NCBI GenBank assembly: GCA_013204555.1
Contig: JABMNO010000034.1
Span: 29,228-93,227 of the forward strand
Length of the DNA stretch: 64,000 nucleotides
Reading direction: 5' to 3'
From: Chloroflexota bacterium
GTDB lineage: Bacteria; Chloroflexota; Dehalococcoidia; Lucifugimonadales; Lucifugimonadaceae
The translations under genes were made by a program, and so were the position numbers. Position 1 is the first letter of the stretch; each line of letters begins with the position of its first letter. The notes under the pieces were generated by a model. It was not told the DNA's origin. It did not search any database and saw only the letters and a program-made list of their open reading frames with translations. Below are positions 1 through 64,000 of the stretch, piece after piece.

Positions 1-303
1 TCCGCCATCTTCATCGCAAATCACGTGGTACTTCGAACGACCCTGTTGCAGGCCGACTACATTCGCACTCAGCACCGTATCCAGGAATGAGACAGCGCCG
101 GGGCCGGAGAATCTAAGACGTGCCATGTGAGAGACATCGAACATGCCTGCACGGGATCGCACCGCCTTGACCTCAGAAATGATGCCGCCGGGATAGTTGA
201 GTGGCATCTCCCAGCCCGCGAACGGAACCATTTTTGCGCCCAGGTTTACGTGGGCGTTGTAGAGGGTTGTGCGTCTATACGCGCCGGTATCAGATCCTGG
301 CAA
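1..303 (-). CDS. gcvT: Aminomethyltransferase (glycine cleavage T protein), N-terminal part only
   Basis: The gene runs off the left edge, so only about 101 N-terminal codons are present. The reverse-strand translation contains the GcvT signature MVPFAGWEMPLNY, followed by AGMFDVSHM and a GxxxYHVICDEDG segment matching the start of the folate-binding domain. T protein transfers the aminomethyl carbon from the H-protein lipoyl arm to tetrahydrofolate, releasing ammonia, in cytoplasmic glycine catabolism. The frame is closed upstream by a TAG at 331-333 and has no early ATG. I place the start at the TTG at 303, which has a GGAAGG sequence about 9 nt upstream. Other GcvT-fold methyltransferases, such as sarcosine or dimethylglycine demethylating enzymes, cannot be excluded from this fragment. 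Confidence 0.8.
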   Translation of the reverse strand, partial: MPGSDTGAYRRTTLYNAHVNLGAKMVPFAGWEMPLNYPGGIISEVKAVRSRAGMFDVSHMARLRFSGPGAVSFLDTVLSANVVGLQQGRSKYHVICDEDGG

Positions 304-407
304 ACACGTGGGCCTTCCAGCAAAAATTAACTAGCAAAATAGTGGTCCGTGTCCTGTTGAGAATGCTATTCCCGGCCTATCGGTCGGTCAACTGGTCAGC
401 GGTGCCG

Positions 408-1265
408 TTACCCGGCGCTCGCGATGAGAAATCCGAGGAGGAGATGATCGTCTCGAATGTTGGGAACCATGGTGTCTGAGATCGAACTACCGTCTCTTGG
501 AGAACCATTGGGACCGCGATCGTCCGTTGCTTTCTTTTTGGCAGACGCTCTGGCCTGTGCGAGCCACTGCAGCCCACTTTCTTTCTGATCGATGAACTCC
601 TCCACGGTAAATCCGCTGCTACTAAGCCTTGCCTCCATCTCCTCTAGCGGCTCCAGGAATGAAGTCTCCTCTCCTGCCGCCCAGGGCACCGGGTACAGCA
701 CCGGCTGGTCTGCGCCCAGGAACCAATCGTGAAACACCAACCGTCCGCCGGGACGCAGCACGCGGCGACACTCGGTGGCGAGGTCCGTCTTGGCCTCCAC
801 CTGCATGGCGCAGTGCTGAATCAGCACCACGTCAAATGTGGAGTCACCGAACGGCATCGCAGTGATTGAGCCGTGATGAATTTGTACCCGGTCGTTCAAT
901 CCCATCGCTGTGTTGAGTGCGATGGCCGTCTCGACAGCCTCGGGCGTGAGATCCAGGCCGATTACGGAGGCGCCTGTTTTCGCGGCGACCCAGCGCGATG
1001 TCCCACCAATTCCGCATCCTGCATCAAGGACCAGGTCAGTGGCGGTGATGGACGCGAACTTGATCAACTCATCAGTGGAGGCGGCTCCTCCCATATGCAT
1101 CTGGTCGACCCGACTCAGAGCTTCCACTGTGAGTGGTTCGGTTGGCAGACCCGCATCTTCCAACCGCGCCAGGATTCGTTCAAACGATGACATACGCGAG
1201 GCCCAGTAGTCGGCTGCTCGCTGCTCAGACTCGGGTCTTTCCGCGCTACTGTCCAGCTTGCTCAA
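408..1265 (-). CDS. Class I SAM-dependent methyltransferase
   Basis: The protein has a Rossmann methyltransferase core: the motif I loop LDAGCGIGG, an acidic strand-2 end (IGLDLTPEAVE), a motif IV-like VVLIQHCAMQVE and a post-motif RRVLRPGGRLVFHDWFL. This resembles small-molecule methyltransferases of the UbiE/sarcosine-methyltransferase type, but the substrate is unknown. The start is uncertain. The frame is open to 1328, but that would overlap the upstream gene by more than 80 nt. A TTG at 1265 gives a short overlap and an ATG at 1193 gives none. I chose 1265 because the segment SEQRAADYWASR before the ATG looks like real protein. The roughly 45 residues at the C-terminus are polar and low in complexity. 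It is the last gene of the leftward catabolic cluster before gcvT. Confidence 0.78.
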   Translation of the reverse strand: MSKLDSSAERPESEQRAADYWASRMSSFERILARLEDAGLPTEPLTVEALSRVDQMHMGGAASTDELIKFASITATDLVLDAGCGIGGTSRWVAAKTGASVIGLDLTPEAVETAIALNTAMGLNDRVQIHHGSITAMPFGDSTFDVVLIQHCAMQVEAKTDLATECRRVLRPGGRLVFHDWFLGADQPVLYPVPWAAGEETSFLEPLEEMEARLSSSGFTVEEFIDQKESGLQWLAQARASAKKKATDDRGPNGSPRDGSSISDTMVPNIRDDHLLLGFLIASAG

Positions 1266-2100
1266 CCAGCCAGTCCCGCGATTCAAGCTTCTGTACGGGA
1301 GTGCCGTAAGCCATGGTGTAGTGGCCACCGTAGCCTGCGCCTTCCAGGCGATGAAACATTGACTTGAAGTCGATATTCCCTTCGCCGGGAATCATGTGAA
1401 CCTCAACGGTGCCAACATTGTCAGCAAGGCGGACGCAGCCAATTCGATCCACGCCAAAAGCCTTCAGGAAACCGTCAACTCCATCAGGAACAAGGTTGGC
1501 GTGGTTTGCCGTGAATGCCCATCCAAAGGCATCCTTTTTTATCGCATCGAAATACCAGTGGCATTCCTCAACTGTGTGAGCAAGGTAGTGCACCTCGGCA
1601 TCATCCGGCTCGAAGTTGAGATTCTCCAGTAGAAGCTGTTGGCCCAGCGCCTCAGCCAGAATTGTTGCCCGCTTCAGGTGGTCGATAGACGCCTTCCGCC
1701 GGGCTTCTAACTCAGTGGTGAAGTGCATACCGGCATGGACGGTGATCCACTCCGCTCCCAGCCGCGCACCCAACTCAATGTTGGCGGCAAGATAGCCATC
1801 AACGGCTTCCGACATTCGGGGCGAGAACTCAGCGATGTTCACGGCTGAAAGGGTGTGGATGCCAACATGAATATTGTTGTCGGCGAGTAGATCGGCCACG
1901 TTCTCGATACGACCGTCATCCCAGTTATCGATGTGATTGGAGCCGATATCGCAGTTGATATCGATGAACTTGATGCCATGCAAGATGGACCATGCGATGG
2001 CGCTTTCAAGATCCTGCGTGCCCGCATCGAATCCGATGCGCGCTCGCAGCTCATTCGATTCGCCATCTGACGCCTGTTGGCGGATTCCACTGATGGTCAT
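1246..2100 (-). CDS. Sugar phosphate isomerase/epimerase-like TIM-barrel protein
   Basis: This 284-residue protein fits the xylose-isomerase-like/AP-endonuclease-2 TIM-barrel superfamily. It has FIDINCDIGS after strand 1, VHAGMH on a central strand, LLLENLNF carrying the typical metal-ligand glutamate, and GEGNIDFKSMFHRLEGAGYGG, which is the family GxGxxDFxxxxxxLxxxGY motif near the C-terminus. Such enzymes isomerise or epimerise sugars or keto-acids using a divalent metal. The likely ligands are the Glu in LLLENL, a His in TANHANL and a late Glu, but I have not aligned them. The ATG overlaps the stop of the upstream DapA-like gene as ATGA, so the two are translationally coupled and may act in one pathway. 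The substrate is not predictable from sequence. Confidence 0.78.
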   Translation of the reverse strand: MTISGIRQQASDGESNELRARIGFDAGTQDLESAIAWSILHGIKFIDINCDIGSNHIDNWDDGRIENVADLLADNNIHVGIHTLSAVNIAEFSPRMSEAVDGYLAANIELGARLGAEWITVHAGMHFTTELEARRKASIDHLKRATILAEALGQQLLLENLNFEPDDAEVHYLAHTVEECHWYFDAIKKDAFGWAFTANHANLVPDGVDGFLKAFGVDRIGCVRLADNVGTVEVHMIPGEGNIDFKSMFHRLEGAGYGGHYTMAYGTPVQKLESRDWLVEQAGQ

Positions 2101-3044
2101 TCGACGATCAACCTCGCGTTGCGCAACGTTGTTTCGATCTGCTGTCGGGTCTCCTCATTCGCCGCCCTAGCGGGCCGACGTGGTCCGCTCATTGTGTAGC
2201 CCAGCAGAGATAGCGCAGCCTTCACGCCCGTAAGCCCGAAGCGGCCGATCTGCCTGTCGAGGATGGACGCTGTCGTTTGCAACCAGCGCGCCGTTCTGTA
2301 GTCACCCTGTGATCCGGCAGCCATGATGTCCATGCAGAGTTGTGGGGCGATGTTGCCGAGCCACATGCAGGCGCCGTTGGCACCAAGTAATCCGCCGTAC
2401 GCTAGCAGGCCGCCGTTGCAGATCCAGAATCGCTTTTCAGCTGGGAATACCGGACGGACCCAACCCTCAAACCTGATGTCATGGTCAGTGATATATCCGA
2501 AGACGTTTTCCAAACCGCAGACTTCGCCAATCGTCTCAGGCGGCGCGGCGGGTTTATCGTCGAACGTCTGATGAATCACGATCACGGGAACAGGCGACTT
2601 GGCCGCCACCTCAGTGAAATACTCACGAATAGCCTCGGGAGTTTGTGATCGAGGAATCCTCACCCTGATGAGATCTGCCCCCGCTGCGGCGTATCGGTCA
2701 GCCAGTCGCAGCGTCTCCAGCGTGGAGGCGACGTCTATTCCTGCGATGACGAAGCGCTCCCCCGCCCTTGCCTGGTTCACGGTTGTGACTATGGAGACCT
2801 TCTCATCCTCGCTAAGTAGTGTCTCTTCGCCATTGGCAGTCGTAAGTACGAAGCCTGATAGCGGCGTGTTCAGCCATTTGCGGATGTTCTGAGCAAGCGC
2901 GTCGTGGTCGATGTTGTCGCTCGCTGTAAATGGCGTTGGCGTTGGAGCGACGACGAGCGGATCGGATTGTGGGATTGGCAATGAAATGTCCTCGGTTACG
3001 CAGGGGGTGATCGCGCCTCGGATTGCGGTGGACGAGCCGGGCAC
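2097..3044 (-). CDS. DapA/N-acetylneuraminate-lyase family protein lacking canonical catalytic residues
   Basis: The fold signature is that of dihydrodipicolinate synthase-like TIM-barrel aldolases: VVAPTPTPF near the N-terminus, a GFVLTTANGEE loop in place of the usual GTTGE, VIAGIDVAS, AAAGADLIRVR and a C-terminal helical region. The family normally forms a Schiff base on a lysine in a G-[IVL]-K-[DEH] motif and uses a tyrosine in a YN[ILV]P motif. Here the matching stretches read FGYITDHD and VIVIHQTFD, so neither the lysine nor the tyrosine is evident. It may therefore be a non-aldolase binding or regulatory member, or use another mechanism. A canonical paralogue lies at 22482. The first about 27 residues look like an extension, and a TTG within them is an alternative start. 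It is coupled to the downstream TIM-barrel gene. Confidence 0.75.
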   Translation of the reverse strand: MPGSSTAIRGAITPCVTEDISLPIPQSDPLVVAPTPTPFTASDNIDHDALAQNIRKWLNTPLSGFVLTTANGEETLLSEDEKVSIVTTVNQARAGERFVIAGIDVASTLETLRLADRYAAAGADLIRVRIPRSQTPEAIREYFTEVAAKSPVPVIVIHQTFDDKPAAPPETIGEVCGLENVFGYITDHDIRFEGWVRPVFPAEKRFWICNGGLLAYGGLLGANGACMWLGNIAPQLCMDIMAAGSQGDYRTARWLQTTASILDRQIGRFGLTGVKAALSLLGYTMSGPRRPARAANEETRQQIETTLRNARLIVE

Positions 3045-3065
3045 AGGTTATCGCGTGTGGCGGTA

Positions 3066-3794
3066 TCAGCCGAAGACGATGTCTGTTAGTCCGCTCAGCG
3101 AATTAATTTCAGCGTCGGGTATCGGATCGCCGTTGGACCTCTCTGCACCATTGCGATTGATCCAGATGGAGTAGATCCCGGCGTTATTTGAACCTAGCAC
3201 GTCCCACTTCAGGGAGTCGCCTACAAACGCTGATCGGTCTGCGGTTGTGCCCAGACTCTTGAGTGCAATATCGAATATCTCAAGCTGCGGTTTCATGTAG
3301 CCGCATTCCGGCGTGATAATGCTCTGGAACCATCTGGGCAGGTCTGTTGCATCCAGTTTTGGTTGTTGCTCCATCAATTCACCATTTGTGATGATGCCCA
3401 TCTTGAAATGCGGACGCAGCCGATCAAGCGTCGAGTTCGTCTCCTGGAAAAGCACCGGTTCCTCCCGCCTGGCTATCTCATAGGCGAGGAGGGCCACGCT
3501 GATTATTGATGGATCAGGTTCTCCCGCCATCTCCAGCGCTGTTGTCCAAACGTGATGGCGTATGTCTTCCAGCCTTTTGCTACCAGATGGAGCGGTGGGA
3601 ACTCCCGTCAATTCGTTCCAGTAGGTGTCAGAGTAGGTCTCATAGGCCTTCTCAACGCGCTCTACACTCACTCGGCCTGATGCCCGCGCTATGGCCTCCG
3701 CCGTGGCCTTTATTGACGTGCGATAGTTGAAATCATCGTCAACAAGGGTCTCATCCAGATCGAAAAAGATCGCGTCGAAGCGCGGGGCGACCAC
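3066..3794 (-). CDS. HAD-superfamily hydrolase
   Basis: All four HAD motifs are present in 242 residues: FFDLDETL at about residues 10-17 (nucleophile and acid/base aspartates), GIITNGE (motif II), a lysine in GYMKPQ (motif III) and FVGDSLKWDVLG (motif IV). The helical cap between motifs I and II is of the subfamily IA type. Members are mostly small-molecule phosphatases or haloacid dehalogenases, and the DLDETL variant favours phosphatase. The GTG start shares its last base with the TAG stop of the upstream amidohydrolase gene, so the two are co-translated. The natural substrate is unknown. Confidence 0.85.
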   Translation of the reverse strand: MVAPRFDAIFFDLDETLVDDDFNYRTSIKATAEAIARASGRVSVERVEKAYETYSDTYWNELTGVPTAPSGSKRLEDIRHHVWTTALEMAGEPDPSIISVALLAYEIARREEPVLFQETNSTLDRLRPHFKMGIITNGELMEQQPKLDATDLPRWFQSIITPECGYMKPQLEIFDIALKSLGTTADRSAFVGDSLKWDVLGSNNAGIYSIWINRNGAERSNGDPIPDAEINSLSGLTDIVFG

Positions 3795-5221
3795 TAACTC
3801 CAGCCTGCGTACAACCTGGACTGGGTGAGATCGAGCACTTCATATTTGAGACCGCTGTTGCTCGCCGTAGCCTCGCCCTCGGGGGCAACGATCCATGTCC
3901 CGCCGTTGGCCAGAGACTTGCCGTCCTTCATGATCACTTCGCCATCCACCAGAGACATCGTCGCCTTGCCACTGAGAGGATCCACGATCGTCACGTCCCC
4001 ATCGGCGCCGGGTGTGAAGTGGCCTTTGTTCAGCAGACCCATCAGTCTGGAAGGCATCCAGGCGAGCTTGTGCGCCGCCTCAAGAGGCGACAGCGCTCCA
4101 AACGATACGAGCGCAAACGTCCGTTCTATGGCGACATTACGCGGCATAGAGCCGCCGTCCGTACTCACCGCGTCAATATAAAACTCGCCGTTTTCGTCCT
4201 TTTCCGTGGTCAGGGTGAAGGCGCTGGACGCCGGATTCACGGGGAAGCTCAAAGAGGCGTTGGTCCCAGCGGCTTCCCATATGCGGACGGCCTCTTCTCC
4301 GGTGACGAGGACCATACGGCCATCCTGCTCCACCTGGGCGAACCCGTAGCCATCAAGCAACGCCTGTCGCATCCCGACCTCGGTCAGCGGATAGCCCCGG
4401 AGCTGAAGACAGTTGCGGGGAACGTTGGCGACAACGTTCCCATCTTCATCGCAAAAGCCGTTTGTGCCGTTGATCTGAGCCAGGTACGCCTCAGTTACTA
4501 CCTGACCTTTCATCCTCTGAAGGATGTCGAAGGCCTCGCGTACTTCGTCTTCAGCCTTGTTGATCACGCCGCGGGTATAGGAATTGACGTGAGCGACGTG
4601 GAGTCGGCCACCGCCGAGAATCCCGGGAACTTCACGGAGTCCCTCAATCTGGCTACCTGAGTCTTTTGAGCCTACGTGATACGCGATCCATGCGGTCCGC
4701 GAGTTGGCCACTTCGATGATGTCCGAGGTGGCTTCTGGCGTGAACGGGTGATATCCGCCGATCATCTTGAGCCCAATGGCGCCTTCCACAAGCGCCTTAT
4801 CAAGAACCTCACGGACAACGCTCGGCCTTGGGTCATCCTCCGGAATGGACTCATGCGGCACCAGCGACAGGACCGTCGCCATGTTTATACCGGCGCCACG
4901 TCGCTTCATACCGTCAGCGAACCCGTTGGGCTCCCCATTAAGATCGAGCGCAGTTGTGGTACCGGACTCCGCTAGCATCTTGAATCCGACGGCGCGGTCC
5001 AGCCCGCGTTCGGCGACAGCAGAAACGTGTGTGTGAATATCGATGTGGCCCGGCATGACGTATCGGCCGGTCGCGTCGTGGACAGTTGCCCCAGATGTAT
5101 CCAGCCCCTGACCTACCTGATCAATCTTGCCTGATCTGATCCCAACATCCGCTATCTGATCAGTGCCGTTGTGAGGGTCGAGTACATGTCCGCCGCGGAG
5201 TACAACGTCAAAACTTGCCAT
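3794..5221 (-). CDS. Amidohydrolase, cyclic-amidohydrolase/D-aminoacylase-like (copy 1)
   Basis: This 475-residue protein has the metal-dependent amidohydrolase architecture: a small N-terminal beta-domain, then a TIM barrel with the HxH motif DIHTH (about residues 61-65), GLKMIGGYHP with a possibly carboxylated lysine, YHVGS and HVAHVNS histidines, and DAVSTDGG for the final aspartate. The C-terminal PGADGDVTIVDP is the typical return strand of dihydroorotase/D-aminoacylase proteins. It should hydrolyse an amide, cyclic amide or N-acyl amino acid in the cytoplasm. It shares organisation and many motifs (PRNCLxLR, GGYxPxTPE, DAVxxDGG) with the gene at 8174-9613, so the two are paralogues. It is followed closely by the HAD gene and preceded by the M19 dipeptidase. 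Being beside a dipeptidase fits N-acyl peptide or amino-acid catabolism; that pathway is an inference. Confidence 0.85.
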   Translation of the reverse strand: MASFDVVLRGGHVLDPHNGTDQIADVGIRSGKIDQVGQGLDTSGATVHDATGRYVMPGHIDIHTHVSAVAERGLDRAVGFKMLAESGTTTALDLNGEPNGFADGMKRRGAGINMATVLSLVPHESIPEDDPRPSVVREVLDKALVEGAIGLKMIGGYHPFTPEATSDIIEVANSRTAWIAYHVGSKDSGSQIEGLREVPGILGGGRLHVAHVNSYTRGVINKAEDEVREAFDILQRMKGQVVTEAYLAQINGTNGFCDEDGNVVANVPRNCLQLRGYPLTEVGMRQALLDGYGFAQVEQDGRMVLVTGEEAVRIWEAAGTNASLSFPVNPASSAFTLTTEKDENGEFYIDAVSTDGGSMPRNVAIERTFALVSFGALSPLEAAHKLAWMPSRLMGLLNKGHFTPGADGDVTIVDPLSGKATMSLVDGEVIMKDGKSLANGGTWIVAPEGEATASNSGLKYEVLDLTQSRLYAGWS

Positions 5222-5223
5222 GG

Positions 5224-6303
5224 TCAGTCCATCGCCTCCCGGAAGAGCCTCATATTGCTCTCGCCCAGCACTTCTGTGATTTCCGCTTCCGACCGGCCGC
5301 GCTTGAGCAGGAGGTCGGTCACGATTGGCATCAGGCCAATGTGATCCATGCCTACTGGAAGCGATTTCACCCCGTCGAAGTCAGTGCCAATTCCAACGTG
5401 CTCCGCGCCAACAAGATCAATGGCATGCTCGAAGTGGTCGATCAGTGCGTCCAGTGGCGGGCCAATCTCGCCATCAGCGACTCCGATACGCTCCCAGCCG
5501 TCATAGTCCTTGTTGTCCCAATCGTTGAGGTGAGCAAGGTGCACGTTTGCAGGCTCGCGTGTGACGAACCCAGCGCCAAAATTGATGTTGATCACGCCAC
5601 TCTTCTCCGCGAGAGCGCTGATCATCTCATCGGTCATATTGCGCCGTGCTGGCGTCAAATCTCTGCAAGATGAGTGTGAAGCGAAAACAGGCCGGATAGA
5701 CGCATCAAGAACATCGTAGAAGGCTTTATCCGATACATGTGATATGTCTGGAATCATCCCAACCTGGTTCATTTCGGAGACGATTGCACGCCCGAAATCG
5801 GTCAGGCCACCATGCGGCTCGTCGTTACATGAATCGATCCAACTTGTGGCGTTTCCCCAGCAGAGCGTGGTGGACCTGATTCCCAACCTGTACAACTGTC
5901 TCAGCACGCCAAGATCATCGGAGAAGGCCCGGCCTCCTTCGATGGAGAGCAAGACTGCTACCTTGCCCTCTCGTTTGGCCTGCTCCACATCTGCGGATGT
6001 CAGTGCTATCGCCAGATCATCTGGATACTTATCGATCGTGCGGAACATGACATCGATTCCACGCAGCGTGTACTGAAGAGCTTCGTTCTGATCATACTTG
6101 TCATCAACCCAGATCGCGAAGAATGCAGCATCAATACCACCCTCCCGAAGGAGCGGTATATCTACCCGGGAATCAGCCAACCGCTCATTGAACTCATGAT
6201 CGTGCCAGAGCAGGTGCGTAATCGTGTCGATATGCGTGTCGATCACGATCGCTGAATCGTGCAGCCGTTGTGCTCGATCCGAAATGTGCGACAGATCTGA
6301 CAT
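5224..6303 (-). CDS. Membrane-dipeptidase family (peptidase M19) hydrolase
   Basis: At 359 residues this matches the renal-dipeptidase family in length and motifs. It has VIDTHIDT near residue 21 (zinc ligands His and Asp), VLLSIEGG with the bridging glutamate, ISHVSDKAFYDVL and FASHSSCRDL with the two histidines, and VGIGTDFDG near the C-terminus. M19 enzymes are binuclear zinc hydrolases that cleave dipeptides, often with D-residues, and some act on beta-lactams. No signal peptide is visible, so it is probably cytoplasmic. The stop lies 2 nt from the start of the downstream amidohydrolase, which indicates one operon. The combination suggests stepwise breakdown of modified peptides or amides. 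Confidence 0.88.
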   Translation of the reverse strand: MSDLSHISDRAQRLHDSAIVIDTHIDTITHLLWHDHEFNERLADSRVDIPLLREGGIDAAFFAIWVDDKYDQNEALQYTLRGIDVMFRTIDKYPDDLAIALTSADVEQAKREGKVAVLLSIEGGRAFSDDLGVLRQLYRLGIRSTTLCWGNATSWIDSCNDEPHGGLTDFGRAIVSEMNQVGMIPDISHVSDKAFYDVLDASIRPVFASHSSCRDLTPARRNMTDEMISALAEKSGVININFGAGFVTREPANVHLAHLNDWDNKDYDGWERIGVADGEIGPPLDALIDHFEHAIDLVGAEHVGIGTDFDGVKSLPVGMDHIGLMPIVTDLLLKRGRSEAEITEVLGESNMRLFREAMD

Positions 6304-6305
6304 GA

Positions 6306-7298
6306 CTACTGCCCGGCTGGTGGAATGATCTCGATGAGCTCTACTTCAAAGATGATGGTTGAGTTGGATGGAATCACTCCGGGCACACCGGCATCCTTGT
6401 ATGCGAGGTTCGCTGGGATACTGATACGGCGCTTCCCGCCAACTAACATCCCACCAATACCTTCTGTCATACCGGGAATGAGCTGGTTAAGCCCGAACCG
6501 CGTTGGTTCTCCCCGAGTTTCACTGGTATCGAAGATGCAGCCATCGGACAGGAACCCGGTGTATTTAACCAACACTCCGCTGGTAGGGCCGGGCAGTTGG
6601 CCGGTTCCAACTTCGTAGTCAAAAATCCGAAGTCCGGTGCCTGTCGTTGTGTACTCAATTGACGCGTCATCGCCAAACTGCGGTGCGTCTGCTGGATAGG
6701 TATCGTTCATACAGTTCACGGATTCTGCTCCTGGCGTGGACGTGGCACTAGATTGTGCAGCGGCTGGCGGAACAACTTCCACGAGCTCAACTTCAAAGAT
6801 GATTGTTGCGTTCGCTGGAATCCGTCCTGGAATGCCTGCGCCCTGGTATGCGAGGTTCGCTGGGATACTGACGCGGCGCTTCCCGCCAACCAGCATTCCC
6901 CCAACACCTTCTTCCATGCCGTCAACGAGCTGGCTAAGTCCAAAGAGTGTCGGCTGCCCTCTATCCTCACTGGTATCAAAGATGCAGCCGTCTGACAGGA
7001 ATCCTGTGTAGTTAACTGATACTCCGTCCCCGGGCGAAGACGCATCACCGGTTCCAACTACATGATCGAATATCCGAAGCCCTGTCTCTGTAGTTGTGTA
7101 CGCAAATGAAGAATCGTCACCGAACTGTGGCGCGTCAGATGGGTAATCGTCGTTCAGACAGATCTGGGGAGACACGGTTGGCGTGAAGACAGGTATTGAG
7201 ACCTGTCCCCCTGTGCCTGTACCCCCCCGGCATGCGATCACGACCAGCATAAGAGCTGCAGCGAATAACGGCGTCCACCTTCGGAATTTCGAGTTCAT
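6306..7298 (-). CDS. Lipoprotein with two tandem FKBP-type peptidyl-prolyl isomerase domains
   Basis: The N-terminus is a lipoprotein signal peptide ending in a VVIAC lipobox (Cys about residue 23). Two FKBP domains follow, at about residues 60-165 and 215-328. Each contains VxVxYTGFLSDGCIFDTS, FGLxQLxxGMxEGxGGMLVGGKRR and SIPANLAYxxAGxPGxIPxxxTIIFEVELxE, which are the conserved FKBP core and active-site strands. A short alanine/threonine linker separates them. The repeats are very similar to each other, suggesting internal duplication. The protein would catalyse proline cis/trans isomerisation during folding of exported proteins outside the membrane. The stop is 2 nt from the M19 start region, although the function does not obviously fit the surrounding catabolic genes. 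Confidence 0.9.
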   Translation of the reverse strand: MNSKFRRWTPLFAAALMLVVIACRGGTGTGGQVSIPVFTPTVSPQICLNDDYPSDAPQFGDDSSFAYTTTETGLRIFDHVVGTGDASSPGDGVSVNYTGFLSDGCIFDTSEDRGQPTLFGLSQLVDGMEEGVGGMLVGGKRRVSIPANLAYQGAGIPGRIPANATIIFEVELVEVVPPAAAQSSATSTPGAESVNCMNDTYPADAPQFGDDASIEYTTTGTGLRIFDYEVGTGQLPGPTSGVLVKYTGFLSDGCIFDTSETRGEPTRFGLNQLIPGMTEGIGGMLVGGKRRISIPANLAYKDAGVPGVIPSNSTIIFEVELIEIIPPAGQ

Positions 7299-7355
7299 AT
7301 CTTTTTTGCGATTACCTGACGTGAATTTGATGCCTGATGTCGAGGGATGAAGGGG

Positions 7356-8111
7356 TTATTTCGCGCGATCCAACGCTGCTGCGAATCTGTCAGCGCTCTG
7401 GGTCAGCCAATCTGACAGGTTTGTGTAGAAGAAGCGGACGCCCATATCCACGTATTTGCCAGCTGACTCAGCGCTCACATTAGTGCCAGCCACACGTCCC
7501 GATGCCACGATTCGAGTAATAGCTTCGTCAATTGCCGCCACGGCATCCGGGTGTCCGGGATTGCCGATGTGGCCCATCGACTGTGAGAAGTCGGACTGCG
7601 CTACGAGAAGCACGTCAATTTGATCGACTTCCAGGATGCTGTCCAACTCTTGCAACGCGTCGTAGTCCTCTATCAGAACCACGATCATCGTCTCGTCATT
7701 GGCTTTCTCAAGGTAGTCGTCCACCCCGTAGCCCTGCCTGCTGAACCACATCCCGCGCCGCCCAATGGGAGCGAATTTGGCGGCAGCCACAACTTCGTCC
7801 GCGATAGCTCTCGTCTTCATGTGCGGCACGACGATTGATTGCGCTCCGCGATCCAACGTCCTGTAAATAATGTTTTCTTCGTTCCAGCCGACACGGACGA
7901 TAGAGGTCTTGCCCCAGAGGTCGCACGCCCGTGAAAGATCGCCGATGTGCGAGTAGTCGACCGGTCCGTGCTCAGCTTCAAACCAGAACGCGTCGACTGG
8001 AGACGGACCCAGCAGGTCAACAATCTCTGGAGAGTCTGCGCCACCCAGCGCGATCACCGTTCCGCCGTTCTTGAGCTTCTTCTTTGCGTTGTTCGTCCTG
8101 ATCTCTGCCAT
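7356..8111 (-). CDS. HpcH/HpaI-family aldolase (2-keto-3-deoxy-acid type)
   Basis: About 251 residues match class II HpcH/HpaI aldolases: WFEAEHGPVDYSHI (the W-x-E-x-EH active-site segment), a conserved arginine in SIVRVGW, GAQSIVVPHMKT and RRGMWFSRQGYG. VLIEDYDAL supplies the metal-ligand glutamate and LLVAQSDFSQSMG lies in place of the usual GxxDLSxSLG. Family members cleave 2-keto-3-deoxy sugar acids or 4-hydroxy-2-ketoacids, using a divalent metal, to pyruvate and an aldehyde. A longer frame from a TTG at 8123 exists. I prefer the ATG at 8111 because an AGGGTGA ribosome-binding sequence sits just far enough upstream of it and too close to the TTG. It lies between two catabolic amidohydrolases in the same orientation. 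Confidence 0.85.
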   Translation of the reverse strand: MAEIRTNNAKKKLKNGGTVIALGGADSPEIVDLLGPSPVDAFWFEAEHGPVDYSHIGDLSRACDLWGKTSIVRVGWNEENIIYRTLDRGAQSIVVPHMKTRAIADEVVAAAKFAPIGRRGMWFSRQGYGVDDYLEKANDETMIVVLIEDYDALQELDSILEVDQIDVLLVAQSDFSQSMGHIGNPGHPDAVAAIDEAITRIVASGRVAGTNVSAESAGKYVDMGVRFFYTNLSDWLTQSADRFAAALDRAK

Positions 8112-8173
8112 ATGAAGAAACAATCACCCTGCCACTGGTTATATCTTTTTACGTCTCCGCCAACCGAAAGATT

Positions 8174-9613
8174 CTAACCGGGAACGGAATCCCGCGAATA
8201 CATCAATCCTTTTGACGGCTCGATGATTTCGTATGAGACGCCAGCGGTGGTGGCTGCGGATTGGCCTCGATCGGTTATTAAGACGGTGCCGCCAGAGCCA
8301 ACTATCTTGCCGGCGCGGAGGACTGGTTTGCCCCCGACGACGGTGTCGGTTGCGACGCCGGTTTGCGGGTCGATGACAGTGATATCAGCATCGGCGCCGG
8401 GCTCAAGTCGGCCTTTGTTCTCAAGGCCAAACATACGGGCCGGGTTATAGCTGAGCTTTTCGACGGCCTCAAGCGGTTCCAGTGCGCCGAATCTAACCAT
8501 CGCAATGGTCTGCTCGATATTGACGTTGCGGGGGAGGATTCCGCCATCTGAGGCGACTGCGTCGACGATGAACTTGCCGTTGGCATCTTTCGCTGAAGTG
8601 AGAGCGAATGCGGTTGATGGCAGGTTTACCGGGAAGCTCATGGGGACGTTGGAGTCGCCGCGTTCAAATTCTGCAAGGCCCGCCTTGCCCGATACGAGTT
8701 CAAGATGATCGCCTGCGGCCACAACCACCGATCCGTATCCGTCGCTGATCGCTGACCGCATTCCGTCGATATTGGGCGCGTAGTCGCGCAAGCGAAGGCA
8801 GTTGCGTGGGACGTCGTTGAGAACTTCACCGTCCGGGCCGCAATCTCCACGAGTGAAGTTTGGCACGGCCATATGGACTTCGGATACGACGCGTGTCCCC
8901 AGGGACTCGATGATCTGCAACGCTTCCGCAACCTCTTCGTTGGGCTTCAAAATTGAGCCGCGGCAATAGGCGTTGACGTGGGCGATGTGGAGCCTGCCAT
9001 TTGAGCCCAGGATTTCTGGAATCTCACGCAAGCCATCAAGCCGACTACCAGACTCGGTTGTGCCAACATGAAACGCTACGTGTGCTCCCATCCGGTTGCA
9101 TGATTCAATGACTCGCGCTGTGCCTTCGGGCGTCAGAGGGTAGTAACCGCCCCACATTTTGGCGCCAATTGAGCCGGTGGAAAGTCCCTCAGCGATAACG
9201 CTGTCAACTTCGGTCCGCGCTGGCTCAGTGGAACTGATCGAATGGCCGGGTGCGACTCGGATCAATGACGCGACGTTGATACCTGTACCGCCTCGAATTA
9301 TCGACTCGTAGAGAACTTCCATCGAACCGCCAAGATCGATTGCCGTGGTTACACCGGCAAGGGCAAGTTGGTTTAGGCCGATTACGGAGTCAAAACCGAA
9401 ATCCGGTGGACCTGCGAAGTGGGCATGGGCGTCGATGTGGCCAGGGATGACCCATTTACCGGTGACATCAATGACATCGTCGCCCGCGCCTGGCTCGTAC
9501 TCATGAACGATGTCCTGCACAACTCCGTCCGAAACGACAAGGTCTGCCACGGCATCGAAGCGCGTCTTCGTGTCGATGATTCGGCCACCTCGAAGAATTA
9601 TGCGATTTGCCAT
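8174..9613 (-). CDS. Amidohydrolase, cyclic-amidohydrolase/D-aminoacylase-like (copy 2)
   Basis: This is a paralogue of the enzyme at 3794-5221 with the same order of motifs: GHIDAHAH (HxH, about residues 59-65), GAKMWGGYYPLTPE with the candidate bridging lysine, FHVGTTESGS, HIAHVNAYCRG, PRNCLRLRDYAP, DAVASDGG and PGADADITVIDP. The proteins are alike over their full length. The start is the ATG at 9613, which has GGAGG 9 nt upstream; the frame is open 11 codons further but without a better signal. The reaction is probably hydrolysis of an amide or cyclic amide. The start lies only about 37 nt from the divergent gene at 9650, so the two promoters must overlap. Confidence 0.86.
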   Translation of the reverse strand: MANRIILRGGRIIDTKTRFDAVADLVVSDGVVQDIVHEYEPGAGDDVIDVTGKWVIPGHIDAHAHFAGPPDFGFDSVIGLNQLALAGVTTAIDLGGSMEVLYESIIRGGTGINVASLIRVAPGHSISSTEPARTEVDSVIAEGLSTGSIGAKMWGGYYPLTPEGTARVIESCNRMGAHVAFHVGTTESGSRLDGLREIPEILGSNGRLHIAHVNAYCRGSILKPNEEVAEALQIIESLGTRVVSEVHMAVPNFTRGDCGPDGEVLNDVPRNCLRLRDYAPNIDGMRSAISDGYGSVVVAAGDHLELVSGKAGLAEFERGDSNVPMSFPVNLPSTAFALTSAKDANGKFIVDAVASDGGILPRNVNIEQTIAMVRFGALEPLEAVEKLSYNPARMFGLENKGRLEPGADADITVIDPQTGVATDTVVGGKPVLRAGKIVGSGGTVLITDRGQSAATTAGVSYEIIEPSKGLMYSRDSVPG

Positions 9614-9649
9614 TGAGCGTGCCTCCAGAAGGGGTTGGTTCTCCATACA

Positions 9650-10246
9650 ATGGGAACTGTGAATTCGATCATGAAACTCGGGCTTACCGCTATCGTCTTG
9701 GCAATCGTCACGGCGACGCTATCGTACTCTGTCGCCTCGGCTCAGGAGACGCTGGATCGTGGCAAGCATTTCGGAACACTGAGCGAGGGGCCATACGAAA
9801 TTTCGCTGTACGGCCTCCCCGACCCGCCGAACATAGCCAAATTCGCCTTCACGGTGACCGTGGGCTCGATCGCTGAGCAGCGCCTGTTGAGCGATGTTGC
9901 AGTAGAGATAGTCGCGATAGATCCTGATGGCAATCCCGAGTGGCTCAGTCCAGGTCTCAGCTATCCTCCGTTGCCAACAAGTTATGTCGGCAACGCGCCC
10001 CGACCACCGAGCCGATCATTCAGTACACCCGGTAACTGGCTGCTGGAGGTGCGGGTAGATGGCCGGGAAGGCAGGGAGACGGCTCGATTCAGCCTTGATG
10101 TGATTGGTTCCTCAAGGACCGGCACGAACGCGGCAGGCTGGGTATTCGTCATAGCTCTTGGCGGCGTAGTACTGGCGACAGCGTTCGTGACGTGGCGCAT
10201 CAGGCGTGCACAGAAGGCGCGGATCGCTGAACGATCTCCTGAGTAG
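9650..10246 (+). CDS. Secreted or membrane-anchored beta-rich protein of unknown function
   Basis: I do not recognise a family. The protein starts with a signal peptide (basic start, hydrophobic stretch IVLAIVTATLSYSVASAQE) and ends with a single membrane helix (AGWVFVIALGGVVLATAFV) followed by an Arg/Lys-rich cytoplasmic tail. It is therefore a single-pass protein with an extracytoplasmic domain of about 120 residues. That domain has alternating hydrophobic strands and a GNWLLEVRVDG segment, reminiscent of Ig-like or YtkA/CopC-like beta domains. The ATG at 9650 is the preferred start, with one at 9671 as an alternative. It is transcribed divergently from the amidohydrolase and converges on the ABC permease gene, whose stop is 9 nt away. 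Confidence 0.72.
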   Translation: MGTVNSIMKLGLTAIVLAIVTATLSYSVASAQETLDRGKHFGTLSEGPYEISLYGLPDPPNIAKFAFTVTVGSIAEQRLLSDVAVEIVAIDPDGNPEWLSPGLSYPPLPTSYVGNAPRPPSRSFSTPGNWLLEVRVDGREGRETARFSLDVIGSSRTGTNAAGWVFVIALGGVVLATAFVTWRIRRAQKARIAERSPE

Positions 10247-10255
10247 TCGACTGGA

Positions 10256-11050
10256 CTAAGTGATTAGCTTGCGACGCAGGAGAATGAACGCCAGCGGGTA
10301 GAACACTGAGGCGAGACCGATCATGTACAGCAGTCCGTACAGGTGGCTGAGGCCCAGTTCGCCAGTTGAGAGCCCTCGAGCTACGTGAACGGCGCCTGTC
10401 AGCGGCATTGCCCATGCGACCGGCTGAAGTCCGCTGTGGAGTGAGTCGATGGGAAAGAACGCACCGCTGAAGAAGAATATTGGCGTGCCAATTAGCGTGA
10501 AAATGAGCATCATCGAATGCTGAGTCGGCGCTATCGAAGCGTATACGAGGCCCATTCCTCCAAAGACCAGTCCGACGAGGAATCCCAGCGGCAGTATCAG
10601 GATGGCCAGCGGAGAACTCAGCAAACCAAGAATCATCGCCACAATTAGCACTGCGGCGGTCGTCATGGCGGCCCGCGTGGCGCCCCATATGATCTCTCCA
10701 GCAGCTAGCTCACTCAGGTTCACCGGCGCCGAAATCATCGTCTCGTAAATCTTGTGGTTTTCCATGCGCTGGTATGCGCCCCACGAGCAATTGAAAAGCG
10801 CAGGCCACATTGCGTTGGCGGCAATGATGCCGGGTGCAACAAACTCCTGGTAGCTCAGGTCTCCCTGGATCCCTTCCACGAATCGACCGATTCCGAATCC
10901 GACTGCAAGCAGAATAAATAAAGGCTCAATAACGATGGCCGTTGAGTCGATCAGCCAGCCGCCTTTGAATGCCAGCCAGTGCCGGAGCCATACGCCGTAG
11001 ACATTGGACGGGCGGAAATCGATGCCAGTTTTCGTTGCTAGCGAGGTCAT
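10256..11050 (-). CDS. ABC-2 type exporter permease (NodJ-like)
   Basis: This 264-residue membrane protein has about six hydrophobic segments and the ABC-2 layout. It includes FVAPGIIAANAMWPALFNCSWGAYQRMENHKIYETMISAPV, seen around 10730-10850, and a FSGAFFPIDSLHSGLQPVAW-type loop before the last helices. This is the pattern of NodJ/DrrB-like permeases that pair with a separate ATPase. It would export a lipid, drug or polysaccharide-like substrate across the cytoplasmic membrane. The start codon directly abuts the TAA stop of the ATPase gene upstream, so the two subunits are translated together. Confidence 0.88.
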   Translation of the reverse strand: MTSLATKTGIDFRPSNVYGVWLRHWLAFKGGWLIDSTAIVIEPLFILLAVGFGIGRFVEGIQGDLSYQEFVAPGIIAANAMWPALFNCSWGAYQRMENHKIYETMISAPVNLSELAAGEIIWGATRAAMTTAAVLIVAMILGLLSSPLAILILPLGFLVGLVFGGMGLVYASIAPTQHSMMLIFTLIGTPIFFFSGAFFPIDSLHSGLQPVAWAMPLTGAVHVARGLSTGELGLSHLYGLLYMIGLASVFYPLAFILLRRKLIT

Positions 11051-11980
11051 TTATTCATCCCTCAACTCGCGACCAGTCAAATTGAGGAAAACGTCTTCGA
11101 GCGTGGAAATCCTGAATCTCACTGTGGCATTGTCGATTTGGCCTAACTCTCCACGAAGTTGTTCGGGACCGTGCACCACCATTGAGGCGCCTCTGTCGCG
11201 GACCACCTTGCCCATTGATTCAAGTGCGGAGCGCACTGCCAATCCGTTGCCATTGTTTGGCCGAATCACGGCAGTCAGGGAGCCTGCGTGTTCCATCACG
11301 AGATCATCCGGCGTACCTCGCGAGAGGATCTCGCCGTTATCCATGATGACCAGTCGGTCGCAGAGTTGCGCTGCCTCTTCCATGTAGTGGGTAGACATAA
11401 GAATCGTAGCCCCTGCATCTCGAATTCTGTTGAGTTGTTCCCACACACGGTTTCGGCTCTGAGGGTCCAGACCCGTCGATGGCTCATCCAGGATCACGAC
11501 TTTAGGGCGCGTCATGAACGCACGGGCCAGCGTCAATCTGCGCTTCATTCCGCCGGACAACGCGTGGATTCCGGATCCTGAACGGTGATCAAGGCCAAAG
11601 AATTCGAGCATCTCCCGCGCCCGGTCCTGCGCCGCCTTGCCTGTGATGGAGAAGTAACGGGCGTACGTGATGAGGTTCTGGCGAACGTTCAGATCGGGGT
11701 CCAGGCCATCATGTTGCGCCACGACGCCGATGCGGTCACGGACCTTCCGAGGCTCTTTCTCAACGTCGAGGCCATCGACGAAGAGACGCCCTGACGTGAT
11801 GGGCGAGATGCTGGAAAGCATTCGCATGGTGGTCGTTTTGCCAGCTCCGTTGGGGCCGAGCATTCCGAAGATCTCACCGGGCATGACTTCAAAGTCGATG
11901 CCTTTGACCGCATGGAACTCTCCGTAGTCCTTTCGCAGTGCTACGGCTTTGATGATCGGAGGCGTCTGAGTATCTGACAT
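11051..11980 (-). CDS. ABC exporter ATP-binding protein (NodI/CcmA-like)
   Basis: All nucleotide-binding motifs are present: Walker A GPNGAGKTT, a Q-loop in VVAQHDGLDPDLNV, the signature LSGGMKRRL, Walker B VVILDEPS followed by TGLDPQSR, and the switch histidine in MSTHYMEEA. A C-terminal extension of about 80 residues (after about residue 225) ends with ISTLEDVFLNLTGREL, typical of exporter ATPases of the DrrA/NodI type. I start it at the ATG at 11980 (MSDTQTP). The frame continues to a GTG at 12004, and neither start has a strong Shine-Dalgarno sequence. It forms a two-gene exporter with the permease immediately downstream. Confidence 0.9.
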   Translation of the reverse strand: MSDTQTPPIIKAVALRKDYGEFHAVKGIDFEVMPGEIFGMLGPNGAGKTTTMRMLSSISPITSGRLFVDGLDVEKEPRKVRDRIGVVAQHDGLDPDLNVRQNLITYARYFSITGKAAQDRAREMLEFFGLDHRSGSGIHALSGGMKRRLTLARAFMTRPKVVILDEPSTGLDPQSRNRVWEQLNRIRDAGATILMSTHYMEEAAQLCDRLVIMDNGEILSRGTPDDLVMEHAGSLTAVIRPNNGNGLAVRSALESMGKVVRDRGASMVVHGPEQLRGELGQIDNATVRFRISTLEDVFLNLTGRELRDE

Positions 11981-12126
11981 GATCGAAAACGTGGGATATG
12001 CCACGCGAAATTAAGCTAAATAAGGGGTTGCAAAAGGGGAGGAATTCGGGTCATTCGAAGGCGCCATCTCACCGACCCGAACCGTGTAGCGAACCAAAAG
12101 TTCGCGAAACTCATTATCTATGTTTC

Positions 12127-12156
12127 TTGACCCCCTCAACAACCACGTGCTAATTT
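12127..12156 (+). promoter_or_regulatory. Possible sigma-70-type promoter for the gene at 12215
   Basis: A TTGACC hexamer at 12127-12132 is followed after 18 nt by TAATTT at 12151-12156, in an AT-richer stretch between divergent genes. The -10 match is weak, so this is tentative. Confidence 0.3.
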
Positions 12157-12214
12157 GCGGGTTAACCCAATTAAGGGATAGCTGGACCAGTACGTTCAAA
12201 AGAGGGGGTTCGCT

Positions 12215-12997
12215 ATGGCAGAAGCTGGCGGACAAGTAGTCGAATTTAGTGAGGCAACGCCTCAGTCCCGAGGTCGGTCTCCGGCCGCGGCCGCTGCGCC
12301 GTTTATCGCCCAGGTTGAGCAGTTGATCACTCGCGTGAATAACGCGAAGTTGAAGGATGACGAGCAGGTTCTTGCAAATTTGCAGGCCTGGATTGACAGA
12401 GCCGCGAATGGAAACATCGACGTTGACCGGGATGGCCAACGCATCATTGAGACGCTTGAAGACAACGCCGATGAGATGATTCGCTCACGCACACTTGTGC
12501 GGAGGGTGCTGGCTCCACTGAGTGGGATGGCTGTCCTGTATGGGATTATCGCAGCCATTACCGTGACGGCTGTAGCAGCGGACACGTTGTTCCTCGGAAC
12601 CGCCGTATCCATTCCTGCAGCGGCGGTAATCTTTGGAATTGCCGGAAGTTCATTCCGAGTTCTTCTCCGCGTAGTTACCTTCCAGTACCACCAGACTGAC
12701 CCTGGCGCCCTGTTCCTTCTTGGACTAGCGCGACCGGTTATCGGCGGAATTGTGGGTCTGGCGGCATTCTCAATCTTTGGTTCGGGAATGGCGTCACTGC
12801 CTCTGGTTTCCGACCAGGAGACCACGACAAACGTAGCGTTCCTGGCATTCCCTGGCTCAGGCCCAGGAGTGCTGGCTGGTCAGCTAGCGGTATTCGCAAT
12901 TGCGTTCATCGCCGGTCTGATGGAAGGGATATTCATCCCTGCAGCCGGACGTGGCGTCTCTCGTGTAGCCGACAAGGTTGGCAGAGCGACCGCGTAG
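12215..12997 (+). CDS. Four-helix membrane protein of unknown function
   Basis: I do not recognise this 260-residue protein. Residues 1-95 form a soluble, mostly helical N-terminal region with an alanine run and acidic segments. Four predicted membrane segments follow at about residues 99-121, 130-151, 166-189 and 217-238, with a short basic C-terminus. The loop between helices 2 and 3 contains FRVLLRVVTFQYHQTDPG. The start has a strong AGAGGGGG ribosome-binding sequence. It stands alone, with its own likely promoter and a strong terminator directly after the stop, so it is a single-gene unit. No enzymatic motif or cofactor ligand is apparent. Confidence 0.8.
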   Translation: MAEAGGQVVEFSEATPQSRGRSPAAAAAPFIAQVEQLITRVNNAKLKDDEQVLANLQAWIDRAANGNIDVDRDGQRIIETLEDNADEMIRSRTLVRRVLAPLSGMAVLYGIIAAITVTAVAADTLFLGTAVSIPAAAVIFGIAGSSFRVLLRVVTFQYHQTDPGALFLLGLARPVIGGIVGLAAFSIFGSGMASLPLVSDQETTTNVAFLAFPGSGPGVLAGQLAVFAIAFIAGLMEGIFIPAAGRGVSRVADKVGRATA

Positions 12998-13020
12998 TAG
13001 TTGGTATAGGACGAAAACGA

Positions 13021-13051
13021 AAAGGCCGGAGCATTGCTCCGGCCTTTTTTT
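13021..13051 (+). terminator. Rho-independent terminator after the four-helix membrane protein
   Basis: GGCCGGAGC pairs with GCTCCGGCC around an ATT loop, extended by AAA/TTT pairs and followed by a run of seven T. It sits about 25 nt past the stop codon at 12997. The 250 nt that follow, to 13303, hold no gene that I can support. Confidence 0.93.
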
Positions 13052-13303
13052 ATTACGAAATCGGGTGATGAGCTCTCGGTATGAGGGGCTTGTTCAACAC
13101 AACATCCAATGGCACCGGCTCATTGAGGCGCACATTCGCATCCGCCGTGAGGCCGGGCAACATCCAGAGGCACGGCTATTGAAACGCTGACTGACGTCCA
13201 CCGTTGGGCCGGGCAAGCCCGGCGGCTACCGTGATGACGTGGTTGGCGTGCGTCACTCCATCAATCTTGCGTCGCCGGATCGCTCAGAGAGAGACGTCAG
13301 CAG

Positions 13304-13798
13304 CTACGGACGCACCCGGGTGTAGGCCATATACATCCCTATCAGTACGCCGAAGACGGTCACCGGGGGTGCCAGGGATAGGGTTGACAGTATGGCAAAA
13401 CCGCCGAACACCGACCCGGCCGCAACCCAGGCAAGGTTTTTGTTCCTTGTGTAGCCAGACGACCGGTACACCGCCTCGCCCACGACGTAACCAATGGCGG
13501 CTGGAGCAATGAACGCGAGGATGATGCCAACAGACCCGAGAACTGAATACAACGCTATGAAGATCGCATAGAGCCCTAATGAACTCCCTACACCCACCAG
13601 AATGGCGCGTGTCAATTCACTACTGGACGTCTGAGTCATTGGATTCCGCAGCACCTCGCCGTGATCCGGGCAGCGCGCCCCAACGGGTGATTGAATCATG
13701 CACTTGGAGCAAATTAGATCACCGCACCTTGAACAGCCGAGATATGACTCGGTCTCTGGATGCCTTTTACAGTACGTGGGGTCGCGCAGGTCGACCAA
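13304..13798 (-). CDS. Small membrane protein with an N-terminal B-box-like zinc finger
   Basis: The first about 45 residues carry C-x2-H, C-x2-C and C-x2-C pairs plus a further C and H (YCKRHPETESYLGCSRCGD, then ICSKCMI and RCPDHG). This is a B-box-like zinc-binding module of the kind found at the N-terminus of some bacterial rhomboid-like and membrane proteins. Three hydrophobic segments follow, at about residues 63-90, 88-108 and 122-155. No rhomboid catalytic GxSG is present, so it is not a protease of that family. The best start is a TTG at 13798 with no clear Shine-Dalgarno sequence, so the exact N-terminus is uncertain. The function is unknown; the finger may bind a partner at the membrane surface. 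Confidence 0.72.
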   Translation of the reverse strand: MVDLRDPTYCKRHPETESYLGCSRCGDLICSKCMIQSPVGARCPDHGEVLRNPMTQTSSSELTRAILVGVGSSLGLYAIFIALYSVLGSVGIILAFIAPAAIGYVVGEAVYRSSGYTRNKNLAWVAAGSVFGGFAILSTLSLAPPVTVFGVLIGMYMAYTRVRP

Positions 13799-13825
13799 AA
13801 AGTGTGCCTTTCACAGGGGATCTAG

Positions 13826-14512
13826 CTACTCAGGGGTACGGTCGATCCATTCCTGACGATTGCTTATGTCTCTATCGTAAAGGAGTCGATTACGTATTAG
13901 CTGCCTCAACGGAATATCAGGAAGATCCGCCTCACCACCCATTTTTCGGTTTGAAAGAAGTCTTTTCACGACGACCGCGATCACGAAGGCGATGGTGAAC
14001 CATGTGACTTCAATATCCAGGCGAAGTACGACTGTCCAGACCGGAAGTATTATCGCTGAGAGCGCCCACCAGATTGCGCTGTCTCCCTTTCGCCACCATC
14101 CAAAGAGTGCTGGCAGGGCATACAGGAACGGGAGAGGCCAGCTGAGCGTAATCATTGCGCCCATCACGGTTGCCATGCCACGTCCACCACGGAACTTCGC
14201 AAAGGCGGACCAGTGATGCCCCATGATCGCAGCGAAGGCGGCAGTTACTTCGACGTCGAGACCTAGATCAAGTACTTTGCTGGACGCGATGATTACTGGA
14301 ACCGACCCTTTGATGATCACGTCGTACAGGACTACAGGAGCAGCGAGCCAGAATCCACCCTGCCGATAGAGGTTCGAAACACCGATGTTCCCACTGCCGT
14401 GAGATCGTATGTCGATGCCACTCTTAAAACGAGCGGCGAGATAAGCCGACGGAACGGCGCCTATTAGGTAGGCGCCGATTATTACGATGGTTGATGTCGT
14501 GTCCCACATCAT
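13826..14512 (-). CDS. plsY: Acyl-phosphate glycerol-3-phosphate acyltransferase
   Basis: PlsY is an integral membrane enzyme that moves the acyl group from acyl-phosphate to glycerol-3-phosphate, the first committed step of phospholipid synthesis. The three PlsY loops are visible: GSGNIGVSNLYRQGG (normally GSGNxGxTNxxR), GHHWSAFAKFRGGRGMATVMG (normally GHxxxxFxxFxGGKGVAT) and a polar C-terminal region. The hydrophobic helices are spaced as expected. At 228 residues it is slightly longer than usual because of a charged C-terminal tail. Downstream of the PHP phosphoesterase gene by 28 nt, it is probably co-transcribed with it. Confidence 0.92.
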   Translation of the reverse strand: MMWDTTSTIVIIGAYLIGAVPSAYLAARFKSGIDIRSHGSGNIGVSNLYRQGGFWLAAPVVLYDVIIKGSVPVIIASSKVLDLGLDVEVTAAFAAIMGHHWSAFAKFRGGRGMATVMGAMITLSWPLPFLYALPALFGWWRKGDSAIWWALSAIILPVWTVVLRLDIEVTWFTIAFVIAVVVKRLLSNRKMGGEADLPDIPLRQLIRNRLLYDRDISNRQEWIDRTPE

Positions 14513-14540
14513 GATTTGCTACGGACTGTGACGCAGGCTG

Positions 14541-15419
14541 TCAGGAGCGGCTTGGACGGCGGCGCTGGAGTTCACCTACCACGCTTGATGCCGGGCCTGG
14601 TCGATCCAAGCCTCCCGGCAATATCTCATCGGGCGTGCCCTTCGCATGGTAATCACTGCCGCCAACTGGAACGAGATCGTGCTTGCGAGCGACGTCGAGG
14701 TATCGCTTGCGGTCTTCAGCATCGTACTTTTCGGCAAACACTTCAATGCCGTCGAGGCCTTCGCCCTTCAACTGCCCCACAATATCGAAGAATTTCGAAA
14801 TTGTCTGCGGATGGGCGGCGACTGCGACGCCACCGCTGGCATGGATCAGTGCGATGCCCTCTTCGGTGGTGGTTGGTGAGCGTCGAGATCGCGCGGGACC
14901 ATCATCGCCAAGGTACTTATCAAAGGCTTCATCGCGAGTCTTGATATATCCAGCTTCCATCAAGGCGTCGGCGATATGCGGCCGACCTATGGCGCCCCCC
15001 GCGAGTTCACGGACGCGCTCAAAAGTAATCATGAGGCCAAGATCGTTGAGCTTCTTGACGGACCTTTCAATCGCTCCCTCACGTCTGCCACGGAACTCTG
15101 CCAGTGTCTCCAGCAGGTGCGGATCCTGGTGGTCGATGAACAGGCCGACCATATGCACTTCGGACTCCCCAAGGGTAGTGCTTAGCTCCACCCCGGCGAT
15201 CAGATCAAGTTGTGGATACTTGCCGACGACCTCGTAGGCCTCATCCAGTCCGTTGATCGTATCGTGATCACAGATTGCCACCGTGCGCAGGCCAGTCTGG
15301 GCAACCTGTTCGATAAGCGCGGACGGCGAAAGCAGCCCGTCAGATGCGGTGGTGTGCAGGTGGAGATCAACTTTGGGCGGCAAGCAGCCGCTGGCCCACT
15401 CTTCGTTCCAGGCGGTCAA
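14541..15419 (-). CDS. PHP-domain phosphoesterase (RNase AM/YciV-like)
   Basis: The protein begins with KVDLHLHTTASDGLLSP, motif I of polymerase and histidinol phosphatase domains. It continues with AICDHDTINGLDEA (motif II), VELSTTLGESEVHMVG, AVAAHPQ (motif III) and VGGSDYHAKG (motif IV). These histidine and aspartate residues bind three metals. The 292-residue length and inserted helical region (residues 110-190) match YciV/RNase AM, which removes nucleotides from RNA 5' ends or dephosphorylates 3',5'-bisphosphonucleotides. A small-molecule phosphatase role is also possible. Confidence 0.87.
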   Translation of the reverse strand: MTAWNEEWASGCLPPKVDLHLHTTASDGLLSPSALIEQVAQTGLRTVAICDHDTINGLDEAYEVVGKYPQLDLIAGVELSTTLGESEVHMVGLFIDHQDPHLLETLAEFRGRREGAIERSVKKLNDLGLMITFERVRELAGGAIGRPHIADALMEAGYIKTRDEAFDKYLGDDGPARSRRSPTTTEEGIALIHASGGVAVAAHPQTISKFFDIVGQLKGEGLDGIEVFAEKYDAEDRKRYLDVARKHDLVPVGGSDYHAKGTPDEILPGGLDRPGPASSVVGELQRRRPSRS

Positions 15420-15515
15420 CTAACATCACCTCGTCGTTTCGGGCTCATAGTATTGTGGCGGTCAGCAAACGGCGCGCGACCGGGTTCATTGTGAGAATCA
15501 TCCGGTCCGCCTAGC

Positions 15516-17045
15516 CTACTTCGCGATTTCGACAGAACGCGACTCACGAATTACGACTACTTTTATCTGGCCCGGGTAACTGAGAGTTTCCTCTATACGC
15601 TTCACAACGTCCCGGGCGAGTATTGCCGCTTTCGCGTCGTCAACAACGTCTGGACTCACCATGACGCGAATCTCACGGCCCGCCTGGATAGCAAAGCATC
15701 TCTCAACGCCCTCAAATCCGCGCGCTGTGTTCTCCAGGGCTTCAAGCCTCTGGATGTAATGCTCCGCCGTATCTCGTCTAGCACCTGGCCTTGCGGCACT
15801 GAGCGCGTCCGCGGCGGCCACAATGAACGATTCTAGCGTTGTCATCTGGCGATCGTGATGTTCACGAATGGCCTTCTGAATTCGCTCAGACACGCCATAG
15901 CGGCCAACTACGTCTGCACCGGTATCAGCGTGAGGTCCTTCGACCTCATGCGAAAGCGCCTTGCCTATATCGTGGAGAAATCCTGCCGTGCGGCAGACGT
16001 CAACTCGTGCGCCCAATTCCGCCCCCATTAGGGCAGCAAGTATCGACACTTCAATGCAGTGCTGTAGCACGTTCTCGCCGTAGGAGAACCTGAACTTCAA
16101 GCGCCCCATCAGCTTTGTCAGCTCTGGATGCAAGCCACGAATGTTGGCTTCAAGAAGGGCGTCTTCACCGGCACGGCGCGCAATGTCATTCACCTCGCTC
16201 CGGGTACGACTGACGATCTCTTCAATACGAGCGGGATGAATCCGGCCATCCTGAATCATTCGCTCAAGAGAGCGGCGGGCCACCTCTTTGCGGATGGGAT
16301 CAAAACAGGAAACAGTCACAGCGTCTGGTGTGTCATCAATGATGAGGTCAGCGCCAGTGGCCGCCTCAATTGCCCTGATGTTGCGGCCTTCCCGACCGAT
16401 TAGCCGGCCCTTCATATCGTCACTGGGCAGAGCTACAGTCGAGACCGACTGTTCCGATATAACGTCGGACGCGAGGCGCTGAATCGCCCCCCCAATGATA
16501 TTTCGGGCAGTTTCATCTGCACGCTCATGGGCTTCCTGTTCGGAGTCCCGCAGCATTCGGGCCGTATCGAACTGAATATCCTCTTCGACGCGCTTTAAGA
16601 GTTGCTCGCGGGCGTCCAGAACTGAAAGCGAGGAAATCTGCTCAAGACGCTCGACTTCCTTCTCTCTTACCAGAGACAGGTCCGCCTGTTGCTGGTCTAG
16701 TTCTGATTCCCTGCTTTGCAATTTTGAGCGCTGGCTATCCAGGCTTGAATTGCGCTTATCGAGGTTTTCTTCCCGCTGATCAACTCTCCGTTGGTGCTTC
16801 TCTATATCTTGCCGTCGAGACCTTAACTCCGCTTCCGCGGCAGTCTTTGTTTTGAGCGCTTCTTCTTTTGCCTCTAGGAGGATCTCCTTGGACCGCTCTT
16901 CGGCGCGCCTGACCTGCTGTTGCGCCGCTTCAAAGGCTGATCTCGTCTTCTGGCGTGCCAATGCGTTTCGCAGGTAAAAACCGCCTGCGCCTGCCGGAAT
17001 CGAGACAACCAAGGCCACGATGACGGCAACCAGGATCACTTCCAT
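15516..17045 (-). CDS. rny: Ribonuclease Y
   Basis: RNase Y is a membrane-anchored endoribonuclease that starts mRNA decay in bacteria lacking RNase E. This 509-residue protein has the expected order: an N-terminal membrane helix (residues 1-25), a long charged coiled coil (about 30-170), a KH RNA-binding domain around GRLIGREGRNIRAIE (about 205-265), and an HD domain with FLHDIGKALSHE (about 353-364) and further metal-binding residues. It lies 218 nt downstream of ffh in the same direction, with a tandem 11-bp repeat in between. RNase J is encoded at 48933, so both main mRNA decay enzymes of the Gram-positive type are present. Confidence 0.95.
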   Translation of the reverse strand: MEVILVAVIVALVVSIPAGAGGFYLRNALARQKTRSAFEAAQQQVRRAEERSKEILLEAKEEALKTKTAAEAELRSRRQDIEKHQRRVDQREENLDKRNSSLDSQRSKLQSRESELDQQQADLSLVREKEVERLEQISSLSVLDAREQLLKRVEEDIQFDTARMLRDSEQEAHERADETARNIIGGAIQRLASDVISEQSVSTVALPSDDMKGRLIGREGRNIRAIEAATGADLIIDDTPDAVTVSCFDPIRKEVARRSLERMIQDGRIHPARIEEIVSRTRSEVNDIARRAGEDALLEANIRGLHPELTKLMGRLKFRFSYGENVLQHCIEVSILAALMGAELGARVDVCRTAGFLHDIGKALSHEVEGPHADTGADVVGRYGVSERIQKAIREHHDRQMTTLESFIVAAADALSAARPGARRDTAEHYIQRLEALENTARGFEGVERCFAIQAGREIRVMVSPDVVDDAKAAILARDVVKRIEETLSYPGQIKVVVIRESRSVEIAK

Positions 17046-17168
17046 AATGGAATCCTTTGGCCGTCGACTGATTGTCGATGTTTTGGTCTCCGCGTATTGC
17101 GGAGATAGGTTAATTCGTTACTTACGCAAGGTTACGTAGTGGGTGAAATAGGTGTCAAGGAGCCGACG

Positions 17169-17190
17169 ATATACGTCATATATCCGTCAT
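17169..17190. repeat. Tandem 11-bp repeat upstream of rny
   Basis: ATATACGTCAT is followed immediately by ATATCCGTCAT, differing at one base. It sits in the 218-nt gap between ffh and rny, a position where it could be an operator. A hairpin with arms TCTCCGC (17087-17093) and GCGGAGA (17099-17105) lies nearer the rny start. No known regulator site is recognised. Confidence 0.4.
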
Positions 17191-17263
17191 AGCACCACGT
17201 TTTCTAGATGATATACAGAACATATAATACTGATCCGTATCAGAAACACCTTTAGTGGACGCG

Positions 17264-18604
17264 CTACTTACTCAGCATTCCCATCAAACCGCGCTTGCTT
17301 CCGCCTCTGGCGAAACGTTTCATCATCTTCTGAACCTGGGTGAACTGATTCATGAGTTGGTTCACCTCAGTCGCGCTGGTTCCACTGCCGTCGGCTATAC
17401 GCTTGCGACGGGATCCATTGATGATTTTGGGATTGCGACGCTCTTCGGCTGTCATGGACAAGATGATCGCCTCGATGCGGGCAACCTTTGAGTCGTCCAT
17501 ATCGGCCGGGTTGAGCTTGCCCTTCATTCGCCCGAGTCCCGGAATCATACCCATCATGTCAGTGATTGAGCCCATCTTTTTGATGGCCTTGAACTGATCC
17601 AGCAGGTCATTCAGATCAAACTCAGCCTTACGCAGCTTCTTCTCAAGCGCCTTCGCAGCCTCGAAATCGACTTCTTCCTCAGCCATTTCGATGAGAGACG
17701 CCACATCGCCCATGCCAAGGATCCGGCCAGCCAGTCGGTCGGGGTGGTACACCTCGAATGCATCGACTTTCTCACCCGTAGCTATGAACTTGATCGGAAC
17801 GCCAGTGGCAGACCGCATGGATAGGGCGGCGCCACCACGGGAGTCGCCATCCATCTTGGTCAGAATCATTCCAGTTACGCCGATGCGTGAGTGGAACTCA
17901 CCTCCCGAACGTACGGCATCCTGTCCGGTAAGCGCGTCCAGAACGAGAAGCGTCTCTGTTGGCTTTATCTTGTCCCGAAGCTCTTCCAACTCGCTCATCA
18001 GATCATCATCGATTGCAACACGTCCGGCGGTGTCTACAATCAACCAGTATGCGTTCGAAGCCCGTGCCGCCTTGATCGCATTCTGGGCGACCTTCAAGGG
18101 ACTATTGCCAGCGGGATCCTCATGATGAACCGGTATGTCGATCTGCTTGCCCAGCTGAACCAGCTGATCGATTGCTGCAGGACGCTGAAGGTCGCAGGCG
18201 GCAAGCATGACGTCCTGCTTCGTCTCCTTGCGGATCTTGAGCGCCAGCTTGGCCGCAGAGGTCGTCTTACCGGCTCCGTTCAGTCCAACCATCATCACAA
18301 TGGTTGGAGGGCTGCCAGAACGAACAAGCTCCTCTGACTGGCCGCCAAGTATCGCCGTGAGTTCGGACTGAACGATTCGGACCACAGACTGGCCCGGCGT
18401 CAGAGAACCGAATACGTCTTCTCCAGCAGCTTTCTCTTTGATGTTCTTGACGAACTGCCGTACGACTTTGAAATCGACGTCTGCCTCAAGCAGCGCAAGA
18501 CGTACGGCGCGCAACACGTCCTCAATGTCTTGTTCGGTCAGCCGTCCTTTTTTGGATAGGCCACTCAGGACGCTGCCGAGTTTGTCACTTAAGGATTCGA
18601 ACAT
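17264..18604 (-). CDS. ffh: Signal recognition particle protein Ffh (SRP54)
   Basis: Ffh binds 4.5S RNA and signal sequences of nascent membrane proteins and docks with FtsY as a GTPase. The N domain is residues 1-95. The G domain contains GLNGAGKTTSAAKLA (G1, about residue 105), DTAGR (G3, about 188) and TKMDGDSRGGAAL (G4, about 250). The methionine-rich M domain (about 300-446) contains MGSITDMMGMIPGLG and the signal-binding and RNA-binding helices ending in MKRFARGG. The length is normal. It is read divergently from dusB. A near-palindrome, GGGTTACCGGTTACCC, lies at 18605-18620 directly before the ATG and also covers the expected ribosome-binding position. Confidence 0.97.
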   Translation of the reverse strand: MFESLSDKLGSVLSGLSKKGRLTEQDIEDVLRAVRLALLEADVDFKVVRQFVKNIKEKAAGEDVFGSLTPGQSVVRIVQSELTAILGGQSEELVRSGSPPTIVMMVGLNGAGKTTSAAKLALKIRKETKQDVMLAACDLQRPAAIDQLVQLGKQIDIPVHHEDPAGNSPLKVAQNAIKAARASNAYWLIVDTAGRVAIDDDLMSELEELRDKIKPTETLLVLDALTGQDAVRSGGEFHSRIGVTGMILTKMDGDSRGGAALSMRSATGVPIKFIATGEKVDAFEVYHPDRLAGRILGMGDVASLIEMAEEEVDFEAAKALEKKLRKAEFDLNDLLDQFKAIKKMGSITDMMGMIPGLGRMKGKLNPADMDDSKVARIEAIILSMTAEERRNPKIINGSRRKRIADGSGTSATEVNQLMNQFTQVQKMMKRFARGGSKRGLMGMLSK

Positions 18605-18672
18605 GGGTTACCGGTTACCCCGATGAAATTGAGATTAGTTTCGATCTGTCCTTGAATGATATCAATCGACGT

Positions 18673-18701
18673 TTCATCATCAGTATTGCGACACGTATAC
18701 T
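18673..18701 (+). promoter_or_regulatory. Possible promoter giving a leaderless dusB transcript
   Basis: TATACT at 18696-18701 is a good -10 match, with a weak -35 (TTCATC) 17 nt upstream. A transcript from here would start at about 18707-18708, which is the A of the dusB ATG. No Shine-Dalgarno sequence precedes that ATG, which fits leaderless initiation. Confidence 0.4.
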
Positions 18702-18707
18702 CGATTT

Positions 18708-19766
18708 ATGCAACTGCGAGATGTAGATACGGGTGCGACGGTGCGAATGGCGCCGATGGCGGATGTTTCAAACCTACCGTTCAGGCTCATTGTGCTCCAA
18801 TGCGGAAGTGGAATGACGACGAGCGAAGAGATTGACGCGTCCGCGCTCGTCTACTCCAGCCAACGCTCAATTCAAACCGCCAGGTTCTTGGAACAAGAAA
18901 AGCCGATCGCTCTGCAGTTACTGGGTGCTGACCCGGCTCACATGGCTCAAGCCGCTGCGATGCTTCAAGATATGGGCGCCGATGTTGTGGATATCAACAT
19001 GGGCTGCCCGGTCCGGAAGATCGTTGCAAAAGGTAAAGGCGCCGCCCTCATGCAGGACCTCCCGCGCACTCGGGCCATTCTGGAGGCCGTGCGGGAAGCG
19101 ATATCAATTCCGTTGACGATCAAAATTCGCGGTGGCTGGGATCATGAGCACCTGAACGCGGTTGAAGTCTCTCAACTGGCCGAGTCAGTGGGTGTCGATG
19201 GCATCACCGTCCACCCAAGGACTCGTTCGCAACAGTTCAGCGGGAAAGCGCCGTGGGAGATCATTCGAGACGTTGTGGAGGCCGTGGACATACCGGTTAC
19301 CGGTAACGGGGATGTCACTTCGAGAGCTGAAGCGCGACTGATGATGGAGCAGACAGGCTGCGCCTCGGTCATGGTCGGGCGCGGTGCAATGGGTGCCCCC
19401 TGGATCTTCTCAGAAGAGTTTGAGTACATGGATCGCGACGCACAGGACGAGTACAAACGAGGCGTGATTGAAGATCACGTGCGGTTAGTGGAAGAGTATC
19501 TCTCCGAGCGCCGAGCACTCATCCAGATCAAGAAGAACGTGGCCTGGTACATCACCACCGGCTGGCGAGCAAAGATCCGACGGCGCGAGATTTTTGAGTG
19601 CACCAGCGTGCCAGAGATCTGGGACGTGTTCCAGAAATTCTGGGAGATGCGACGTCACGACGAGGAGCTTATCGCTGCAGCGATGGCGGCCCGGGCGCCG
19701 GAATCGCCTTTCGTTCAGTCTCAACTTCTTCAAACCACGACTGCAGTTCATCCAGCATCTTTGTAG
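18708..19766 (+). CDS. dusB: tRNA-dihydrouridine synthase (DusB-like)
   Basis: The protein is an FMN-dependent TIM barrel that reduces uridine to dihydrouridine in the tRNA D-loop. Visible motifs are RMAPMADVSNLPFR (FMN phosphate region), IALQLLGADP, DINMGCPVRKIVAKGKGAA (holding the catalytic cysteine), IKIRGGWD, VHPRTRSQQFSGKA with the HxR motif, VTGNGDV, and MVGRGAMGAPWIF. The C-terminal helical RNA-binding domain follows. The C-terminal 33 codons overlap the convergent sulfatase gene. The divergent neighbour is ffh. Confidence 0.94.
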   Translation: MQLRDVDTGATVRMAPMADVSNLPFRLIVLQCGSGMTTSEEIDASALVYSSQRSIQTARFLEQEKPIALQLLGADPAHMAQAAAMLQDMGADVVDINMGCPVRKIVAKGKGAALMQDLPRTRAILEAVREAISIPLTIKIRGGWDHEHLNAVEVSQLAESVGVDGITVHPRTRSQQFSGKAPWEIIRDVVEAVDIPVTGNGDVTSRAEARLMMEQTGCASVMVGRGAMGAPWIFSEEFEYMDRDAQDEYKRGVIEDHVRLVEEYLSERRALIQIKKNVAWYITTGWRAKIRRREIFECTSVPEIWDVFQKFWEMRRHDEELIAAAMAARAPESPFVQSQLLQTTTAVHPASL

Positions 19767-21111
19767 CTCGCTCCGGCTGATCTGTTGCCAGGTTGTATTG
19801 CTCATTGGGGTCGGCATTCAGGTCGTAGAGTTCGACTGGCAGCGGCTCCGGGATGACTCGATTTGGTTCCGGCCACCTCAATATCTCCGCGAAGTTATCG
19901 GGCTGATACTTGTACTCGATATCTTTCTCGACGTATCGGTCAGCGAGTTCTTCGTCTTCCGGAGTTGTGAACTGGATACCAGAGATGGCAGGGCGCACCA
20001 ACTTCCAATCGCCGCTCCGCATGGCGGTATTGGATGTTCCAATGGGGCTGTAATTGTTCCACTGCCAGAATCTGTCCGGGTAACTGGATTGCTCTTCTCC
20101 ACGGAGAATTTGAGTCACGTCCACACCGTCGATTGGCATTCCTCCATTGACGGGAACATCGCACAGTGAAGTAAGCGTCGGCAACCAGTCGCTAAAGTGA
20201 ACCGTCTCCGTGATCTCACTTCCACCTGACATTCCATCGGGCCAGCTAACGACCATTGGTACCCTTATTCCACCCTCATACACACTTCCCTTCGCGCCGT
20301 TGAGACCGCAGTTCCATCTTGTGGCGTCGATCGACACACCTGAAGGAACCTGGTCATCACGAAGCATGAACGCCGGGCCGTTATCGGAGGTGAACATGAA
20401 GATCGTGTTGTCAGAGAGCTTTCTGGCGTCCAGCTCTTGTCTGATGGCCGCGACGCCCTGATCCATCACCTCAATCATTGCGTATGTGAGTGCCACGCCG
20501 CGTGTGAGGCCTTTGGCAAGGTACTTCTCTGTGATCTCCTCTGGCGCCTGCAATGGAGAGTGCGGGGCGTTGTACGGCACCATGAGGAAGAACGGTTCAG
20601 ATTGATGCCGCTGGATAAATCCGATGGCTTCCTGCGTGAGTACTTCAGTCAGATAACGACCATCCGACATCTCAAACTGCCCGTTCCGGTCGAGCCGCCA
20701 CTTGTAATAGTCGGCCCAGCCGCCGCGGAAGCCTGCAAACTCGTCAAACCCGCGCGCATTGGGATGAAACCGTGGGTCGAGCGCGCCGTTGTGCCATTTA
20801 CCTACCATTCCGGTGGCGTATCCAGCGCTCTTGAAGTGGTCTGCGATAGTTGTTTCGGCCAGAGCAATCCGGTCCATGCCTAGAACTTCCTGGGGAGTGA
20901 TCGCACCGGTACGAATCGGATATCGCCCGGTGAGAAGCGCTGCTCTTGAAGGTGAGCAAACCGCTGACCCGGCGTAGTGCTGGCTGAGGCACGTGCCATC
21001 GTCGATGAGTTGATCGAGCGCTGGAGTTTCAACATAGCCGTTGTTGAATCGACCAAAGTCGCCGTAACCCATGTCATCGGCAACTATCAGAACTACGTTT
21101 GGGCGGCTCAT
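19669..21111 (-). CDS. Arylsulfatase-type sulfatase
   Basis: This 480-residue alkaline-phosphatase-superfamily hydrolase starts with PNVVLIVADDMGYGDFG, whose paired aspartates bind calcium. It then has VCSPSRAALLTGRYPIRTG, in which Cys52 of the C-x-P-x-R motif would be converted to formylglycine. MVGKWHNG, FFLMVPYNAPHSPLQAPEE, FMFTSDNGPAF (metal-binding Asp and Asn) and a C-terminal domain follow. There is no signal peptide, so it would act in the cytoplasm on a sulfate ester of unknown identity. Cys-type sulfatases need a formylglycine-generating enzyme, and none is encoded in this window. The 3' end overlaps convergent dusB by 98 nt. No Shine-Dalgarno sequence is obvious at the ATG. Confidence 0.92.
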   Translation of the reverse strand: MSRPNVVLIVADDMGYGDFGRFNNGYVETPALDQLIDDGTCLSQHYAGSAVCSPSRAALLTGRYPIRTGAITPQEVLGMDRIALAETTIADHFKSAGYATGMVGKWHNGALDPRFHPNARGFDEFAGFRGGWADYYKWRLDRNGQFEMSDGRYLTEVLTQEAIGFIQRHQSEPFFLMVPYNAPHSPLQAPEEITEKYLAKGLTRGVALTYAMIEVMDQGVAAIRQELDARKLSDNTIFMFTSDNGPAFMLRDDQVPSGVSIDATRWNCGLNGAKGSVYEGGIRVPMVVSWPDGMSGGSEITETVHFSDWLPTLTSLCDVPVNGGMPIDGVDVTQILRGEEQSSYPDRFWQWNNYSPIGTSNTAMRSGDWKLVRPAISGIQFTTPEDEELADRYVEKDIEYKYQPDNFAEILRWPEPNRVIPEPLPVELYDLNADPNEQYNLATDQPERATKMLDELQSWFEEVETERKAIPAPGPPSLQR

Positions 21112-21278
21112 CCAACACTCTCCTCTGATTGTTCTCTCCCGTATCCCGTTGCGGAGGATAGCAGTCTGGATCTACAGATTCTCTGAAGGTTTTCAAAAGG
21201 AGTTCTCAAGATTGCGGGCGAATGATGATGCCAGCGAACGAACAGCAACCCGTCAACCGGCGGCATGGAGAAAACCAA

Positions 21279-22256
21279 ATGATCAAGCGAAAGCACCTCA
21301 TAAGCACGGCGATTGGAGTGGTTGCCCTTGCAGCACTCTCAGGAGGCGCACTGGCGGCAACGAACGCCAGCCACGGCGAGCGCGCAGATGACCTCAACAA
21401 CCGGGTATCTGAAATCCTGGGAGTTGATGCGGACGAACTGGGCGATGCCATGGACCAGGCCCGTATGGAACTGAAAGATGAGGCCATGGCAGAGCGCCTG
21501 GCCACTCTTGTAGCCGACGGAACGATCACGCAGGAGCAGGCCGACGAGGTCACCGCATGGCAGGACTCACGGCCATCGATACTTGACGACATCGAGCCCG
21601 AGCATGGTGGTCCCCGCGGAGGTTCCATGAATCCCGAATCCCAGCTTGAGGCGCTTGTAGCCGATGGCACGATTACTCAAGAGCAGGCTGATGAGGTCAC
21701 TGCGTGGCATGATGCACGGCCATCGATACTTGACGACATCGAGCCCGAGCATGGTGGTCCCCGTGGCGGGGCCATGAATCCCGAATCACGGCTTGAGGCG
21801 CTTGTAGCGGACGGTACGATCACACAGGAGCAGGCCGACGAGGTCACCGCGTGGCAGGACTCGCGGCCATCGATACTCGACGACACCGAGTCCGAGCATC
21901 GCGGTCCCCGCGGCCGATCCATGAATCCCGAATCACGGCTTGAGGCGCTTGTAGCCGACGGCACGATCACGCAGGAGCAGGCCGATGAAGTCACTGCGTG
22001 GCATGACGCACGTCCAGATGTGGCCGAGGGACTAACCCCAGATCGCGGCAATGGTCCTCAAGGCCACCAGCGTGGCGGCCCTGGCCGAGATGGTCACGGC
22101 AGAGGTGGACCCGGAAGGGGCGGACCTGGGCAAGATGGCCGCGGCTTCGGCGGTCGATTCTCCCCTGGTGAAGGCGGCAGGTTCCAGCTTGAGATGCCGG
22201 GCGGTGAAGGAACACTGCAATTTGAAATTCCGGAACTTCCGGAGCCCAACGCATAG
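21279..22256 (+). CDS. Secreted protein built of 49-residue repeats with a Gly/Arg-rich tail
   Basis: I do not recognise a named family. A signal peptide (MIKRKH, then a hydrophobic stretch ending ALAAT) is followed by an acidic helical segment. Four repeats of about 49 residues come next, each starting LVADGTITQEQADEVTAWxD and ending in EPEHGGPRGxxMNPESxLEA, with the last truncated. The tail is rich in Gly, Arg, His and Gln (GGPGRDGHGRGGPGRGG) and ends in an acidic stretch with LPEPNA. The TITQEQADEV phrase resembles short repeats of DUF2680-like or YckD-like secreted proteins, in which it forms a helix-turn-helix. The start is the ATG at 21279, with GGAG 9 nt upstream. It is probably an extracytoplasmic binding or structural protein. 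Confidence 0.8.
   Translation: MIKRKHLISTAIGVVALAALSGGALAATNASHGERADDLNNRVSEILGVDADELGDAMDQARMELKDEAMAERLATLVADGTITQEQADEVTAWQDSRPSILDDIEPEHGGPRGGSMNPESQLEALVADGTITQEQADEVTAWHDARPSILDDIEPEHGGPRGGAMNPESRLEALVADGTITQEQADEVTAWQDSRPSILDDTESEHRGPRGRSMNPESRLEALVADGTITQEQADEVTAWHDARPDVAEGLTPDRGNGPQGHQRGGPGRDGHGRGGPGRGGPGQDGRGFGGRFSPGEGGRFQLEMPGGEGTLQFEIPELPEPNA
21507..22015 (+). repeat. In-frame tandem repeat, unit 147 bp (3.5 copies)
   Basis: Copies begin at 21507, 21654, 21801 and 21948, spaced exactly 147 bp apart, and the fourth diverges after about 22015. They encode the 49-residue repeats of the surrounding gene. DNA identity between units is high, with changes mainly at third positions, which suggests recent expansion or homogenisation. 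Confidence 0.95.
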
Positions 22257-22282
22257 ACAGGTTCCCTCCAACCTGGTCACGT

Positions 22283-22311
22283 GACCGGTCGGCGCCCTGT
22301 GCCGACCGGTC
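22283..22311 (+). terminator. Hairpin after the repeat-protein gene, probable terminator
   Basis: GACCGGTCGGC pairs with GCCGACCGGTC around a 7-nt loop, 26 nt past the stop at 22256. The T tract is poor (CGCCCCCAACTTC follows), so termination may be weak or factor-assisted. A perfect palindrome GGTCACGTGACC (22275-22286) overlaps its left edge. Confidence 0.6.
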
Positions 22312-22481
22312 GCCCCCAACTTCTCTACCCTCCAGATGCGTCCCGATTCGTCGAGGCGCATCGCGCGTATTGGGATGCTCAGAGATCCGATCGTCGATTC
22401 AGATGACAACATTTGCTGACTTGTCTCAAAGCCGATCAAGCTGTATCGTGCCGCCGCAATGGATCGAGGCTAATTCGGCAT

Positions 22482-23423
22482 ATGGAGAACTCATTGACAA
22501 GCGCAGCATCACAAAACGGGAACCTTGGCAAATGGAAGGGTATCTTCCCGGCGGTTCCGACGCCGTTCCACGATGACGGAACCGTCAACGAGTCAGCCTA
22601 TCGTGCCATATTGGAAGACAATATTGCTCATGGCGTTCACGGCTTCTGGAATGCTGGCGGTACCGGCGAGGGCGCCATCATGGACGATCAGCAGCGCACC
22701 ACCGTGGCCAGGATCACCGGAGAAGTGTGTCAGGGTCGTGCACTATCGATAATGCATGTGGGCGCTCCAACGACCGCCAGTGCGGTAAAAGCGGCGAAGG
22801 TGGCTCGCGAGTCCGGTTGCGATGCCATTTGCTGCGTCCCACCCATCACCTACCGCCCAACCGATCGATCACTCATCGAGCACTACCAACGAGTTGCGGA
22901 TGCCGCGGACCTTCCATTCTTCTCATACAACCTTCCACAGATGACGCAGGTTGAGATCGTCCCACCGCTGATGGAAAAGATTCAGGCTGCTGTGCCGCAA
23001 CTCACTGGCCTGAAGCACTCCGCCGCCAACTTCTCAGATCTGCGGTTCTACGTCCGAATGGGGCTTGCGGCCTTCGTTGGAAATGGACACCTGCTCCTTC
23101 CCACACTGAACTACGGCGGAGTCGGAGTTGTGGACGCCCCTCCAGGAATTGCGCCCTGGGTGTACGTTGATCTGTTCAACGCCTGGGAGGCGGGTGATAT
23201 CGAGACGGCTACCGCAAGGCAAGAAGAGACGTTCGACATTGTTCAATTCTGCAGGATGTTCGGCACAGCCCAACACAACGTGAAGACGGTGTTCAGCGAG
23301 CGGTTGGGCATCGATTGCGGCAAGCCGTTGCCTCCCGTCAACACACTAAACGACGAAGAACTCGCTCAGGTGCGTGCAGCTGCCAGGGAGCTTGGCCTCA
23401 CGAAGTCGAGGGTCGCTGCATAG
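22482..23423 (+). CDS. DapA/N-acetylneuraminate-lyase family aldolase, canonical
   Basis: This is a Schiff-base TIM-barrel lyase or synthase. FPAVPTPFHDDG opens the barrel, NAGGTGEG replaces the GTTGE pyruvate loop, FFSYNLPQMT carries the YNxP tyrosine, and LTGLKHSAANF supplies the catalytic lysine. The altered loop suggests a substrate other than aspartate semialdehyde, so I would not call it dapA. The ATG at 22482 (MENSLTS) is the best start, although the frame is open from 22413. It is a single-gene unit ending in a strong terminator. Unlike the paralogue at 2097, it keeps both signature residues. Confidence 0.87.
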   Translation: MENSLTSAASQNGNLGKWKGIFPAVPTPFHDDGTVNESAYRAILEDNIAHGVHGFWNAGGTGEGAIMDDQQRTTVARITGEVCQGRALSIMHVGAPTTASAVKAAKVARESGCDAICCVPPITYRPTDRSLIEHYQRVADAADLPFFSYNLPQMTQVEIVPPLMEKIQAAVPQLTGLKHSAANFSDLRFYVRMGLAAFVGNGHLLLPTLNYGGVGVVDAPPGIAPWVYVDLFNAWEAGDIETATARQEETFDIVQFCRMFGTAQHNVKTVFSERLGIDCGKPLPPVNTLNDEELAQVRAAARELGLTKSRVAA

Positions 23424-23467
23424 GACGTTGTTCACTGCTTGATTCCTCCCGCCAAAAGCGATTAATC

Positions 23468-23498
23468 GAAGAGCCCGGCCTTAATGGCCGGGCTCTTC
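23468..23498. terminator. Bidirectional terminator between convergent genes
   Basis: GAAGAGCCCGGCC pairs perfectly with GGCCGGGCTCTTC around TTAAT. It serves the lyase gene (stop 23423) and the convergent surface-protein gene (stop 23529). Confidence 0.92.
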
Positions 23499-23528
23499 TC
23501 ATTCTTAAGAATCCGCGAAGACCGATCG

Positions 23529-24545
23529 CTACAGACGCGGTCGTTTTCTCCATATAAAGAGAGCGAACGGCAACGCTAGCAAACCCAGGTGGCCGGCAGA
23601 AGTCGTCCCATGAGGACCGCTGCAGCTTCCGCCACTTGGTGGTGGCTCAGGAGTTGCCGTGGCCGTCGGGGGTAATGGCGTCGGGGTCGGTGGCAAGGGC
23701 GTTGGCGTGGGTGTAGGTGACGGCGTGGCCGTCGGCGTAGGCACAGGCGTTGGCGTACGTGTAGGGGCCGGTGTCGGCGTAGGCACAGGCGTTGCCGTCG
23801 GAGTAGGCGTGGGCGTCACGGTTGGCGTCTCGGTGGGAGTAGGCGCAGGCTCGGCAGTAGGTGTCGGAGCAAACGCTACTGTTAAATTGAAACTAGCTCG
23901 CGTCTCGCCAGCCACAAAGGGGATAACCTGAGCCGCTTTCTGCGTCCCAATAAAAAACTCTACCGGCTGTCCCTCGAATGAATCCAGTCCCGGATTTGCC
24001 GCAATTGTGTACTGACCATTGATGACCGTACTTAGCGACGAACTGTAGCTGCCTATTTTTAAATAGACAGGCAAACCGTTGGGGGCTATCCCTGGGCCAG
24101 CAAAAACAGCGCCCTGATAAAACGCTGGTGCCACCACTCTCGGCGTGGGGGTGGGCGTCGGAACTGGCAATGAAGAAAAGTTCAGGTCAAGCACTACTGA
24201 CTTCGGAAGTGACGCCACAACAAACAATGGCTTTTGATCGGCGACGATCTGACCCTCAAGAATGAACTCGATGACCTTACCTTGCAGTCCTGCGCCCGGG
24301 CCCACGGTTAGTCCGACATAACGGCCGTCCTCGATCGTCACAGTCGAAGATTCGAATTCATCGCCAATCCGGGCCATGATCGGCAGCCCATCCGGCGCCT
24401 GTTGGCCGGCAATGGTCACATAGCCCTGGTAGATGATCAGGCTCAGCGATGGTGGAGCCTGAGCGAACGTATCCCTCTGATCAAACGAGAACAGGGCAGC
24501 AACGACGACAGCCATCACTACCGCAATTACACGTACTAATTTCAT
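23529..24545 (-). CDS. Secreted cell-surface protein with Pro/Thr-rich stalk and C-terminal sorting-like tail
   Basis: The 338-residue protein has a signal peptide (residues 1-28) and two related beta-rich modules of about 90 residues, each with a YQGxV...PxGLPxxxxIGxxxSSxxTxxxGxYxxxxxPG pattern. A long proline/threonine dipeptide stalk follows at about 228-305. The end is a Cys-containing segment (GGSCSGPHG), one membrane helix and a terminal basic cluster WRKRPRL. This layout matches C-terminal protein-sorting signals of the MYXO-CTERM or LPXTG kind in organisation, but not in their consensus. The stalk DNA (about 23640-23870) is low-complexity GTCGGC/GTAGGC-type repeats. It is separated from the upstream surface-protein gene by a strong hairpin. 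It is probably surface-exposed and envelope-anchored. Confidence 0.83.
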
Positions 24546-24568
24546 CAGAAAGAAAGTCCCTTACAAGA

Positions 24569-24604
24569 GGACACCCCCTCCCCGCTTTCGGGGAGGGGGT
24601 GTCC
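24569..24604 (-). terminator. Strong GC-rich terminator hairpin after the large surface-protein gene
   Basis: A 16-bp stem (GGACACCCCCTCCCCG with its complement) surrounds a CTTT loop, 36 nt past the stop of the gene at 24640-27297 in the leftward direction. The following T tract is modest. Confidence 0.82.
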
Positions 24605-24639
24605 GTTTATTGCCTTTAGGCAGGATCAATCACACCGTA

Positions 24640-27297
24640 TTACGGGGTAACTGTTCCGGCCGCAGTAGCGAAGACCCAGAGGCCATCACCAATCGTAGCG
24701 TTCAACGACCCCATATCTATGAAAGCGTTGTTCAGCTCATCGTAGGTGTAGACCTTCGAGTACTTCACACCAGTCAAGTACTGGGCGATCGAGCCCACAC
24801 TCACGCCTACTACAGGCGCATTAGAACTGGTGTTGATCACACTAATCAGGTTCCAACCTTCAACAACCGGAATTGTTGGCGGGAGGGTTGCTGCCGCAAT
24901 CGGCGGGATTGAGACCTTGATCGGGTCGAACGAGGTTGTGTTCACCCAGAGGCCCTGTGTTCCGTCAATCGTTGACAAACTACCTGTCAGTTGACCGCTC
25001 ACGGCGTCACGTACGGCAGTCGTGAAACTGCCAGAAGCGCCATCGTAAGCAATGACCGTGTTTACGTCGCTGTCGGTGATTACCGCATTGATCGACTGAT
25101 CAGCAGGTACACCTGGCAGCGAGACGAGGTTCCAGCCTGCAACCAACGGCAGAGAGAAGTCTTTGCGCTCTGTAACCGTGAACTTTGCGCTCTGATCGTC
25201 TTTCTTGTTACCAGCAGCGTCAGTAGCTGACACCTTGATCGTGTGATCGCCAAGAGCGAGTGTCGTAGCGCTACCCGGGTAGCTGCCCGGAGAGAGCACG
25301 AAGAGCTTGCTGTCGGCAGAACTTGCGATCAATGCCGCTAGAACGTCTGATGCAGCACCAGTACCCGATGTAAACGTCGCAGCTGTCAGGGTAACTGCTT
25401 CTAGGAACTGGACCTGAACAAACGGTGAATTGTTCGTGATCGACGCACCGGTCAGAGGTGAGAATGGTGTCACCGCTGGAGCCGTCTTGTCGACTGTGAA
25501 CGTCACAGCACTAGTTGCAGTGGCGCTGCTTCCGCCCTTTTTGCCTGCGTTTGATGCAGCGTCGTTACCAGTTACTTCAACAGCTTGCTTTCCGTTGTTC
25601 AACAGCGACGAAAGGGCCGTGGAGTCAACAGTCGCTTCCCACGAGTTGCCGCCAATTACCTTGATACCGGCAAGTGTCCGAGCAACCGTGAGCGTAAGGG
25701 GATCACTGTCCTCATCAGCCGTGTCAGGCGTATGAATCTTGATCACGGGTATGTTGCCCTGAATCGCCTCGTCGGACGACACAGTCAGCTTGATGCTGCC
25801 GTTAGTTAGCGTCTTGTCCAAGGCGACGGTGAATTGCGGTGCAATGCCGTCTGTTGAACCAGTGTCCTTGTCAATTTGACCCGTCGCAATCGTGTTGCCT
25901 GCTGTGTCCCCAATAGAGGAGACAATCTTCACAACCGGCTTGCTATCCGGGGAGAATGCACCTGCCATCGTTATGAAAACCGAGGACTTCTTGCCACTGA
26001 AGACATTTGTGCTGACCGGCGTTACGCCATCGATCTGGAAGTCGCCGGGTGACACAGTCACAGTGTCAAGGTTCTCAGTAAAGATCACTTCCAGAGAATT
26101 GACGTCATCCTTGGAACTGTTGGTCTTGTCCGTCGTAGTAGCCGAGGTATCCCAGATCGTCCCGGTTACAGCCGACGCGAGAGAGGGAGCCAAACGGTCC
26201 ACCGTAATCGAATACTTCTGCGCAAGGGCAGTCACAGCATCCGAGTCGGTTTCGCCGCTATTCCCGGCGATGTCTTTTACCGTAACGCTCCACTCAACTA
26301 CCTTCTGCTGATTCGATTCACCAATCGCCAGCAATTCATGGTTCGCGAAGGTTGCCGTTACGACCCCACCAGAAACAGTGGGAGTCTCACTTGGCGCGAA
26401 TGGGCCGCCAGCCGTGAGGCCAGTGAGTGCAGTCAAGTTGAGCAGAATCGTGTCTGTATCGACACCAGATCCCGTATCCGAAATCTGAACAGTGAACGTT
26501 GGAGTTCGCTGCTGCGTACTCAACTTGTTCGCAGGACTTGTTACGTCAACCACCGGACCACTGGTTTCAACCTTGGCTGATGCAGTGGCTTTATGGGACG
26601 TGCTGCCAGATGCAGCCGTATCGTCCGTGAACGTGGCCGTAATTGTGTCTTGATCGATCGCCTTAAGCGTCGAAGGCGTTGTCGTCGACAATGCCCCGAG
26701 CGTGGTTGTCGCAGTGAAAATACCACCGCTGGCAGCCTTCGTCTCTGTAAAGGTCAACACGAGACCCGTGGCATCCTGGGTACTGATGATTTTCGCGCCA
26801 GTAGTGATCGTCTGCTTGGTATCGATGTTGTAACCGATAGTCAGTGCGTCTCCACCAGCACCACTAACAGTCCTAAAAAGCTGAACGGTTCCGTTTACCG
26901 GGTCAAGTACAACTGCGTTGAAATGAGCAGAGCGCTCGCCCACTGTCACAACCGGGTTGTTCGAGATGTCCAAGTCGCTTGAGTTGACCAGGCCGTCACT
27001 GTTGCGGTCTGCGATATTGTCTTGTAGATCAAATATCTGCGACGAACTCTTCTCACCGCTCGTGAAAACGATTCCGCTAGTAGCAGCGGTAGCGAAGTCA
27101 CGATCTTTGTCGGTAATCGTGACCGTGATCACCGCAGTTGCGTTGTACCACGCCTTATTGAGCTTGATCGTGGCGTTGGTGTGCGTCGGGCCATGAGTCG
27201 CCTGTGCAGACGAACCTGTTCCGGCCAAACCAGCCACTGCCACTACTACCAGCGCTAAGGCTGCTAGAGCGGTTACGAATTTCGCTGATAGTTTCAC
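24640..27297 (-). CDS. Large Ig-like secreted surface (S-layer or adhesin-like) protein
   Basis: An 885-residue exported protein with a signal peptide ending about residue 33 (SSAQATHG). Most of the chain consists of beta-sandwich modules with bacterial Ig-like phrases: TITDKDRDF, GPVVDVTSPANKLSTQQRTPTFTV around 26500, DTGSGVDTDTI, FTENLDTVTV, DKTAPAVTPFSPLTGASI and GDHTIKVSATDAAGN. The last about 180 residues hold two related modules starting VAGWNLVSLPG and VEGWNLISVIN, a GWNL-type domain common at C-termini of surface proteins. Many Asp-rich loops suggest calcium binding. The protein is Thr/Ser/Ala-rich and cysteine-free. The start is a GTG with AGGGGG upstream. It is flanked by a structured 5' leader and a strong terminator, as expected for an abundant S-layer-like protein. 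Confidence 0.83.
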   Translation of the reverse strand: MKLSAKFVTALAALALVVVAVAGLAGTGSSAQATHGPTHTNATIKLNKAWYNATAVITVTITDKDRDFATAATSGIVFTSGEKSSSQIFDLQDNIADRNSDGLVNSSDLDISNNPVVTVGERSAHFNAVVLDPVNGTVQLFRTVSGAGGDALTIGYNIDTKQTITTGAKIISTQDATGLVLTFTETKAASGGIFTATTTLGALSTTTPSTLKAIDQDTITATFTDDTAASGSTSHKATASAKVETSGPVVDVTSPANKLSTQQRTPTFTVQISDTGSGVDTDTILLNLTALTGLTAGGPFAPSETPTVSGGVVTATFANHELLAIGESNQQKVVEWSVTVKDIAGNSGETDSDAVTALAQKYSITVDRLAPSLASAVTGTIWDTSATTTDKTNSSKDDVNSLEVIFTENLDTVTVSPGDFQIDGVTPVSTNVFSGKKSSVFITMAGAFSPDSKPVVKIVSSIGDTAGNTIATGQIDKDTGSTDGIAPQFTVALDKTLTNGSIKLTVSSDEAIQGNIPVIKIHTPDTADEDSDPLTLTVARTLAGIKVIGGNSWEATVDSTALSSLLNNGKQAVEVTGNDAASNAGKKGGSSATATSAVTFTVDKTAPAVTPFSPLTGASITNNSPFVQVQFLEAVTLTAATFTSGTGAASDVLAALIASSADSKLFVLSPGSYPGSATTLALGDHTIKVSATDAAGNKKDDQSAKFTVTERKDFSLPLVAGWNLVSLPGVPADQSINAVITDSDVNTVIAYDGASGSFTTAVRDAVSGQLTGSLSTIDGTQGLWVNTTSFDPIKVSIPPIAAATLPPTIPVVEGWNLISVINTSSNAPVVGVSVGSIAQYLTGVKYSKVYTYDELNNAFIDMGSLNATIGDGLWVFATAAGTVTP

Positions 27298-27738
27298 AGC
27301 GTCAGTCCCCCTGTTACTGGGCTCCTGTATCCGGTACCACTGGCGCCGGGAACGCCCCGTTGCCTGTAGCAGTGGTCCGACCAGAGTCTCTTTTATATAT
27401 GTATCGGAGCTGGGTGCTACCGAAACAAATTTCCGTTGGTTAGAACCAGACTAAAGAAACAACACAAAACGCATCGCGTCTCCGTCCGGTTTCGCAAACG
27501 TGAGAATTTTTGCATTCCGCCCGACTGGTGTCAAGCGGCTTTTTACCCACGTATGCACTCGGTTTCAGAGTACGACCAAACCAGTTTTATCCGGTTCCGT
27601 AACTGTGTGTAGTTTCCCGGTTGCCCGGTTCACTCCATCAATTGGCAACAACGTTAGTTGTCACCACGAAATAGTGTCAATGGATTTTGTTACCCGTGTA
27701 TTACTACTTCGCGCTCGTCAAGCCGTTACTTTCGGCTC
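27298..27738 (-). other. Gene-free stretch holding the structured leader of the surface-protein gene
   Basis: No supported gene lies here. On the minus strand, just before the GTG at 27297, the arms CCACTG and CAGTGG enclose a smaller GC-rich hairpin (GGGGCGTTCCC). This gives a folded 5' leader of about 90 nt, preceded by an AT-rich ATATATAAAAG segment that could hold the promoter. It does not match any riboswitch consensus I know. Confidence 0.5.
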
Positions 27739-29211
27739 TTATGCAGTACTGGCTGCGGTCTCCGGCTTCATCAACGATGCCAGGAATTCCTCATTCGACT
27801 GCGTTTTCGACAATCTCTCAATGACGCGCTCTGTGCCTTCTTCAGGCTTCCCAGAGTCATTAGAGATGATAGATACCATCCGCCTGAGCAGCCACACCTG
27901 TCGCAATTCGATCTCGCTAAGGAGAAGCTCTTCACGACGGGTACCGCTACGTTGAATATCGATGGCGGGGTAGATCCTGCGCTCTGCCAGTCCCCTGTTA
28001 AGGTGAAGCTCCATGTTCCCGGTGCCTTTGAACTCCTCATAAATGAGGTCGTCAAGTCGGCTGCCGGTATCAATAAGGCAGGTCGCTACGATTGTGAGGC
28101 TGCCTTCCACTTCAACATTCCGGGCAGCGCCAAAGAATCGCTTTGGTGGATAGAGAGCGTTGGGGTCCATACCACCGGAGAGTGTCTTCCCGGAACTTGG
28201 CACGGCAATGTTGTAGGCCCGTGCCAGCCGAGTCAGGCTATCCACAAGGATGACAACGTCTGCGCCGGACTCAACCAGCCTCTTGGCCCTGTCGAGTGCG
28301 ACTTCAGCGGCGCGGCAGTGGTCTTCCACAGGCTCGTCAAATGTCGAGCTGAACACTTCACCGTCAATTGACCGACGCATGTCTGTAACTTCTTCTGGTC
28401 GCTCTCCAATGAGTGCGACAAGGAGGTGGACGTCAGGATGGTTGGCGGCGATACCGTCCGCTATCTGCTTGAGCAGAATTGTCTTTCCGGCCTTTGGCGG
28501 AGAGACGATGAGCGCTCGCTGGCCCTTGCCAATGGGCGAGACCATGTCAATGAGCCTGGTTGCGTAGAGCTTTGGAGTCGTCGTGAGGGTAAATCGCTTA
28601 TCCGGAAACAGAGGAGTCATGTCCTCAAATCGCGACCGCTGCCGCGCCGAATCAGGACTCTGACTGTTTACTACCTCTATACGGATGAGGCCGTAGTAAC
28701 GCTCATTGTCCTTGGGAGCCTGCACCTGCCCGGCGACCAGATCGCCAGTGCGAAGATTGAATCTCCGCACCTGGGATTGTGCAACGTAGATTTCCTGCGC
28801 CCCGGACCCTTTAGTCCCATTGGGTTGGCGCAAAAAACCGTAGCCATCGTTCATGACATCAAGGATCCCGACGCCAAGCAGAAGATCATTCTCCTCAGCG
28901 GCGCGGGTCAATAACTCAAGAATCAGTTCAGATCGACGGGCGGGAATCCCATTTTTGAGACTCTTCGTCAACGCCAACTCTCGCAGTTCGTCAGTGGTCT
29001 TGGCTCCCAGATCACCAAGTTGAGATTTCATCTCCTCTTCAGTGAGTTCTGGTAAGACTGGAGCTCCGTTTGCGGAGCCGCCACCGCTTCTGCGGTTGTT
29101 GTTGTTGTTGGGACTGCGTCGCCTGCGATTTCCGCCTGGGCGGCTCCTGTTTCGCGGCTGTTGTGTGGTTGCCAGCTGATAATCCTCCAAATGAAGTATC
29201 TGTGCGCGCAT
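27739..29211 (-). CDS. rho: Transcription termination factor Rho
   Basis: Rho is a hexameric RNA-dependent ATPase that ends transcription of untranslated RNA. After a low-complexity N-terminal region rich in Arg and Asn (residues about 17-45, including five Asn in a row) come a Rho N domain, the cold-shock RNA-binding domain [17 protein letters not shown] and RDM-like [15 protein letters not shown]. Walker A PPKAGKT (about residue 240), Walker [17 protein letters not shown], the Q-loop/R-loop [23 protein letters not shown] and the C-terminal [10 protein letters not shown] follow. The ATG at 29211 has AGGGGG 8 nt upstream. A GGAGG within the first codons also lies 9 nt before an in-frame CTG at 29175, a possible second start. 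Asn/Arg-rich insertions are known in high-GC Gram-positive Rho proteins. Confidence 0.97.
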
Positions 29212-29580
29212 TCAGCCGCCCCCTGAGATACAGGTTTGGTCGGGCTGAAGTTGCTATCTAGTTTTTAAGTCTGGGTTTGGGGTTTTAGGGAATGGCTTGT
29301 GGGTCTCTACTTTGAGCAAGTCACTGTGTATGGCAGATTCAGCGCAATGGTCGTCCGTTGCGCTACCGCGGTGTTTGAAGCCGCTTATGTGCTCCGGGCT
29401 GTTGCCAGCCTCCCTGATGTTTCGCGCTGCTCTGCTTCGAAAAGAAGGAACCAGCTGCGGGAGTGAAGAAGGGGGTGGAATCTCCAACGTAGAGAAACCT
29501 GACTAACCGGGCTACCGTGAATGGTCGTCGTCCGGTCGTATCACGAAAAATTATATCACACAGTATCAGCCGATCTGCGT
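29212..29580. other. Gene-free stretch between pyrG and rho
   Basis: About 370 nt separate the pyrG stop from the rho start. I see no supported gene, RNA or strong terminator. A 77-codon minus-strand frame (29254-29487) has no recognisable family and is probably chance. rpmE, often beside rho, is not here. The rho promoter is presumably in this stretch. Confidence 0.5.
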
Positions 29581-31263
29581 TTACCCGGTGCCGGAGGTAC
29601 TTTTCACTGGCTCCGGGTGCACAAGAGTTTCACCTCCAAGTTGCAGCGGCGGTTGTCCACCTTCTCGAATGGTCTCCTTCGCTATGGAGATGAACTCCCT
29701 AAACAAGGGGTGCGGACGATCTGGACGGGAGAGAAACTCAGGGTGGAACTGAGAACCAACCATGAAGGGATGGTCCAAAACCTCTGATATCTCTACCAGG
29801 GAGCCATCTGGAGCGGCGCCGCTTGCAATGAGACCGGCTTCCTCCAGTTGCGCCCGGTAGTCGTTATTGAATTCGTACCGATGGCGGTGACGCTCATCAA
29901 CGGTCTCTTCGGCGTACGCCCGGGCGGCAATCGTCTCCTGTCGGAGCGCGCACGGATAGACGCCCAGACGCATTGTGCCGCCGGTCTCAACCATATTCTC
30001 CTGTCCGGGGAGATATGCGATTACTGGATCCGATGTATCAGGATCGAACTCCGATGAGTTCGCTCCGGTGAGTCCCAATTCTGATCTGGCGTACTCAACC
30101 ACCATGACCTGCATCCCAAGACACAGGCCGAGGTAAGGCACATTTAGAGTGCGGGCATAGTTGGCCGCAAGTATCATCCCCTCAACTCCACGGGGGCCAA
30201 ATCCGCCCGGCACGACGATGCCAGACACATCGGCAAGTAGATTTTCCGGGCCGACCTCTTCGATCAGTTCAGACGCCACCCACTGAATTTCGATATCTCG
30301 ATCATGGAATATTCCGGCGTGCCGCAGTGCCTCATGAACTGAGATATATGAGTCCGGAAGGTCGACATATTTTCCGACGAGAGCAATCTTGACTGTGGGT
30401 TTTGGAGACCGGATCACATGGGTCATTTCTGCCCAGGAAACAAGGTTAGCGGGCTGACACTCAATGCCAAGAAAATCGACGATGTAATCACCAAGCTTTT
30501 GCTCTTCAAGTACCAGAGGAACGGCGTAGACGGTGTCCAGCGTCTCCAGTCCAACGACCGCTTCTGCAGGCACGTCACAGTAGAGCGAGATCTTCTCCCT
30601 GACTTCAGTTGTAACTTCAAAATCGCTTCGGCAGACTATTGCGTCAGGCTGGATACCCATAGCCCGCAGCGCGTGAACGCTGTGTTGAGTGGGTTTTGTT
30701 TTTAGTTCTTTGGTTGCCCCTATATACGGGAGCAGCGTCAGGTGGACGTAGAAAGCGTTTTCACGCCCCACGTCGTTGCGCATCTGGCGAATTGCTTCCA
30801 GAAACGGCTGCCCCTCAATGTCTCCGACGGTCCCGCCGACCTCAACGACAATAACGTCAGCCTGAGATGTCTCAGCCAACGCCATGATGTGTGCTTTGAT
30901 CATGTTGGTCACGTGTGGCACAGTCTGGATTGTTCCGCCAAGGAACTTACCGGCGCGCTCTCTATCGATCACCTCGGTGTACACCTGGCCTGCGGTGAGG
31001 TTGGAATACCGGGTTGTCTCGATATCAATAAAGCGTTCGTAGTGGCCCAGGTCCAGGTCTGTTTCCGCTCCGTCAGCGGTGACGAATACTTCGCCGTGCT
31101 GGTATGGCGACATCGTTCCGGGATCCACGTTCAGATATGGATCCAGCTTTGTGACCCCTATCGTCAAACCGCGGTTCTTTAGCATCCTGCCAAGCGATGC
31201 GACTACGATCCCTTTGCCCAGAGAACTCACGACTCCACCAGTGACGAAAATAAATTTGGTCAA
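29581..31263 (-). CDS. pyrG: CTP synthase
   Basis: CTP synthase makes CTP from UTP, ATP and glutamine. The amidoligase domain (about residues 1-270) has FVTGGVVSSLGKG, LDPYLNVDPGTMSPYQHGEV, ADGAETDLDLGHYERF and VPHVTNMIK. The glutamine amidotransferase domain (about 290-550) has the nucleophile in YLGLCLGMQ (about residue 381) and the His-Glu pair in FHPEF (about 512). The start is the TTG at 31263, with GGAAGG 7 nt upstream; a longer frame to 31290 runs through that ribosome-binding site and is not preferred. The length, about 560 residues, is normal. It is transcribed toward rho. Confidence 0.96.
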   Translation of the reverse strand: MTKFIFVTGGVVSSLGKGIVVASLGRMLKNRGLTIGVTKLDPYLNVDPGTMSPYQHGEVFVTADGAETDLDLGHYERFIDIETTRYSNLTAGQVYTEVIDRERAGKFLGGTIQTVPHVTNMIKAHIMALAETSQADVIVVEVGGTVGDIEGQPFLEAIRQMRNDVGRENAFYVHLTLLPYIGATKELKTKPTQHSVHALRAMGIQPDAIVCRSDFEVTTEVREKISLYCDVPAEAVVGLETLDTVYAVPLVLEEQKLGDYIVDFLGIECQPANLVSWAEMTHVIRSPKPTVKIALVGKYVDLPDSYISVHEALRHAGIFHDRDIEIQWVASELIEEVGPENLLADVSGIVVPGGFGPRGVEGMILAANYARTLNVPYLGLCLGMQVMVVEYARSELGLTGANSSEFDPDTSDPVIAYLPGQENMVETGGTMRLGVYPCALRQETIAARAYAEETVDERHRHRYEFNNDYRAQLEEAGLIASGAAPDGSLVEISEVLDHPFMVGSQFHPEFLSRPDRPHPLFREFISIAKETIREGGQPPLQLGGETLVHPEPVKSTSGTG

Positions 31264-31661
31264 GAAACGCCTTCCAGCTGGTCGGCGCACTCTTTGTGGG
31301 AGCGCGCGAAATTGATGGACAGAAAATATGGGTCAGTGGGTGTAGCGGGAGTTATGCCGCTAATCGACCGAGGTCGGTCGGATATAAGGTGAGGCTTTAG
31401 ACCTACCAAGCGCCTTTTCTATGACCGCCCGTCAACGCGCTCCAATTTCGATTCTGTGAAGTGCGGTTGAAGGACATCTTGAGGTACACCCAACCCAGCG
31501 ATTCTATGAACGGCCTCACTGCCTGTCAATTGAGTCTCTGCGGATAGTTTCGAATTGTGCAACGATCATGAAATCGAGTACGACCTACCCATCGGTCGAC
31601 TTCGTTCACGGACACGAAGTTAAACTATTTGAGGCGTTGAACACCTGTGGGAGGCTGTGGG
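31264..31661. other. Divergent intergenic stretch between pyrG and a PEBP lipoprotein gene
   Basis: No supported gene lies in these 398 nt. An inverted repeat around CGACCGAGGTCGGTCG (about 31366-31381) could be an operator. Promoters for both flanking genes should be here, but I cannot place them firmly. Confidence 0.4.
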
Positions 31662-32225
31662 TTGAGATATCTGATACCGATTCTTGTTTTGATTTCGCTG
31701 GCAGTTGCCTGCGGAGGTGGCGATTCCCGAGCAGTTGTTGCTATCGGTGACGTTGGAGGCTTGGGAGAATTCGAGGTATCGAGCCTCGCGTTCCAGGGCG
31801 GGGGAAGGATTCCGCCGCGGTATACCTGCGATGGGGAAGACCGATCGTTCCCTCTGGAGTGGTCCGGTGCGCCTGAGGAAACTCAATCCTACGCAATTGT
31901 GCTGGACGATCCTGATGCTCCGGGCGGCACATTCAAACATTGGATGATTTTTGACATCCCCAGGTCAGACACTGGATTGCGTGAATCAGTGGACAAGACC
32001 GAGGTAATTGTTGGTGGAGCCGTCCAACTTCGAAATGATTTTGGCCGCACCGGCTACAGCGGGCCATGTCCGCCAGAGGGCGAGGCACACCGATACCAGG
32101 TTTTTGTATTCGCACTGAGCGAACCCGTGGCCCTTGGCTCATCTGCCTCGCAGACGGAAGTCCTGGACGCTATTGCGGCGGTCGCCCTGGCCCGGGCCTC
32201 CCTTGAGGGGGTCTACGGCCGTTAG
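31662..32225 (+). CDS. YbhB/YbcL-family (PEBP) lipoprotein
   Basis: The N-terminus is a lipoprotein signal ending in LAVAC, followed by GGGD. The rest is the phosphatidylethanolamine-binding-protein fold as in bacterial YbhB/YbcL: GRIPPRYTCDGEDRSFPLEWSG, then SYAIVLDDPDAPGGTFKHW, GYSGPCPPEGEAHRYQVFVFAL and a C-terminal helix. Here D-x-D-A-P and the GPCPP loop are the ligand-site motifs. The biochemical role of bacterial PEBPs is unclear; ligand binding or protease inhibition is suspected. I use the TTG at 31662, which has GGGAGG 7 nt upstream; a GTG at 31647 is an alternative. The last 56 nt overlap the convergent zinc-ribbon gene. Confidence 0.88.
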   Translation: MRYLIPILVLISLAVACGGGDSRAVVAIGDVGGLGEFEVSSLAFQGGGRIPPRYTCDGEDRSFPLEWSGAPEETQSYAIVLDDPDAPGGTFKHWMIFDIPRSDTGLRESVDKTEVIVGGAVQLRNDFGRTGYSGPCPPEGEAHRYQVFVFALSEPVALGSSASQTEVLDAIAAVALARASLEGVYGR

Positions 32226-32997
32226 GTGGCGGTGGTCCACCCGGATGGCCGCCGGGCGGAGGAGATGGCCGGCGCTGGCCACCGGGAGGAGGTGGCCGTC
32301 GCTCGCCGCCTGGTGGCGGTGGACGTCGCTCGCCGCCTGATGGCGGTGGCCGTCGCTGCCCACCGGCCTGTGGTGGACGGGCGCCACGCTCTGGATACCA
32401 ACCTACCGTGCTTTCGTTCTGACAGTTCGTGCATTTAACCGTGTTACCAACGTGGTGTTCATCACCGCAATTTGAGCATTTGAACGTCTTTTTGAGTCCG
32501 TAGCCTGGAGTCGCCTGAAGATTTTCCATGATGCTCTTCATCTGACGCATCACGCCGCCTTGCAGTTGCTGGACGTCAAGTCTGGAAGCGAACTCCCCAC
32601 TGCCAAGCTGGTTGGTAAGCGCTGCGATAGAGGCCTCAAGAGTGACCATACGTTGCACAGCGGCTTCGATCGTGGCAATGCGCTGTTCAAGAACTGCGAT
32701 GGTGGCGGGATCCACCCCGCCCCCTAGCGTTCCGGGATCGGGCTGAATCCACGGTCTGGCTTCCTGCATTGCCGGAGCTACCGCGGCTATGGGAGCAAGA
32801 GGCGGTGGGGCGGGCGCCACTGGAGCGGCTGCAATGGGTGGCGCTATGTTGACCTCTGGCATATCACCCACGGTTGAAGCGCGGGTTATCCCATCCGCGC
32901 TCGTACCCGGATCCAGTACAACGTCGCCTGATGGGACCTCCCCAAATAGCGCGTCAATCGCTTCTTGCGTCAGTACGCCTGTAGCTTCCTCAGCCAT
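32170..32997 (-). CDS. Zinc-ribbon protein with FliM-like N-terminal CheY-binding peptide and Pro/Gly-rich tail
   Basis: This 275-residue protein fits no family I know. Residues 9-18 read LTQEAIDALF, close to the FliM/FliY N-terminal peptide LSQxEIDALL that binds phosphorylated CheY. A Pro/Ala-rich linker (about 22-90) and a predicted coiled coil (about 96-160, VLEQRIATIEAAVQRMVTLE onward) follow. Then comes a zinc ribbon with Cys174, Cys177, Cys189 and Cys192 (CSNCGDEHH...CTNC). The tail from about 205 has repeated GGxRRPPPPGG units. The ATG overlaps the stop of the upstream HD-GYP-like gene (ATGA), making it the coupled last gene of the chemosensory operon. I infer an output or scaffold protein recruited by CheY-P. 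No membrane segment or enzyme motif is seen. Confidence 0.8.
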   Translation of the reverse strand: MAEEATGVLTQEAIDALFGEVPSGDVVLDPGTSADGITRASTVGDMPEVNIAPPIAAAPVAPAPPPLAPIAAVAPAMQEARPWIQPDPGTLGGGVDPATIAVLEQRIATIEAAVQRMVTLEASIAALTNQLGSGEFASRLDVQQLQGGVMRQMKSIMENLQATPGYGLKKTFKCSNCGDEHHVGNTVKCTNCQNESTVGWYPERGARPPQAGGQRRPPPSGGERRPPPPGGERRPPPPGGQRRPSPPPGGHPGGPPPPNGRRPPQGRPGPGRPPQ

Positions 32998-34076
32998 CAG
33001 TAATCCAACACTTCAGTGATCATTTCGCGTTGCTGATCGGGGGAGCTCAAGTCAAGCTCGTAAGGATCTTTTAGATCTTCACCATGCCGGTCTTTGAATA
33101 CTCTGACTATTGGTCTCCCAACAAACCCTGGGTTTGGGTCAGCAACTACGCCCACTTCATTTGTGTCCAGTCGAACGCTGACTCCCGTGGCATACAAGGG
33201 GACTTTTCGCACGAAGATATCTACAAGTTTGGGATCAAATAGTTCCATGGAGTAAGCCATGATGAATTCCATCGCCTCGTGCGGCATCATGGCCAGCCTG
33301 TGCGGCCGGACGGATGCGAGTCCGTAAAAAGTGTCAACGATGCCCAGAATACGAGCCGACTGAGAAATCTCTTCACCTTTTGCGCCATTTGGATATCCAG
33401 TGCCGTCAAATCTCTCGTGAGATTGAGCCACGATGGAAGAAACGGATGCGTCTAATTGACCACAAGCGTCGATCAAACGTTTGCCGTTGGCGGGGTGTTG
33501 AATAATCTCATACCAGGCTGCCGCTGTGAGTTGGTGAGGAGTCAGCAACAGGCCTTCTGTAATCCCGAAGTAGCCCACGTTCATGAGTGCAGCGGCCGTC
33601 GCTAGATTCGCTTGTTGGGCTATGTCCAGACCTGCTGCACCGCCAATGGCGATGCAGAGACCGGAAACCTGAGCTGGATGAACATAGTCATACACCAGCG
33701 GATTAGAACAACCAACAATTGCAGGCTCCCCAAGAATGCTTTCGCTCATCTTGGTGGCAACCGCAAATAGGCGCTGGTGCATCTTGTCCACGAGCGCGGG
33801 TTCCAATGATCCAGATGCCTGCAATTCAACTACGAGTTGGCGTATGGACTGAACAAGCATTGCTTCCTCTGCTGGAGGAACAAGCGGTTCAACTGGGATG
33901 TCGCTGGTTTTCTGATCCTCAATGATCAGTTCAGCAATCCCGTAATTTTGCAGCTGCTGGATTCCATCCACGGAAAGCTGATCACCAGCCCCAATAAACG
34001 AGTGACCTTGTGTGTCGTACGCGGGCCATCCAAGGGTCATCCCCTCTTTTGCGTAATTTGTTCCTATTCTTCGCAC
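32997..34076 (-). CDS. HD-GYP-like protein with degenerate metal site
   Basis: The C-terminal two thirds align by eye with HD-GYP domains, which hydrolyse cyclic di-GMP: H133 in YDYVHPAQVSG, QHP at 193-195, SHERFDGTGYPNG at 219-231, RILGIVDTFYGLASVRPHR at 242-260 and a GVVADPNP C-terminal lobe. The central HD pair, expected in AALLHDIGK, is replaced by Met165-Asn166 in AALMNVGYF, the following GK lysine is Tyr, and the first His of the usual HHE is Ser219. The GYP motif itself is kept. Hydrolysis is therefore doubtful, and ligand sensing is possible. An N-terminal region of about 110 residues (IGTNYAKEGMTLGWPAYDTQG) resembles the DUF3391-like start of such proteins. It sits 37 nt after cheR and is coupled to the zinc-ribbon gene. 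Confidence 0.8.
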   Translation of the reverse strand: MRRIGTNYAKEGMTLGWPAYDTQGHSFIGAGDQLSVDGIQQLQNYGIAELIIEDQKTSDIPVEPLVPPAEEAMLVQSIRQLVVELQASGSLEPALVDKMHQRLFAVATKMSESILGEPAIVGCSNPLVYDYVHPAQVSGLCIAIGGAAGLDIAQQANLATAAALMNVGYFGITEGLLLTPHQLTAAAWYEIIQHPANGKRLIDACGQLDASVSSIVAQSHERFDGTGYPNGAKGEEISQSARILGIVDTFYGLASVRPHRLAMMPHEAMEFIMAYSMELFDPKLVDIFVRKVPLYATGVSVRLDTNEVGVVADPNPGFVGRPIVRVFKDRHGEDLKDPYELDLSSPDQQREMITEVLDY

Positions 34077-34113
34077 TGGCCTGTTTTTCGCACTCGACTA
34101 TTGACTACTGAAC

Positions 34114-34923
34114 TTACGCTGCACGTTCAAGACGTGCAGATGCTGCCGTTTTTCTGTAAAGAGATGACTCGACGCGCTCGAATCCCAATTCGTCTGCCTT
34201 GTGAAGCGTCTCCGTGCCTCCAATGAACAGCCATCCACCAGGCTTCAGCGCCTTGTGAAATGCTTTGTTCAAAATGTCCTTCGCATCATCGGAAAAGTAG
34301 ATAACCACGTTGCGGCACAAGATCAGATCAAGATCTGAAGGGAACATTCCCTTCAGAAGGTTCTGCTCCTTGAAACGAACGCCGCGCTTGATTTCGTCCG
34401 ACACGTAATACGAGTCATCAACGGCTTTGAAATGCTTCTTTAGAAGCGGCGCTGGCACTGCCCGGACATCCGCGGCGCTATAAGGTCCGCCATCAGCGGC
34501 ACGTTTGAGAATCGTTTTGTCGAGATCTGAACCCAGAATGTCATGTGGTTTCCCACGGGTCATCTCAGAAAGCATGATTGCCAGGGTGTACGCCTCGCCA
34601 CCATGTGACGCCCCGGCGCTCCAAACCTTGAGCCTGCTCCTCTGCGAGAGTAGCTCCGGCAGAGCCTTCTTCTGAAGCAGCTCAAATTGATGCTTATCGC
34701 GGAAGAACTCAGACACGTTGATGGTCATGAAGTCGCGTAGTTGGAGCGCTTCACCCTTGTCTGTGCCAATGAGCTTGCCAAGATCTGCAAGGCTCATACC
34801 TTTTCTCTTGGTATATCCATCAAGCCGCCGGATCATCTGCTGAGGCTTGTATGAGTTGAGATCGATTCCCAAGTTTGTGGCAACACTTGGAACGAATTTT
34901 GAATACTCGGCTTCGGAAATCAC
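34114..34923 (-). CDS. cheR: Chemotaxis protein methyltransferase
   Basis: CheR methylates glutamates on chemoreceptors using S-adenosylmethionine. The N-terminal helical domain (about residues 1-75) contains YKPQQMIRRLDGYTKRKG and FMTINVSEFFRDKHQF. The methyltransferase domain has VWSAGASHGGEAYTLAIML (motif I), ILGSDLDKTILKRAADG, and DLILCRNVVIYFSDD followed by LKPGGWLFIGGTETL. I place the start at the GTG at 34923 (VISEAEY), two nt past the cheB stop; the longer frame to 34956 lies inside cheB. It implies that adaptable receptors exist elsewhere in the genome. Confidence 0.95.
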   Translation of the reverse strand: MISEAEYSKFVPSVATNLGIDLNSYKPQQMIRRLDGYTKRKGMSLADLGKLIGTDKGEALQLRDFMTINVSEFFRDKHQFELLQKKALPELLSQRSRLKVWSAGASHGGEAYTLAIMLSEMTRGKPHDILGSDLDKTILKRAADGGPYSAADVRAVPAPLLKKHFKAVDDSYYVSDEIKRGVRFKEQNLLKGMFPSDLDLILCRNVVIYFSDDAKDILNKAFHKALKPGGWLFIGGTETLHKADELGFERVESSLYRKTAASARLERAA

Positions 34924-34925
34924 AG

Positions 34926-35996
34926 TTAGACAGCAACCTTTTGGACTGATGCACACATTTCGACAATGTGGTTGGCGATTCTTCTTAGCGGGGCGACCCG
35001 GTCAGTCAGACCGGCTTCAGCAACGCTCTTTGGCATTCCGTAAACAGCACAGGTAGATTCATGTTCGGCTAGCACCAGACCACCTGCGGCCTTGATAGCG
35101 CGAGAGCCTTCAGTACCATCAGACCCCATTCCAGTAAGGATGACAGAGCGCATCTTGGTCCCAAATACCCTGGCAGCGTGGCGCGCCGTGACATCTATAG
35201 CTGGTCTCACTCCACACTCAGTCGGTCCTTCGCCCAGTTGAATCTGGTTCCGGTTACCAATCTCCATGTGAAACCCACCCGGCGCGAGTAACGCGGTACC
35301 CGCGGTAATCACGTCTCCCGCTTTTGCCTCTCTCACCTCAATCTCTGAAGCCTTGTTGAGGCGATCTGCCAGCGATGCGGTAAATCCAACCGGCATGTGC
35401 TGGACGATCAGGTACGCCGCATTCAGATCTGCTGGCAGGTGTGGAACTACTTCCGCTAGCGCCTTAGGACCACCTGTACTGGAGCCAATAAGGACAACGT
35501 AATCCATTCGCGGCGCGATTCTGCGCCGGTTTTCAACTGCCTTTGGCTTGTCAGGTTGTAGGGTCGTCCGGGAAAGCGTTCGTGACACCTTGGCGTTGGC
35601 GGCGTTTCTTACAACGGATGCCAGGTTGCCCTGACCCGTATCATCGCCTTCACCTGATGCCAACCGCGACTTCAGGAAGAAGTCCACAGCACCCAGTTCC
35701 AGTGCCGCTATGGTCGCGTCTGTCTGCGGCCCAGCTAACGTGCTCAACATGACAACCGGCGTTGGCCGCAACCTCATGATCTGCCGGAGTGCCGTTATGC
35801 CATCCATGACGGGCATTTCAACGTCAAGCGTGATCACGTTGGGTCTCAGCTCACGGACTAACTCAAGCGCCTCTTTCCCGTTAGAGGCCTGCCCTACTAC
35901 CGTCATCCTGGGATCAGCGTCCAGTTGGCGCACAATCCGGCTACGGGCAAACTTAGAGTCGTCTACAACTAGTACTTTTATCTTTTGCAAGGTCAC
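34926..35996 (-). CDS. cheB: Chemotaxis methylesterase/deamidase response regulator
   Basis: CheB removes methyl groups from receptors when phosphorylated by CheA. The receiver domain (residues 1-125) has the acidic pair VVDDSKFARS, phospho-acceptor Asp58 in ITLDVEMPVMDG and a Lys in FFLKSR. After a linker the catalytic domain shows VLIGSSTGGPKAL (nucleophile Ser), YLIVQHMPVGFTASLADRL (His) and ILTGMGSDGTEGSRAIK (Asp). Length and order are normal. It lies between cheY and cheR; cheR starts 2 nt after its stop. Confidence 0.97.
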   Translation of the reverse strand: MTLQKIKVLVVDDSKFARSRIVRQLDADPRMTVVGQASNGKEALELVRELRPNVITLDVEMPVMDGITALRQIMRLRPTPVVMLSTLAGPQTDATIAALELGAVDFFLKSRLASGEGDDTGQGNLASVVRNAANAKVSRTLSRTTLQPDKPKAVENRRRIAPRMDYVVLIGSSTGGPKALAEVVPHLPADLNAAYLIVQHMPVGFTASLADRLNKASEIEVREAKAGDVITAGTALLAPGGFHMEIGNRNQIQLGEGPTECGVRPAIDVTARHAARVFGTKMRSVILTGMGSDGTEGSRAIKAAGGLVLAEHESTCAVYGMPKSVAEAGLTDRVAPLRRIANHIVEMCASVQKVAV

Positions 35997-36042
35997 TGCG
36001 GTCGTCCTTCTCCTATCACGATTGTGTGGTCCAGAAGAATCA

Positions 36043-36399
36043 CTAACCGATCATCTTCTGGACGGCACCGACCACCCGTTCAGCAGTGAAAGGCTTGACC
36101 ACAAAGTCCATTGCGCCCGCTTTCAAGGCTTCCATCACGATCGATTGTTGCCCCATGGCCGTCACCATTGCGATCCTGGCATTTGGATCATGCTCACGGA
36201 TGTGTTTGAGAGCCGTAAGTCCATCCATGTCCGGCATCGTGATGTCCAACAGCACGCAGTCCGGACTGACCGATTTGTACGCCTCAACCGCTTCCGCGCC
36301 TGTTGCTGCTTCCGTGACGACGTAGCCGACTTCGCTTAGCATCTTGGTCGCTTTCATCCGCATAAATGCGGCGTCATCAACCACCATTACACTTGGCAT
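36043..36399 (-). CDS. cheY: Single-domain response regulator CheY
   Basis: The 118-residue receiver has VMVVDDAAFMR with the metal-binding aspartates, phospho-acceptor Asp52 in LLDITMPDMDG, Thr in AMVTAMG and Lys in VVKPF. All five conserved positions are present. Nothing else is fused to it. It starts at the ATG at 36399 with a GAGGAGGG ribosome-binding site that overlaps the end of cheD. In flagellated bacteria CheY-P binds FliM; here the only FliM-like peptide in view is on the zinc-ribbon protein at 32170-32997. Confidence 0.95.
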   Translation of the reverse strand: MPSVMVVDDAAFMRMKATKMLSEVGYVVTEAATGAEAVEAYKSVSPDCVLLDITMPDMDGLTALKHIREHDPNARIAMVTAMGQQSIVMEALKAGAMDFVVKPFTAERVVGAVQKMIG

Positions 36400-36410
36400 T
36401 CCTGCCCTCC

Positions 36411-36917
36411 TCAAAGTTCTTCAGGCGTGGCGCCTGCTTCTGAAACGAAGACTCTTCCTGAGCCTGTCTCAAGCCGTAGTGTTCTGCCCCGGGATCCGCC
36501 CAGCTCTTTCGAGACAATGCGAATCCCCGCAGCTTTGGCCGCCTCCGTGACGGCCTCAATGTTTCTCTCCCCGATTTTGAATACCGGGTTCGTCGCGTTC
36601 GAAAGAGCCATCTGCGCCCCTCCTGCGATCTTGAATCGAATGCGAGATTTGATGGCGCCGTTGGCGACCATCTCTTCGATCAACCGTGGCACTCCCGTAT
36701 CCGCGTACTTGGCCTTGCTCTCGGTCGATCGCCCTCCCGAGTTTGGCAACACGATGTGAGCCATCCCGTAAACGCTGGCTTGTTGGTCTGACGCTGCGAT
36801 CCCCACACATGAACCAAGCCCGAGACAGGCCAGAGTAGTTTCTGAATCCGTTACAACCGACATATCGCCAAGTCCAACTGCGATACGGTTTTCCGCTCTA
36901 ATTGCTGTTTGAGTCAT
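36411..36917 (-). CDS. cheD: Chemoreceptor glutamine deamidase CheD
   Basis: CheD deamidates receptor glutamines and partners with CheC. The protein has CLGLGSCVGIAA (catalytic Cys37), YGMAHIVLPNSGG (His54), KYADTGVPRLIEEM, KIAGGAQM and FKIGERNIEAV, all standard CheD motifs, in about 168 residues. The ATG at 36917 overlaps the cheC stop as TAATG; a GTG at 36929 lies inside cheC. The tight overlap with cheC agrees with the known CheC-CheD complex. Confidence 0.96.
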   Translation of the reverse strand: MTQTAIRAENRIAVGLGDMSVVTDSETTLACLGLGSCVGIAASDQQASVYGMAHIVLPNSGGRSTESKAKYADTGVPRLIEEMVANGAIKSRIRFKIAGGAQMALSNATNPVFKIGERNIEAVTEAAKAAGIRIVSKELGGSRGRTLRLETGSGRVFVSEAGATPEEL

Positions 36918-37540
36918 TAGTCCTGCCACTTATCCAGCAAAACTGCCTTTAACTCTGGGTTAGGCAGCACGAGGAATACTCCGCGTATTTGCTGGTCCGT
37001 GGTACCGAACCTGGTGTCGACCACCAGAACGTCATCGGCATACATCATGAGGTCGGCTACTGCTGCGTCAATTACAGCGGCGGCCATATCCATCATCACT
37101 GTGGGCGGCGTTGGCCTCAGTTCCACATTTGTGACGTCGCCCAGAGCCGAGAGAAAATAGGCACCCATAATGTTGCCCATCTCGCCCATGGCTGAGACTT
37201 CCAACTCACTGAATCCTTCTTCAAGGCTCGGTTTCTCGCCCAGCAGGAGACCAAGGAGGTCTACGGCTGTCTGAGGCTGAAACGCGACCATGATGTGGCC
37301 TGATGCTTCACCCTCTACTCCTAAATGTATGGCCACCATCTGATCTTCGGGATCACCAACAAGCGTGCTCACCGCGGCGGCGGGCAACGTTCTTGGCGCC
37401 AGAAACGTGGTGCGCACAGGCTGACCCACCATCTCTGAAAGTCCTGAAATAGCGTGCGTTATGCCGCCAGCTACAAGACCTGTCCAAACCTGATCTTCAA
37501 GCAGTGCCTGATCCTTATCCTGGACACTGGTCATCTCCAT
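36917..37540 (-). CDS. cheC: CheC-like CheY-P phosphatase
   Basis: CheC-type phosphatases dephosphorylate CheY-P and are stimulated by CheD. The second half has SAMGEMGNIMGAYFLSAL, which fits the [DS]-x3-E-x2-N signature, with a proline 22 residues after the Asn (LRPTPP). The equivalent N-terminal motif reads HAISGLSEMVGQPV and lacks the Asn, so one active site is expected instead of two. There is no FliM-like N-terminal peptide and no FliN domain, which separates it from FliY. It is 207 residues, typical of CheC, and overlaps cheD. Confidence 0.93.
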   Translation of the reverse strand: MEMTSVQDKDQALLEDQVWTGLVAGGITHAISGLSEMVGQPVRTTFLAPRTLPAAAVSTLVGDPEDQMVAIHLGVEGEASGHIMVAFQPQTAVDLLGLLLGEKPSLEEGFSELEVSAMGEMGNIMGAYFLSALGDVTNVELRPTPPTVMMDMAAAVIDAAVADLMMYADDVLVVDTRFGTTDQQIRGVFLVLPNPELKAVLLDKWQD

Positions 37541-37550
37541 AATTCCACCC

Positions 37551-39665
37551 TCAAGCGGCTAGTTGTGATTCTGAAATCTGCAACTCGGCGTGTTGCTCGT
37601 CTTGAGACGCTCTGTTCGCTGCGTTCGCTGCGATAAATGCACCCTGCTGTCGGGCGGCGCTGATCATTGATGCAACATCCAGAATGAGGCAGACTCGTCC
37701 ATCTCCCATGATGCTGGCACCGGTTATTCCCTTGACATCCCCTATGTAAGAGCCAAGAGGCTTTACGACGATCTCCTGTGGTTCGATTACGGCATCGACC
37801 ACGAGCCCTATTCGCGTTTCTCCCGTCTGCAACACCACGGCATAGTCCGATGAGTCAGAATCGGACGCGTCATGCTTTTGTGGCGATCTTCCCAGCGCGC
37901 TGCGCAGCCTTAGTAGCGGCAACACCTGCCCACGGAGATTGAACACTTCGTGATGGTTGATGAGATGAATCTCTTTAGATGGGATCCGGCGTGTCTCAAG
38001 CACATAGATCAGTGGAACGGCGAGCACGTCACCATCACTTGAAACCAACAGTGACTGAACTGTGGCAAGCGTCAGCGGTAAGCGGAGTTTGATTGTGGTG
38101 CCAACGCCTACCTGGCTTTCAATGTTGACGATGCCGCCAATCGCTTCGATGTTGGAACGGACGATGTCCATGCCTACTCCGCGCCCGGAGACATCTGTTG
38201 TCTTCTCAGCGGTGGAGTTGCCTGCGACGAAAATAAGCTCGCGCGCTTCGTCATCGCTCATGGCTGCCGCGGACTCTTTCGTGATCAAGCCTTTCTCCAC
38301 CGCAGATGCTCGCAGTGCTTCCGGGTTGATTCCACGGCCATCGTCCTGTACAGCGACGACAATGTGTCCCTGCTCCTGGTAAGCCGACAGACTCAGCGAA
38401 CCGGTCTCCGATTTGCCAGCCGCAATCCGCTCAGCAGGTTTCTCCAATCCGTGGTCAAGGGAATTCCTGAGAAGGTGGGTTATTGGGTCCCTGACACGCT
38501 CGATAACTGTCTTATCGATCTCCGTGTCCTGGCCATCGACAATGAAATCGACTTTCTTCTCAAGGCCATGTGCCAGGTCCCTTAGCATCCTTGGGAAGCC
38601 TCCGAATACGGTGCCAATTGGCAGCATTCGGACCTGCATTACCCGATCTTGAAGTTCAGTAACTACTTTGACTATGTGGGCTGTGGTTTTGGCCAGATCC
38701 TGGATAAGCGGCTCATCTTTGTAGTTGGCCTCCAACTCTCGGCCTATTTGAGAAAGTTGGCCGCGATCTATGACCATCTCTCCAATGACATTCATCAGGG
38801 TGTCAAGGCGTTCAACGTCCACTCTGATTGTCGGGGTCCGCTCACCTTGCTTTGAGCGAGCCACCTGCCTTCCGGAGACGGCCTCAACCGGTTCCGATGC
38901 GCTGTCAGATACTTCCGCAACGTCAAAGGAGGTGACGTCGCACGTCAATACATCTTCAACCGCAGTCATTAGCGACTCGATTGATCCGTCATCTGAGGTT
39001 GATCCGAAGACCGCTTCCAGGTTGTGCCCCGCTGTGCCTTCTTCTATCGCGCTGGCAGATGGAGCCGTACCAAATACCTGGCCAACAGTCTCAAGGGAAG
39101 AAATCGCCTGAAACCAACGGACAGAGGCCCACGTGCACTGCTCATTCAGGGTCGCACTGATTCTTACAGCGCGGCGGTCGTCACTCTCGGCCAGAAAGTC
39201 ACGCAGAGCACTTGTTGCTGAATCGTCCAGATCTAAAGTCTCTGGCTGTGAAACGGAAACGGCATCAGCCGAATCTTCACCTGCGCTGTTGAGTGCAGCG
39301 ACAACTTCTGTGACGTCGATTGGCTCGTCTGGCTCGTTGACCAGGGCGTCTTTCAACTCTCGTAACAGATCAAGGCTCGCGAGCAGAGCATCCACCACAA
39401 CGGTAGTGGGCGCCAACGTGCCCTTCCGCACCTTGTCCAGAAGGGTCTCCATTGCATGACCAAGGTCGGTCATTTCCTGGTACCCCAGCATTGCTGAGGA
39501 TCCCTTCAATGTGTGTGCGGCCCGAAAGATTTCCTGAATCCCTTCGGAAGAATTTTCCTGCCCTTCAATTGCAACGATATTCTCGTCCAAGAGTTGGAGC
39601 TGTTCATCCGCTTCGTCAAGAAAGACCTGTAGGTCTTCTCGGGTTATGTCAGGATCCAGATTCAT
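37551..39665 (-). CDS. cheA: Chemotaxis histidine kinase CheA
   Basis: This 704-residue class II sensor kinase has the full domain order. P1 (Hpt) contains His51 in RAAHTLKGSSAML. A CheY/CheB-binding P2-like domain lies at about 165-265. The P3 dimerisation helices start IRVDVERLDTLMNVIGEMVI. The P4 ATPase has HLLRNSLDHGLEKP (N box), VQDDGRGINPEAL (G1) and SGRGVGMDIVRSNIEAIGG (G2). P5 is a CheW-like domain at about 540-680. The start is the ATG at 39665 with AAGGGG 8 nt upstream. It autophosphorylates in response to receptors and passes phosphate to CheY and CheB. A hairpin lies in the 125-nt gap to cheW. Confidence 0.97.
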   Translation of the reverse strand: MNLDPDITREDLQVFLDEADEQLQLLDENIVAIEGQENSSEGIQEIFRAAHTLKGSSAMLGYQEMTDLGHAMETLLDKVRKGTLAPTTVVVDALLASLDLLRELKDALVNEPDEPIDVTEVVAALNSAGEDSADAVSVSQPETLDLDDSATSALRDFLAESDDRRAVRISATLNEQCTWASVRWFQAISSLETVGQVFGTAPSASAIEEGTAGHNLEAVFGSTSDDGSIESLMTAVEDVLTCDVTSFDVAEVSDSASEPVEAVSGRQVARSKQGERTPTIRVDVERLDTLMNVIGEMVIDRGQLSQIGRELEANYKDEPLIQDLAKTTAHIVKVVTELQDRVMQVRMLPIGTVFGGFPRMLRDLAHGLEKKVDFIVDGQDTEIDKTVIERVRDPITHLLRNSLDHGLEKPAERIAAGKSETGSLSLSAYQEQGHIVVAVQDDGRGINPEALRASAVEKGLITKESAAAMSDDEARELIFVAGNSTAEKTTDVSGRGVGMDIVRSNIEAIGGIVNIESQVGVGTTIKLRLPLTLATVQSLLVSSDGDVLAVPLIYVLETRRIPSKEIHLINHHEVFNLRGQVLPLLRLRSALGRSPQKHDASDSDSSDYAVVLQTGETRIGLVVDAVIEPQEIVVKPLGSYIGDVKGITGASIMGDGRVCLILDVASMISAARQQGAFIAANAANRASQDEQHAELQISESQLAA

Positions 39666-39723
39666 CCAGGTTGCCCCTTAAGGCGATCTCCGGGTTGTGT
39701 TTAGAGCGTCACTCATCTGGCCT

Positions 39724-39753
39724 CCGCTGGCAGACCTACGGGTCTACCAGCGG
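39724..39753 (-). terminator. Hairpin between cheW and cheA (attenuator or processing site)
   Basis: CCGCTGG-C-AGACC pairs with GGTCT-A-CCAGCGG around TACG, giving a 12-bp stem with one mismatch. No T run follows on the minus strand, so it is more likely to adjust relative expression of cheW and cheA than to end transcription fully. Confidence 0.5.
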
Positions 39754-39790
39754 CTACCGGATGAGTATTTGCAGGATCATCTACAGGGCC

Positions 39791-40270
39791 TTAAGCGGCG
39801 AGGGCTACCTCGCCAATTTCGGCCTGCTCGTCTGTGCTCAAGACCTGTTCAAGGTCAAGGAGAATGATCAAGCGATTATCGAGCTTTGCGATTCCTCGCA
39901 GGTAACCCGAATCAGCGGTCGTAATGACGTTTGATGGCGGCTCAACGGATCCGCTGGAAATCCTGAGGACTTCCGTGACGGCGTCAACAACCATTCCGAT
40001 TTCGTGACCACCGATGTCAACGTTGACGATGCGATTATCCGAGTCCCGGTCCCGTTCCTGAAGCCCAAATCGTTTGCGGAGATCCACAACCGGGATTACC
40101 TTGCCTCGCAGGTTGATCACGCCTTCTACGAACTCAGGAGTCCGCGGAACCTGTGTGATTTCCTGGAGTCGAATGATCTCTCGTACTGACTCAATAGAGA
40201 TTCCGTACGCTTCTCCGCTTAGGTCAAACACGACCAGCTGCTGCTCTGCCGTACCTGCTTCATTTGACAT
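39791..40270 (-). CDS. cheW: Chemotaxis coupling protein CheW
   Basis: The 159-residue protein is a single CheW SH3-like domain: LVVFDLSGEAYGISIESVREII, ITQVPRTPEFVEGVINLRGKVIPVVDLRKRFG (around 40080-40170) and GMVVDAVTEVLRI, ending GIAKLDNRLIILLDLEQVL. It links receptors to CheA in membrane arrays. It is the first gene of the leftward operon, with GAGGG 10 nt before its ATG and a 9-bp direct repeat just upstream. The alternating order cheW, cheA, cheC, cheD, cheY, cheB, cheR is complete for a core pathway; only receptors are missing from view. Confidence 0.97.
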   Translation of the reverse strand: MSNEAGTAEQQLVVFDLSGEAYGISIESVREIIRLQEITQVPRTPEFVEGVINLRGKVIPVVDLRKRFGLQERDRDSDNRIVNVDIGGHEIGMVVDAVTEVLRISSGSVEPPSNVITTADSGYLRGIAKLDNRLIILLDLEQVLSTDEQAEIGEVALAA

Positions 40271-40292
40271 TACTTATGGCCCTCGTCCTGCG

Positions 40293-40310
40293 ATTGGTCA
40301 AATTGGTCAA
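40293..40310. repeat. Perfect 9-bp direct repeat upstream of cheW
   Basis: ATTGGTCAA occurs twice in immediate succession, 23 nt before the cheW start codon. On the minus strand each copy contains TTGACC, a -35-like element, so it may be part of the operon promoter or an activator site. The rest of the 263-nt gap to surE shows no gene. Confidence 0.45.
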
Positions 40311-40533
40311 TCAACATCTTTGACTGACCTCTGCACATATATGGGAGTTCCTAATGTCCAGAGTTACGCTCGCAATCGGCTGGAGGCGACGTTTTCCTGT
40401 GGCCTTCCTCGAATTGAACGTGAGTCAAAGTTACCCAAGGAGAGCGCCGGGGCAGATACGCAGACTCCGAAGGACCGTGCGGGTTTGTTCCAGATGCCTA
40501 TGAGCAATAATGCGCATGCTGGGCAGGGGGTTT

Positions 40534-41352
40534 TCAGGTCGAGCGGATTTTCGCGTCCAGGTTTGCGATGAGTTTTCGCGTCCCAGCGGATGCCTCAACT
40601 TCACCCAGGCTGTCCGTCAGCTGCGTGACAGTCACCATCTGTTCGCGCAGAAGAGCGAGGTCGGAGTCAACGGGCAATGTGTCGTGGTCAGAATCCAGAG
40701 TTCGGCGGTTGTTCCAGAAAAAAGTGCGATTTGTTCTGACGTCACGCACAACGTCGTCCACAATGCGGGGCGGGGCGAGAATAGCCTCACTCGCGCCGAT
40801 AATTCCATCCGCGAGTTTCGAGTGATCGTGCAGCTTGCAGGCATTCCGATCTAGCAGCGGAAAGTTCACGTTCAGAAGCGATATCTCTTGTGAATTTACA
40901 GCGTCCTCCACAACCTGCGCTGTGAGTTCCTTGACCAACGGAGCGCTCCCCTCATCAACGAGGTGGAGTGAGAGCGCTATCGATGTGACGCCGTTCCGAT
41001 ACCCGTGCAACGCCGCGCCAATCGTCCCGGATAGCAGTACGTCCCTGGCAACATTGTTGCCGGCGTTGTGCCCGCTCAATACGACATCTGGTCGCACATC
41101 CATGACTTCATGAATCCCCAGAATCGCCGTATCTCCCGGCGTGCCGTTCACCGCATACGCCGTGACTCCCGGAATAGGAGACGCGTGTTCATCTACCCGC
41201 AGTGGACCGTGCATTGTCAGAGACGGCCCAACGCCTGAGCAATCGCGATCGGGTGCTACAACTGTCACCTGACCCAGGTGTTTCACTGCGTCTACCAGGT
41301 ACCAGAGACCGGGAGCAGCCACGCCATCGTCGTTAGTAATTAGGATTTGCAT
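40534..41352 (-). CDS. surE: 5'/3'-nucleotidase SurE
   Basis: SurE dephosphorylates nucleoside monophosphates using a divalent metal. The N-terminal ILITNDDGVAAPG holds the paired metal-binding aspartates. APDRDCSGVGPSLTM, VNGTPGDTAILGIH, PDVVLSGHNAGNNVARDVLLSGTIGAA (around 41020-41080) and a C-terminal variable domain follow. The usual SGxNxGxN is SGHNAGNN. It is 9 nt downstream of panC and is the last gene of the pantothenate operon before the che promoter region. Confidence 0.93.
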   Translation of the reverse strand: MQILITNDDGVAAPGLWYLVDAVKHLGQVTVVAPDRDCSGVGPSLTMHGPLRVDEHASPIPGVTAYAVNGTPGDTAILGIHEVMDVRPDVVLSGHNAGNNVARDVLLSGTIGAALHGYRNGVTSIALSLHLVDEGSAPLVKELTAQVVEDAVNSQEISLLNVNFPLLDRNACKLHDHSKLADGIIGASEAILAPPRIVDDVVRDVRTNRTFFWNNRRTLDSDHDTLPVDSDLALLREQMVTVTQLTDSLGEVEASAGTRKLIANLDAKIRST

Positions 41353-41361
41353 CCGGAGAGT

Positions 41362-42195
41362 CTACTTGAGGACGATATTGTCGATGAGTCGGGCGTTTTC
41401 CAGGGTGGCAGCGAGGGAAATTACAGCGCCTGATTGCGCGTGATCAAGTTCCGTGAATGTGTCCGGGGTGGCTACGCTTACATAGTCGAGTTGAATCAAT
41501 CGCTCCACTGCCACCACCGAGCCAACGTGGTTTTTAAGCGTCGACACCCGGTCTTCGCCAGCTTCCCAGAGATTAGCGGCAATCGCCAACGCCCGGTAGA
41601 GCACCGGAGCGGCCTTTCGTTCATCCTCCGACAGATATCTGTTGCGACTGCTCAACGCCAACCCGTCCTCGTCGCGAACGGTGGGGATGATTCGGTGTTC
41701 AATCCGCATCCCCAGCGCCTCTGTCACAGCCCGGATCACCACGTTCTGCTGCGCGTCCTTCGCGCCCCAGACTGCAACGTCAGGCCTGATGGCACCGCAT
41801 ATCTTGGCAACCACGGTTGCAACACCCCGGAAGTGGCCGGAACGTTTCGCGCCTTCAAGAATGTTCCCAATTGGCCCCGGATCAATGTAGACGTCGTTTC
41901 CAGGTGGATACATCTCTCTCACAGATGGCATGAAGAGGATATCTACGCCCTGTGCTCGAAATATCTCGAGGTCGCGCTCCGTATCTATCGGATACCGCGC
42001 GAGATCCTCGTTTGGGCCGAATTGGGTTGGGTTGAGGAACAGCGATGCGATAAGCGTGTCCCCGCTCACTCGCGCCTCGGCAAGCAGCACTTCATGGCCC
42101 CTATGCATTCCTCCAAGGGTCGCCATCATGCTTACGGGCGAAATCAGACCGTTCCGGACTTCGACCATCTCCCGGATTGTCTCGACAATCTTCAA
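41362..42195 (-). CDS. panC: Pantothenate synthetase (pantoate-beta-alanine ligase)
   Basis: PanC joins pantoate and beta-alanine with ATP, the last step to pantothenate. The N-terminal TLGGMHRGHEVLL carries the HxGH-type motif of nucleotidyltransferases. LFLNPTQFGPNEDLARYPID, MYPPGNDVYIDPGP, GHFRGVATVV, WGAKDAQQNVVIR and LALSSRNRYLSEDER (a KMSKS-like region) follow. Length is normal. The start is probably the TTG at 42195, 5 nt after the panB stop, relying on translational coupling because no Shine-Dalgarno sequence is clear. Confidence 0.94.
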   Translation of the reverse strand: MKIVETIREMVEVRNGLISPVSMMATLGGMHRGHEVLLAEARVSGDTLIASLFLNPTQFGPNEDLARYPIDTERDLEIFRAQGVDILFMPSVREMYPPGNDVYIDPGPIGNILEGAKRSGHFRGVATVVAKICGAIRPDVAVWGAKDAQQNVVIRAVTEALGMRIEHRIIPTVRDEDGLALSSRNRYLSEDERKAAPVLYRALAIAANLWEAGEDRVSTLKNHVGSVVAVERLIQLDYVSVATPDTFTELDHAQSGAVISLAATLENARLIDNIVLK

Positions 42196-42200
42196 TGGCT

Positions 42201-43058
42201 TTAATTGCCGCTGGCGACGTCGAGTTCGGTCACGTTGTCGCCGGCCTGAGGACGTTGGGCACGCACACTCTGAGCATCAGAAGGAAACTCACGATGCTCG
42301 ACTTCGTCCATATAACGGCCCAGCGCATCAATGATGAGATCGCCGACTTCCGCAAACTTCTTTGCATGGCGAGGAGTGAAGTCGAGCGATAGGCCCATGA
42401 TGTCGTGGAAAACCTGCACTTGGCCGTCGCACTCAGAACCAGCGCCAATGCCGATAGTTGGAATATCCAGCGCCTCTGTGATCTCCGCGGCCAGTTCTGA
42501 CGGGACCAGTTCAAGGACAACCGAGAAGGCGCCTGCATCCTGAAGGGCAAGAGCGTCCTCAATGATCTGCCGCGCTCCATCCTCATCACGTCCCTGGACC
42601 CTGTATCCGCCAAGTTGGTTTACAGATTGGGGAGTGAGGCCTAGATGGCCCATGCACGCAATCCCTGCACTCGTGATCGCGCTCACAGAGTCAACTACCG
42701 CAGATCCGCCCTCAAGTTTCACGGCCTGAGCACCACCCTCTTTAATGAGGCGACCTGCCGTCCGCAGCGCGTCTTCTCGGCTGACCTGATAGCTCATGAA
42801 TGGCATATCCGCCACCACAAAAGCACTCCGGTTGCCACGGATAACCGCAGCCGTCGCGCTCACGATATCGTCTACGGTGACAGGAATGGTGTTCTCGTAG
42901 CCCAGAGTGGTCTGACCAATGGAGTCCCCCACAAGTATCAAAGGGACGCCAGCTTCGTCAATCAGCCTGGCCGCGGTGTAGTCGTACGCCGTGATCATGG
43001 TGATCGGCGCTCCCGACTTCTTCATCGCACGAATGTCGCGGATGGTATTTCTAGTCAT
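42201..43058 (-). CDS. panB: 3-methyl-2-oxobutanoate hydroxymethyltransferase
   Basis: PanB transfers a hydroxymethyl group from methylene-THF to 2-oxoisovalerate to give ketopantoate. Diagnostic segments are ITMITAYDYTAARLIDEAG, LVGDSIGQTTLGYENTIPVT, VADMPFMSY, AVKLEGG and MGHLGLTPQSVNQLGGY, with IGIGAGSECDGQVQVFHD near the C-terminus. The ATG at 43058 has GGAAGGA 8 nt upstream and is preferred over the longer frame to 43100. It needs one-carbon units, which gcvT at the left edge could help supply. Confidence 0.95.
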   Translation of the reverse strand: MTRNTIRDIRAMKKSGAPITMITAYDYTAARLIDEAGVPLILVGDSIGQTTLGYENTIPVTVDDIVSATAAVIRGNRSAFVVADMPFMSYQVSREDALRTAGRLIKEGGAQAVKLEGGSAVVDSVSAITSAGIACMGHLGLTPQSVNQLGGYRVQGRDEDGARQIIEDALALQDAGAFSVVLELVPSELAAEITEALDIPTIGIGAGSECDGQVQVFHDIMGLSLDFTPRHAKKFAEVGDLIIDALGRYMDEVEHREFPSDAQSVRAQRPQAGDNVTELDVASGN

Positions 43059-43114
43059 GGTTCTATCCTTCCGGTCGCCGCCACTACGGGTCGACGCCAA
43101 TTGAACCTACGCTT

Positions 43115-44017
43115 CTACCGCTGCTGCGATGCAGCCCGAAGAAGCGTTTCTATTGTCGCGTAATCCTCAATAGAAATGTTGCCCTGCTCGCGAGCAATAG
43201 GAAGGTGAGCTAGAGCGAGAGCCGCGTAACCAGCGCCAACATCAGCGCCAACGCCGCTAGTTGCGGCGAGATGAGCGCGGACAGTCGCCACGTCCCCTCG
43301 AACGTAAGGTCCCGTGATCGCACCTGGAACACCCAGTCTCCTAATTTGGTCGGCTGTCTGAGAAACCAGTGGGGCCAACGCGCTAAGGCCGTCTTCCCGG
43401 GTCATTCCAAACGTGGTCCACATCTCCGCCGCGAGCCCGGCTAGCCCTGCGATGAGACCGCAGGCCATAACGGCCGATGCGTGGTATGCCGCACGATCTG
43501 ACGCTTTCAGTTTGAACGAACTGGCGTTGAGGTCAGCGGCGAGCGTTTCGAGCCAGACCATCAGGTCCGCCGATTCCGATTCGATCGCGACGGTGATTCC
43601 TTCAAACTGGCCGGGCATGTGATTGGAAGGAAAGGTCTGTAAGGGATGCCAGCCGCCAATCGCCACATTGGATTCAACCGCCGGGCTAAGCGCGCTCACT
43701 GGTGTAGCCCCTGAACAGTGGATAACAGCGCTCGCCGCAGACCAATTAAGGCGACCGGCCACATCGGAGATCGCTCCATCCGATGTCGTAATGAACACGA
43801 TGGCGCATTCCGAAGCGACTCGTTGGGAGTCCGTAGTGGGCGTTGCCCCGTGGATACCGGCCGCGGCCTCCACCGCAGCTTCGGATTCCCGCCTGGAAAC
43901 GAAGGCCACGTTGTAGCCATGCTCTGCCATGGCTTTGCCCAGGCTGGAGCCCAACTTTCCTGCGCCGATGAAGCCGACGGGCGAGGCGTGATCGAACACG
44001 GGGTTACTGTCCGCCAA
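43115..44017 (-). CDS. Rossmann-like/DUF2520 oxidoreductase, candidate ketopantoate reductase
   Basis: An N-terminal NAD(P)-binding domain (VGFIGAGKLGSSLGKAMAEHGYNVAFVSRR) is followed by VIHCSGATPVSAL, GGWHPLQTFPSN and a helical C-terminal domain. The HPLQTF motif and overall length are typical of Rossmann-like plus DUF2520 proteins. The fold resembles pyrroline-5-carboxylate and ketopantoate reductases. It lies just upstream of panB and panC, where a ketopantoate reductase (panE step) is needed and no panE is seen. I infer that role, in line with PanG-type alternative reductases described in other bacteria. The start is uncertain: TTG 44017, overlapping the upstream gene, or GTG 43999. Confidence 0.82.
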   Translation of the reverse strand: MADSNPVFDHASPVGFIGAGKLGSSLGKAMAEHGYNVAFVSRRESEAAVEAAAGIHGATPTTDSQRVASECAIVFITTSDGAISDVAGRLNWSAASAVIHCSGATPVSALSPAVESNVAIGGWHPLQTFPSNHMPGQFEGITVAIESESADLMVWLETLAADLNASSFKLKASDRAAYHASAVMACGLIAGLAGLAAEMWTTFGMTREDGLSALAPLVSQTADQIRRLGVPGAITGPYVRGDVATVRAHLAATSGVGADVGAGYAALALAHLPIAREQGNISIEDYATIETLLRAASQQR

Positions 44018-45056
44018 GATACTCGCTCGCCGAAGGAATCCCGCCGAGGCCCGTCGCCTGTTCCACGGCTGAAAGAATGGCATTAACTACGGCCCTTGTA
44101 GCCGCGGCTCTGAGCCGGTCGGGATGAACTGGACCGTAATCGCCGGTGGCGAGAGCAAATACCGTGTCGCCATCTGATTCCGTATGCGCCGGACGCACAG
44201 CGAGTGCAATCGCGTCCTGTCCGGCTCCAGCGAGGCGGCTTGCGCCCTTCTTATCCATAGCAGCGTTGGTGGCGACAACACCTATGACGGTATGCGGATT
44301 GCGGTCCCAGCCTTGCTGCCGGTTAGGCGGTGGGTCGTTGATCAACAGATCAACAGAATCGACATATCCGCCACCAATTCGCTTATCACGGGGCCCGGCA
44401 ACGATCATCCCCGTATCAGGATCAACAACCCCGCCAACCGCGTTCACAACGATCAACGCCCCCACGACAATGTCATCATCAAGGCGCACCGATGCTGTGC
44501 CGATACCGCCCTTGATCCGGCGGCGTGGCCCCTTCAACGTACCCAGTGTTGCACCGGTCCCAGCCCCAACGGAACCTTGTTCAAAATCGGCGTCCGCCGC
44601 TTCACAGGCCATGTACCCGGCGTCAGCGCCCGGGCAAACGTCGCTTTTCAAGGCGAGGTCAAAAATGACGGTTGCCGGAATAAGAGGAACCGTCTTTCCG
44701 GCGAACTGAACTCCGATTTTCCGTTCCGTCATGAACCGGGTCGCCCCATCCGCTGTCGCCAGTCCCCAGACGCTGCCGCCTGTGAGCATGTAGCCGTTGA
44801 CCAACTCACCGCTGGCCAACGGTTGCAAAAGCTCCGTCTCGCGAGAGCCCGGCGACGCTCCACGGACGTCAATTCCACCGGTGGCGGCATGCTCGCTCAG
44901 AATTGCAGTGCAGCCTGTGGCATGCTCAATATCCGTGTAGTGACCCACGGTGATGCCTGGGACGTCTGTGATCTTTCCGCTGATGGCTCCGTCACTCCTA
45001 CCGGTATCGGGCGACTCATTATTGGTGGAACTGTAGCATCCGGTTTCAATGACCAT
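44004..45056 (-). CDS. P1-family (DmpA/BapA-like) aminopeptidase
   Basis: The protein matches peptidase family P1 (L-aminopeptidase/D-esterase, S58), whose members self-cleave to give an N-terminal nucleophile. Motifs are ITDVPGITVGHYTD at the start, ATGGIDVRGASPGSRET, LTGGSVWGLATADGA, and KGGIGTASVRL, which includes the G-[IL]-GTA-S cleavage site with the nucleophilic Ser. GVVATNAAMDKKGASRLAG follows. Family members act on D-amino-acid amides or beta-amino peptides such as beta-alanyl dipeptides. That is notable beside panC, which uses beta-alanine, but the link is speculative. The start at 45056 gives a short extra N-terminus; an internal start is possible. It heads the leftward operon. Confidence 0.87.
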   Translation of the reverse strand: MVIETGCYSSTNNESPDTGRSDGAISGKITDVPGITVGHYTDIEHATGCTAILSEHAATGGIDVRGASPGSRETELLQPLASGELVNGYMLTGGSVWGLATADGATRFMTERKIGVQFAGKTVPLIPATVIFDLALKSDVCPGADAGYMACEAADADFEQGSVGAGTGATLGTLKGPRRRIKGGIGTASVRLDDDIVVGALIVVNAVGGVVDPDTGMIVAGPRDKRIGGGYVDSVDLLINDPPPNRQQGWDRNPHTVIGVVATNAAMDKKGASRLAGAGQDAIALAVRPAHTESDGDTVFALATGDYGPVHPDRLRAAATRAVVNAILSAVEQATGLGGIPSASEYLGGQ

Positions 45057-45073
45057 GTAAGGACGCGCGAACG

Positions 45074-45550
45074 ATGGCCAATGAAATAACCATGCACGAG
45101 GCGATTGTGCGTTACAGGAAAATCTATCGCCGCTTTGAAAAGATAGAAGGTAGAAGCTGGGACGCTGAAGGTGCTGTGATCAAGCTATAGAAGCAACTCG
45201 GTGATCTTGCGAAGCTCATCAAGGTAAAAGAGGGCTACTACTTTCCCGACCGGTACGAGAGTGATGTTGAGTTGATTGGTGACGAACTAGCAGATGTCTT
45301 TGCTGCATCAATTCGTATTCCGGACCACTATGGGATCGATCTATCGGTTGCCCACATGCGTGCACGAGATGCAGAGGAGGCATCGCTATTAGATCTCGAA
45401 GGAAATTGGGCTGATGCCGCACGAATGATGGTGTTTGTGAATATTGACACAAATAAACCCACGGCGCGAGAATTCTCGACTGTGCGCATCGTGGGTACTG
45501 GTTTGAAGGTGGTTCTAAGTGCATTACAACGCATCCGGCCTCCTGAGTGA
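45074..45550 (+). pseudogene. MazG-like nucleotide pyrophosphohydrolase broken by an in-frame amber codon
   Basis: Reading from the ATG at 45074 gives MANEITMHEAIVRYRKIYRR..., then GRSWDAEGAVIKL, an in-frame TAG at 45188-45190 (codon 39), and directly onward KQLGDLAKLIKVKEGYYF and VELIGDELADVFAASIRI. The two sides together resemble MazG-like proteins, in which an acidic helix with an ELADV-type ExxD motif binds magnesium for NTP pyrophosphohydrolysis. No frameshift is needed, so one base change explains the break. The residues after about codon 112 continue for 45 codons without family resemblance and run into the yceD start. It could be a recent pseudogene, a sequencing error, or a gene with amber read-through. 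Confidence 0.72.
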
Positions 45551-46049
45551 TCGAGCCGGTGCAAGCCGTGAGTTTACGATCGACAACGAAACGATTTCGA
45601 TTGAAGATGATCGCTTTACTAACGTTTGCGGACACGTTGAATTACTAAAAACGGGCCGGGGAATACTGGTCCAGGCGGAGGTCACGGCCTCTACAATTGA
45701 AGAGTGCAGTCGCTGTCTCAAAGAGACTAACTTTGAGCTCAACATTGAGTTTGAAGAAGAGTTCCACCCGGTCAATAAGTTCCCCGGGCTGGTTGAGATA
45801 GAAGACGACGAGAGTCAATTTCCTCTAGATTTTGATTATGGTGTTGATGAAAACAACACAATTGACTTCAAGGAGTCGTTCCGACAGGCATTCGTAAGCG
45901 AGATTCCAATAGCACCCCTCTGCAAACCTGATTGCAAGGGACTTTGCGCTAAATGCTCCATTGATTTGAACATTGAATATTGCGATTGTGTTGAGATAGA
46001 AGAGTTGCCCCAATGGGCCCAAAGTCTCAAATCGCTAGAGATAAATTGA
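45519..46049 (+). CDS. yceD: YceD/DUF177 family protein (23S rRNA accumulation factor)
   Basis: The N-terminal MHYNASGLLSDRAGASREF matches the DUF177 start pattern, which supports the GTG at 45519 even though it overlaps the broken MazG-like frame by 32 nt. The middle has ECSRCLKE, and the C-terminal part has a CKPDCKGLCAKC and YCDC cluster typical of zinc-binding Gram-positive-type YceD. The acidic central segment is also typical. Members are needed for normal 23S rRNA levels, and the gene is nearly always followed by rpmF, as here (6 nt away). Confidence 0.93.
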   Translation: MHYNASGLLSDRAGASREFTIDNETISIEDDRFTNVCGHVELLKTGRGILVQAEVTASTIEECSRCLKETNFELNIEFEEEFHPVNKFPGLVEIEDDESQFPLDFDYGVDENNTIDFKESFRQAFVSEIPIAPLCKPDCKGLCAKCSIDLNIEYCDCVEIEELPQWAQSLKSLEIN

Positions 46050-46055
46050 CATAAA

Positions 46056-46277
46056 ATGGCACCACTTCCAAAGAAAAAACATTCCCGAGCTCGCAAAGGC
46101 GGACGGGCCGCACATCACTTCATTTCTGCCCCGGGAACCTCTACGTGTTCCCACTGCAGTTCTGTTAAGCTTCCGCACCGTGCCTGCCACGTGTGCGGCA
46201 CTTACAAAGGCCGCGAGGTCATTGAATCAGACACAGGCTCGCAAGATATTGCGGGCCCAGTTGAGACCAACTCTTAG
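46056..46277 (+). CDS. rpmF: 50S ribosomal protein L32
   Basis: The basic N-terminus LPKKKHSRARKGGRAAHH is followed by CSHC and CHVCGTYKGREV, the four-cysteine zinc-binding form of L32. The 73-residue length includes an acidic C-terminal extension (IESDTGSQDIAGPVETNS) of about 15 residues beyond the usual end. It sits in the common yceD-rpmF-fab arrangement, but plsX and fabH, often next, are absent and fabD follows directly. Confidence 0.96.
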   Translation: MAPLPKKKHSRARKGGRAAHHFISAPGTSTCSHCSSVKLPHRACHVCGTYKGREVIESDTGSQDIAGPVETNS

Positions 46278-46303
46278 GTCAACACGGGAGATCAATTCCT
46301 GAA

Positions 46304-47251
46304 ATGGCAATTGACAGAAGCACGATGAAAACCACTCAAGCGTTCATATTTCCGGGTCAGGCCGCACAGGCCGTTGGAATGGGGAAAGATCTCTTTGATC
46401 ATTCCCCGGCAGCCCGGGAAGTCTTCAATGAAGTTGACGATACTCTGGGTCGTTCCCTCACCACTCTCATGTTTGAGGGGTCCATTGAGGAACTGACGGA
46501 AACCAGCAACGCTCAGCCGGCTGTTTCAGCGGTCTCCCTCGCGTCCCACGCGGCGATGACAGAAGCGCTTGGTGCTCAACCAGTGCCGTTTCTTACCGCC
46601 GGTCACAGCCTTGGTGAGTACTCAGCACTGGCGGTCTCCGGTGTGCTTTCAGTCTCAGACACCATCAGGCTGGTAGTCCAACGTAGTCGGCTCATGCAGG
46701 AGGCCTGCGATGAGAGGCCGGGTGGCATGGTGGCTCTGATTGGCATCGACGAATTCGCTGTTGAAGACGTCTGTCGTGAGACTGGCGCCCAGCTCTCAAA
46801 TATCAACACCGCACAGCAAATCATCATAAGCGGTGACCACCGCTCACTTGCGCAGGCCATTGACCTTGCGGCAGCCCGTGGAGCCAAGAGGTGCATTCCA
46901 CTCCAGGTTGGTGGAGCATTCCACTCGGGACTTATGCAGCCGGCTCAATCCGGCCTGAATGAAGTAATTGACTCAGTCAAGTTCAACGACCCGGTTGTAC
47001 CCATCGTGGGCAACTGCGGTGCAACTGCTCTCACTACTGGCGCTGAGGTCAAGGCAGAGTTGATGACCCAACTCACCTCCTGCGTGCGGTGGCAGCGATC
47101 CGTTGAGTTCATGATCGAAAGCGGCGTTGAGACATTCGTGGAAGTTGGGCCCGGCAACGTCCTCGCTGGAATGATAAAGCGCATTGATAGCTCACGGGAA
47201 ATCATCTCGGTGGGCGACATGGAATCCGTGCGTTCATTCGCCGCAGCCTAA
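46304..47251 (+). CDS. fabD: Malonyl-CoA:ACP transacylase
   Basis: FabD loads malonate from CoA onto acyl carrier protein. Visible are FIFPGQAAQAVGMG, TSNAQPAVSAVSLA, TAGHSLGEYSALAVSG with the nucleophile Ser of GHSxG, VQRSRLMQEA with the substrate-binding Arg, LQVGGAFHSGLMQPA with the catalytic His, and VEVGPGNVLAGMIKRI. Length is normal at 315 residues. The ATG at 46304 is used; an ATG at 46325 (MKTTQAF) is equally plausible. It is followed by nusB and acpP in the same direction. Confidence 0.95.
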   Translation: MAIDRSTMKTTQAFIFPGQAAQAVGMGKDLFDHSPAAREVFNEVDDTLGRSLTTLMFEGSIEELTETSNAQPAVSAVSLASHAAMTEALGAQPVPFLTAGHSLGEYSALAVSGVLSVSDTIRLVVQRSRLMQEACDERPGGMVALIGIDEFAVEDVCRETGAQLSNINTAQQIIISGDHRSLAQAIDLAAARGAKRCIPLQVGGAFHSGLMQPAQSGLNEVIDSVKFNDPVVPIVGNCGATALTTGAEVKAELMTQLTSCVRWQRSVEFMIESGVETFVEVGPGNVLAGMIKRIDSSREIISVGDMESVRSFAAA

Positions 47252-47299
47252 TTCCCTCTCTCATCTCCCCCATTATTACCGAACTGACAAGGCTCCCCC

Positions 47300-47749
47300 A
47301 TGTGGCGTGACTCCATTGGCGAGGAAGCAGGCGAAATCCCCTCAGATGAGATCGGTTGTCGCCGTCTGGCGAGGGCAATAGCAGTACAGGCGCTTTACGA
47401 AGCAGACTTGACGGGGCACGCTGGTTATCCCATCGCCGAGAGGCTGGCAGCCGAGGCCGGGATCGGAATCGCTCCCGGCGAGTTCGCTGTATGGCTGGCC
47501 GAGACTGTTGAAACCAACCGCCTCACGTTGGATGAAAAGCTAAAAGAGCTTGCCCCAGCCTGGCCGATCGATCAACTATCACCCATCGATCGCAATATAT
47601 TGCGTCTTGCTCTGGCAGAGCTGGAGCACGGAAAAGATGAGACGCCACAGAAAGTTATTGTGAGCGAGGCAATTGAACTCGCCACGTTATTTGGCTCAGA
47701 AGGTTCCAAATCATTCGTGAACGGTGTACTGGGCGCAGTGCTAGCATAG
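47300..47749 (+). CDS. nusB: Transcription antitermination factor NusB
   Basis: The all-helical 149-residue protein carries NusB hallmarks: RRLARAIAVQALYEADL near the N-terminus, DQLSPIDRNILRLALAEL in the middle, and PQKVIVSEAIELATLFGSEGSKSFVNGVLGAV (around 47640-47735) at the end. NusB binds boxA RNA with NusE to help rRNA transcription. The first about 20 residues are not conserved, so the true start may be a little downstream. Its place inside a fatty-acid gene group is unusual but plausible. Confidence 0.93.
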   Translation: MWRDSIGEEAGEIPSDEIGCRRLARAIAVQALYEADLTGHAGYPIAERLAAEAGIGIAPGEFAVWLAETVETNRLTLDEKLKELAPAWPIDQLSPIDRNILRLALAELEHGKDETPQKVIVSEAIELATLFGSEGSKSFVNGVLGAVLA

Positions 47750-47839
47750 GCGATGGCTTTTTTGCCGACTTGGACCTGACTGAACATTTTGAAAAAATTT
47801 ACTACGTCCCCCAACGGATTGAGACTTCGGAGGTTTTGA

Positions 47840-48097
47840 ATGGCGACTGTGTTTGAGCGAGTGCGAGATATCGCCGCAGACAAACTCAGCATAGAGGCAG
47901 ATGACATTAAGCCGGAATCGTCGTTCACGAACGACCTAAATGCCGACTCTCTTGATGTTGTTGAACTCATCATGGCTCTTGAAGAAGAGTTCAGCGAAGG
48001 TGACACGACCGTCGAGATTTCTGACGAAGAGGCCGAAGGGCTGAACACCGTTAATGATGTCCTCTCTTTCCTGGGGGGCAAAGGAATATCCGACTAG
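47840..48097 (+). CDS. acpP: Acyl carrier protein
   Basis: The 85-residue acidic protein has [23 protein letters not shown]; the Ser of DSLD takes the phosphopantetheine arm that is derived from pantothenate. CGGAGG lies 6 nt before the ATG. The C-terminal helix ([13 protein letters not shown]) is normal. It follows nusB and fabD and is closed by a terminator, marking the end of the yceD-to-acpP unit. Confidence 0.97.
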
Positions 48098-48108
48098 GTT
48101 CTGAGGTG

Positions 48109-48141
48109 ACGCCGTCCAACTCGGGCGGCGTTGTTTTCTTT
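48109..48141 (+). terminator. Rho-independent terminator after acpP
   Basis: ACGCCGTCC pairs with GGGCGGCGT (one G-U pair) around AACTC, followed by TGTTTTCTTT. It starts 12 nt past the acpP stop and separates this unit from the uracil-DNA glycosylase gene. Confidence 0.88.
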
Positions 48142-48185
48142 CCGGTCGCGATACCTGAATTTGGGCAATTGAGACTGGCGTCGAT

Positions 48186-48881
48186 ATGCTGTCAGATGAG
48201 CCCGGCAACGGCCTACAGTGGTCGTCCATTGCGTCCCTCTCACGGGACGTTCTTACCTGCACGCGCTGCACACTCTCGGAAACTCGCACCAATGCCGTCC
48301 CCGGTGAAGGCTCTGACTTCCCGGGAATATTGTTCATTGGGGAAGGTCCCGGGGCCAACGAAGATCAGCAGGGACGCCCGTTCGTCGGGCGAGCGGGAGC
48401 GCTTCTCGACGAGCTTTTGGCGGCTGTGCCGCTCAGACGCGAGGACGTTTACATCACCAACGTAGTGAAGTGCCGCCCACCGGAGAATCGCGATCCTCTT
48501 CCCGATGAGGTTCGGGCCTGCTGGCCATATCTTGAGTCTCAGATTCAGCTCCTGAAGCCCCGTGTGATCGCCACCCTTGGCCGTCACTCTTTGATGAGGT
48601 TTTTTCCAGATGCGCGTATCTCCAGCGCACACGGTCAGACCATGAAGTGGAGAGATGGCATCGTCGTCTTTCCTCTCTACCACCCCGCCGCCGGGTTACG
48701 TTCCACAAAATTAAAAACAGCGCTTCAGGAAGATATCTTGAAGCTGCCGCAAGCGATGATCGCTGCACTTGAATCAGACAGACTAAAAGATGATCAGCCA
48801 GGTTCACAGCCCTCCGAAGCCGCGTCACCAATAGAACAATCTGCTGATCCCGCTAAAGGCCAGATAGGCCTTTTTGATTAA
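48186..48881 (+). CDS. Family 4 uracil-DNA glycosylase (iron-sulfur type)
   Basis: This enzyme excises uracil from DNA. Four cysteines that bind a 4Fe-4S cluster are visible: CTRC at residues 25-28, one in NVVKCRPPENRDP and one in EVRACWPYL. Catalytic motifs are FIGEGPGANEDQQGRPFVGRAG (GEGPG loop) and VVFPLYHPAAGLRS (the HPxxxL region). The last about 45 residues form a polar tail ending in QIGLFD, which resembles a C-terminal sliding-clamp-binding peptide (QxxLFx); that reading is an inference. It has a separate transcription start after the acpP terminator. Confidence 0.93.
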   Translation: MLSDEPGNGLQWSSIASLSRDVLTCTRCTLSETRTNAVPGEGSDFPGILFIGEGPGANEDQQGRPFVGRAGALLDELLAAVPLRREDVYITNVVKCRPPENRDPLPDEVRACWPYLESQIQLLKPRVIATLGRHSLMRFFPDARISSAHGQTMKWRDGIVVFPLYHPAAGLRSTKLKTALQEDILKLPQAMIAALESDRLKDDQPGSQPSEAASPIEQSADPAKGQIGLFD

Positions 48882-48932
48882 TAACAGTAATTTGCAACAA
48901 CCACTCCAGAACACAGGTCCTAAAGAAATCAT

Positions 48933-50609
48933 ATGACGAATAAATCGACTCGAATCAATTCTCCACTTCGGATAATTCCACTGGGTGGGCTTGGGGAGAT
49001 TGGTAAAAACATGATGATCCTGGAGACTTCCGAGGACATCGTGATTATCGACTCCGGCGTTCTGTTTCCAGCAGCAGAAATGATGGGCGTGGACGTAGTA
49101 ATCCCAAACATCAGCTACCTGGTGGAAAACGCGTCCCGTGTCCGCGCGCTGCTAATCACCCACGGGCACGAAGACCACATTGGTGCAATCCCCTACGTAC
49201 TGAAGGAACTGAAGATACCGGTCTACGCCCCGCGAATGGCCGCAGCGCTAATTCGTGAACGCCTGAAGGAACACCGGCTTGGTTATAGCCCCACGATCAA
49301 CGAGATCACTACCCATGTCCCGGTTGAGATTGGCGAGCTAACCGCGACCTGGTTCGACGTATGCCACAGCATCCCGGATGCCACCGGGATCGCCATCGAG
49401 ACGCCATTTGGCAAGGTCGTCCACACCGGTGATTTCAAGATAGACACCGACCCGGTCGTTGGCGAGCCATTCGACTACGCAGGAATATCGAAGGTCGTGG
49501 GCGACGGTGTCTTCCTGCTAATGTCCGACTCGACCTATGCGGAAGATGAAGGCCACTCCGACTCAGATCGAGTGATCATCGACCCCATCCACCAGATGAT
49601 AAGAGAATCATCCGGCAGAATATTCTTATCTTGTTTTGCATCGCAAATCGCCCGCATACAAATAGCGGTGGACGCAGCGGTCAATAATGATCGCAAGATT
49701 GTCATTCTGGGCCGGAGCATGCAGAACTACATCCGTATTAGTCGCGAGCTTGGCCATCTAGAAGTTCCGGACAACCTGATGATCTCTGCATCAGCCGCTA
49801 ATTCACTGCCCGATGCGCAGGTTCTCTTCCTGACAACTGGGAGCCAGGGTGAATCGAGGGCGGCGCTTGCCCGCATCGCTCGGGTTGATCACAGAGAAGT
49901 TCGAATAAAGCCCGGCGATACTGTAATCATCTCCGCTACTCCAATTCCAGGGAATGAGACGGCCGTCTCCGCGACGCAGGATGACCTCGTAAAGCTGGGA
50001 GCGAGGTTGCTGCACCACAAGAATCACAAGGTTCACGTACACGGCCACGCCCAACGCGAAGAACTCCGCACAATGATTAATCTCATGAAACCAAGGTATT
50101 TCGTTCCCGTTCATGGCGAGTACCGAATGCTCACCTCTCACGCTGAACTTGCGGTAGCACAGGGTGTTGATGAGGACGACGTGTTCGTGCTGACCGATGG
50201 CGATGTTCTTGAGCTGGATGATGAGTCCGGATACGTTGCAGAGAAGATTGACGCCGGTCACGTATTTGTTGATGGCCTGGGTCTGTGGGATGAGCGAGTT
50301 GGAGTTATCGACCAACGACGACTCCTTTCCCGAGACGGAATTGTCAACGTGATCATTCCCCGCAACGCGTCGACTGGACGGATCATGGGCGCACCGCGGC
50401 TCACGTCAATCGGATTCGTTGCGGAAGAGGACGCCGACGCCCTGTTCCAAGACACCCTAGAAGAGATTCAAAATTACCTTGACCGCGCTCGCTCAGGAAA
50501 ATTAGAGTGGGATGAGCTTGAAGCCACGATCAAAGGCACCGTTGAGAAGTTCCTCCACAGAAGAACTCGCAGACGCCCCCTCGTGGTCCCCATTGCCATA
50601 GACGTGTAA
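48933..50609 (+). CDS. rnj: Ribonuclease J
   Basis: RNase J is a metallo-beta-lactamase/beta-CASP nuclease with 5'-to-3' exonuclease and endonuclease activity. The N-terminal PLGGLGEIGKNM, LLITHGHEDHIGAIPYV (His77, His79, Asp81, His82), DVCHSIPDATG, HTGDFKIDTDPV and SDSTYAEDEGHS make up the zinc site. The beta-CASP domain includes VILGRSMQNYIRI and the motif-C histidine in HVHGHAQREEL. PVHGEYRML and the C-terminal domain end in FLHRRTRRRP. The length (558) is typical. Together with RNase Y it forms the mRNA decay set. Confidence 0.97.
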   Translation: MTNKSTRINSPLRIIPLGGLGEIGKNMMILETSEDIVIIDSGVLFPAAEMMGVDVVIPNISYLVENASRVRALLITHGHEDHIGAIPYVLKELKIPVYAPRMAAALIRERLKEHRLGYSPTINEITTHVPVEIGELTATWFDVCHSIPDATGIAIETPFGKVVHTGDFKIDTDPVVGEPFDYAGISKVVGDGVFLLMSDSTYAEDEGHSDSDRVIIDPIHQMIRESSGRIFLSCFASQIARIQIAVDAAVNNDRKIVILGRSMQNYIRISRELGHLEVPDNLMISASAANSLPDAQVLFLTTGSQGESRAALARIARVDHREVRIKPGDTVIISATPIPGNETAVSATQDDLVKLGARLLHHKNHKVHVHGHAQREELRTMINLMKPRYFVPVHGEYRMLTSHAELAVAQGVDEDDVFVLTDGDVLELDDESGYVAEKIDAGHVFVDGLGLWDERVGVIDQRRLLSRDGIVNVIIPRNASTGRIMGAPRLTSIGFVAEEDADALFQDTLEEIQNYLDRARSGKLEWDELEATIKGTVEKFLHRRTRRRPLVVPIAIDV

Positions 50610-50626
50610 GCAGGACAGGTGAAATC

Positions 50627-53017
50627 GTGGTGACCATGCCTCTGAGACTCTTCAAGGTTCTCGTCCGGCTTGTCGCTCCGTTGATCGCCAGCCCTGAGGG
50701 CCGGTTCGGGATCGTTGCTGTCGCGGCGGGAGTTGCCGTCACGATGTTCGCCCGAGATCTGGCTATTGAAGCGTTTGGCTGGGGTCTCATCCCTGCATCT
50801 CTATGGCTTGGAGCCGTACTCGTTGTAGGACTCTCTCGACCGAGTCTGCTGCGGAAGTTCTGGCAGGTTGCGGTGGCCACGGGTCTAATTGCCGCCGCAG
50901 CCATTGGCGTACTGGGAATCCTGGACGGTGCGGAAGACTCTCTCCTCGAAGAGAGTACGTACGCCGGACTGGCAGGTGAAGCGATCGTGCGGTTGCCTGC
51001 CGAGTGGGAAGTCGGCGAGGTCACATTTGCTCAAACTGCCGCCGCTGTGGCCAGAGTGGCAGTCCTGGTAGTTATCAGCCTGAACGTCCTGTGGCCGGGC
51101 CGCTCCCGCGTCCTCTACGTATTGATGGGCCGGATGATGTTGTTGTTCAGCAAACTTACCGGGAAAAGGATCCGCCGGGCAGAATTACGTCTTATCGAGA
51201 TGATCAAGCGCCGATATGAGTCGCGTAAAGAGGCCCAGAAGGCCGCCGCTGAATTAACCGCTACGTCAGTTGAATCTGAAGCATCTCTTCTGCAAAACCC
51301 TTCCTATGTGGTGAGCCGCTCTGAACCAGAAGTAACCGGCATGGTAGCGCCAGAAGAGCTCACTTCCGATGAAGAGGCGCCAGCCGAAGAGACGCCGTCC
51401 TCAATAATTCCTGAATCGCTCCCACAGCCAGCTCGAGACGAGTTGTGGACTGGCGCGGAGGCGTCCGCCGTGGCAGCCCTGGTAGATGCAGCACGCCGTG
51501 CATCGGGAACGCTGGATGAAAGCGCCGCGGACACCACCGCCAGTGAACCTGAAGAAGAAGCGGTCACTGTGATGCCGAGGTTCGAGTGGAAGCTGCCAGA
51601 TATCAAGATTCTTGGCCTAGGTAAGTCAGGCGGCATCACGAAATCCGAGATCCAGTCGACAAGTGATCTGATCGTGAGAACTCTCACGGACCACGGCGTA
51701 GATGTCAGCGTAGATCAGGTGCGGACTGGTCCCACAGTGACTATGTATGGAATCGCCCCTGGTTACAACGTAGGCAGAGGCAAAGGAGAAGAAGAGCAAG
51801 CGCGCAACACCAAGCGTGTTCGAGTTGACACCATTCTTAATCGTGAAAAAGACCTCGCACTGGCTCTAGCTTCGCCAAGTCTCAGGTTTGAGGCTCCGAT
51901 ACCTGGCGCCTCTCTGGTTGGCATTGAGGTACCCAACGCCAGTCCCACGATGGTCGCCTTGCGGTCCGTCATGGAGACCGAGGCGTATGTGCAGTTTGAA
52001 GCCAGCGCTGCTCTCCCCATAGCGCTTGGCATTGGTAGCGGTGGAGATGCCGTATTCGCTGATCTGACCAAAATGCCACACACGCTCGTTGCCGGAGCGA
52101 CCGGTTCTGGTAAGAGCGTTTGCATGAACAGCATCATCACTGGACTGCTGCTCTACCGGACGCCTGCTGAAGTCCGGCTGGTCCTGATCGACCCAAAACG
52201 CGTCGAACTCACACCCTACGCGGGGGTGCCTCACCTGATGATTCCGCCAATTGTTGAGGCAGACGTTGCCGTCAACGCGCTGAAGGGGCTCGTCACTGAG
52301 ATGATGGAGCGGTTCCAGATTCTTGAGAAGGCCGGGGTGAAGAACATCGCCACGTACAACGAGAAGTCGGACACGCAGCTCCCGTACATCGTTATTGCGG
52401 TGGATGAACTGGCTGACCTGATGCTCACATCTGCTAATGAAGTTGAACGCCTTCTGGTCAGGCTGGCGCAGCTGGGCAGGGCCACAGGCATCCACCTTGT
52501 TGTGGCAACGCAGCGCCCGTCTGTAGACGTGGTCACGGGCTTGATCAAGGCCAACTTCCCAAGTCGTATTAGCTTCAGCCTCTCGTCCCAGATTGACTCG
52601 CGAACGATCATCGATTCACCCGGTGCCGAGAAATTGCTCGGCAAAGGCGACATGCTCTTCCTGCCGATTGACCGCGCCAAGCCGTTACGGGTTCAGGGAG
52701 CGTTCCTGGCCGACAAAGAAGTTGAGGAAATTGTCGCGCACTGGCGGAAGAGTGGCGGGCCTCCTCTGCCGCAACTTGTCATCCCTGAAGAGGTAACTAG
52801 CAGCTACGAAGATGGTGATGGCCCTTCTGCGGGGGTTGATGAGCTATTCAACCATGCACTGGAACTGGCACACACCCAGACTAAGCTCTCTACGTCGCTG
52901 CTCCAACGCAGGCTAAGGATTGGATATCCACGAGCAGCGCGGTTGATGGATGAGTTAGAAGACGCGGGCGTCGTTGGGCCCGGCGAGCCAGGCAAACCTC
53001 GGGTTGTCATTGGTTAG
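50627..53017 (+). CDS. ftsK: DNA translocase FtsK/SpoIIIE
   Basis: FtsK pumps chromosomal DNA through the division septum. Three or four membrane segments lie in residues 1-170, followed by an acidic, low-complexity linker (about 200-320, rich in Glu, Ala and Pro). The motor has the alpha domain (about 330-450), Walker A GATGSGKSVCM (about 489), VLIDPKRVEL, the Walker B-like YIVIAVDELADLM and LARLGRATGIH-like VRLAQLGRATGIHL. The C-terminal gamma winged helix (about 735-796) has TSLLQRRLRIGYPRAARLMD, which binds KOPS-like DNA. It starts at a GTG with AGGTGA, 17 nt after the rnj stop, so the two are co-transcribed. Confidence 0.96.
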   Translation: MVTMPLRLFKVLVRLVAPLIASPEGRFGIVAVAAGVAVTMFARDLAIEAFGWGLIPASLWLGAVLVVGLSRPSLLRKFWQVAVATGLIAAAAIGVLGILDGAEDSLLEESTYAGLAGEAIVRLPAEWEVGEVTFAQTAAAVARVAVLVVISLNVLWPGRSRVLYVLMGRMMLLFSKLTGKRIRRAELRLIEMIKRRYESRKEAQKAAAELTATSVESEASLLQNPSYVVSRSEPEVTGMVAPEELTSDEEAPAEETPSSIIPESLPQPARDELWTGAEASAVAALVDAARRASGTLDESAADTTASEPEEEAVTVMPRFEWKLPDIKILGLGKSGGITKSEIQSTSDLIVRTLTDHGVDVSVDQVRTGPTVTMYGIAPGYNVGRGKGEEEQARNTKRVRVDTILNREKDLALALASPSLRFEAPIPGASLVGIEVPNASPTMVALRSVMETEAYVQFEASAALPIALGIGSGGDAVFADLTKMPHTLVAGATGSGKSVCMNSIITGLLLYRTPAEVRLVLIDPKRVELTPYAGVPHLMIPPIVEADVAVNALKGLVTEMMERFQILEKAGVKNIATYNEKSDTQLPYIVIAVDELADLMLTSANEVERLLVRLAQLGRATGIHLVVATQRPSVDVVTGLIKANFPSRISFSLSSQIDSRTIIDSPGAEKLLGKGDMLFLPIDRAKPLRVQGAFLADKEVEEIVAHWRKSGGPPLPQLVIPEEVTSSYEDGDGPSAGVDELFNHALELAHTQTKLSTSLLQRRLRIGYPRAARLMDELEDAGVVGPGEPGKPRVVIG

Positions 53018-53102
53018 GTAACTCGAGCGTAACCGCGCGTCCGGTAACATTCAGGGTATCGGTCGTCGCCATTATTAACTCGCGACGGCGGCAAGTGAGT
53101 TC

Positions 53103-54950
53103 GTGGCAGACATTACTCCTCTTTTCCCTGACGAAGCATCTCCGGGCGAAGACTCCATTCACACAACTCAGGATCGTGAACTGGTCTTGGATGATGCCCG
53201 CGCCTCATGTTTGATGTGCGGCGGGAAGTTGCGCGACAACGAGACCTACCGTCGATTCCTGGTATGCCCCCACTGCGGTTTTCACTACAACCTCTCTGCC
53301 CGTCAACGAGTATCGTCACTGGCGGATTCAGGAAGCTTTGAAGAGACTAATCGCTGGATCCAGTCCATTGATCCGCTCTCATTTTCGCCAAGGGTCTCCT
53401 ACAAAGTTCGCCTGCTAGCTGACCAGCAACGCACAGGCCTTGCTGAGGCTGCCGTCACTGGCACCTGCACCATCGGCGGCACTGAGTCAGTCCTGATCGT
53501 GCTCGATTTTGGCTTCCTTGGTGGAAGCATGGGGCTGGTCGTTGGAGAGAAGGTTGCGCTGGCTTTGGAGCTTGCAGCCCGGAAGAAGATGCCAGCCGTA
53601 GCGGTCATTACATCTGGAGGAGCGCGCATTCAAGAGGGCGTTCTCTCGCTGATGCAGATGGCGAAAACGACAATCGCAGTGAACACGCTGCATGACCGTG
53701 GCATGCCACTGATAGCGATGCTTGGGAATCCTGCCACGGGACAGGTCTACGCCAGCTTTGGATCGTTGGCGGATGTAATCTTCGCCGAACCGGGCGCCCA
53801 TATTGGATTCGCACCTTTCAGGGCGCTGCAAAACAACGATGAGCGAAAAGCGGCCTCCACGCTTTACACAGCCGAGAATTTCCAACGATTCGGGCTTATC
53901 GACGGAGTTGTTGATCGGCGCGAGGCCAAGCACAAACTATCGACGATCCTTGACCTTCTGAATCCCGATTTCCAGTTGAGCGGAGTGAGGAACTCTCGGC
54001 CCGCACCGGTGAGATTGCAGCGCCTTGAGCCGTGGGAGATGGTTCAGTTGTCTCGACGGCCCGATCGCCCACGGGCGACTGACTACATTGAGCGCATGTT
54101 CGTTCAATTCGTAGAGTTACATGGTGACCGAGTAACCGGCGACGATGAAAACGTAATCATTGGAATGGGACGACTGGCCGGTACCTCGTGCATGGTCATA
54201 GCCCAACAGAATGATCGAAGTGGCGAATCAGATCGGCCGTCTGGCATCGGCCCTGAGGGATTCCGAAAGGCGAAGCGAGCCGTCAAGCTGGCTGGCCGCT
54301 TCAAGCTGCCCATTATCTCCATGATTGATACTCCCGGGGCAGAACAAGATCTCAGTGCTGAACAACGTGGTCTTGGCGGGGCAATAGCGGAGTTGATCGC
54401 TGAGATGGCCCGGGTCCCAATTGGCTCTATCTCTGTGCTCATCGGCGAGGGAGGCAGCGAAGCAGCCCTTGCGTTCAGTGTCTCCGACCGCGTTCTCATG
54501 ATGCAGAACGCTATCTATTCACCGATATCCCCCGAAGTGGGAGCTGAGACCGAGTTCCGTGACTCACAGCGTGCCGATGAGATGGCACGCGCCCTGCGAC
54601 TGACTTCGATCGACTGTCATGAGATGGGAATCGTCGACTCCATCGTCCCGGAGCCGGAGGGCGGAGCACACGCCTCCCCGGATGAAGCGGCACGGTTGCT
54701 CCGCCGGGCGTTAATGCAGGAGCTCTTAAACGTGCAGGGCGTCTATTCGCGAACACTGGTGCGGCGCCGACAGCGGAAGTACCGGAGAGTTGGAGAGTAC
54801 GGCAGTCGATTCCGCAACACGGTACGTCGTGAGTTGAAATCAGTTGGAGCCGCCGTCAGCGCCACCTTCCGCGCTATCGGACGGGGCCCAGAGCACCTCG
54901 ATGATGACGCAGCACTTGGCGATGACGACCCGGTGAGCAAAGTCGACTAA
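53103..54950 (+). CDS. accDA: Fused acetyl-CoA carboxylase carboxyltransferase (beta plus alpha subunits)
   Basis: This 615-residue protein joins AccD and AccA. The beta part (about 1-300) opens with a four-cysteine zinc finger, Cys36/Cys39 and Cys55/Cys58 (CLMCG...CPHCG), and has GGSMGLVVGEKVALALELA, ITSGGARIQEGVLSLMQMAKT and AEPGAHIGFAP. The alpha part (about 315-560) has RPRATDYIERMFVQFVELHGDR, GPEGFRKAKRAVKLA, ISMIDTPGAEQ, GEGGSEAALAF and MQNAIYSPISPE. A basic C-terminal tail ends in an acidic stretch. The enzyme transfers carboxyl from biotin to acetyl-CoA to make malonyl-CoA, the FabD substrate. Most bacteria encode two separate subunits. Confidence 0.95.
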   Translation: MADITPLFPDEASPGEDSIHTTQDRELVLDDARASCLMCGGKLRDNETYRRFLVCPHCGFHYNLSARQRVSSLADSGSFEETNRWIQSIDPLSFSPRVSYKVRLLADQQRTGLAEAAVTGTCTIGGTESVLIVLDFGFLGGSMGLVVGEKVALALELAARKKMPAVAVITSGGARIQEGVLSLMQMAKTTIAVNTLHDRGMPLIAMLGNPATGQVYASFGSLADVIFAEPGAHIGFAPFRALQNNDERKAASTLYTAENFQRFGLIDGVVDRREAKHKLSTILDLLNPDFQLSGVRNSRPAPVRLQRLEPWEMVQLSRRPDRPRATDYIERMFVQFVELHGDRVTGDDENVIIGMGRLAGTSCMVIAQQNDRSGESDRPSGIGPEGFRKAKRAVKLAGRFKLPIISMIDTPGAEQDLSAEQRGLGGAIAELIAEMARVPIGSISVLIGEGGSEAALAFSVSDRVLMMQNAIYSPISPEVGAETEFRDSQRADEMARALRLTSIDCHEMGIVDSIVPEPEGGAHASPDEAARLLRRALMQELLNVQGVYSRTLVRRRQRKYRRVGEYGSRFRNTVRRELKSVGAAVSATFRAIGRGPEHLDDDAALGDDDPVSKVD

Positions 54951-54959
54951 CCGCGGTCG

Positions 54960-55931
54960 CTAGACCAGCGGATCGATTTGCTGGGTGGGAGTCTCTCCCC
55001 GCATAACACGGCGCGCATTATCGTAGGAAGAGAGCAACGCTCTTTCAACCCGCTCTTCCGTGCTACCCGCCATATGCGGCGTGAGTACAACGTTATCCAT
55101 GTGCAGGAGTGGATTATTCAGGTTGGTGGGCTCTTCTTCAACGACATCGAGGCCCGCGGCGGCGATCTCACCGGATTCGAGTGCTGCAATCAGGTCTGCT
55201 TCATCGTGGACAGGCCCCCGACAGGTGTTGATGAATATTGCCGTCTCCTTCATTGCCTTGAAGGCGGCCGCGTTGAATAGACCTGTCGTGCCGGAATACA
55301 GCGGAACGTGGGCGGTGACGACATCTGACACCGCAAGCAACTCCTCAAACGGCAATTTACGAACGTTCAACTCCTGCTCCACCACCGCCGGGATGGTGCG
55401 CGGATCCGCATAGACGAGCTCGCAATCGAACCCGATCAGTCTTCGGGCCACCAGAGTGCCAATGTTGCCAAGCCCCACAATGCCCACGGTGCGGTTCATC
55501 AGTTCAAATAGAGGCTTGGAGCGAGCGGTGTCAGCCCATGAGCCGTCCCGTGCGCCTTCCACTCCAGGCACGATCCGGTTTAGCACCATCAACATGAGCG
55601 CTATCGCGTGTTGCGACACGGCAGGCGCAACTTGCGGGGATGAGTTGGAGACGAAGACTCCCAGTTCTTTGACGGCTGGAACATCCACCCGGTCGTATCC
55701 AGCGCTCATCAACTGCAGCAACTTCAGGTTGGGCAGTGCCTCAACTTCTTCAGTCGTCAGAGCAAGACCACCCAGGATCAACGTCTGGGTTTCCGCAAGT
55801 AGTCTCTTGCGTTCATCCCACGGGAGTTCCGGATCAACTACTCCAAAATCGATATCATCTGGGGCCAGATCAACTGCCATGCGCGTTCTGGGATTGTCTG
55901 GTGATCCGTAGTAGACGACTCGGTTTGTCAT
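54960..55931 (-). CDS. D-isomer-specific 2-hydroxyacid dehydrogenase family protein
   Basis: The 323-residue protein has the two-domain formate/glycerate dehydrogenase fold. The NAD-binding segment is GIVGLGNIGTLVARRLIGFD with an acidic residue after strand 2 (YADPR). The catalytic triad is Arg in INTCRGPVHDEADL, Glu in GLDVVEEEP and His in VVLTPHMAGSTEER. It reduces a 2-ketoacid or oxidises the 2-hydroxyacid; phosphoglycerate, glyoxylate or hydroxypyruvate are candidates, but the sequence does not decide. It lacks the ACT domain of long SerA. It converges on accDA with 9 nt between stops and no hairpin. Confidence 0.92.
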   Translation of the reverse strand: MTNRVVYYGSPDNPRTRMAVDLAPDDIDFGVVDPELPWDERKRLLAETQTLILGGLALTTEEVEALPNLKLLQLMSAGYDRVDVPAVKELGVFVSNSSPQVAPAVSQHAIALMLMVLNRIVPGVEGARDGSWADTARSKPLFELMNRTVGIVGLGNIGTLVARRLIGFDCELVYADPRTIPAVVEQELNVRKLPFEELLAVSDVVTAHVPLYSGTTGLFNAAAFKAMKETAIFINTCRGPVHDEADLIAALESGEIAAAGLDVVEEEPTNLNNPLLHMDNVVLTPHMAGSTEERVERALLSSYDNARRVMRGETPTQQIDPLV

Positions 55932-56084
55932 GGAATGGATAGCTCCGTGGTGTTCATATATTGGTTGGCGGCAGAATATACCACCGCCGACTCAGCAGAT
56001 AGTCCGCGGCATATGTTTTGCGATTGACTGCGTACCGGCAGGAGGATACGCTGCAGTGGTAACGAAATGCCGACTTAGGCAACC

Positions 56085-56168
56085 TGCCGGGGAGCTCCGT
56101 TGAGGGCTGAGAGGGCGAACGCGCCGACCCGAAAACCTGAACTGGGTAATGCCAGCGGAGGGATGCGT
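56085..56168 (+). promoter_or_regulatory. TPP riboswitch (thi box)
   Basis: The conserved segments are in order: GGGGAGCTCC, GGCTGAGAGGG (the CUGAGA element), ACCCG, then AACCTGAACTGGGTAATGCCAGCG (56134 onward) and a closing GGAGGGA. This is the thiamine pyrophosphate aptamer, in the sense orientation, about 70 nt upstream of thiG. TPP binding should repress the thi genes. No clear terminator hairpin follows, and a ribosome-binding sequence AGGGGCGAG sits before thiG, so control may be on translation. Confidence 0.95.
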
Positions 56169-56238
56169 CCTCTCGTACCCGGAACATTGTTGCCAGTTCA
56201 TATTTGTGGAACCGTGAAATATTAGGGGCGAGTTATTC

Positions 56239-57024
56239 ATGAGCGATATCCTGACGATTGGTGGCAAGAACTTCACGTCCCGTCTGATGACGGGTACTGG
56301 AAAACACCGGAATACGAAGGACCTGCTTGCTGCACTTGAGGGCTCCCGTTGCGAGATCATTACCGTAGCGATTGGGCGCCTCAACCTTGACGATCCGAAC
56401 GAAAAGACTCTTCTGGATCACATTGACTGGGACAAGTACACAATCTTGCCAAACACTGCCGGAAGCGCTACTGCGGAACAGGCGGTAATGGTCGCGAGGC
56501 TTGCAAGGCAGGTCACGGGATCAAACTGGATAAAAGTTGAGGTCATACCCGACCCAAAATACTTGTTGCCAGACCCCATCGGAACATTGGAGGCCTGCAA
56601 GATTTTGGTTAAAGATGGCTTCGTTGTGCTTCCGTACATGACCGCAGACGTCATTCTGGCTGAAAGACTCCAGGAGGCTGGCTGTGCAACTGTGATGCCG
56701 CTGGGCTCCCCTATTGGCTCAGGGCAAGGTGTGAAAACACGCGAAGAGATCGAGATCATCATTGAACGTGCCGAAGTACCTGTCGTCGTGGATGCGGGCC
56801 TTGGTGTCCCATCTGAGGCCAGTATGGTGATGGAGATTGGTGCAGATGCCGTCCTTGTGAACACAGCGATCGCTCAGGCGGAAAATCCAGGCCTGATGGG
56901 CGAGGCGTTCAGACTGGGTGTGGAAGCTGGCCGGAAAGCCTTTCTCGCGGGACGTATTCCCGAGAAGGATTACGCCAGCACTTCCAGTCCCGGAGCCGGA
57001 ATCGCCTCGGCGGCTACGGGCTAA
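56239..57024 (+). CDS. thiG: Thiazole synthase
   Basis: ThiG makes the thiazole phosphate of thiamine from deoxyxylulose phosphate, dehydroglycine and the sulfur on ThiS. It is a TIM barrel with [29 protein letters not shown], Schiff-base Lys99 in [44 protein letters not shown] and [13 protein letters not shown]. The length is normal. It is the first gene after the TPP riboswitch, with AGGGGCGAG before the ATG. The glycine- or tyrosine-derived imine enzyme (ThiO or ThiH), ThiF and ThiC are not in this cluster. Confidence 0.97.
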
Positions 57025-57036
57025 GCTGCGATCGAC

Positions 57037-57723
57037 GTGAAAAGCACATTGCCGGGGCGTCCCCTGTGCCTCGTCACAGACCGCTCGATATTTGAAGCGG
57101 GTCCTCATCCCTCGGAGGCACGCCTTGTTGAGGCGGCCAATAAAGCCGTCTCAGGCGGCGTGAACATGGTTCAGCTCCGGGAGAAGGGCTTGCCGAGTCG
57201 TGATCTTCTTGCGCTGGCAAGAGAGGTCCGAAAAGTGACTCGAAACGGCGCACTCTTCTTCGTCAACGATCGGGTTGATGTTGCGATGGCCTCCGGCGCT
57301 GATGGTGTGCAACTGGGCGAACAGTCGATGTCTATCTCGGCGGCTCGGCAGGTCGCTGGCAACGAATTTCTCATCGGGCGGTCAGTACATGACCTTTACG
57401 GGGCAGAAGACGCTGAGCGCGAGGGCGCCGATTTCCTGATCGTGGGAACGATATTTCAGTCTCGCTCGCATCCGGGACTGGCAGCAGCCGGAACGGAACT
57501 CATATCTGAGATCAGGGAACGAGTTTCAATTCCAATGATTGGCATAGGCGGGATATCGGCAGCCAACGCTGCGCAGGTCGTTGAAGCTGGTGCAAATGGC
57601 GTTGCGGTCATCGGCGCAATACTGGATGCTGTTGATCACCGTGCCGCTGCCGAAAAGCTGTCCGACGCCCTCATACAGGTTGAATCTGCACGAAGCGCCA
57701 GAGATGATGGAACGGAATCATGA
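57037..57723 (+). CDS. thiE: Thiamine-phosphate synthase
   Basis: ThiE couples HMP pyrophosphate and thiazole phosphate into thiamine phosphate. Motifs are LCLVTDRS, VNMVQLREKGLPSRDLL, FFVNDRVDVAMASGADGVQLGE, FLIGRSVHD, ADFLIVGTIFQSRSHPGLAAAG (a close variant of the family FPTxTKxG), IPMIGIGGISAANAAQVVEAGA and VAVIGAIL. The GTG start lies 12 nt after the thiG stop. The final ATGA overlaps thiS. Confidence 0.95.
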   Translation: MKSTLPGRPLCLVTDRSIFEAGPHPSEARLVEAANKAVSGGVNMVQLREKGLPSRDLLALAREVRKVTRNGALFFVNDRVDVAMASGADGVQLGEQSMSISAARQVAGNEFLIGRSVHDLYGAEDAEREGADFLIVGTIFQSRSHPGLAAAGTELISEIRERVSIPMIGIGGISAANAAQVVEAGANGVAVIGAILDAVDHRAAAEKLSDALIQVESARSARDDGTES

Positions 57724-57923
57724 TATCTATCGTTGTTAATGGTAAGAACGTCGAATTAGATCGGCCTATGACCGTAACCGATTATCTGAACCAGATCGGA
57801 TTTCAGGGAAGGCGTGTCGCGGTGGCGGTGAACTCTGAAGTCCTCCAGGCTGACGAGTACGAGGCCACTGAAATCAACGATGGCGATAGGGTTGAAGTCG
57901 TTCGCCCGGTTGGCGGCGGATAG
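57720..57923 (+). CDS. thiS: Sulfur carrier protein ThiS
   Basis: The 67-residue protein has the ubiquitin-like fold phrases ISIVVNGKNVELD, MTVTDYLNQIG, VAVAVNSEVL and NDGDRVEVVRPVGGG. The C-terminal Gly-Gly is adenylated and thiocarboxylated to carry sulfur to ThiG. Its ATG overlaps the thiE stop by 4 nt. The order thiG-thiE-thiS is less common than thiS-thiG. Confidence 0.95.
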   Translation: MISIVVNGKNVELDRPMTVTDYLNQIGFQGRRVAVAVNSEVLQADEYEATEINDGDRVEVVRPVGGG

Positions 57924-58071
57924 CTTCAGGCCATTAGCCCTTGCGCTCCCATTGAACAGTGTGTAAAACCGATCAGAATAAGGCTTGCAATCACATGTTA
58001 GAATCCGCAACCAGATTCAAACGACTGCCCAGCTCTGGGGCATTGTCGCCAATGCGAAAGAGGAGTGTGGT

Positions 58072-58758
58072 ATGCGTCTGAGACTTGCTGCCCCGACCAT
58101 ACTGGTCAGTACATTACTTGTTGCGTTAGTGGCTGTTGCCTGTCTGGAAACAACAAACTCAGTTATCCAGACCACCACAGCTGAGCAAAAAGCGGGCAAC
58201 CTTCAGGCAACTCGGGAAGCTCTGATCGCGGCGGGGCTGGATCCAGACAATGCCCAGGTTTCCGTCGGCAAAGGTAGTGTGGCGGAGCAGGTCCAGCAGA
58301 CCGCGGCGGCACAGCGGACAGCGACCTCGGAAGCCGGCGGCGGCACAGCTGAAGACGAAGAGCTGGTTGAACTGCTTGGTGGTGAACTTGTATCGGAAGC
58401 CGTCGCCACTCAGCGCGCTGGCGGTACGGAAACACAACCCCTTGAGGCGCCAGACGGGCCAGTAGAAAGTGGCGTGGTGTTAGTAGAAATCTTCAGCGCC
58501 GGAAAGATGAAACCAGCGATAATCAAAATCGCTCCCGGAACCACTGTTCGTTGGGAGAATACCGAACGATCCAACCACTCAACCACGGCTGACGATGGCC
58601 AGGCAGAAGATTGGGATTCTGGCGGGATGCCAAAAGGTATCTTGGACAAAGAAAGGCCCTCCTACGAGCATACGTTTACCACCCCGGGACGCTACACCTA
58701 TGGCTCACGAGTCGCTGGAGACGGCGGCACGGGAAGTGTGTTCGTAGTCGAGGAATAG
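58072..58758 (+). CDS. Lipoprotein with cupredoxin-like domain lacking copper ligands
   Basis: The signal peptide ends in AVAC (Cys24), so the protein is a lipoprotein. A region of about 110 residues rich in Ala, Gln, Thr and Glu follows. The C-terminal about 95 residues form a plastocyanin-like beta-sandwich: IKIAPGTTVRWENTERSNHSTTADDG and FTTPGRYTYGSRVAGDGGTGSVFV (around 58675-58745). In plastocyanins the second segment reads like YxC-x-x-H-x-x-x-M. Here the Cys, His and Met are replaced, so only the NHS histidine remains and blue-copper binding is not expected. The start at 58072 has GAGGAG upstream; the frame is open from 57985 without a good start signal. It is followed by a terminator. 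Confidence 0.83.
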   Translation: MRLRLAAPTILVSTLLVALVAVACLETTNSVIQTTTAEQKAGNLQATREALIAAGLDPDNAQVSVGKGSVAEQVQQTAAAQRTATSEAGGGTAEDEELVELLGGELVSEAVATQRAGGTETQPLEAPDGPVESGVVLVEIFSAGKMKPAIIKIAPGTTVRWENTERSNHSTTADDGQAEDWDSGGMPKGILDKERPSYEHTFTTPGRYTYGSRVAGDGGTGSVFVVEE

Positions 58759-58784
58759 TTGATCTGCTAAACAACAGACTGTAG

Positions 58785-58817
58785 AGGGCGGCTCATTGAG
58801 TCGCCCTTTTGTTTTTC
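58785..58817 (+). terminator. Rho-independent terminator after the cupredoxin-like gene
   Basis: AGGGCGGCTC pairs with GAGTCGCCCT around ATT (one G-U pair), followed by TTTTGTTTTT. It starts 26 nt past the stop. Confidence 0.93.
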
Positions 58818-59369
58818 GGTGACTCTCTAAGCTGATGCAGAGTACGAAATATAGCCATCTACATTCGAGGACTCCAGTACACCACGCCCGATAGACCGGG
58901 TCGATTGCCCCGTCCTGTGACACCGCTGTCTACCACGGCGCTTAACTCGTTCGTTTGAAGACGAGCGGGTCATAAACCTCACCATTACGTGTGTATCCAT
59001 GGTGCTGCCATGGATGGGTGGTCAGGGGTGGCGGCACGGCGCGGTGACTGTTCTTACGGCGATAAGGACCACGTGGAGCTACTTCACGTCACTCCGCGGC
59101 GAACGTTCGCGACTGATCCATAGATAGGATTGGCTGCACCAACCGGTGCCGTCCATCGAAGACGGCGCCCGCCAAGATCAAGATTTACCGCTGATTGATG
59201 TCGGGGATCGCCACGCCGTAGGCACCACGTTATTCGATACCGCGTCGACCCAAAAGAGCGCACTGCTCGCGTCCATCAGTTGTTCCACCCGAACTGTAAG
59301 CGCTTACGCACGGTCCGTTCCTGCCAGAAATCCAATCCGGCAATCAAGCAGAATGCGCAGCTTAAAGAG
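58818..59369. other. Gene-free stretch of about 550 nt
   Basis: No reading frame here shows family resemblance or a convincing start, and several stops interrupt every frame. I see no tRNA, known RNA or inverted-repeat boundary of an insertion sequence. It could be a decayed gene, but I have no positive evidence of its former identity. Short inverted repeats such as CCATGGTGCTGCCATGG (58998-59014) are present. Confidence 0.5.
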
Positions 59370-59395
59370 ATGGGGCCCGCTATTGCGGGCCCCAT
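59370..59395 (-). terminator. Strong hairpin terminating the peptide-transport permease operon
   Basis: ATGGGGCCCGC pairs perfectly with GCGGGCCCCAT around TATT, 24 nt past the stop of the permease gene in the leftward direction. CTCTTTAAG follows on that strand. Confidence 0.85.
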
Positions 59396-59419
59396 CCATA
59401 TCTTGTTCAGTGTGCGTCC

Positions 59420-60373
59420 TTAGTCAACCTGACGCAGTCGTGGATCCAATCGATCTCGGAGCCAATCCCCAAGGAAGTTCAGGGAGATCACCACCAGGAA
59501 GATCGCAGATCCCGGCATGACTATCTGCCACCATGCGTCCGAGAGATAATCTCTGCCATCAGCGACCATAACGCCCCATGCTGGCGTTGGGGGCTGAATC
59601 CCAGCACCAACAAAGCTCAGCGTAGCTTCCGCCAGGATCAGACCGCCTACATTCAGTGTAGCTACCACGATGGCTGTGTTGAGTAGGCCCGGGAAAATAT
59701 GCTTCCACATGATCCTGATAGGGCCAGCGCCCGCAATCCGGGCTGCGGCCACGTAATCCATCTCACGAAGTATCAGCGCCTGTGATCTTAATATCCTGAC
59801 AAACGCCGTCCAGGATATTAACGCCAATACAAACATTAGGACGGGTAACCCCCTTCCGAAGATCAGGGTCATGATCAGTGCAACAAGGAGGAACGGTAAC
59901 GCAAACCATATGTCAACAAATCGTGTGATTATCTCGTCCGTCCAGCCACCAAAGTAACCAGATATCACGCCCAGCGTTGTCCCGACGGTAAATCCAATCC
60001 CCAGCGACACGGCCGCTATCATCATGGAAATACGCGCACCATGCAAAACTCGGGTGAAAGTATCACGGCCTACGTGGTCTGTCCCCAGGAGGTGAAATCC
60101 TGTCTCGTAGCCTTTCGCGTGTGCCGCCTCTATTTCCGAATCTGCCGTTGAACCGAAGGGTGGTATATGCCTGTCGCCCAGCCACCCGATATCTCTTGGG
60201 TAGGGCGCCACACTGGGCCCGATAACCGCGGACACCACCAGAATAGTCAGGATGACGACCGGAATCACCGGGTATCGGCGTAGAAACCACCACGTAAAGG
60301 CAAGACCACCCATCACTCCGCCGCGACGGCGGCGCGCGCCTGGGACCCGGATTTCTGTTGTTGCAGTTGCCAT
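59420..60373 (-). CDS. Peptide/nickel-type ABC transporter permease, DppC/OppC-like
   Basis: The 317-residue protein has an N-terminal cytoplasmic stretch with basic residues (GARRRRGG), six membrane helices and the DppC signature loop around YVAAARIAGAGPIRIMWKHIFPGLL, where EAA-like residues contact the ATPase. HLLGTDHVGRDTFTRVLHGARIS is the typical periplasmic/early loop motif of the family. It imports oligopeptides, nickel or similar solutes together with the DppB-like partner 15 nt upstream. No ATPase genes follow; a terminator does. Confidence 0.94.
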   Translation of the reverse strand: MATATTEIRVPGARRRRGGVMGGLAFTWWFLRRYPVIPVVILTILVVSAVIGPSVAPYPRDIGWLGDRHIPPFGSTADSEIEAAHAKGYETGFHLLGTDHVGRDTFTRVLHGARISMMIAAVSLGIGFTVGTTLGVISGYFGGWTDEIITRFVDIWFALPFLLVALIMTLIFGRGLPVLMFVLALISWTAFVRILRSQALILREMDYVAAARIAGAGPIRIMWKHIFPGLLNTAIVVATLNVGGLILAEATLSFVGAGIQPPTPAWGVMVADGRDYLSDAWWQIVMPGSAIFLVVISLNFLGDWLRDRLDPRLRQVD

Positions 60374-60388
60374 TAGTTATCCAGTTTC

Positions 60389-61345
60389 CTATGCCGTGCC
60401 CTTGAATCCGCTCATGCGAACTCTTGGGTCAACAATTGTGTACAGGACATCCGCTATGAACGCAAACGCCAGGAAGATCAGTATGAAGATGAACACTGTG
60501 CCAAGTAGCAACGGGAAATCATTGTCGTTGACCGCCGTGAATAGCGCCACGTATCCAATCCCCGGCCACGAGAACACAGTCTCGATAACCAGCGCTCCGT
60601 TCAGCCAGCCGGAGAACAACAGAAGCATTGACGTGAGGGGCGCGATCAGTGCGTTTCTCAGAGCGTGCTTGAAGATGACTTTCCGCCACGGAACCCCCTT
60701 GGCGCGAGCAAGTTTCACAAACTCTGAGTCAAGGACTTCAAGCATTGAAGAGCGGGTCAATCTCATCAGGCCGGCCGCTGCGGGCCAACCAAGAGCCACG
60801 CACGGGAGTATGTAATCCCGCACGTCAAACTCCAAGCCTCTGGTACCCGCCGGTAACCAATTCAATTTCGTAGAGAAGACGATTACCAGTATGAGGCCGG
60901 TAACGAATGCGGGAGACCCGATGCCGATAATAGCGATACCTCGGGCGAGATAATCCCAGAACGATCCTCTATATACGGCAGCAATAACACCCGTGGGGAT
61001 CCCCAATAAGACAGCAAATATCCAACCTCCCACCGCAAGCTGGATGGTTGCCCCAATTTTGCCTTTGATAATGTCCGCAACGGGCCGTTGCTGCGCCAGA
61101 GAGATGCCGAAGTCTCCAATCATGGCTCGGCCTATCCATCGAAGATATTGAATAGGAAGCGGATCGTTGAATCCAAGTCTCTCGCCAAGATTCTCCCACT
61201 GCTCCTGAGTGATTCCATAACCGGTGTCCGGAACAAATAGCTCGCGGGGATCATTGTGCAACTGGATCAGGACAAATACCACAATAGTGGCTCCGAAAAC
61301 TGAAACCAGAGAAGCAAAGAGCCGTCTGATCAAGAATTCTGCCAT
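60389..61345 (-). CDS. Peptide/nickel-type ABC transporter permease, DppB/OppB-like
   Basis: The 318-residue protein begins MAEFLIRRLFASLVSVFGATIVVF, the standard DppB start, with LGERLGFNDPLPIQYLRWIGRAMIGDFGIS in the first loop (around 61100-61190). It also has TRSSMLEVLDSEFVKLARAKGVPWRKVIFKHALRNALIAPLT (around 60640-60760), the EAA loop. Six membrane helices are expected. It pairs with the DppC-like permease downstream. A long hairpin separates it from the upstream binding-protein gene, so the permeases are probably made at lower levels. Confidence 0.95.
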   Translation of the reverse strand: MAEFLIRRLFASLVSVFGATIVVFVLIQLHNDPRELFVPDTGYGITQEQWENLGERLGFNDPLPIQYLRWIGRAMIGDFGISLAQQRPVADIIKGKIGATIQLAVGGWIFAVLLGIPTGVIAAVYRGSFWDYLARGIAIIGIGSPAFVTGLILVIVFSTKLNWLPAGTRGLEFDVRDYILPCVALGWPAAAGLMRLTRSSMLEVLDSEFVKLARAKGVPWRKVIFKHALRNALIAPLTSMLLLFSGWLNGALVIETVFSWPGIGYVALFTAVNDNDFPLLLGTVFIFILIFLAFAFIADVLYTIVDPRVRMSGFKGTA

Positions 61346-61496
61346 GCAGTTCCCTCCTGGTATCTGCCCCGGGGCCCATAACGATTGCCGATGAACCGCA
61401 TCCCATTCGCCCGAGATTCGCTGGCTTCATAAATGAAGCCCTGGAATATTAAATATTTTCGGCGCCAACGCGGTGTCACCCGCTCAACTTGAAGTT

Positions 61497-61530
61497 GAGG
61501 GGGTTCTGGGACTGATCCCAGAACCCCCTC
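61497..61530 (-). terminator. Hairpin between binding-protein and permease genes
   Basis: GAGGGGGTTCTGGGA pairs perfectly with TCCCAGAACCCCCTC around CTGA. A second small hairpin (CTCAACTT with AAGTTGAG) abuts it at 61483-61499. It lies 45 nt past the binding-protein stop in the leftward direction, a position typical of partial terminators or mRNA-stabilising structures in transporter operons. Confidence 0.85.
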
Positions 61531-61574
61531 GATATCAGTACTGCTTTGCCATCAAACTCTCAAGCTAACGTTAG

Positions 61575-63617
61575 CTACTTCTTGAGTGTGATGGTTTCAG
61601 GGTTCCCGTATCCGGTTGAATCTCCGTAGTGCGTCTGCTCCACGGAAATACCAGTGATTCGATCGTTTGTAACAACGCCACGCGGAATCTGGAAGACTCC
61701 GTTGTAGAGTTGCCAATAGATCATGTAATCAGCTGTTTCCATGTGCTCAAACTCACGGAACGCCTTGTCCTGTGAACCGCGGATGGCAAAGTGTTCGGTT
61801 GCGAGGTAAGGACTCTCAAAACCAACACCCCAGCCAGGCCGACTGATTGAGCTGTCAACTGGCGGGTAAGGCCAGTCTAGCGGGAACGCACTTGAGTTCA
61901 CATCACCATTCTTTAGAACGGGGAGGAACTGCTCACGTTTACGCATCCGAGGGCTGATGACTCCACCATAGTCTTCAACGAGCTGGCTAACATTAATGCC
62001 AAGCTGTGACCACGTTGAGTTAACTGTGTCGCCAACTTCCAGACCAACTTCGCCTGCTTCAGCAACGTACTTCTGCAGGGTCAGCTGGTCACCAATTCCG
62101 GGTCGGCTGCCGCCAATGAGCGGGTAGCCTGCCGTGTCGAGGAGCGCACCGGCTGCGTCGGCGTCGCCGTCGGCCAGTGTGTAGGGGATCGACTGCTGGG
62201 TACCAGATGCGTCGATCCGGCCCTTGTCAAACGACCACACGCCACTTTCACGGTCTGGATCCCAGCCTGGGTACTCGGGTCCCATGTACTCAGAGAACAG
62301 CTTGACGCCAAGTCCGCCGAGCAAGACATCCTTGATCTGGGTTCGGTCAATTGCCGTGCCCAGAGCCAATCGGACCAGGCGAGCCTGTTCCATGTCTGTC
62401 ATGCCAGGTGGGTTGTCTGTGTCTGTGTAACGAACCTTGGAAGGGTTTGACTCCTGCCACGGGTCGCCAATCCAGGGGAGGTCTTTGTCGTATGACGGAC
62501 CATCCCATGGGTTCAGTGCCTCGCCCGTACGGGCGTGGTTCTCTTCCCAGAGGTTTCCGGGATAAAGAATTGATGAACCAACAAAGTTACCGGGCTGGGT
62601 GTCAAGGAAGTGGAATCCTTGGTCAATCAAGCCAGGAACCAATTTGAAGTCCATCATGGTCAAGTCGATCTGGCCATTCTTCAACATTGCAACTCGTGTT
62701 GCTGATTCAGGTACCTGAATGATGGTCAGCGAAGCAATTTCGGAGACTTTTCGCCAGTGCTCGTCCATCGCGTTGGCCGTACAACGGTCACCAGGAATAC
62801 AAAGTCCCTGGCGGAACGGACCGGTACCAACTCCGTTGGCCTGCGCCCAGTCAAGTCCCATGATGTCAACTCCACGCCTGAAGTAAGGACCATCGGCCAT
62901 GCCGAGGATACCAAACGCTGACAACGGCAAACCGTAGAACAGCGGGCTTACAAGGCCAATTTCAAGTGTAGTTGCGTCAACAGTGCTCGCCTCAAGGAAC
63001 ACAGCCGCGAGGTCACCAGCGTCCGGGTAAGTGGACTCAGGGTTCGTGGTTGAGTTACCAGAGTTCAGGTAGGCGACGATGTCATCTGCAGTCATGTCGC
63101 CGAACTTCGCGTCCAGGCTTTCCTGGCCCAGCGGAGCGTGCCAGGGAATTCCAGTCTTTATCGTCAGGGTCACTTTCGTGCCGGCTGCGTCAACCTTCCA
63201 TGAATCCGCAAGCTGCGGAGTCATGGCGTTTCCGTCATCACCCATGACAAATAAGTACTCTTGGATGCCACCGGTCTGCTTGTGTGCAGAACCTCGGTAC
63301 GGGCCTGTGTAGGCAACACCGTAAATCGATTCAACCTTGTTGACCCCGTAAACCAGGTCACCTTCAGGTCCGTCGCCCATTGCCGGAGCCTTTGTGGCGT
63401 TTGCCACTGGCGCCGTTGAGGCCGTTGCCGTTGCGGGAGCCGCTGCCGTAGCTGCGGCCGCTGCCGTCGGCGCGGCTGCTGCTGTAGGAGCCGCGGCTGA
63501 GGTAGCTGCTGGAGCTGGTTCGTCGTCTGAGCCGCAAGCGATTGCGACAGCCAGAACTAGACTTCCCAACAACAGGGTTACCTTAGCCATGCGAATCCCA
63601 CGCATGCGATAAGTCAT
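61575..63617 (-). CDS. ABC transporter substrate-binding lipoprotein (family 5, peptide/nickel type)
   Basis: This 680-residue protein has a lipoprotein signal (AVAIAC, Cys28) and an Ala/Thr/Pro-rich linker at about 32-75. Family 5 extracellular solute-binding features follow: LADSWKVDAAGTKVTLTIKTGIPWH, VDATTLEIGLVSPLFYGLPLSAF, ESATRVAMLKNGQIDLTMMDF, ARLVRLALGTAIDRTQIKDVLLGGLG and a C-terminal lobe with FREFEHMETADYMIYWQLYN. It is longer than usual (about 520-560) because of the linker and inserts. GGAGGG lies 7 nt before the ATG at 63617, supporting that start. It delivers an oligopeptide-like or other ligand to the two permeases downstream. Confidence 0.94.
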   Translation of the reverse strand: MTYRMRGIRMAKVTLLLGSLVLAVAIACGSDDEPAPAATSAAAPTAAAAPTAAAAATAAAPATATASTAPVANATKAPAMGDGPEGDLVYGVNKVESIYGVAYTGPYRGSAHKQTGGIQEYLFVMGDDGNAMTPQLADSWKVDAAGTKVTLTIKTGIPWHAPLGQESLDAKFGDMTADDIVAYLNSGNSTTNPESTYPDAGDLAAVFLEASTVDATTLEIGLVSPLFYGLPLSAFGILGMADGPYFRRGVDIMGLDWAQANGVGTGPFRQGLCIPGDRCTANAMDEHWRKVSEIASLTIIQVPESATRVAMLKNGQIDLTMMDFKLVPGLIDQGFHFLDTQPGNFVGSSILYPGNLWEENHARTGEALNPWDGPSYDKDLPWIGDPWQESNPSKVRYTDTDNPPGMTDMEQARLVRLALGTAIDRTQIKDVLLGGLGVKLFSEYMGPEYPGWDPDRESGVWSFDKGRIDASGTQQSIPYTLADGDADAAGALLDTAGYPLIGGSRPGIGDQLTLQKYVAEAGEVGLEVGDTVNSTWSQLGINVSQLVEDYGGVISPRMRKREQFLPVLKNGDVNSSAFPLDWPYPPVDSSISRPGWGVGFESPYLATEHFAIRGSQDKAFREFEHMETADYMIYWQLYNGVFQIPRGVVTNDRITGISVEQTHYGDSTGYGNPETITLKK

Positions 63618-63871
63618 ACTCTGCCCTCCAAATGCGAAGAATCCAGTGGGACCAACCAGTGCCTGTCCTAAATGGACTCACCGGAGATTCCCTATCTTCT
63701 GGACCCTTGCCTTGTTCTAATACCGACCAACGTCATCTCAACGCCGATCTTTTCTCGCGCAGGACGATTCCCCTGGATAAATACCCAGTGGCACACGGTA
63801 CGTCCCATTCCGTGCGCTGACGAAGGAAGGTATCACCCTAAATGGGCAGTGTCAACGGAGAGCCTTGTCCA

Positions 63872-64000
63872 ATGACACATGAGTCTGAAGGAGCGGGCGT
63901 ATTTCCACGCACAGGTGAGTCTGTAGGTTCTGCTCAGGAGTTGGGATCATCGGAGGATGATCGTGACATTACAGACTCAAGGACTCCAGTCGCTGGAGCA
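63872..64000 (+). CDS. Start of an unidentified gene running off the right edge
   Basis: From the ATG at 63872 a frame stays open to the end of the window (43 codons), with GGAGAG 9 nt upstream. The peptide MTHESEGAGVFPRTGESVG and what follows is acidic and hydrophilic (SSEDDRD), without a signal peptide or known motif. It is divergent from the binding-protein gene; the 254 nt between them should hold both promoters. Too little is visible to name it. Confidence 0.45.
   Translation, partial: MTHESEGAGVFPRTGESVGSAQELGSSEDDRDITDSRTPVAGA

Follow-up and report, generated by a model that had tools for sequence, protein, structure and literature searches.

What receives the signal of a chemosensory operon in a bacterium whose genome encodes archaellum genes and in which no FliM, FliN or CheF domain was found? 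The question is raised by the window (the whole stretch of Chloroflexota DNA that was analysed, 64,000 nucleotides), where a che operon closes with a gene for a protein of FliM-like N-terminus. In 2025 Chloroflexota were reported to possess a functional archaellum; the available portion of that paper (PMC12488501) states that CheF is absent from the phylum, allows that another component might have evolved, and leaves open how chemotaxis reaches the motor without CheF. According to an excerpt of another report (PMC10444878), isolates of cultured relatives have archaellum genes but no visible archaella. No adaptor of the kind described below was named in titles and abstract openings on the archaellum and chemotaxis of Chloroflexota, SAR202 or Litorilinea (preprints and most subscription papers lay outside this scope), and the terms CheY, CheF and chemotaxis were not found in the main text of PMC13319060.

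Results

The last gene of the operon and its peptide

The operon in the window reads CheW-CheA-CheX/C-CheD-CheY-CheB-CheR-HD, with the candidate adaptor gene last (Table 1). The initial annotation had described a full cheWACDYBR operon with this gene as its coupled final member. The che genes are indeed present and the coupling is real, in that the ATG of the adaptor gene overlaps the TGA of the gene upstream (TGATG), but the HD_5 gene had been overlooked, and the supposed CheC fits the CheX and CheC models alike. Among PDB entries, CheY chains match the operon's CheY best, with 6er7, 1tmy and 4iga at the top; we take 1tmy and 4iga to be Thermotoga maritima CheY, the latter presumably including a FliM peptide. 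From the other side, a gene of the phosphatidylethanolamine-binding-protein family (31647-32225, plus strand) converges on the adaptor gene, and the 3' ends of the two overlap by 56 bases.

Table 1. Positions in the window of the candidate adaptor gene, its parts and the operon that precedes it.
Feature	Position	Strand	Basis
Candidate archaellum CheY-P adaptor, 275 aa	32170..32997	-	ORF, translation, profile alignment
LTQEAIDALF, predicted FliM-type CheY-binding peptide, residues 9-18	32944..32973	-	Motif, matrix, conservation
Pro/Ala-rich linker of variable length, residues 19-95	32713..32943	-	Alignment, model
Predicted coiled-coil helix, residues 97-132	32602..32709	-	Model; long helix also in compact homologue
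Zinc ribbon, residues 164-203; C174, C177, C189 and C192 invariant	32389..32508	-	Alignment
Pro/Gly/Arg tail, residues 204-275, unconserved	32173..32388	-	Sequence, alignment
HD_5 protein; HD-pair position reads MN	32997..34076	-	Pfam, alignment
cheR	34114..34956	-	Pfam
cheB	34926..35996	-	Pfam
cheY (Response_reg; top PDB matches are CheY chains)	36043..36399	-	Pfam, PDB matches
cheD	36411..36929	-	Pfam
cheX/cheC-type phosphatase; matches both CheX and CheC models	36917..37540	-	Pfam
cheA (Hpt, P2, dimerisation, ATPase and CheW domains)	37551..39665	-	Pfam
cheW	39791..40270	-	Pfam

The likeness of the decapeptide to the FliM/FliY peptide, from which the annotation had started, was scored with a matrix of ten-residue FliM peptides from flagellated Chloroflexota. 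Twenty-four FliM loci were read, five of which lacked a pattern match and two of which were repeats, leaving 17 peptides whose selection by pattern biases the matrix toward the motif. Among the 178 window ORFs of at least 80 aa, the adaptor candidate ranks first with 22.1 bits, the runner-up reaching 7.7, so that the match is not one of chance. The FliM peptides score 23.8-33.8 bits in their own matrix, and other members of the family 11.9-27.6, the best unrelated ORF of 2793 reaching 11.6. Since the peptide at the lower end of the family range (LSQNQIDAMF, genome G180) does no better at 11.9 bits than that unrelated ORF, its assignment rests on ribbon and operon.

Downstream of the peptide, the initial annotation had proposed a coiled coil, a four-cysteine zinc ribbon and a PPGG-repeat tail. 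The coiled coil is predicted and the cysteines, which form two CxxC pairs (174/177 and 189/192), bear the ribbon out; the tail is rich in Pro, Gly and Arg in this protein, but it is unconserved, and 12 of the 21 aligned members stop 12-15 residues past the last cysteine. AlphaFold2 models the window protein poorly (mean pLDDT 52.6), with a helix predicted at low confidence over residues 11-17, in the peptide. A compact homologue of 159 aa (L048) models better (mean pLDDT 74.3; 56 of its 159 residues, within the long helix, at 90 or above). Here a short helix spans the peptide, a helix of 66 residues lies mostly above 90, and the ribbon contributes two short strands; Foldseek found no significant match to this model in the PDB. 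The only Pfam match of the window protein is a Pro-rich model below cut-off, and NCBIfam yielded no named family. Weak Pfam matches of the homologues were rejected as family identity, since they resemble coiled-coil and ribbon noise, and the Pfam and NCBIfam scans of the window protein and its homologues matched no known DNA-binding domain.

The peptide and the ribbon define a family

A single-sequence database search, in which the best 7992 candidates by shared words were scored, returned at least three further proteins, and a search of relatives added more distant members from other genera whose genomes are archaellated. The single-sequence search found nothing in one archaellin-bearing genome (G001, 79% complete) of the same genus as the window's. 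A family profile (A2) run over 197 genomes of the order, with the best 9 or 12 candidates per genome scored, matched in 18, and reading of the loci found the N-terminal peptide in 16 of these, in forms such as VLSQDAIDALL, VLSQEEIDAML, VLSQAEIDSLV and VMSQADIDALI. The two genomes dropped from the count are G153, where a lipoprotein-like ORF had produced a false match, and G151, where a zinc-ribbon end occurs without peptide. G151 has no archaellin match, and its locus (L054) shows the ribbon end with no peptide found upstream; two other sampled members of its genus that bear the protein carry archaellins.

Fifteen of the 16 peptide-bearing genomes have the four-cysteine ribbon, the exception being G036, whose protein has the peptide without it. 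Across 21 aligned members, the window's included, Q11, D15, the four cysteines, G199 and the start methionine are invariant (the last by construction, as the starts of several members were chosen by hand) and I14 is kept in 20, while linker, helices and tail diverge. The peptide and the zinc ribbon are thus the parts under constraint. A profile of the 21 members retrieved 50 database homologues, with the peptide in 42 and the ribbon in 48; of the eight without the peptide pattern, seven appear truncated at their N-terminal end and the eighth reads LPQDAIDALF. In genome G014, two adaptor-like genes lie in tandem (L035:7251-7598 and 7868-8731), the first encoding the peptide and a coiled-coil-like part without ribbon. 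Because the G036 protein and the extra copy in G014 do without it, the ribbon may be dispensable in some members.

Occurrence with archaellins and CheA

Within the order sample of 197 genomes, archaellins occur in 55, a strong CheA match in 14 (four weak CheA-domain matches of 21-25 bits being left out) and the peptide-bearing protein in 16. All 16 of the latter have archaellins (Fisher p 2e-10, relatedness ignored), and every one of the 13 genomes that combine CheA with archaellins has the protein, compared with 3 of the remaining 184 (Fisher p 8e-18, again ignoring relatedness). As the genomes are related, these values overstate independence; the members span seven families of the order. The sole CheA genome of the order without the protein, G188, has no archaellin match, and its CheA gene is cut at the end of an 8-kb contig, which hides what follows in that operon. 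The protein was found without a CheA match in G157, G160 and G194, assemblies of 180-400 contigs each. Forty-two of the 55 archaellin-bearing genomes of the order lack a strong CheA match, and most archaella in this sample may work without chemotaxis, gaps in the genomes aside.

The wider sample of 301 genomes of the phylum gave archaellin matches in nine, one of them below cut-off. Three of the nine (G000, G274 and G290, of which G274 and G290 represent two further families of the class) carry both the protein and CheA. The remaining six have no CheA match; two of these, G057 and G390, give weak profile matches that lack the peptide. The family profile matched 26 of the 301 genomes, again with the best 9 or 12 candidates per genome scored. 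These comprise the three full members, three genomes in which the N-terminus of FliM itself was matched (G281, G273 and G432), and others, all weak (E 5e-6 to 1e-3), that lack the peptide pattern and were left out of the count. The distribution of the gene follows the joint presence of CheA and archaellins.

Motor genes in the genome and its close relatives

The genome from which the window comes is 93% complete and was scanned as part of a sample of 60. FliMN_C (PF01052) was found in none of the 60, this one included, nor was CheF-arch (PF04283), and the FliM middle domain (PF02154) was not found in this genome; a flagellar FliM/FliN elsewhere in the genome as the target of CheY, and CheF as the adaptor, were both rejected on these grounds. 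The initial annotation had asked for a check of fliM and fliN, and had named, as the finding that would count against its proposal, a FliM/FliN set served by this CheY combined with an unconserved motif. We find no FliM/FliN domain, and related Chloroflexota conserve the motif, the peptide occurring in all 21 members; the HD-adaptor order occurs in 15 of 20 loci. The annotation's suggestion of a CheY-P output other than the flagellar switch is therefore supported.

Archaellin (PF01917), on the other hand, is matched at 13 places in the same genome and is present in 17 of the 60. Contig 33 encodes ArlI (613.6 bits against an NCBIfam cut-off of 550), ArlH (261.7 against 194 by one model, 209.6 against 215 by another), ArlJ (317 bits, under the cut-off of 570, with part of the gene scanned), three archaellin-like ArlF/G proteins and one ArlCDE-like protein. 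The ArlF/G and ArlCDE names rest on position and on sequence shared with other arl clusters, the ArlCDE models giving no match. The outputs that had been proposed (a scaffold, or an envelope, pilus or cyclic-nucleotide function) therefore miss the likeliest, in that archaellum genes are present and the protein tracks archaellins and CheA.

Two further sets of small proteins were observed. In two genera, arlJ is followed by genes for small acidic proteins whose C-terminal halves resemble each other (L032:19266-19586, which has no Pfam match, and L040:13219-13626). Short proteins that combine a coiled coil with a zinc ribbon but lack the peptide are encoded at L028:5207-5629 (contig C67 of the window's own genome), L030:5755-6192 (G024) and near 2319-2705 of L031 (G015), and could possibly represent the parent scaffold of the adaptor.

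Gene neighbourhoods

The adaptor locus was read in 20 genomes, all of which have archaellins. It directly follows an HD gene in 15 (G000, G002, G003, G014, G031, G094, G117, G119, G140, G148, G180, G203, G205, G274 and G290). In G036 it comes after cheR, with no HD gene found, and in G157, G160, G166 and G194 no che gene lies beside it within the stretch read. HD-GYP enzymes carry a catalytic HD pair where the HD_5 protein of the window and four orthologues read MN, MN, MN, MD and MN in alignment. Because MN or MD replaces the pair, the HD_5 protein upstream of the adaptor, which differs from HD-GYP phosphodiesterases in this respect, is probably not an active phosphodiesterase; this neighbour of the adaptor is possibly a scaffold and not an enzyme.

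In several genomes the operon is physically linked to the archaellum genes. One strand in G290 carries CheD, two long unnamed ORFs, CheY, CheB, CheR, two HD genes, the adaptor and a receiver-bearing ORF, and then two regulator ORFs, ArlB, ArlCDE-like, ArlF/G, ArlH, ArlI and ArlJ; CheA lies on this strand of the contig as well. G274 has its che-HD-adaptor operon tail to tail with an ArlB-to-ArlJ cluster, the adaptor ending at 9098 and the last arl-side ORF at 8945; this arl cluster holds two tandem ArlI-like ATPase genes (L132:3075-6566). The che operon of G166 ends in HD, and 1.5 kb beyond it, on the same strand, come archaellins and the first part of an ArlCDE-like gene. The operon of G119 contains an ArlH/FlaH-like KaiC gene beside cheR, HD and adaptor (L068:11317-12093, G119:C336), at 153.9 bits against a cut-off of 194. 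Flagellated members of the class (G432 and G353) share the CheW-A-X-D-Y-B-R order; fliM adjoins cheW in G432, and a FliM domain lies less than 2 kb from the CheA dimerisation domain in G353.

Discussion

Because the peptide and ribbon are conserved, the gene closes a che operon, the genome has arl genes, and the family both co-occurs with and is linked to the archaellum, this protein is a candidate for the chemotactic role that no CheF fills. We consider it probable that gene 32170-32997 encodes the CheY-P adaptor of the bacterial archaellum. We infer CheY-P binding, oligomeric state, dock and switching as follows. The N-terminal helix, which matches the FliM peptide, would catch CheY-P, the peptide presumably entering the alpha4/alpha5 groove of the operon's phosphorylated CheY, as described for FliM (PMC9126983). 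A flexible linker would let the peptide reach out for CheY-P, the protein would dimerise or form higher oligomers through the coiled coil, and coiled coil and C-terminal zinc ribbon together would anchor it to the motor of the archaellum, the ribbon docking onto a cytoplasmic part, be it the ArlCDE-like protein, ArlH or ArlI. Loading with CheY-P might then alter the sense of rotation, which is the job of CheF in archaea. Presence and absence do not single out the ArlCDE-like gene as the dock, because archaellated genomes that have no CheA match were found to carry it too.

A different possibility is that the protein binds CheY-P at the chemoreceptor array or the cell pole, as a sink, a phosphatase dock or a polar scaffold, and that some other protein signals to the archaellum. 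A CheX/CheC-type phosphatase is a partner in the operon, a coiled coil with a zinc ribbon would suit a scaffold, and the fold match that ranks best, though insignificant, is to the zinc finger of ZitP. Against this, the protein follows archaellins. FliM occurs in 35 of the 301 phylum genomes and 23 of those have a CheA-domain match, yet the profile search, with the best 9 or 12 candidates per genome scored, so that a member may have been missed, found the protein in none of the 35. We regard an array or polar function as unlikely.

Four-cysteine ribbons are common among nucleic-acid proteins, and the homologues do give weak, below-cut-off matches to Pfam ribbons of nucleic-acid type. Thus the protein might be a regulator gated by CheY-P, whose ribbon touches DNA or RNA polymerase and adjusts expression of the archaellins, of which there are many copies to control. 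That no known DNA-binding domain was matched, that FliM-type peptides are motor parts, and that the short life of CheY-P would make it a poor transcription signal all speak against a regulator, which seems to us quite improbable.

Archaella and pili have common machinery, and the association with archaellins might be a by-product of genomes carrying both. An output to a type IV or Tad pilus, for which one could cite the type IVa and Tad pili reported in many Chloroflexota in the accessible part of PMC12488501, is the least probable reading, given the physical links to arlB-CDE-F/G-H-I-J in G290 and G274 and to archaellins in G166.

An archaellum adaptor with a defined predicted peptide makes testable the question of how chemotaxis bypasses CheF. 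If the proposal is true, the interface by which CheY reaches a rotary motor can be carried over from one motor to another, a single ten-residue catch serving two that are unrelated. The gene would also mark those archaellated bacteria that are chemotactic, just 13 of the 55 archaellin-bearing genomes of the order having a strong CheA match.

Comparison with known systems

The closest likeness is to FliM and FliY, which have V-L-(S/T)-Q-x-x-I-D-(A/S)-L-(L/F) at the extreme N-terminus, as does the window family. The window protein has an N-terminal peptide of the FliM type (L/M)SQxxIDxL and would, on this likeness, share its partner. FliM peptides of Chloroflexota include MSQEAIDRLL and LTQEAIDQLL, the second of which differs from the window's peptide at two of ten positions, and a portion of PMC9126983 describes EIDALL as the site, conserved in FliM and FliY, at which CheY-P binds. 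The likeness ends there: the FliM middle domain and FliMN_C are absent from the window protein, whose peptide, unlike that of FliM, leads into linker, coiled coil and zinc ribbon, in genomes without a detected FliM/FliN domain. For the ribbon-bearing part, the zinc finger of ZitP (2nb9, presumably from Caulobacter) is the top Foldseek match of the L048 model, which at E 1.2 and a query TM of 0.09 is insignificant and serves as a lead only. The motor genes are the same as those of the Chloroflexota archaellum of PMC12488501, in the available portion of which no CheY adaptor is named.

CheF would have the same job, linking CheY-P to the archaellum, and its occurrence with archaellum and chemosensory genes also holds for the window family. 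The CheF-arch domain, however, is absent from the window protein in the Pfam scan. CheF, as described in part of PMC9126983, has two PH-like domains and uses its C-terminal tail to bind CheY close to where the latter is phosphorylated, whereas the predicted CheY peptide of the window family is N-terminal and FliM-type, and no PH-like part is seen. We are inclined, with some reserve, to see in this family the receiver of CheY-P that bacterial archaella have so far been missing: a protein unrelated to CheF, in which a coiled-coil zinc-ribbon anchor bears the FliM catch peptide. Chemotaxis of the flagellar type would here have been rewired to an archaeal motor gained by gene transfer, with a bacterial CheY steering an archaeal rotor.
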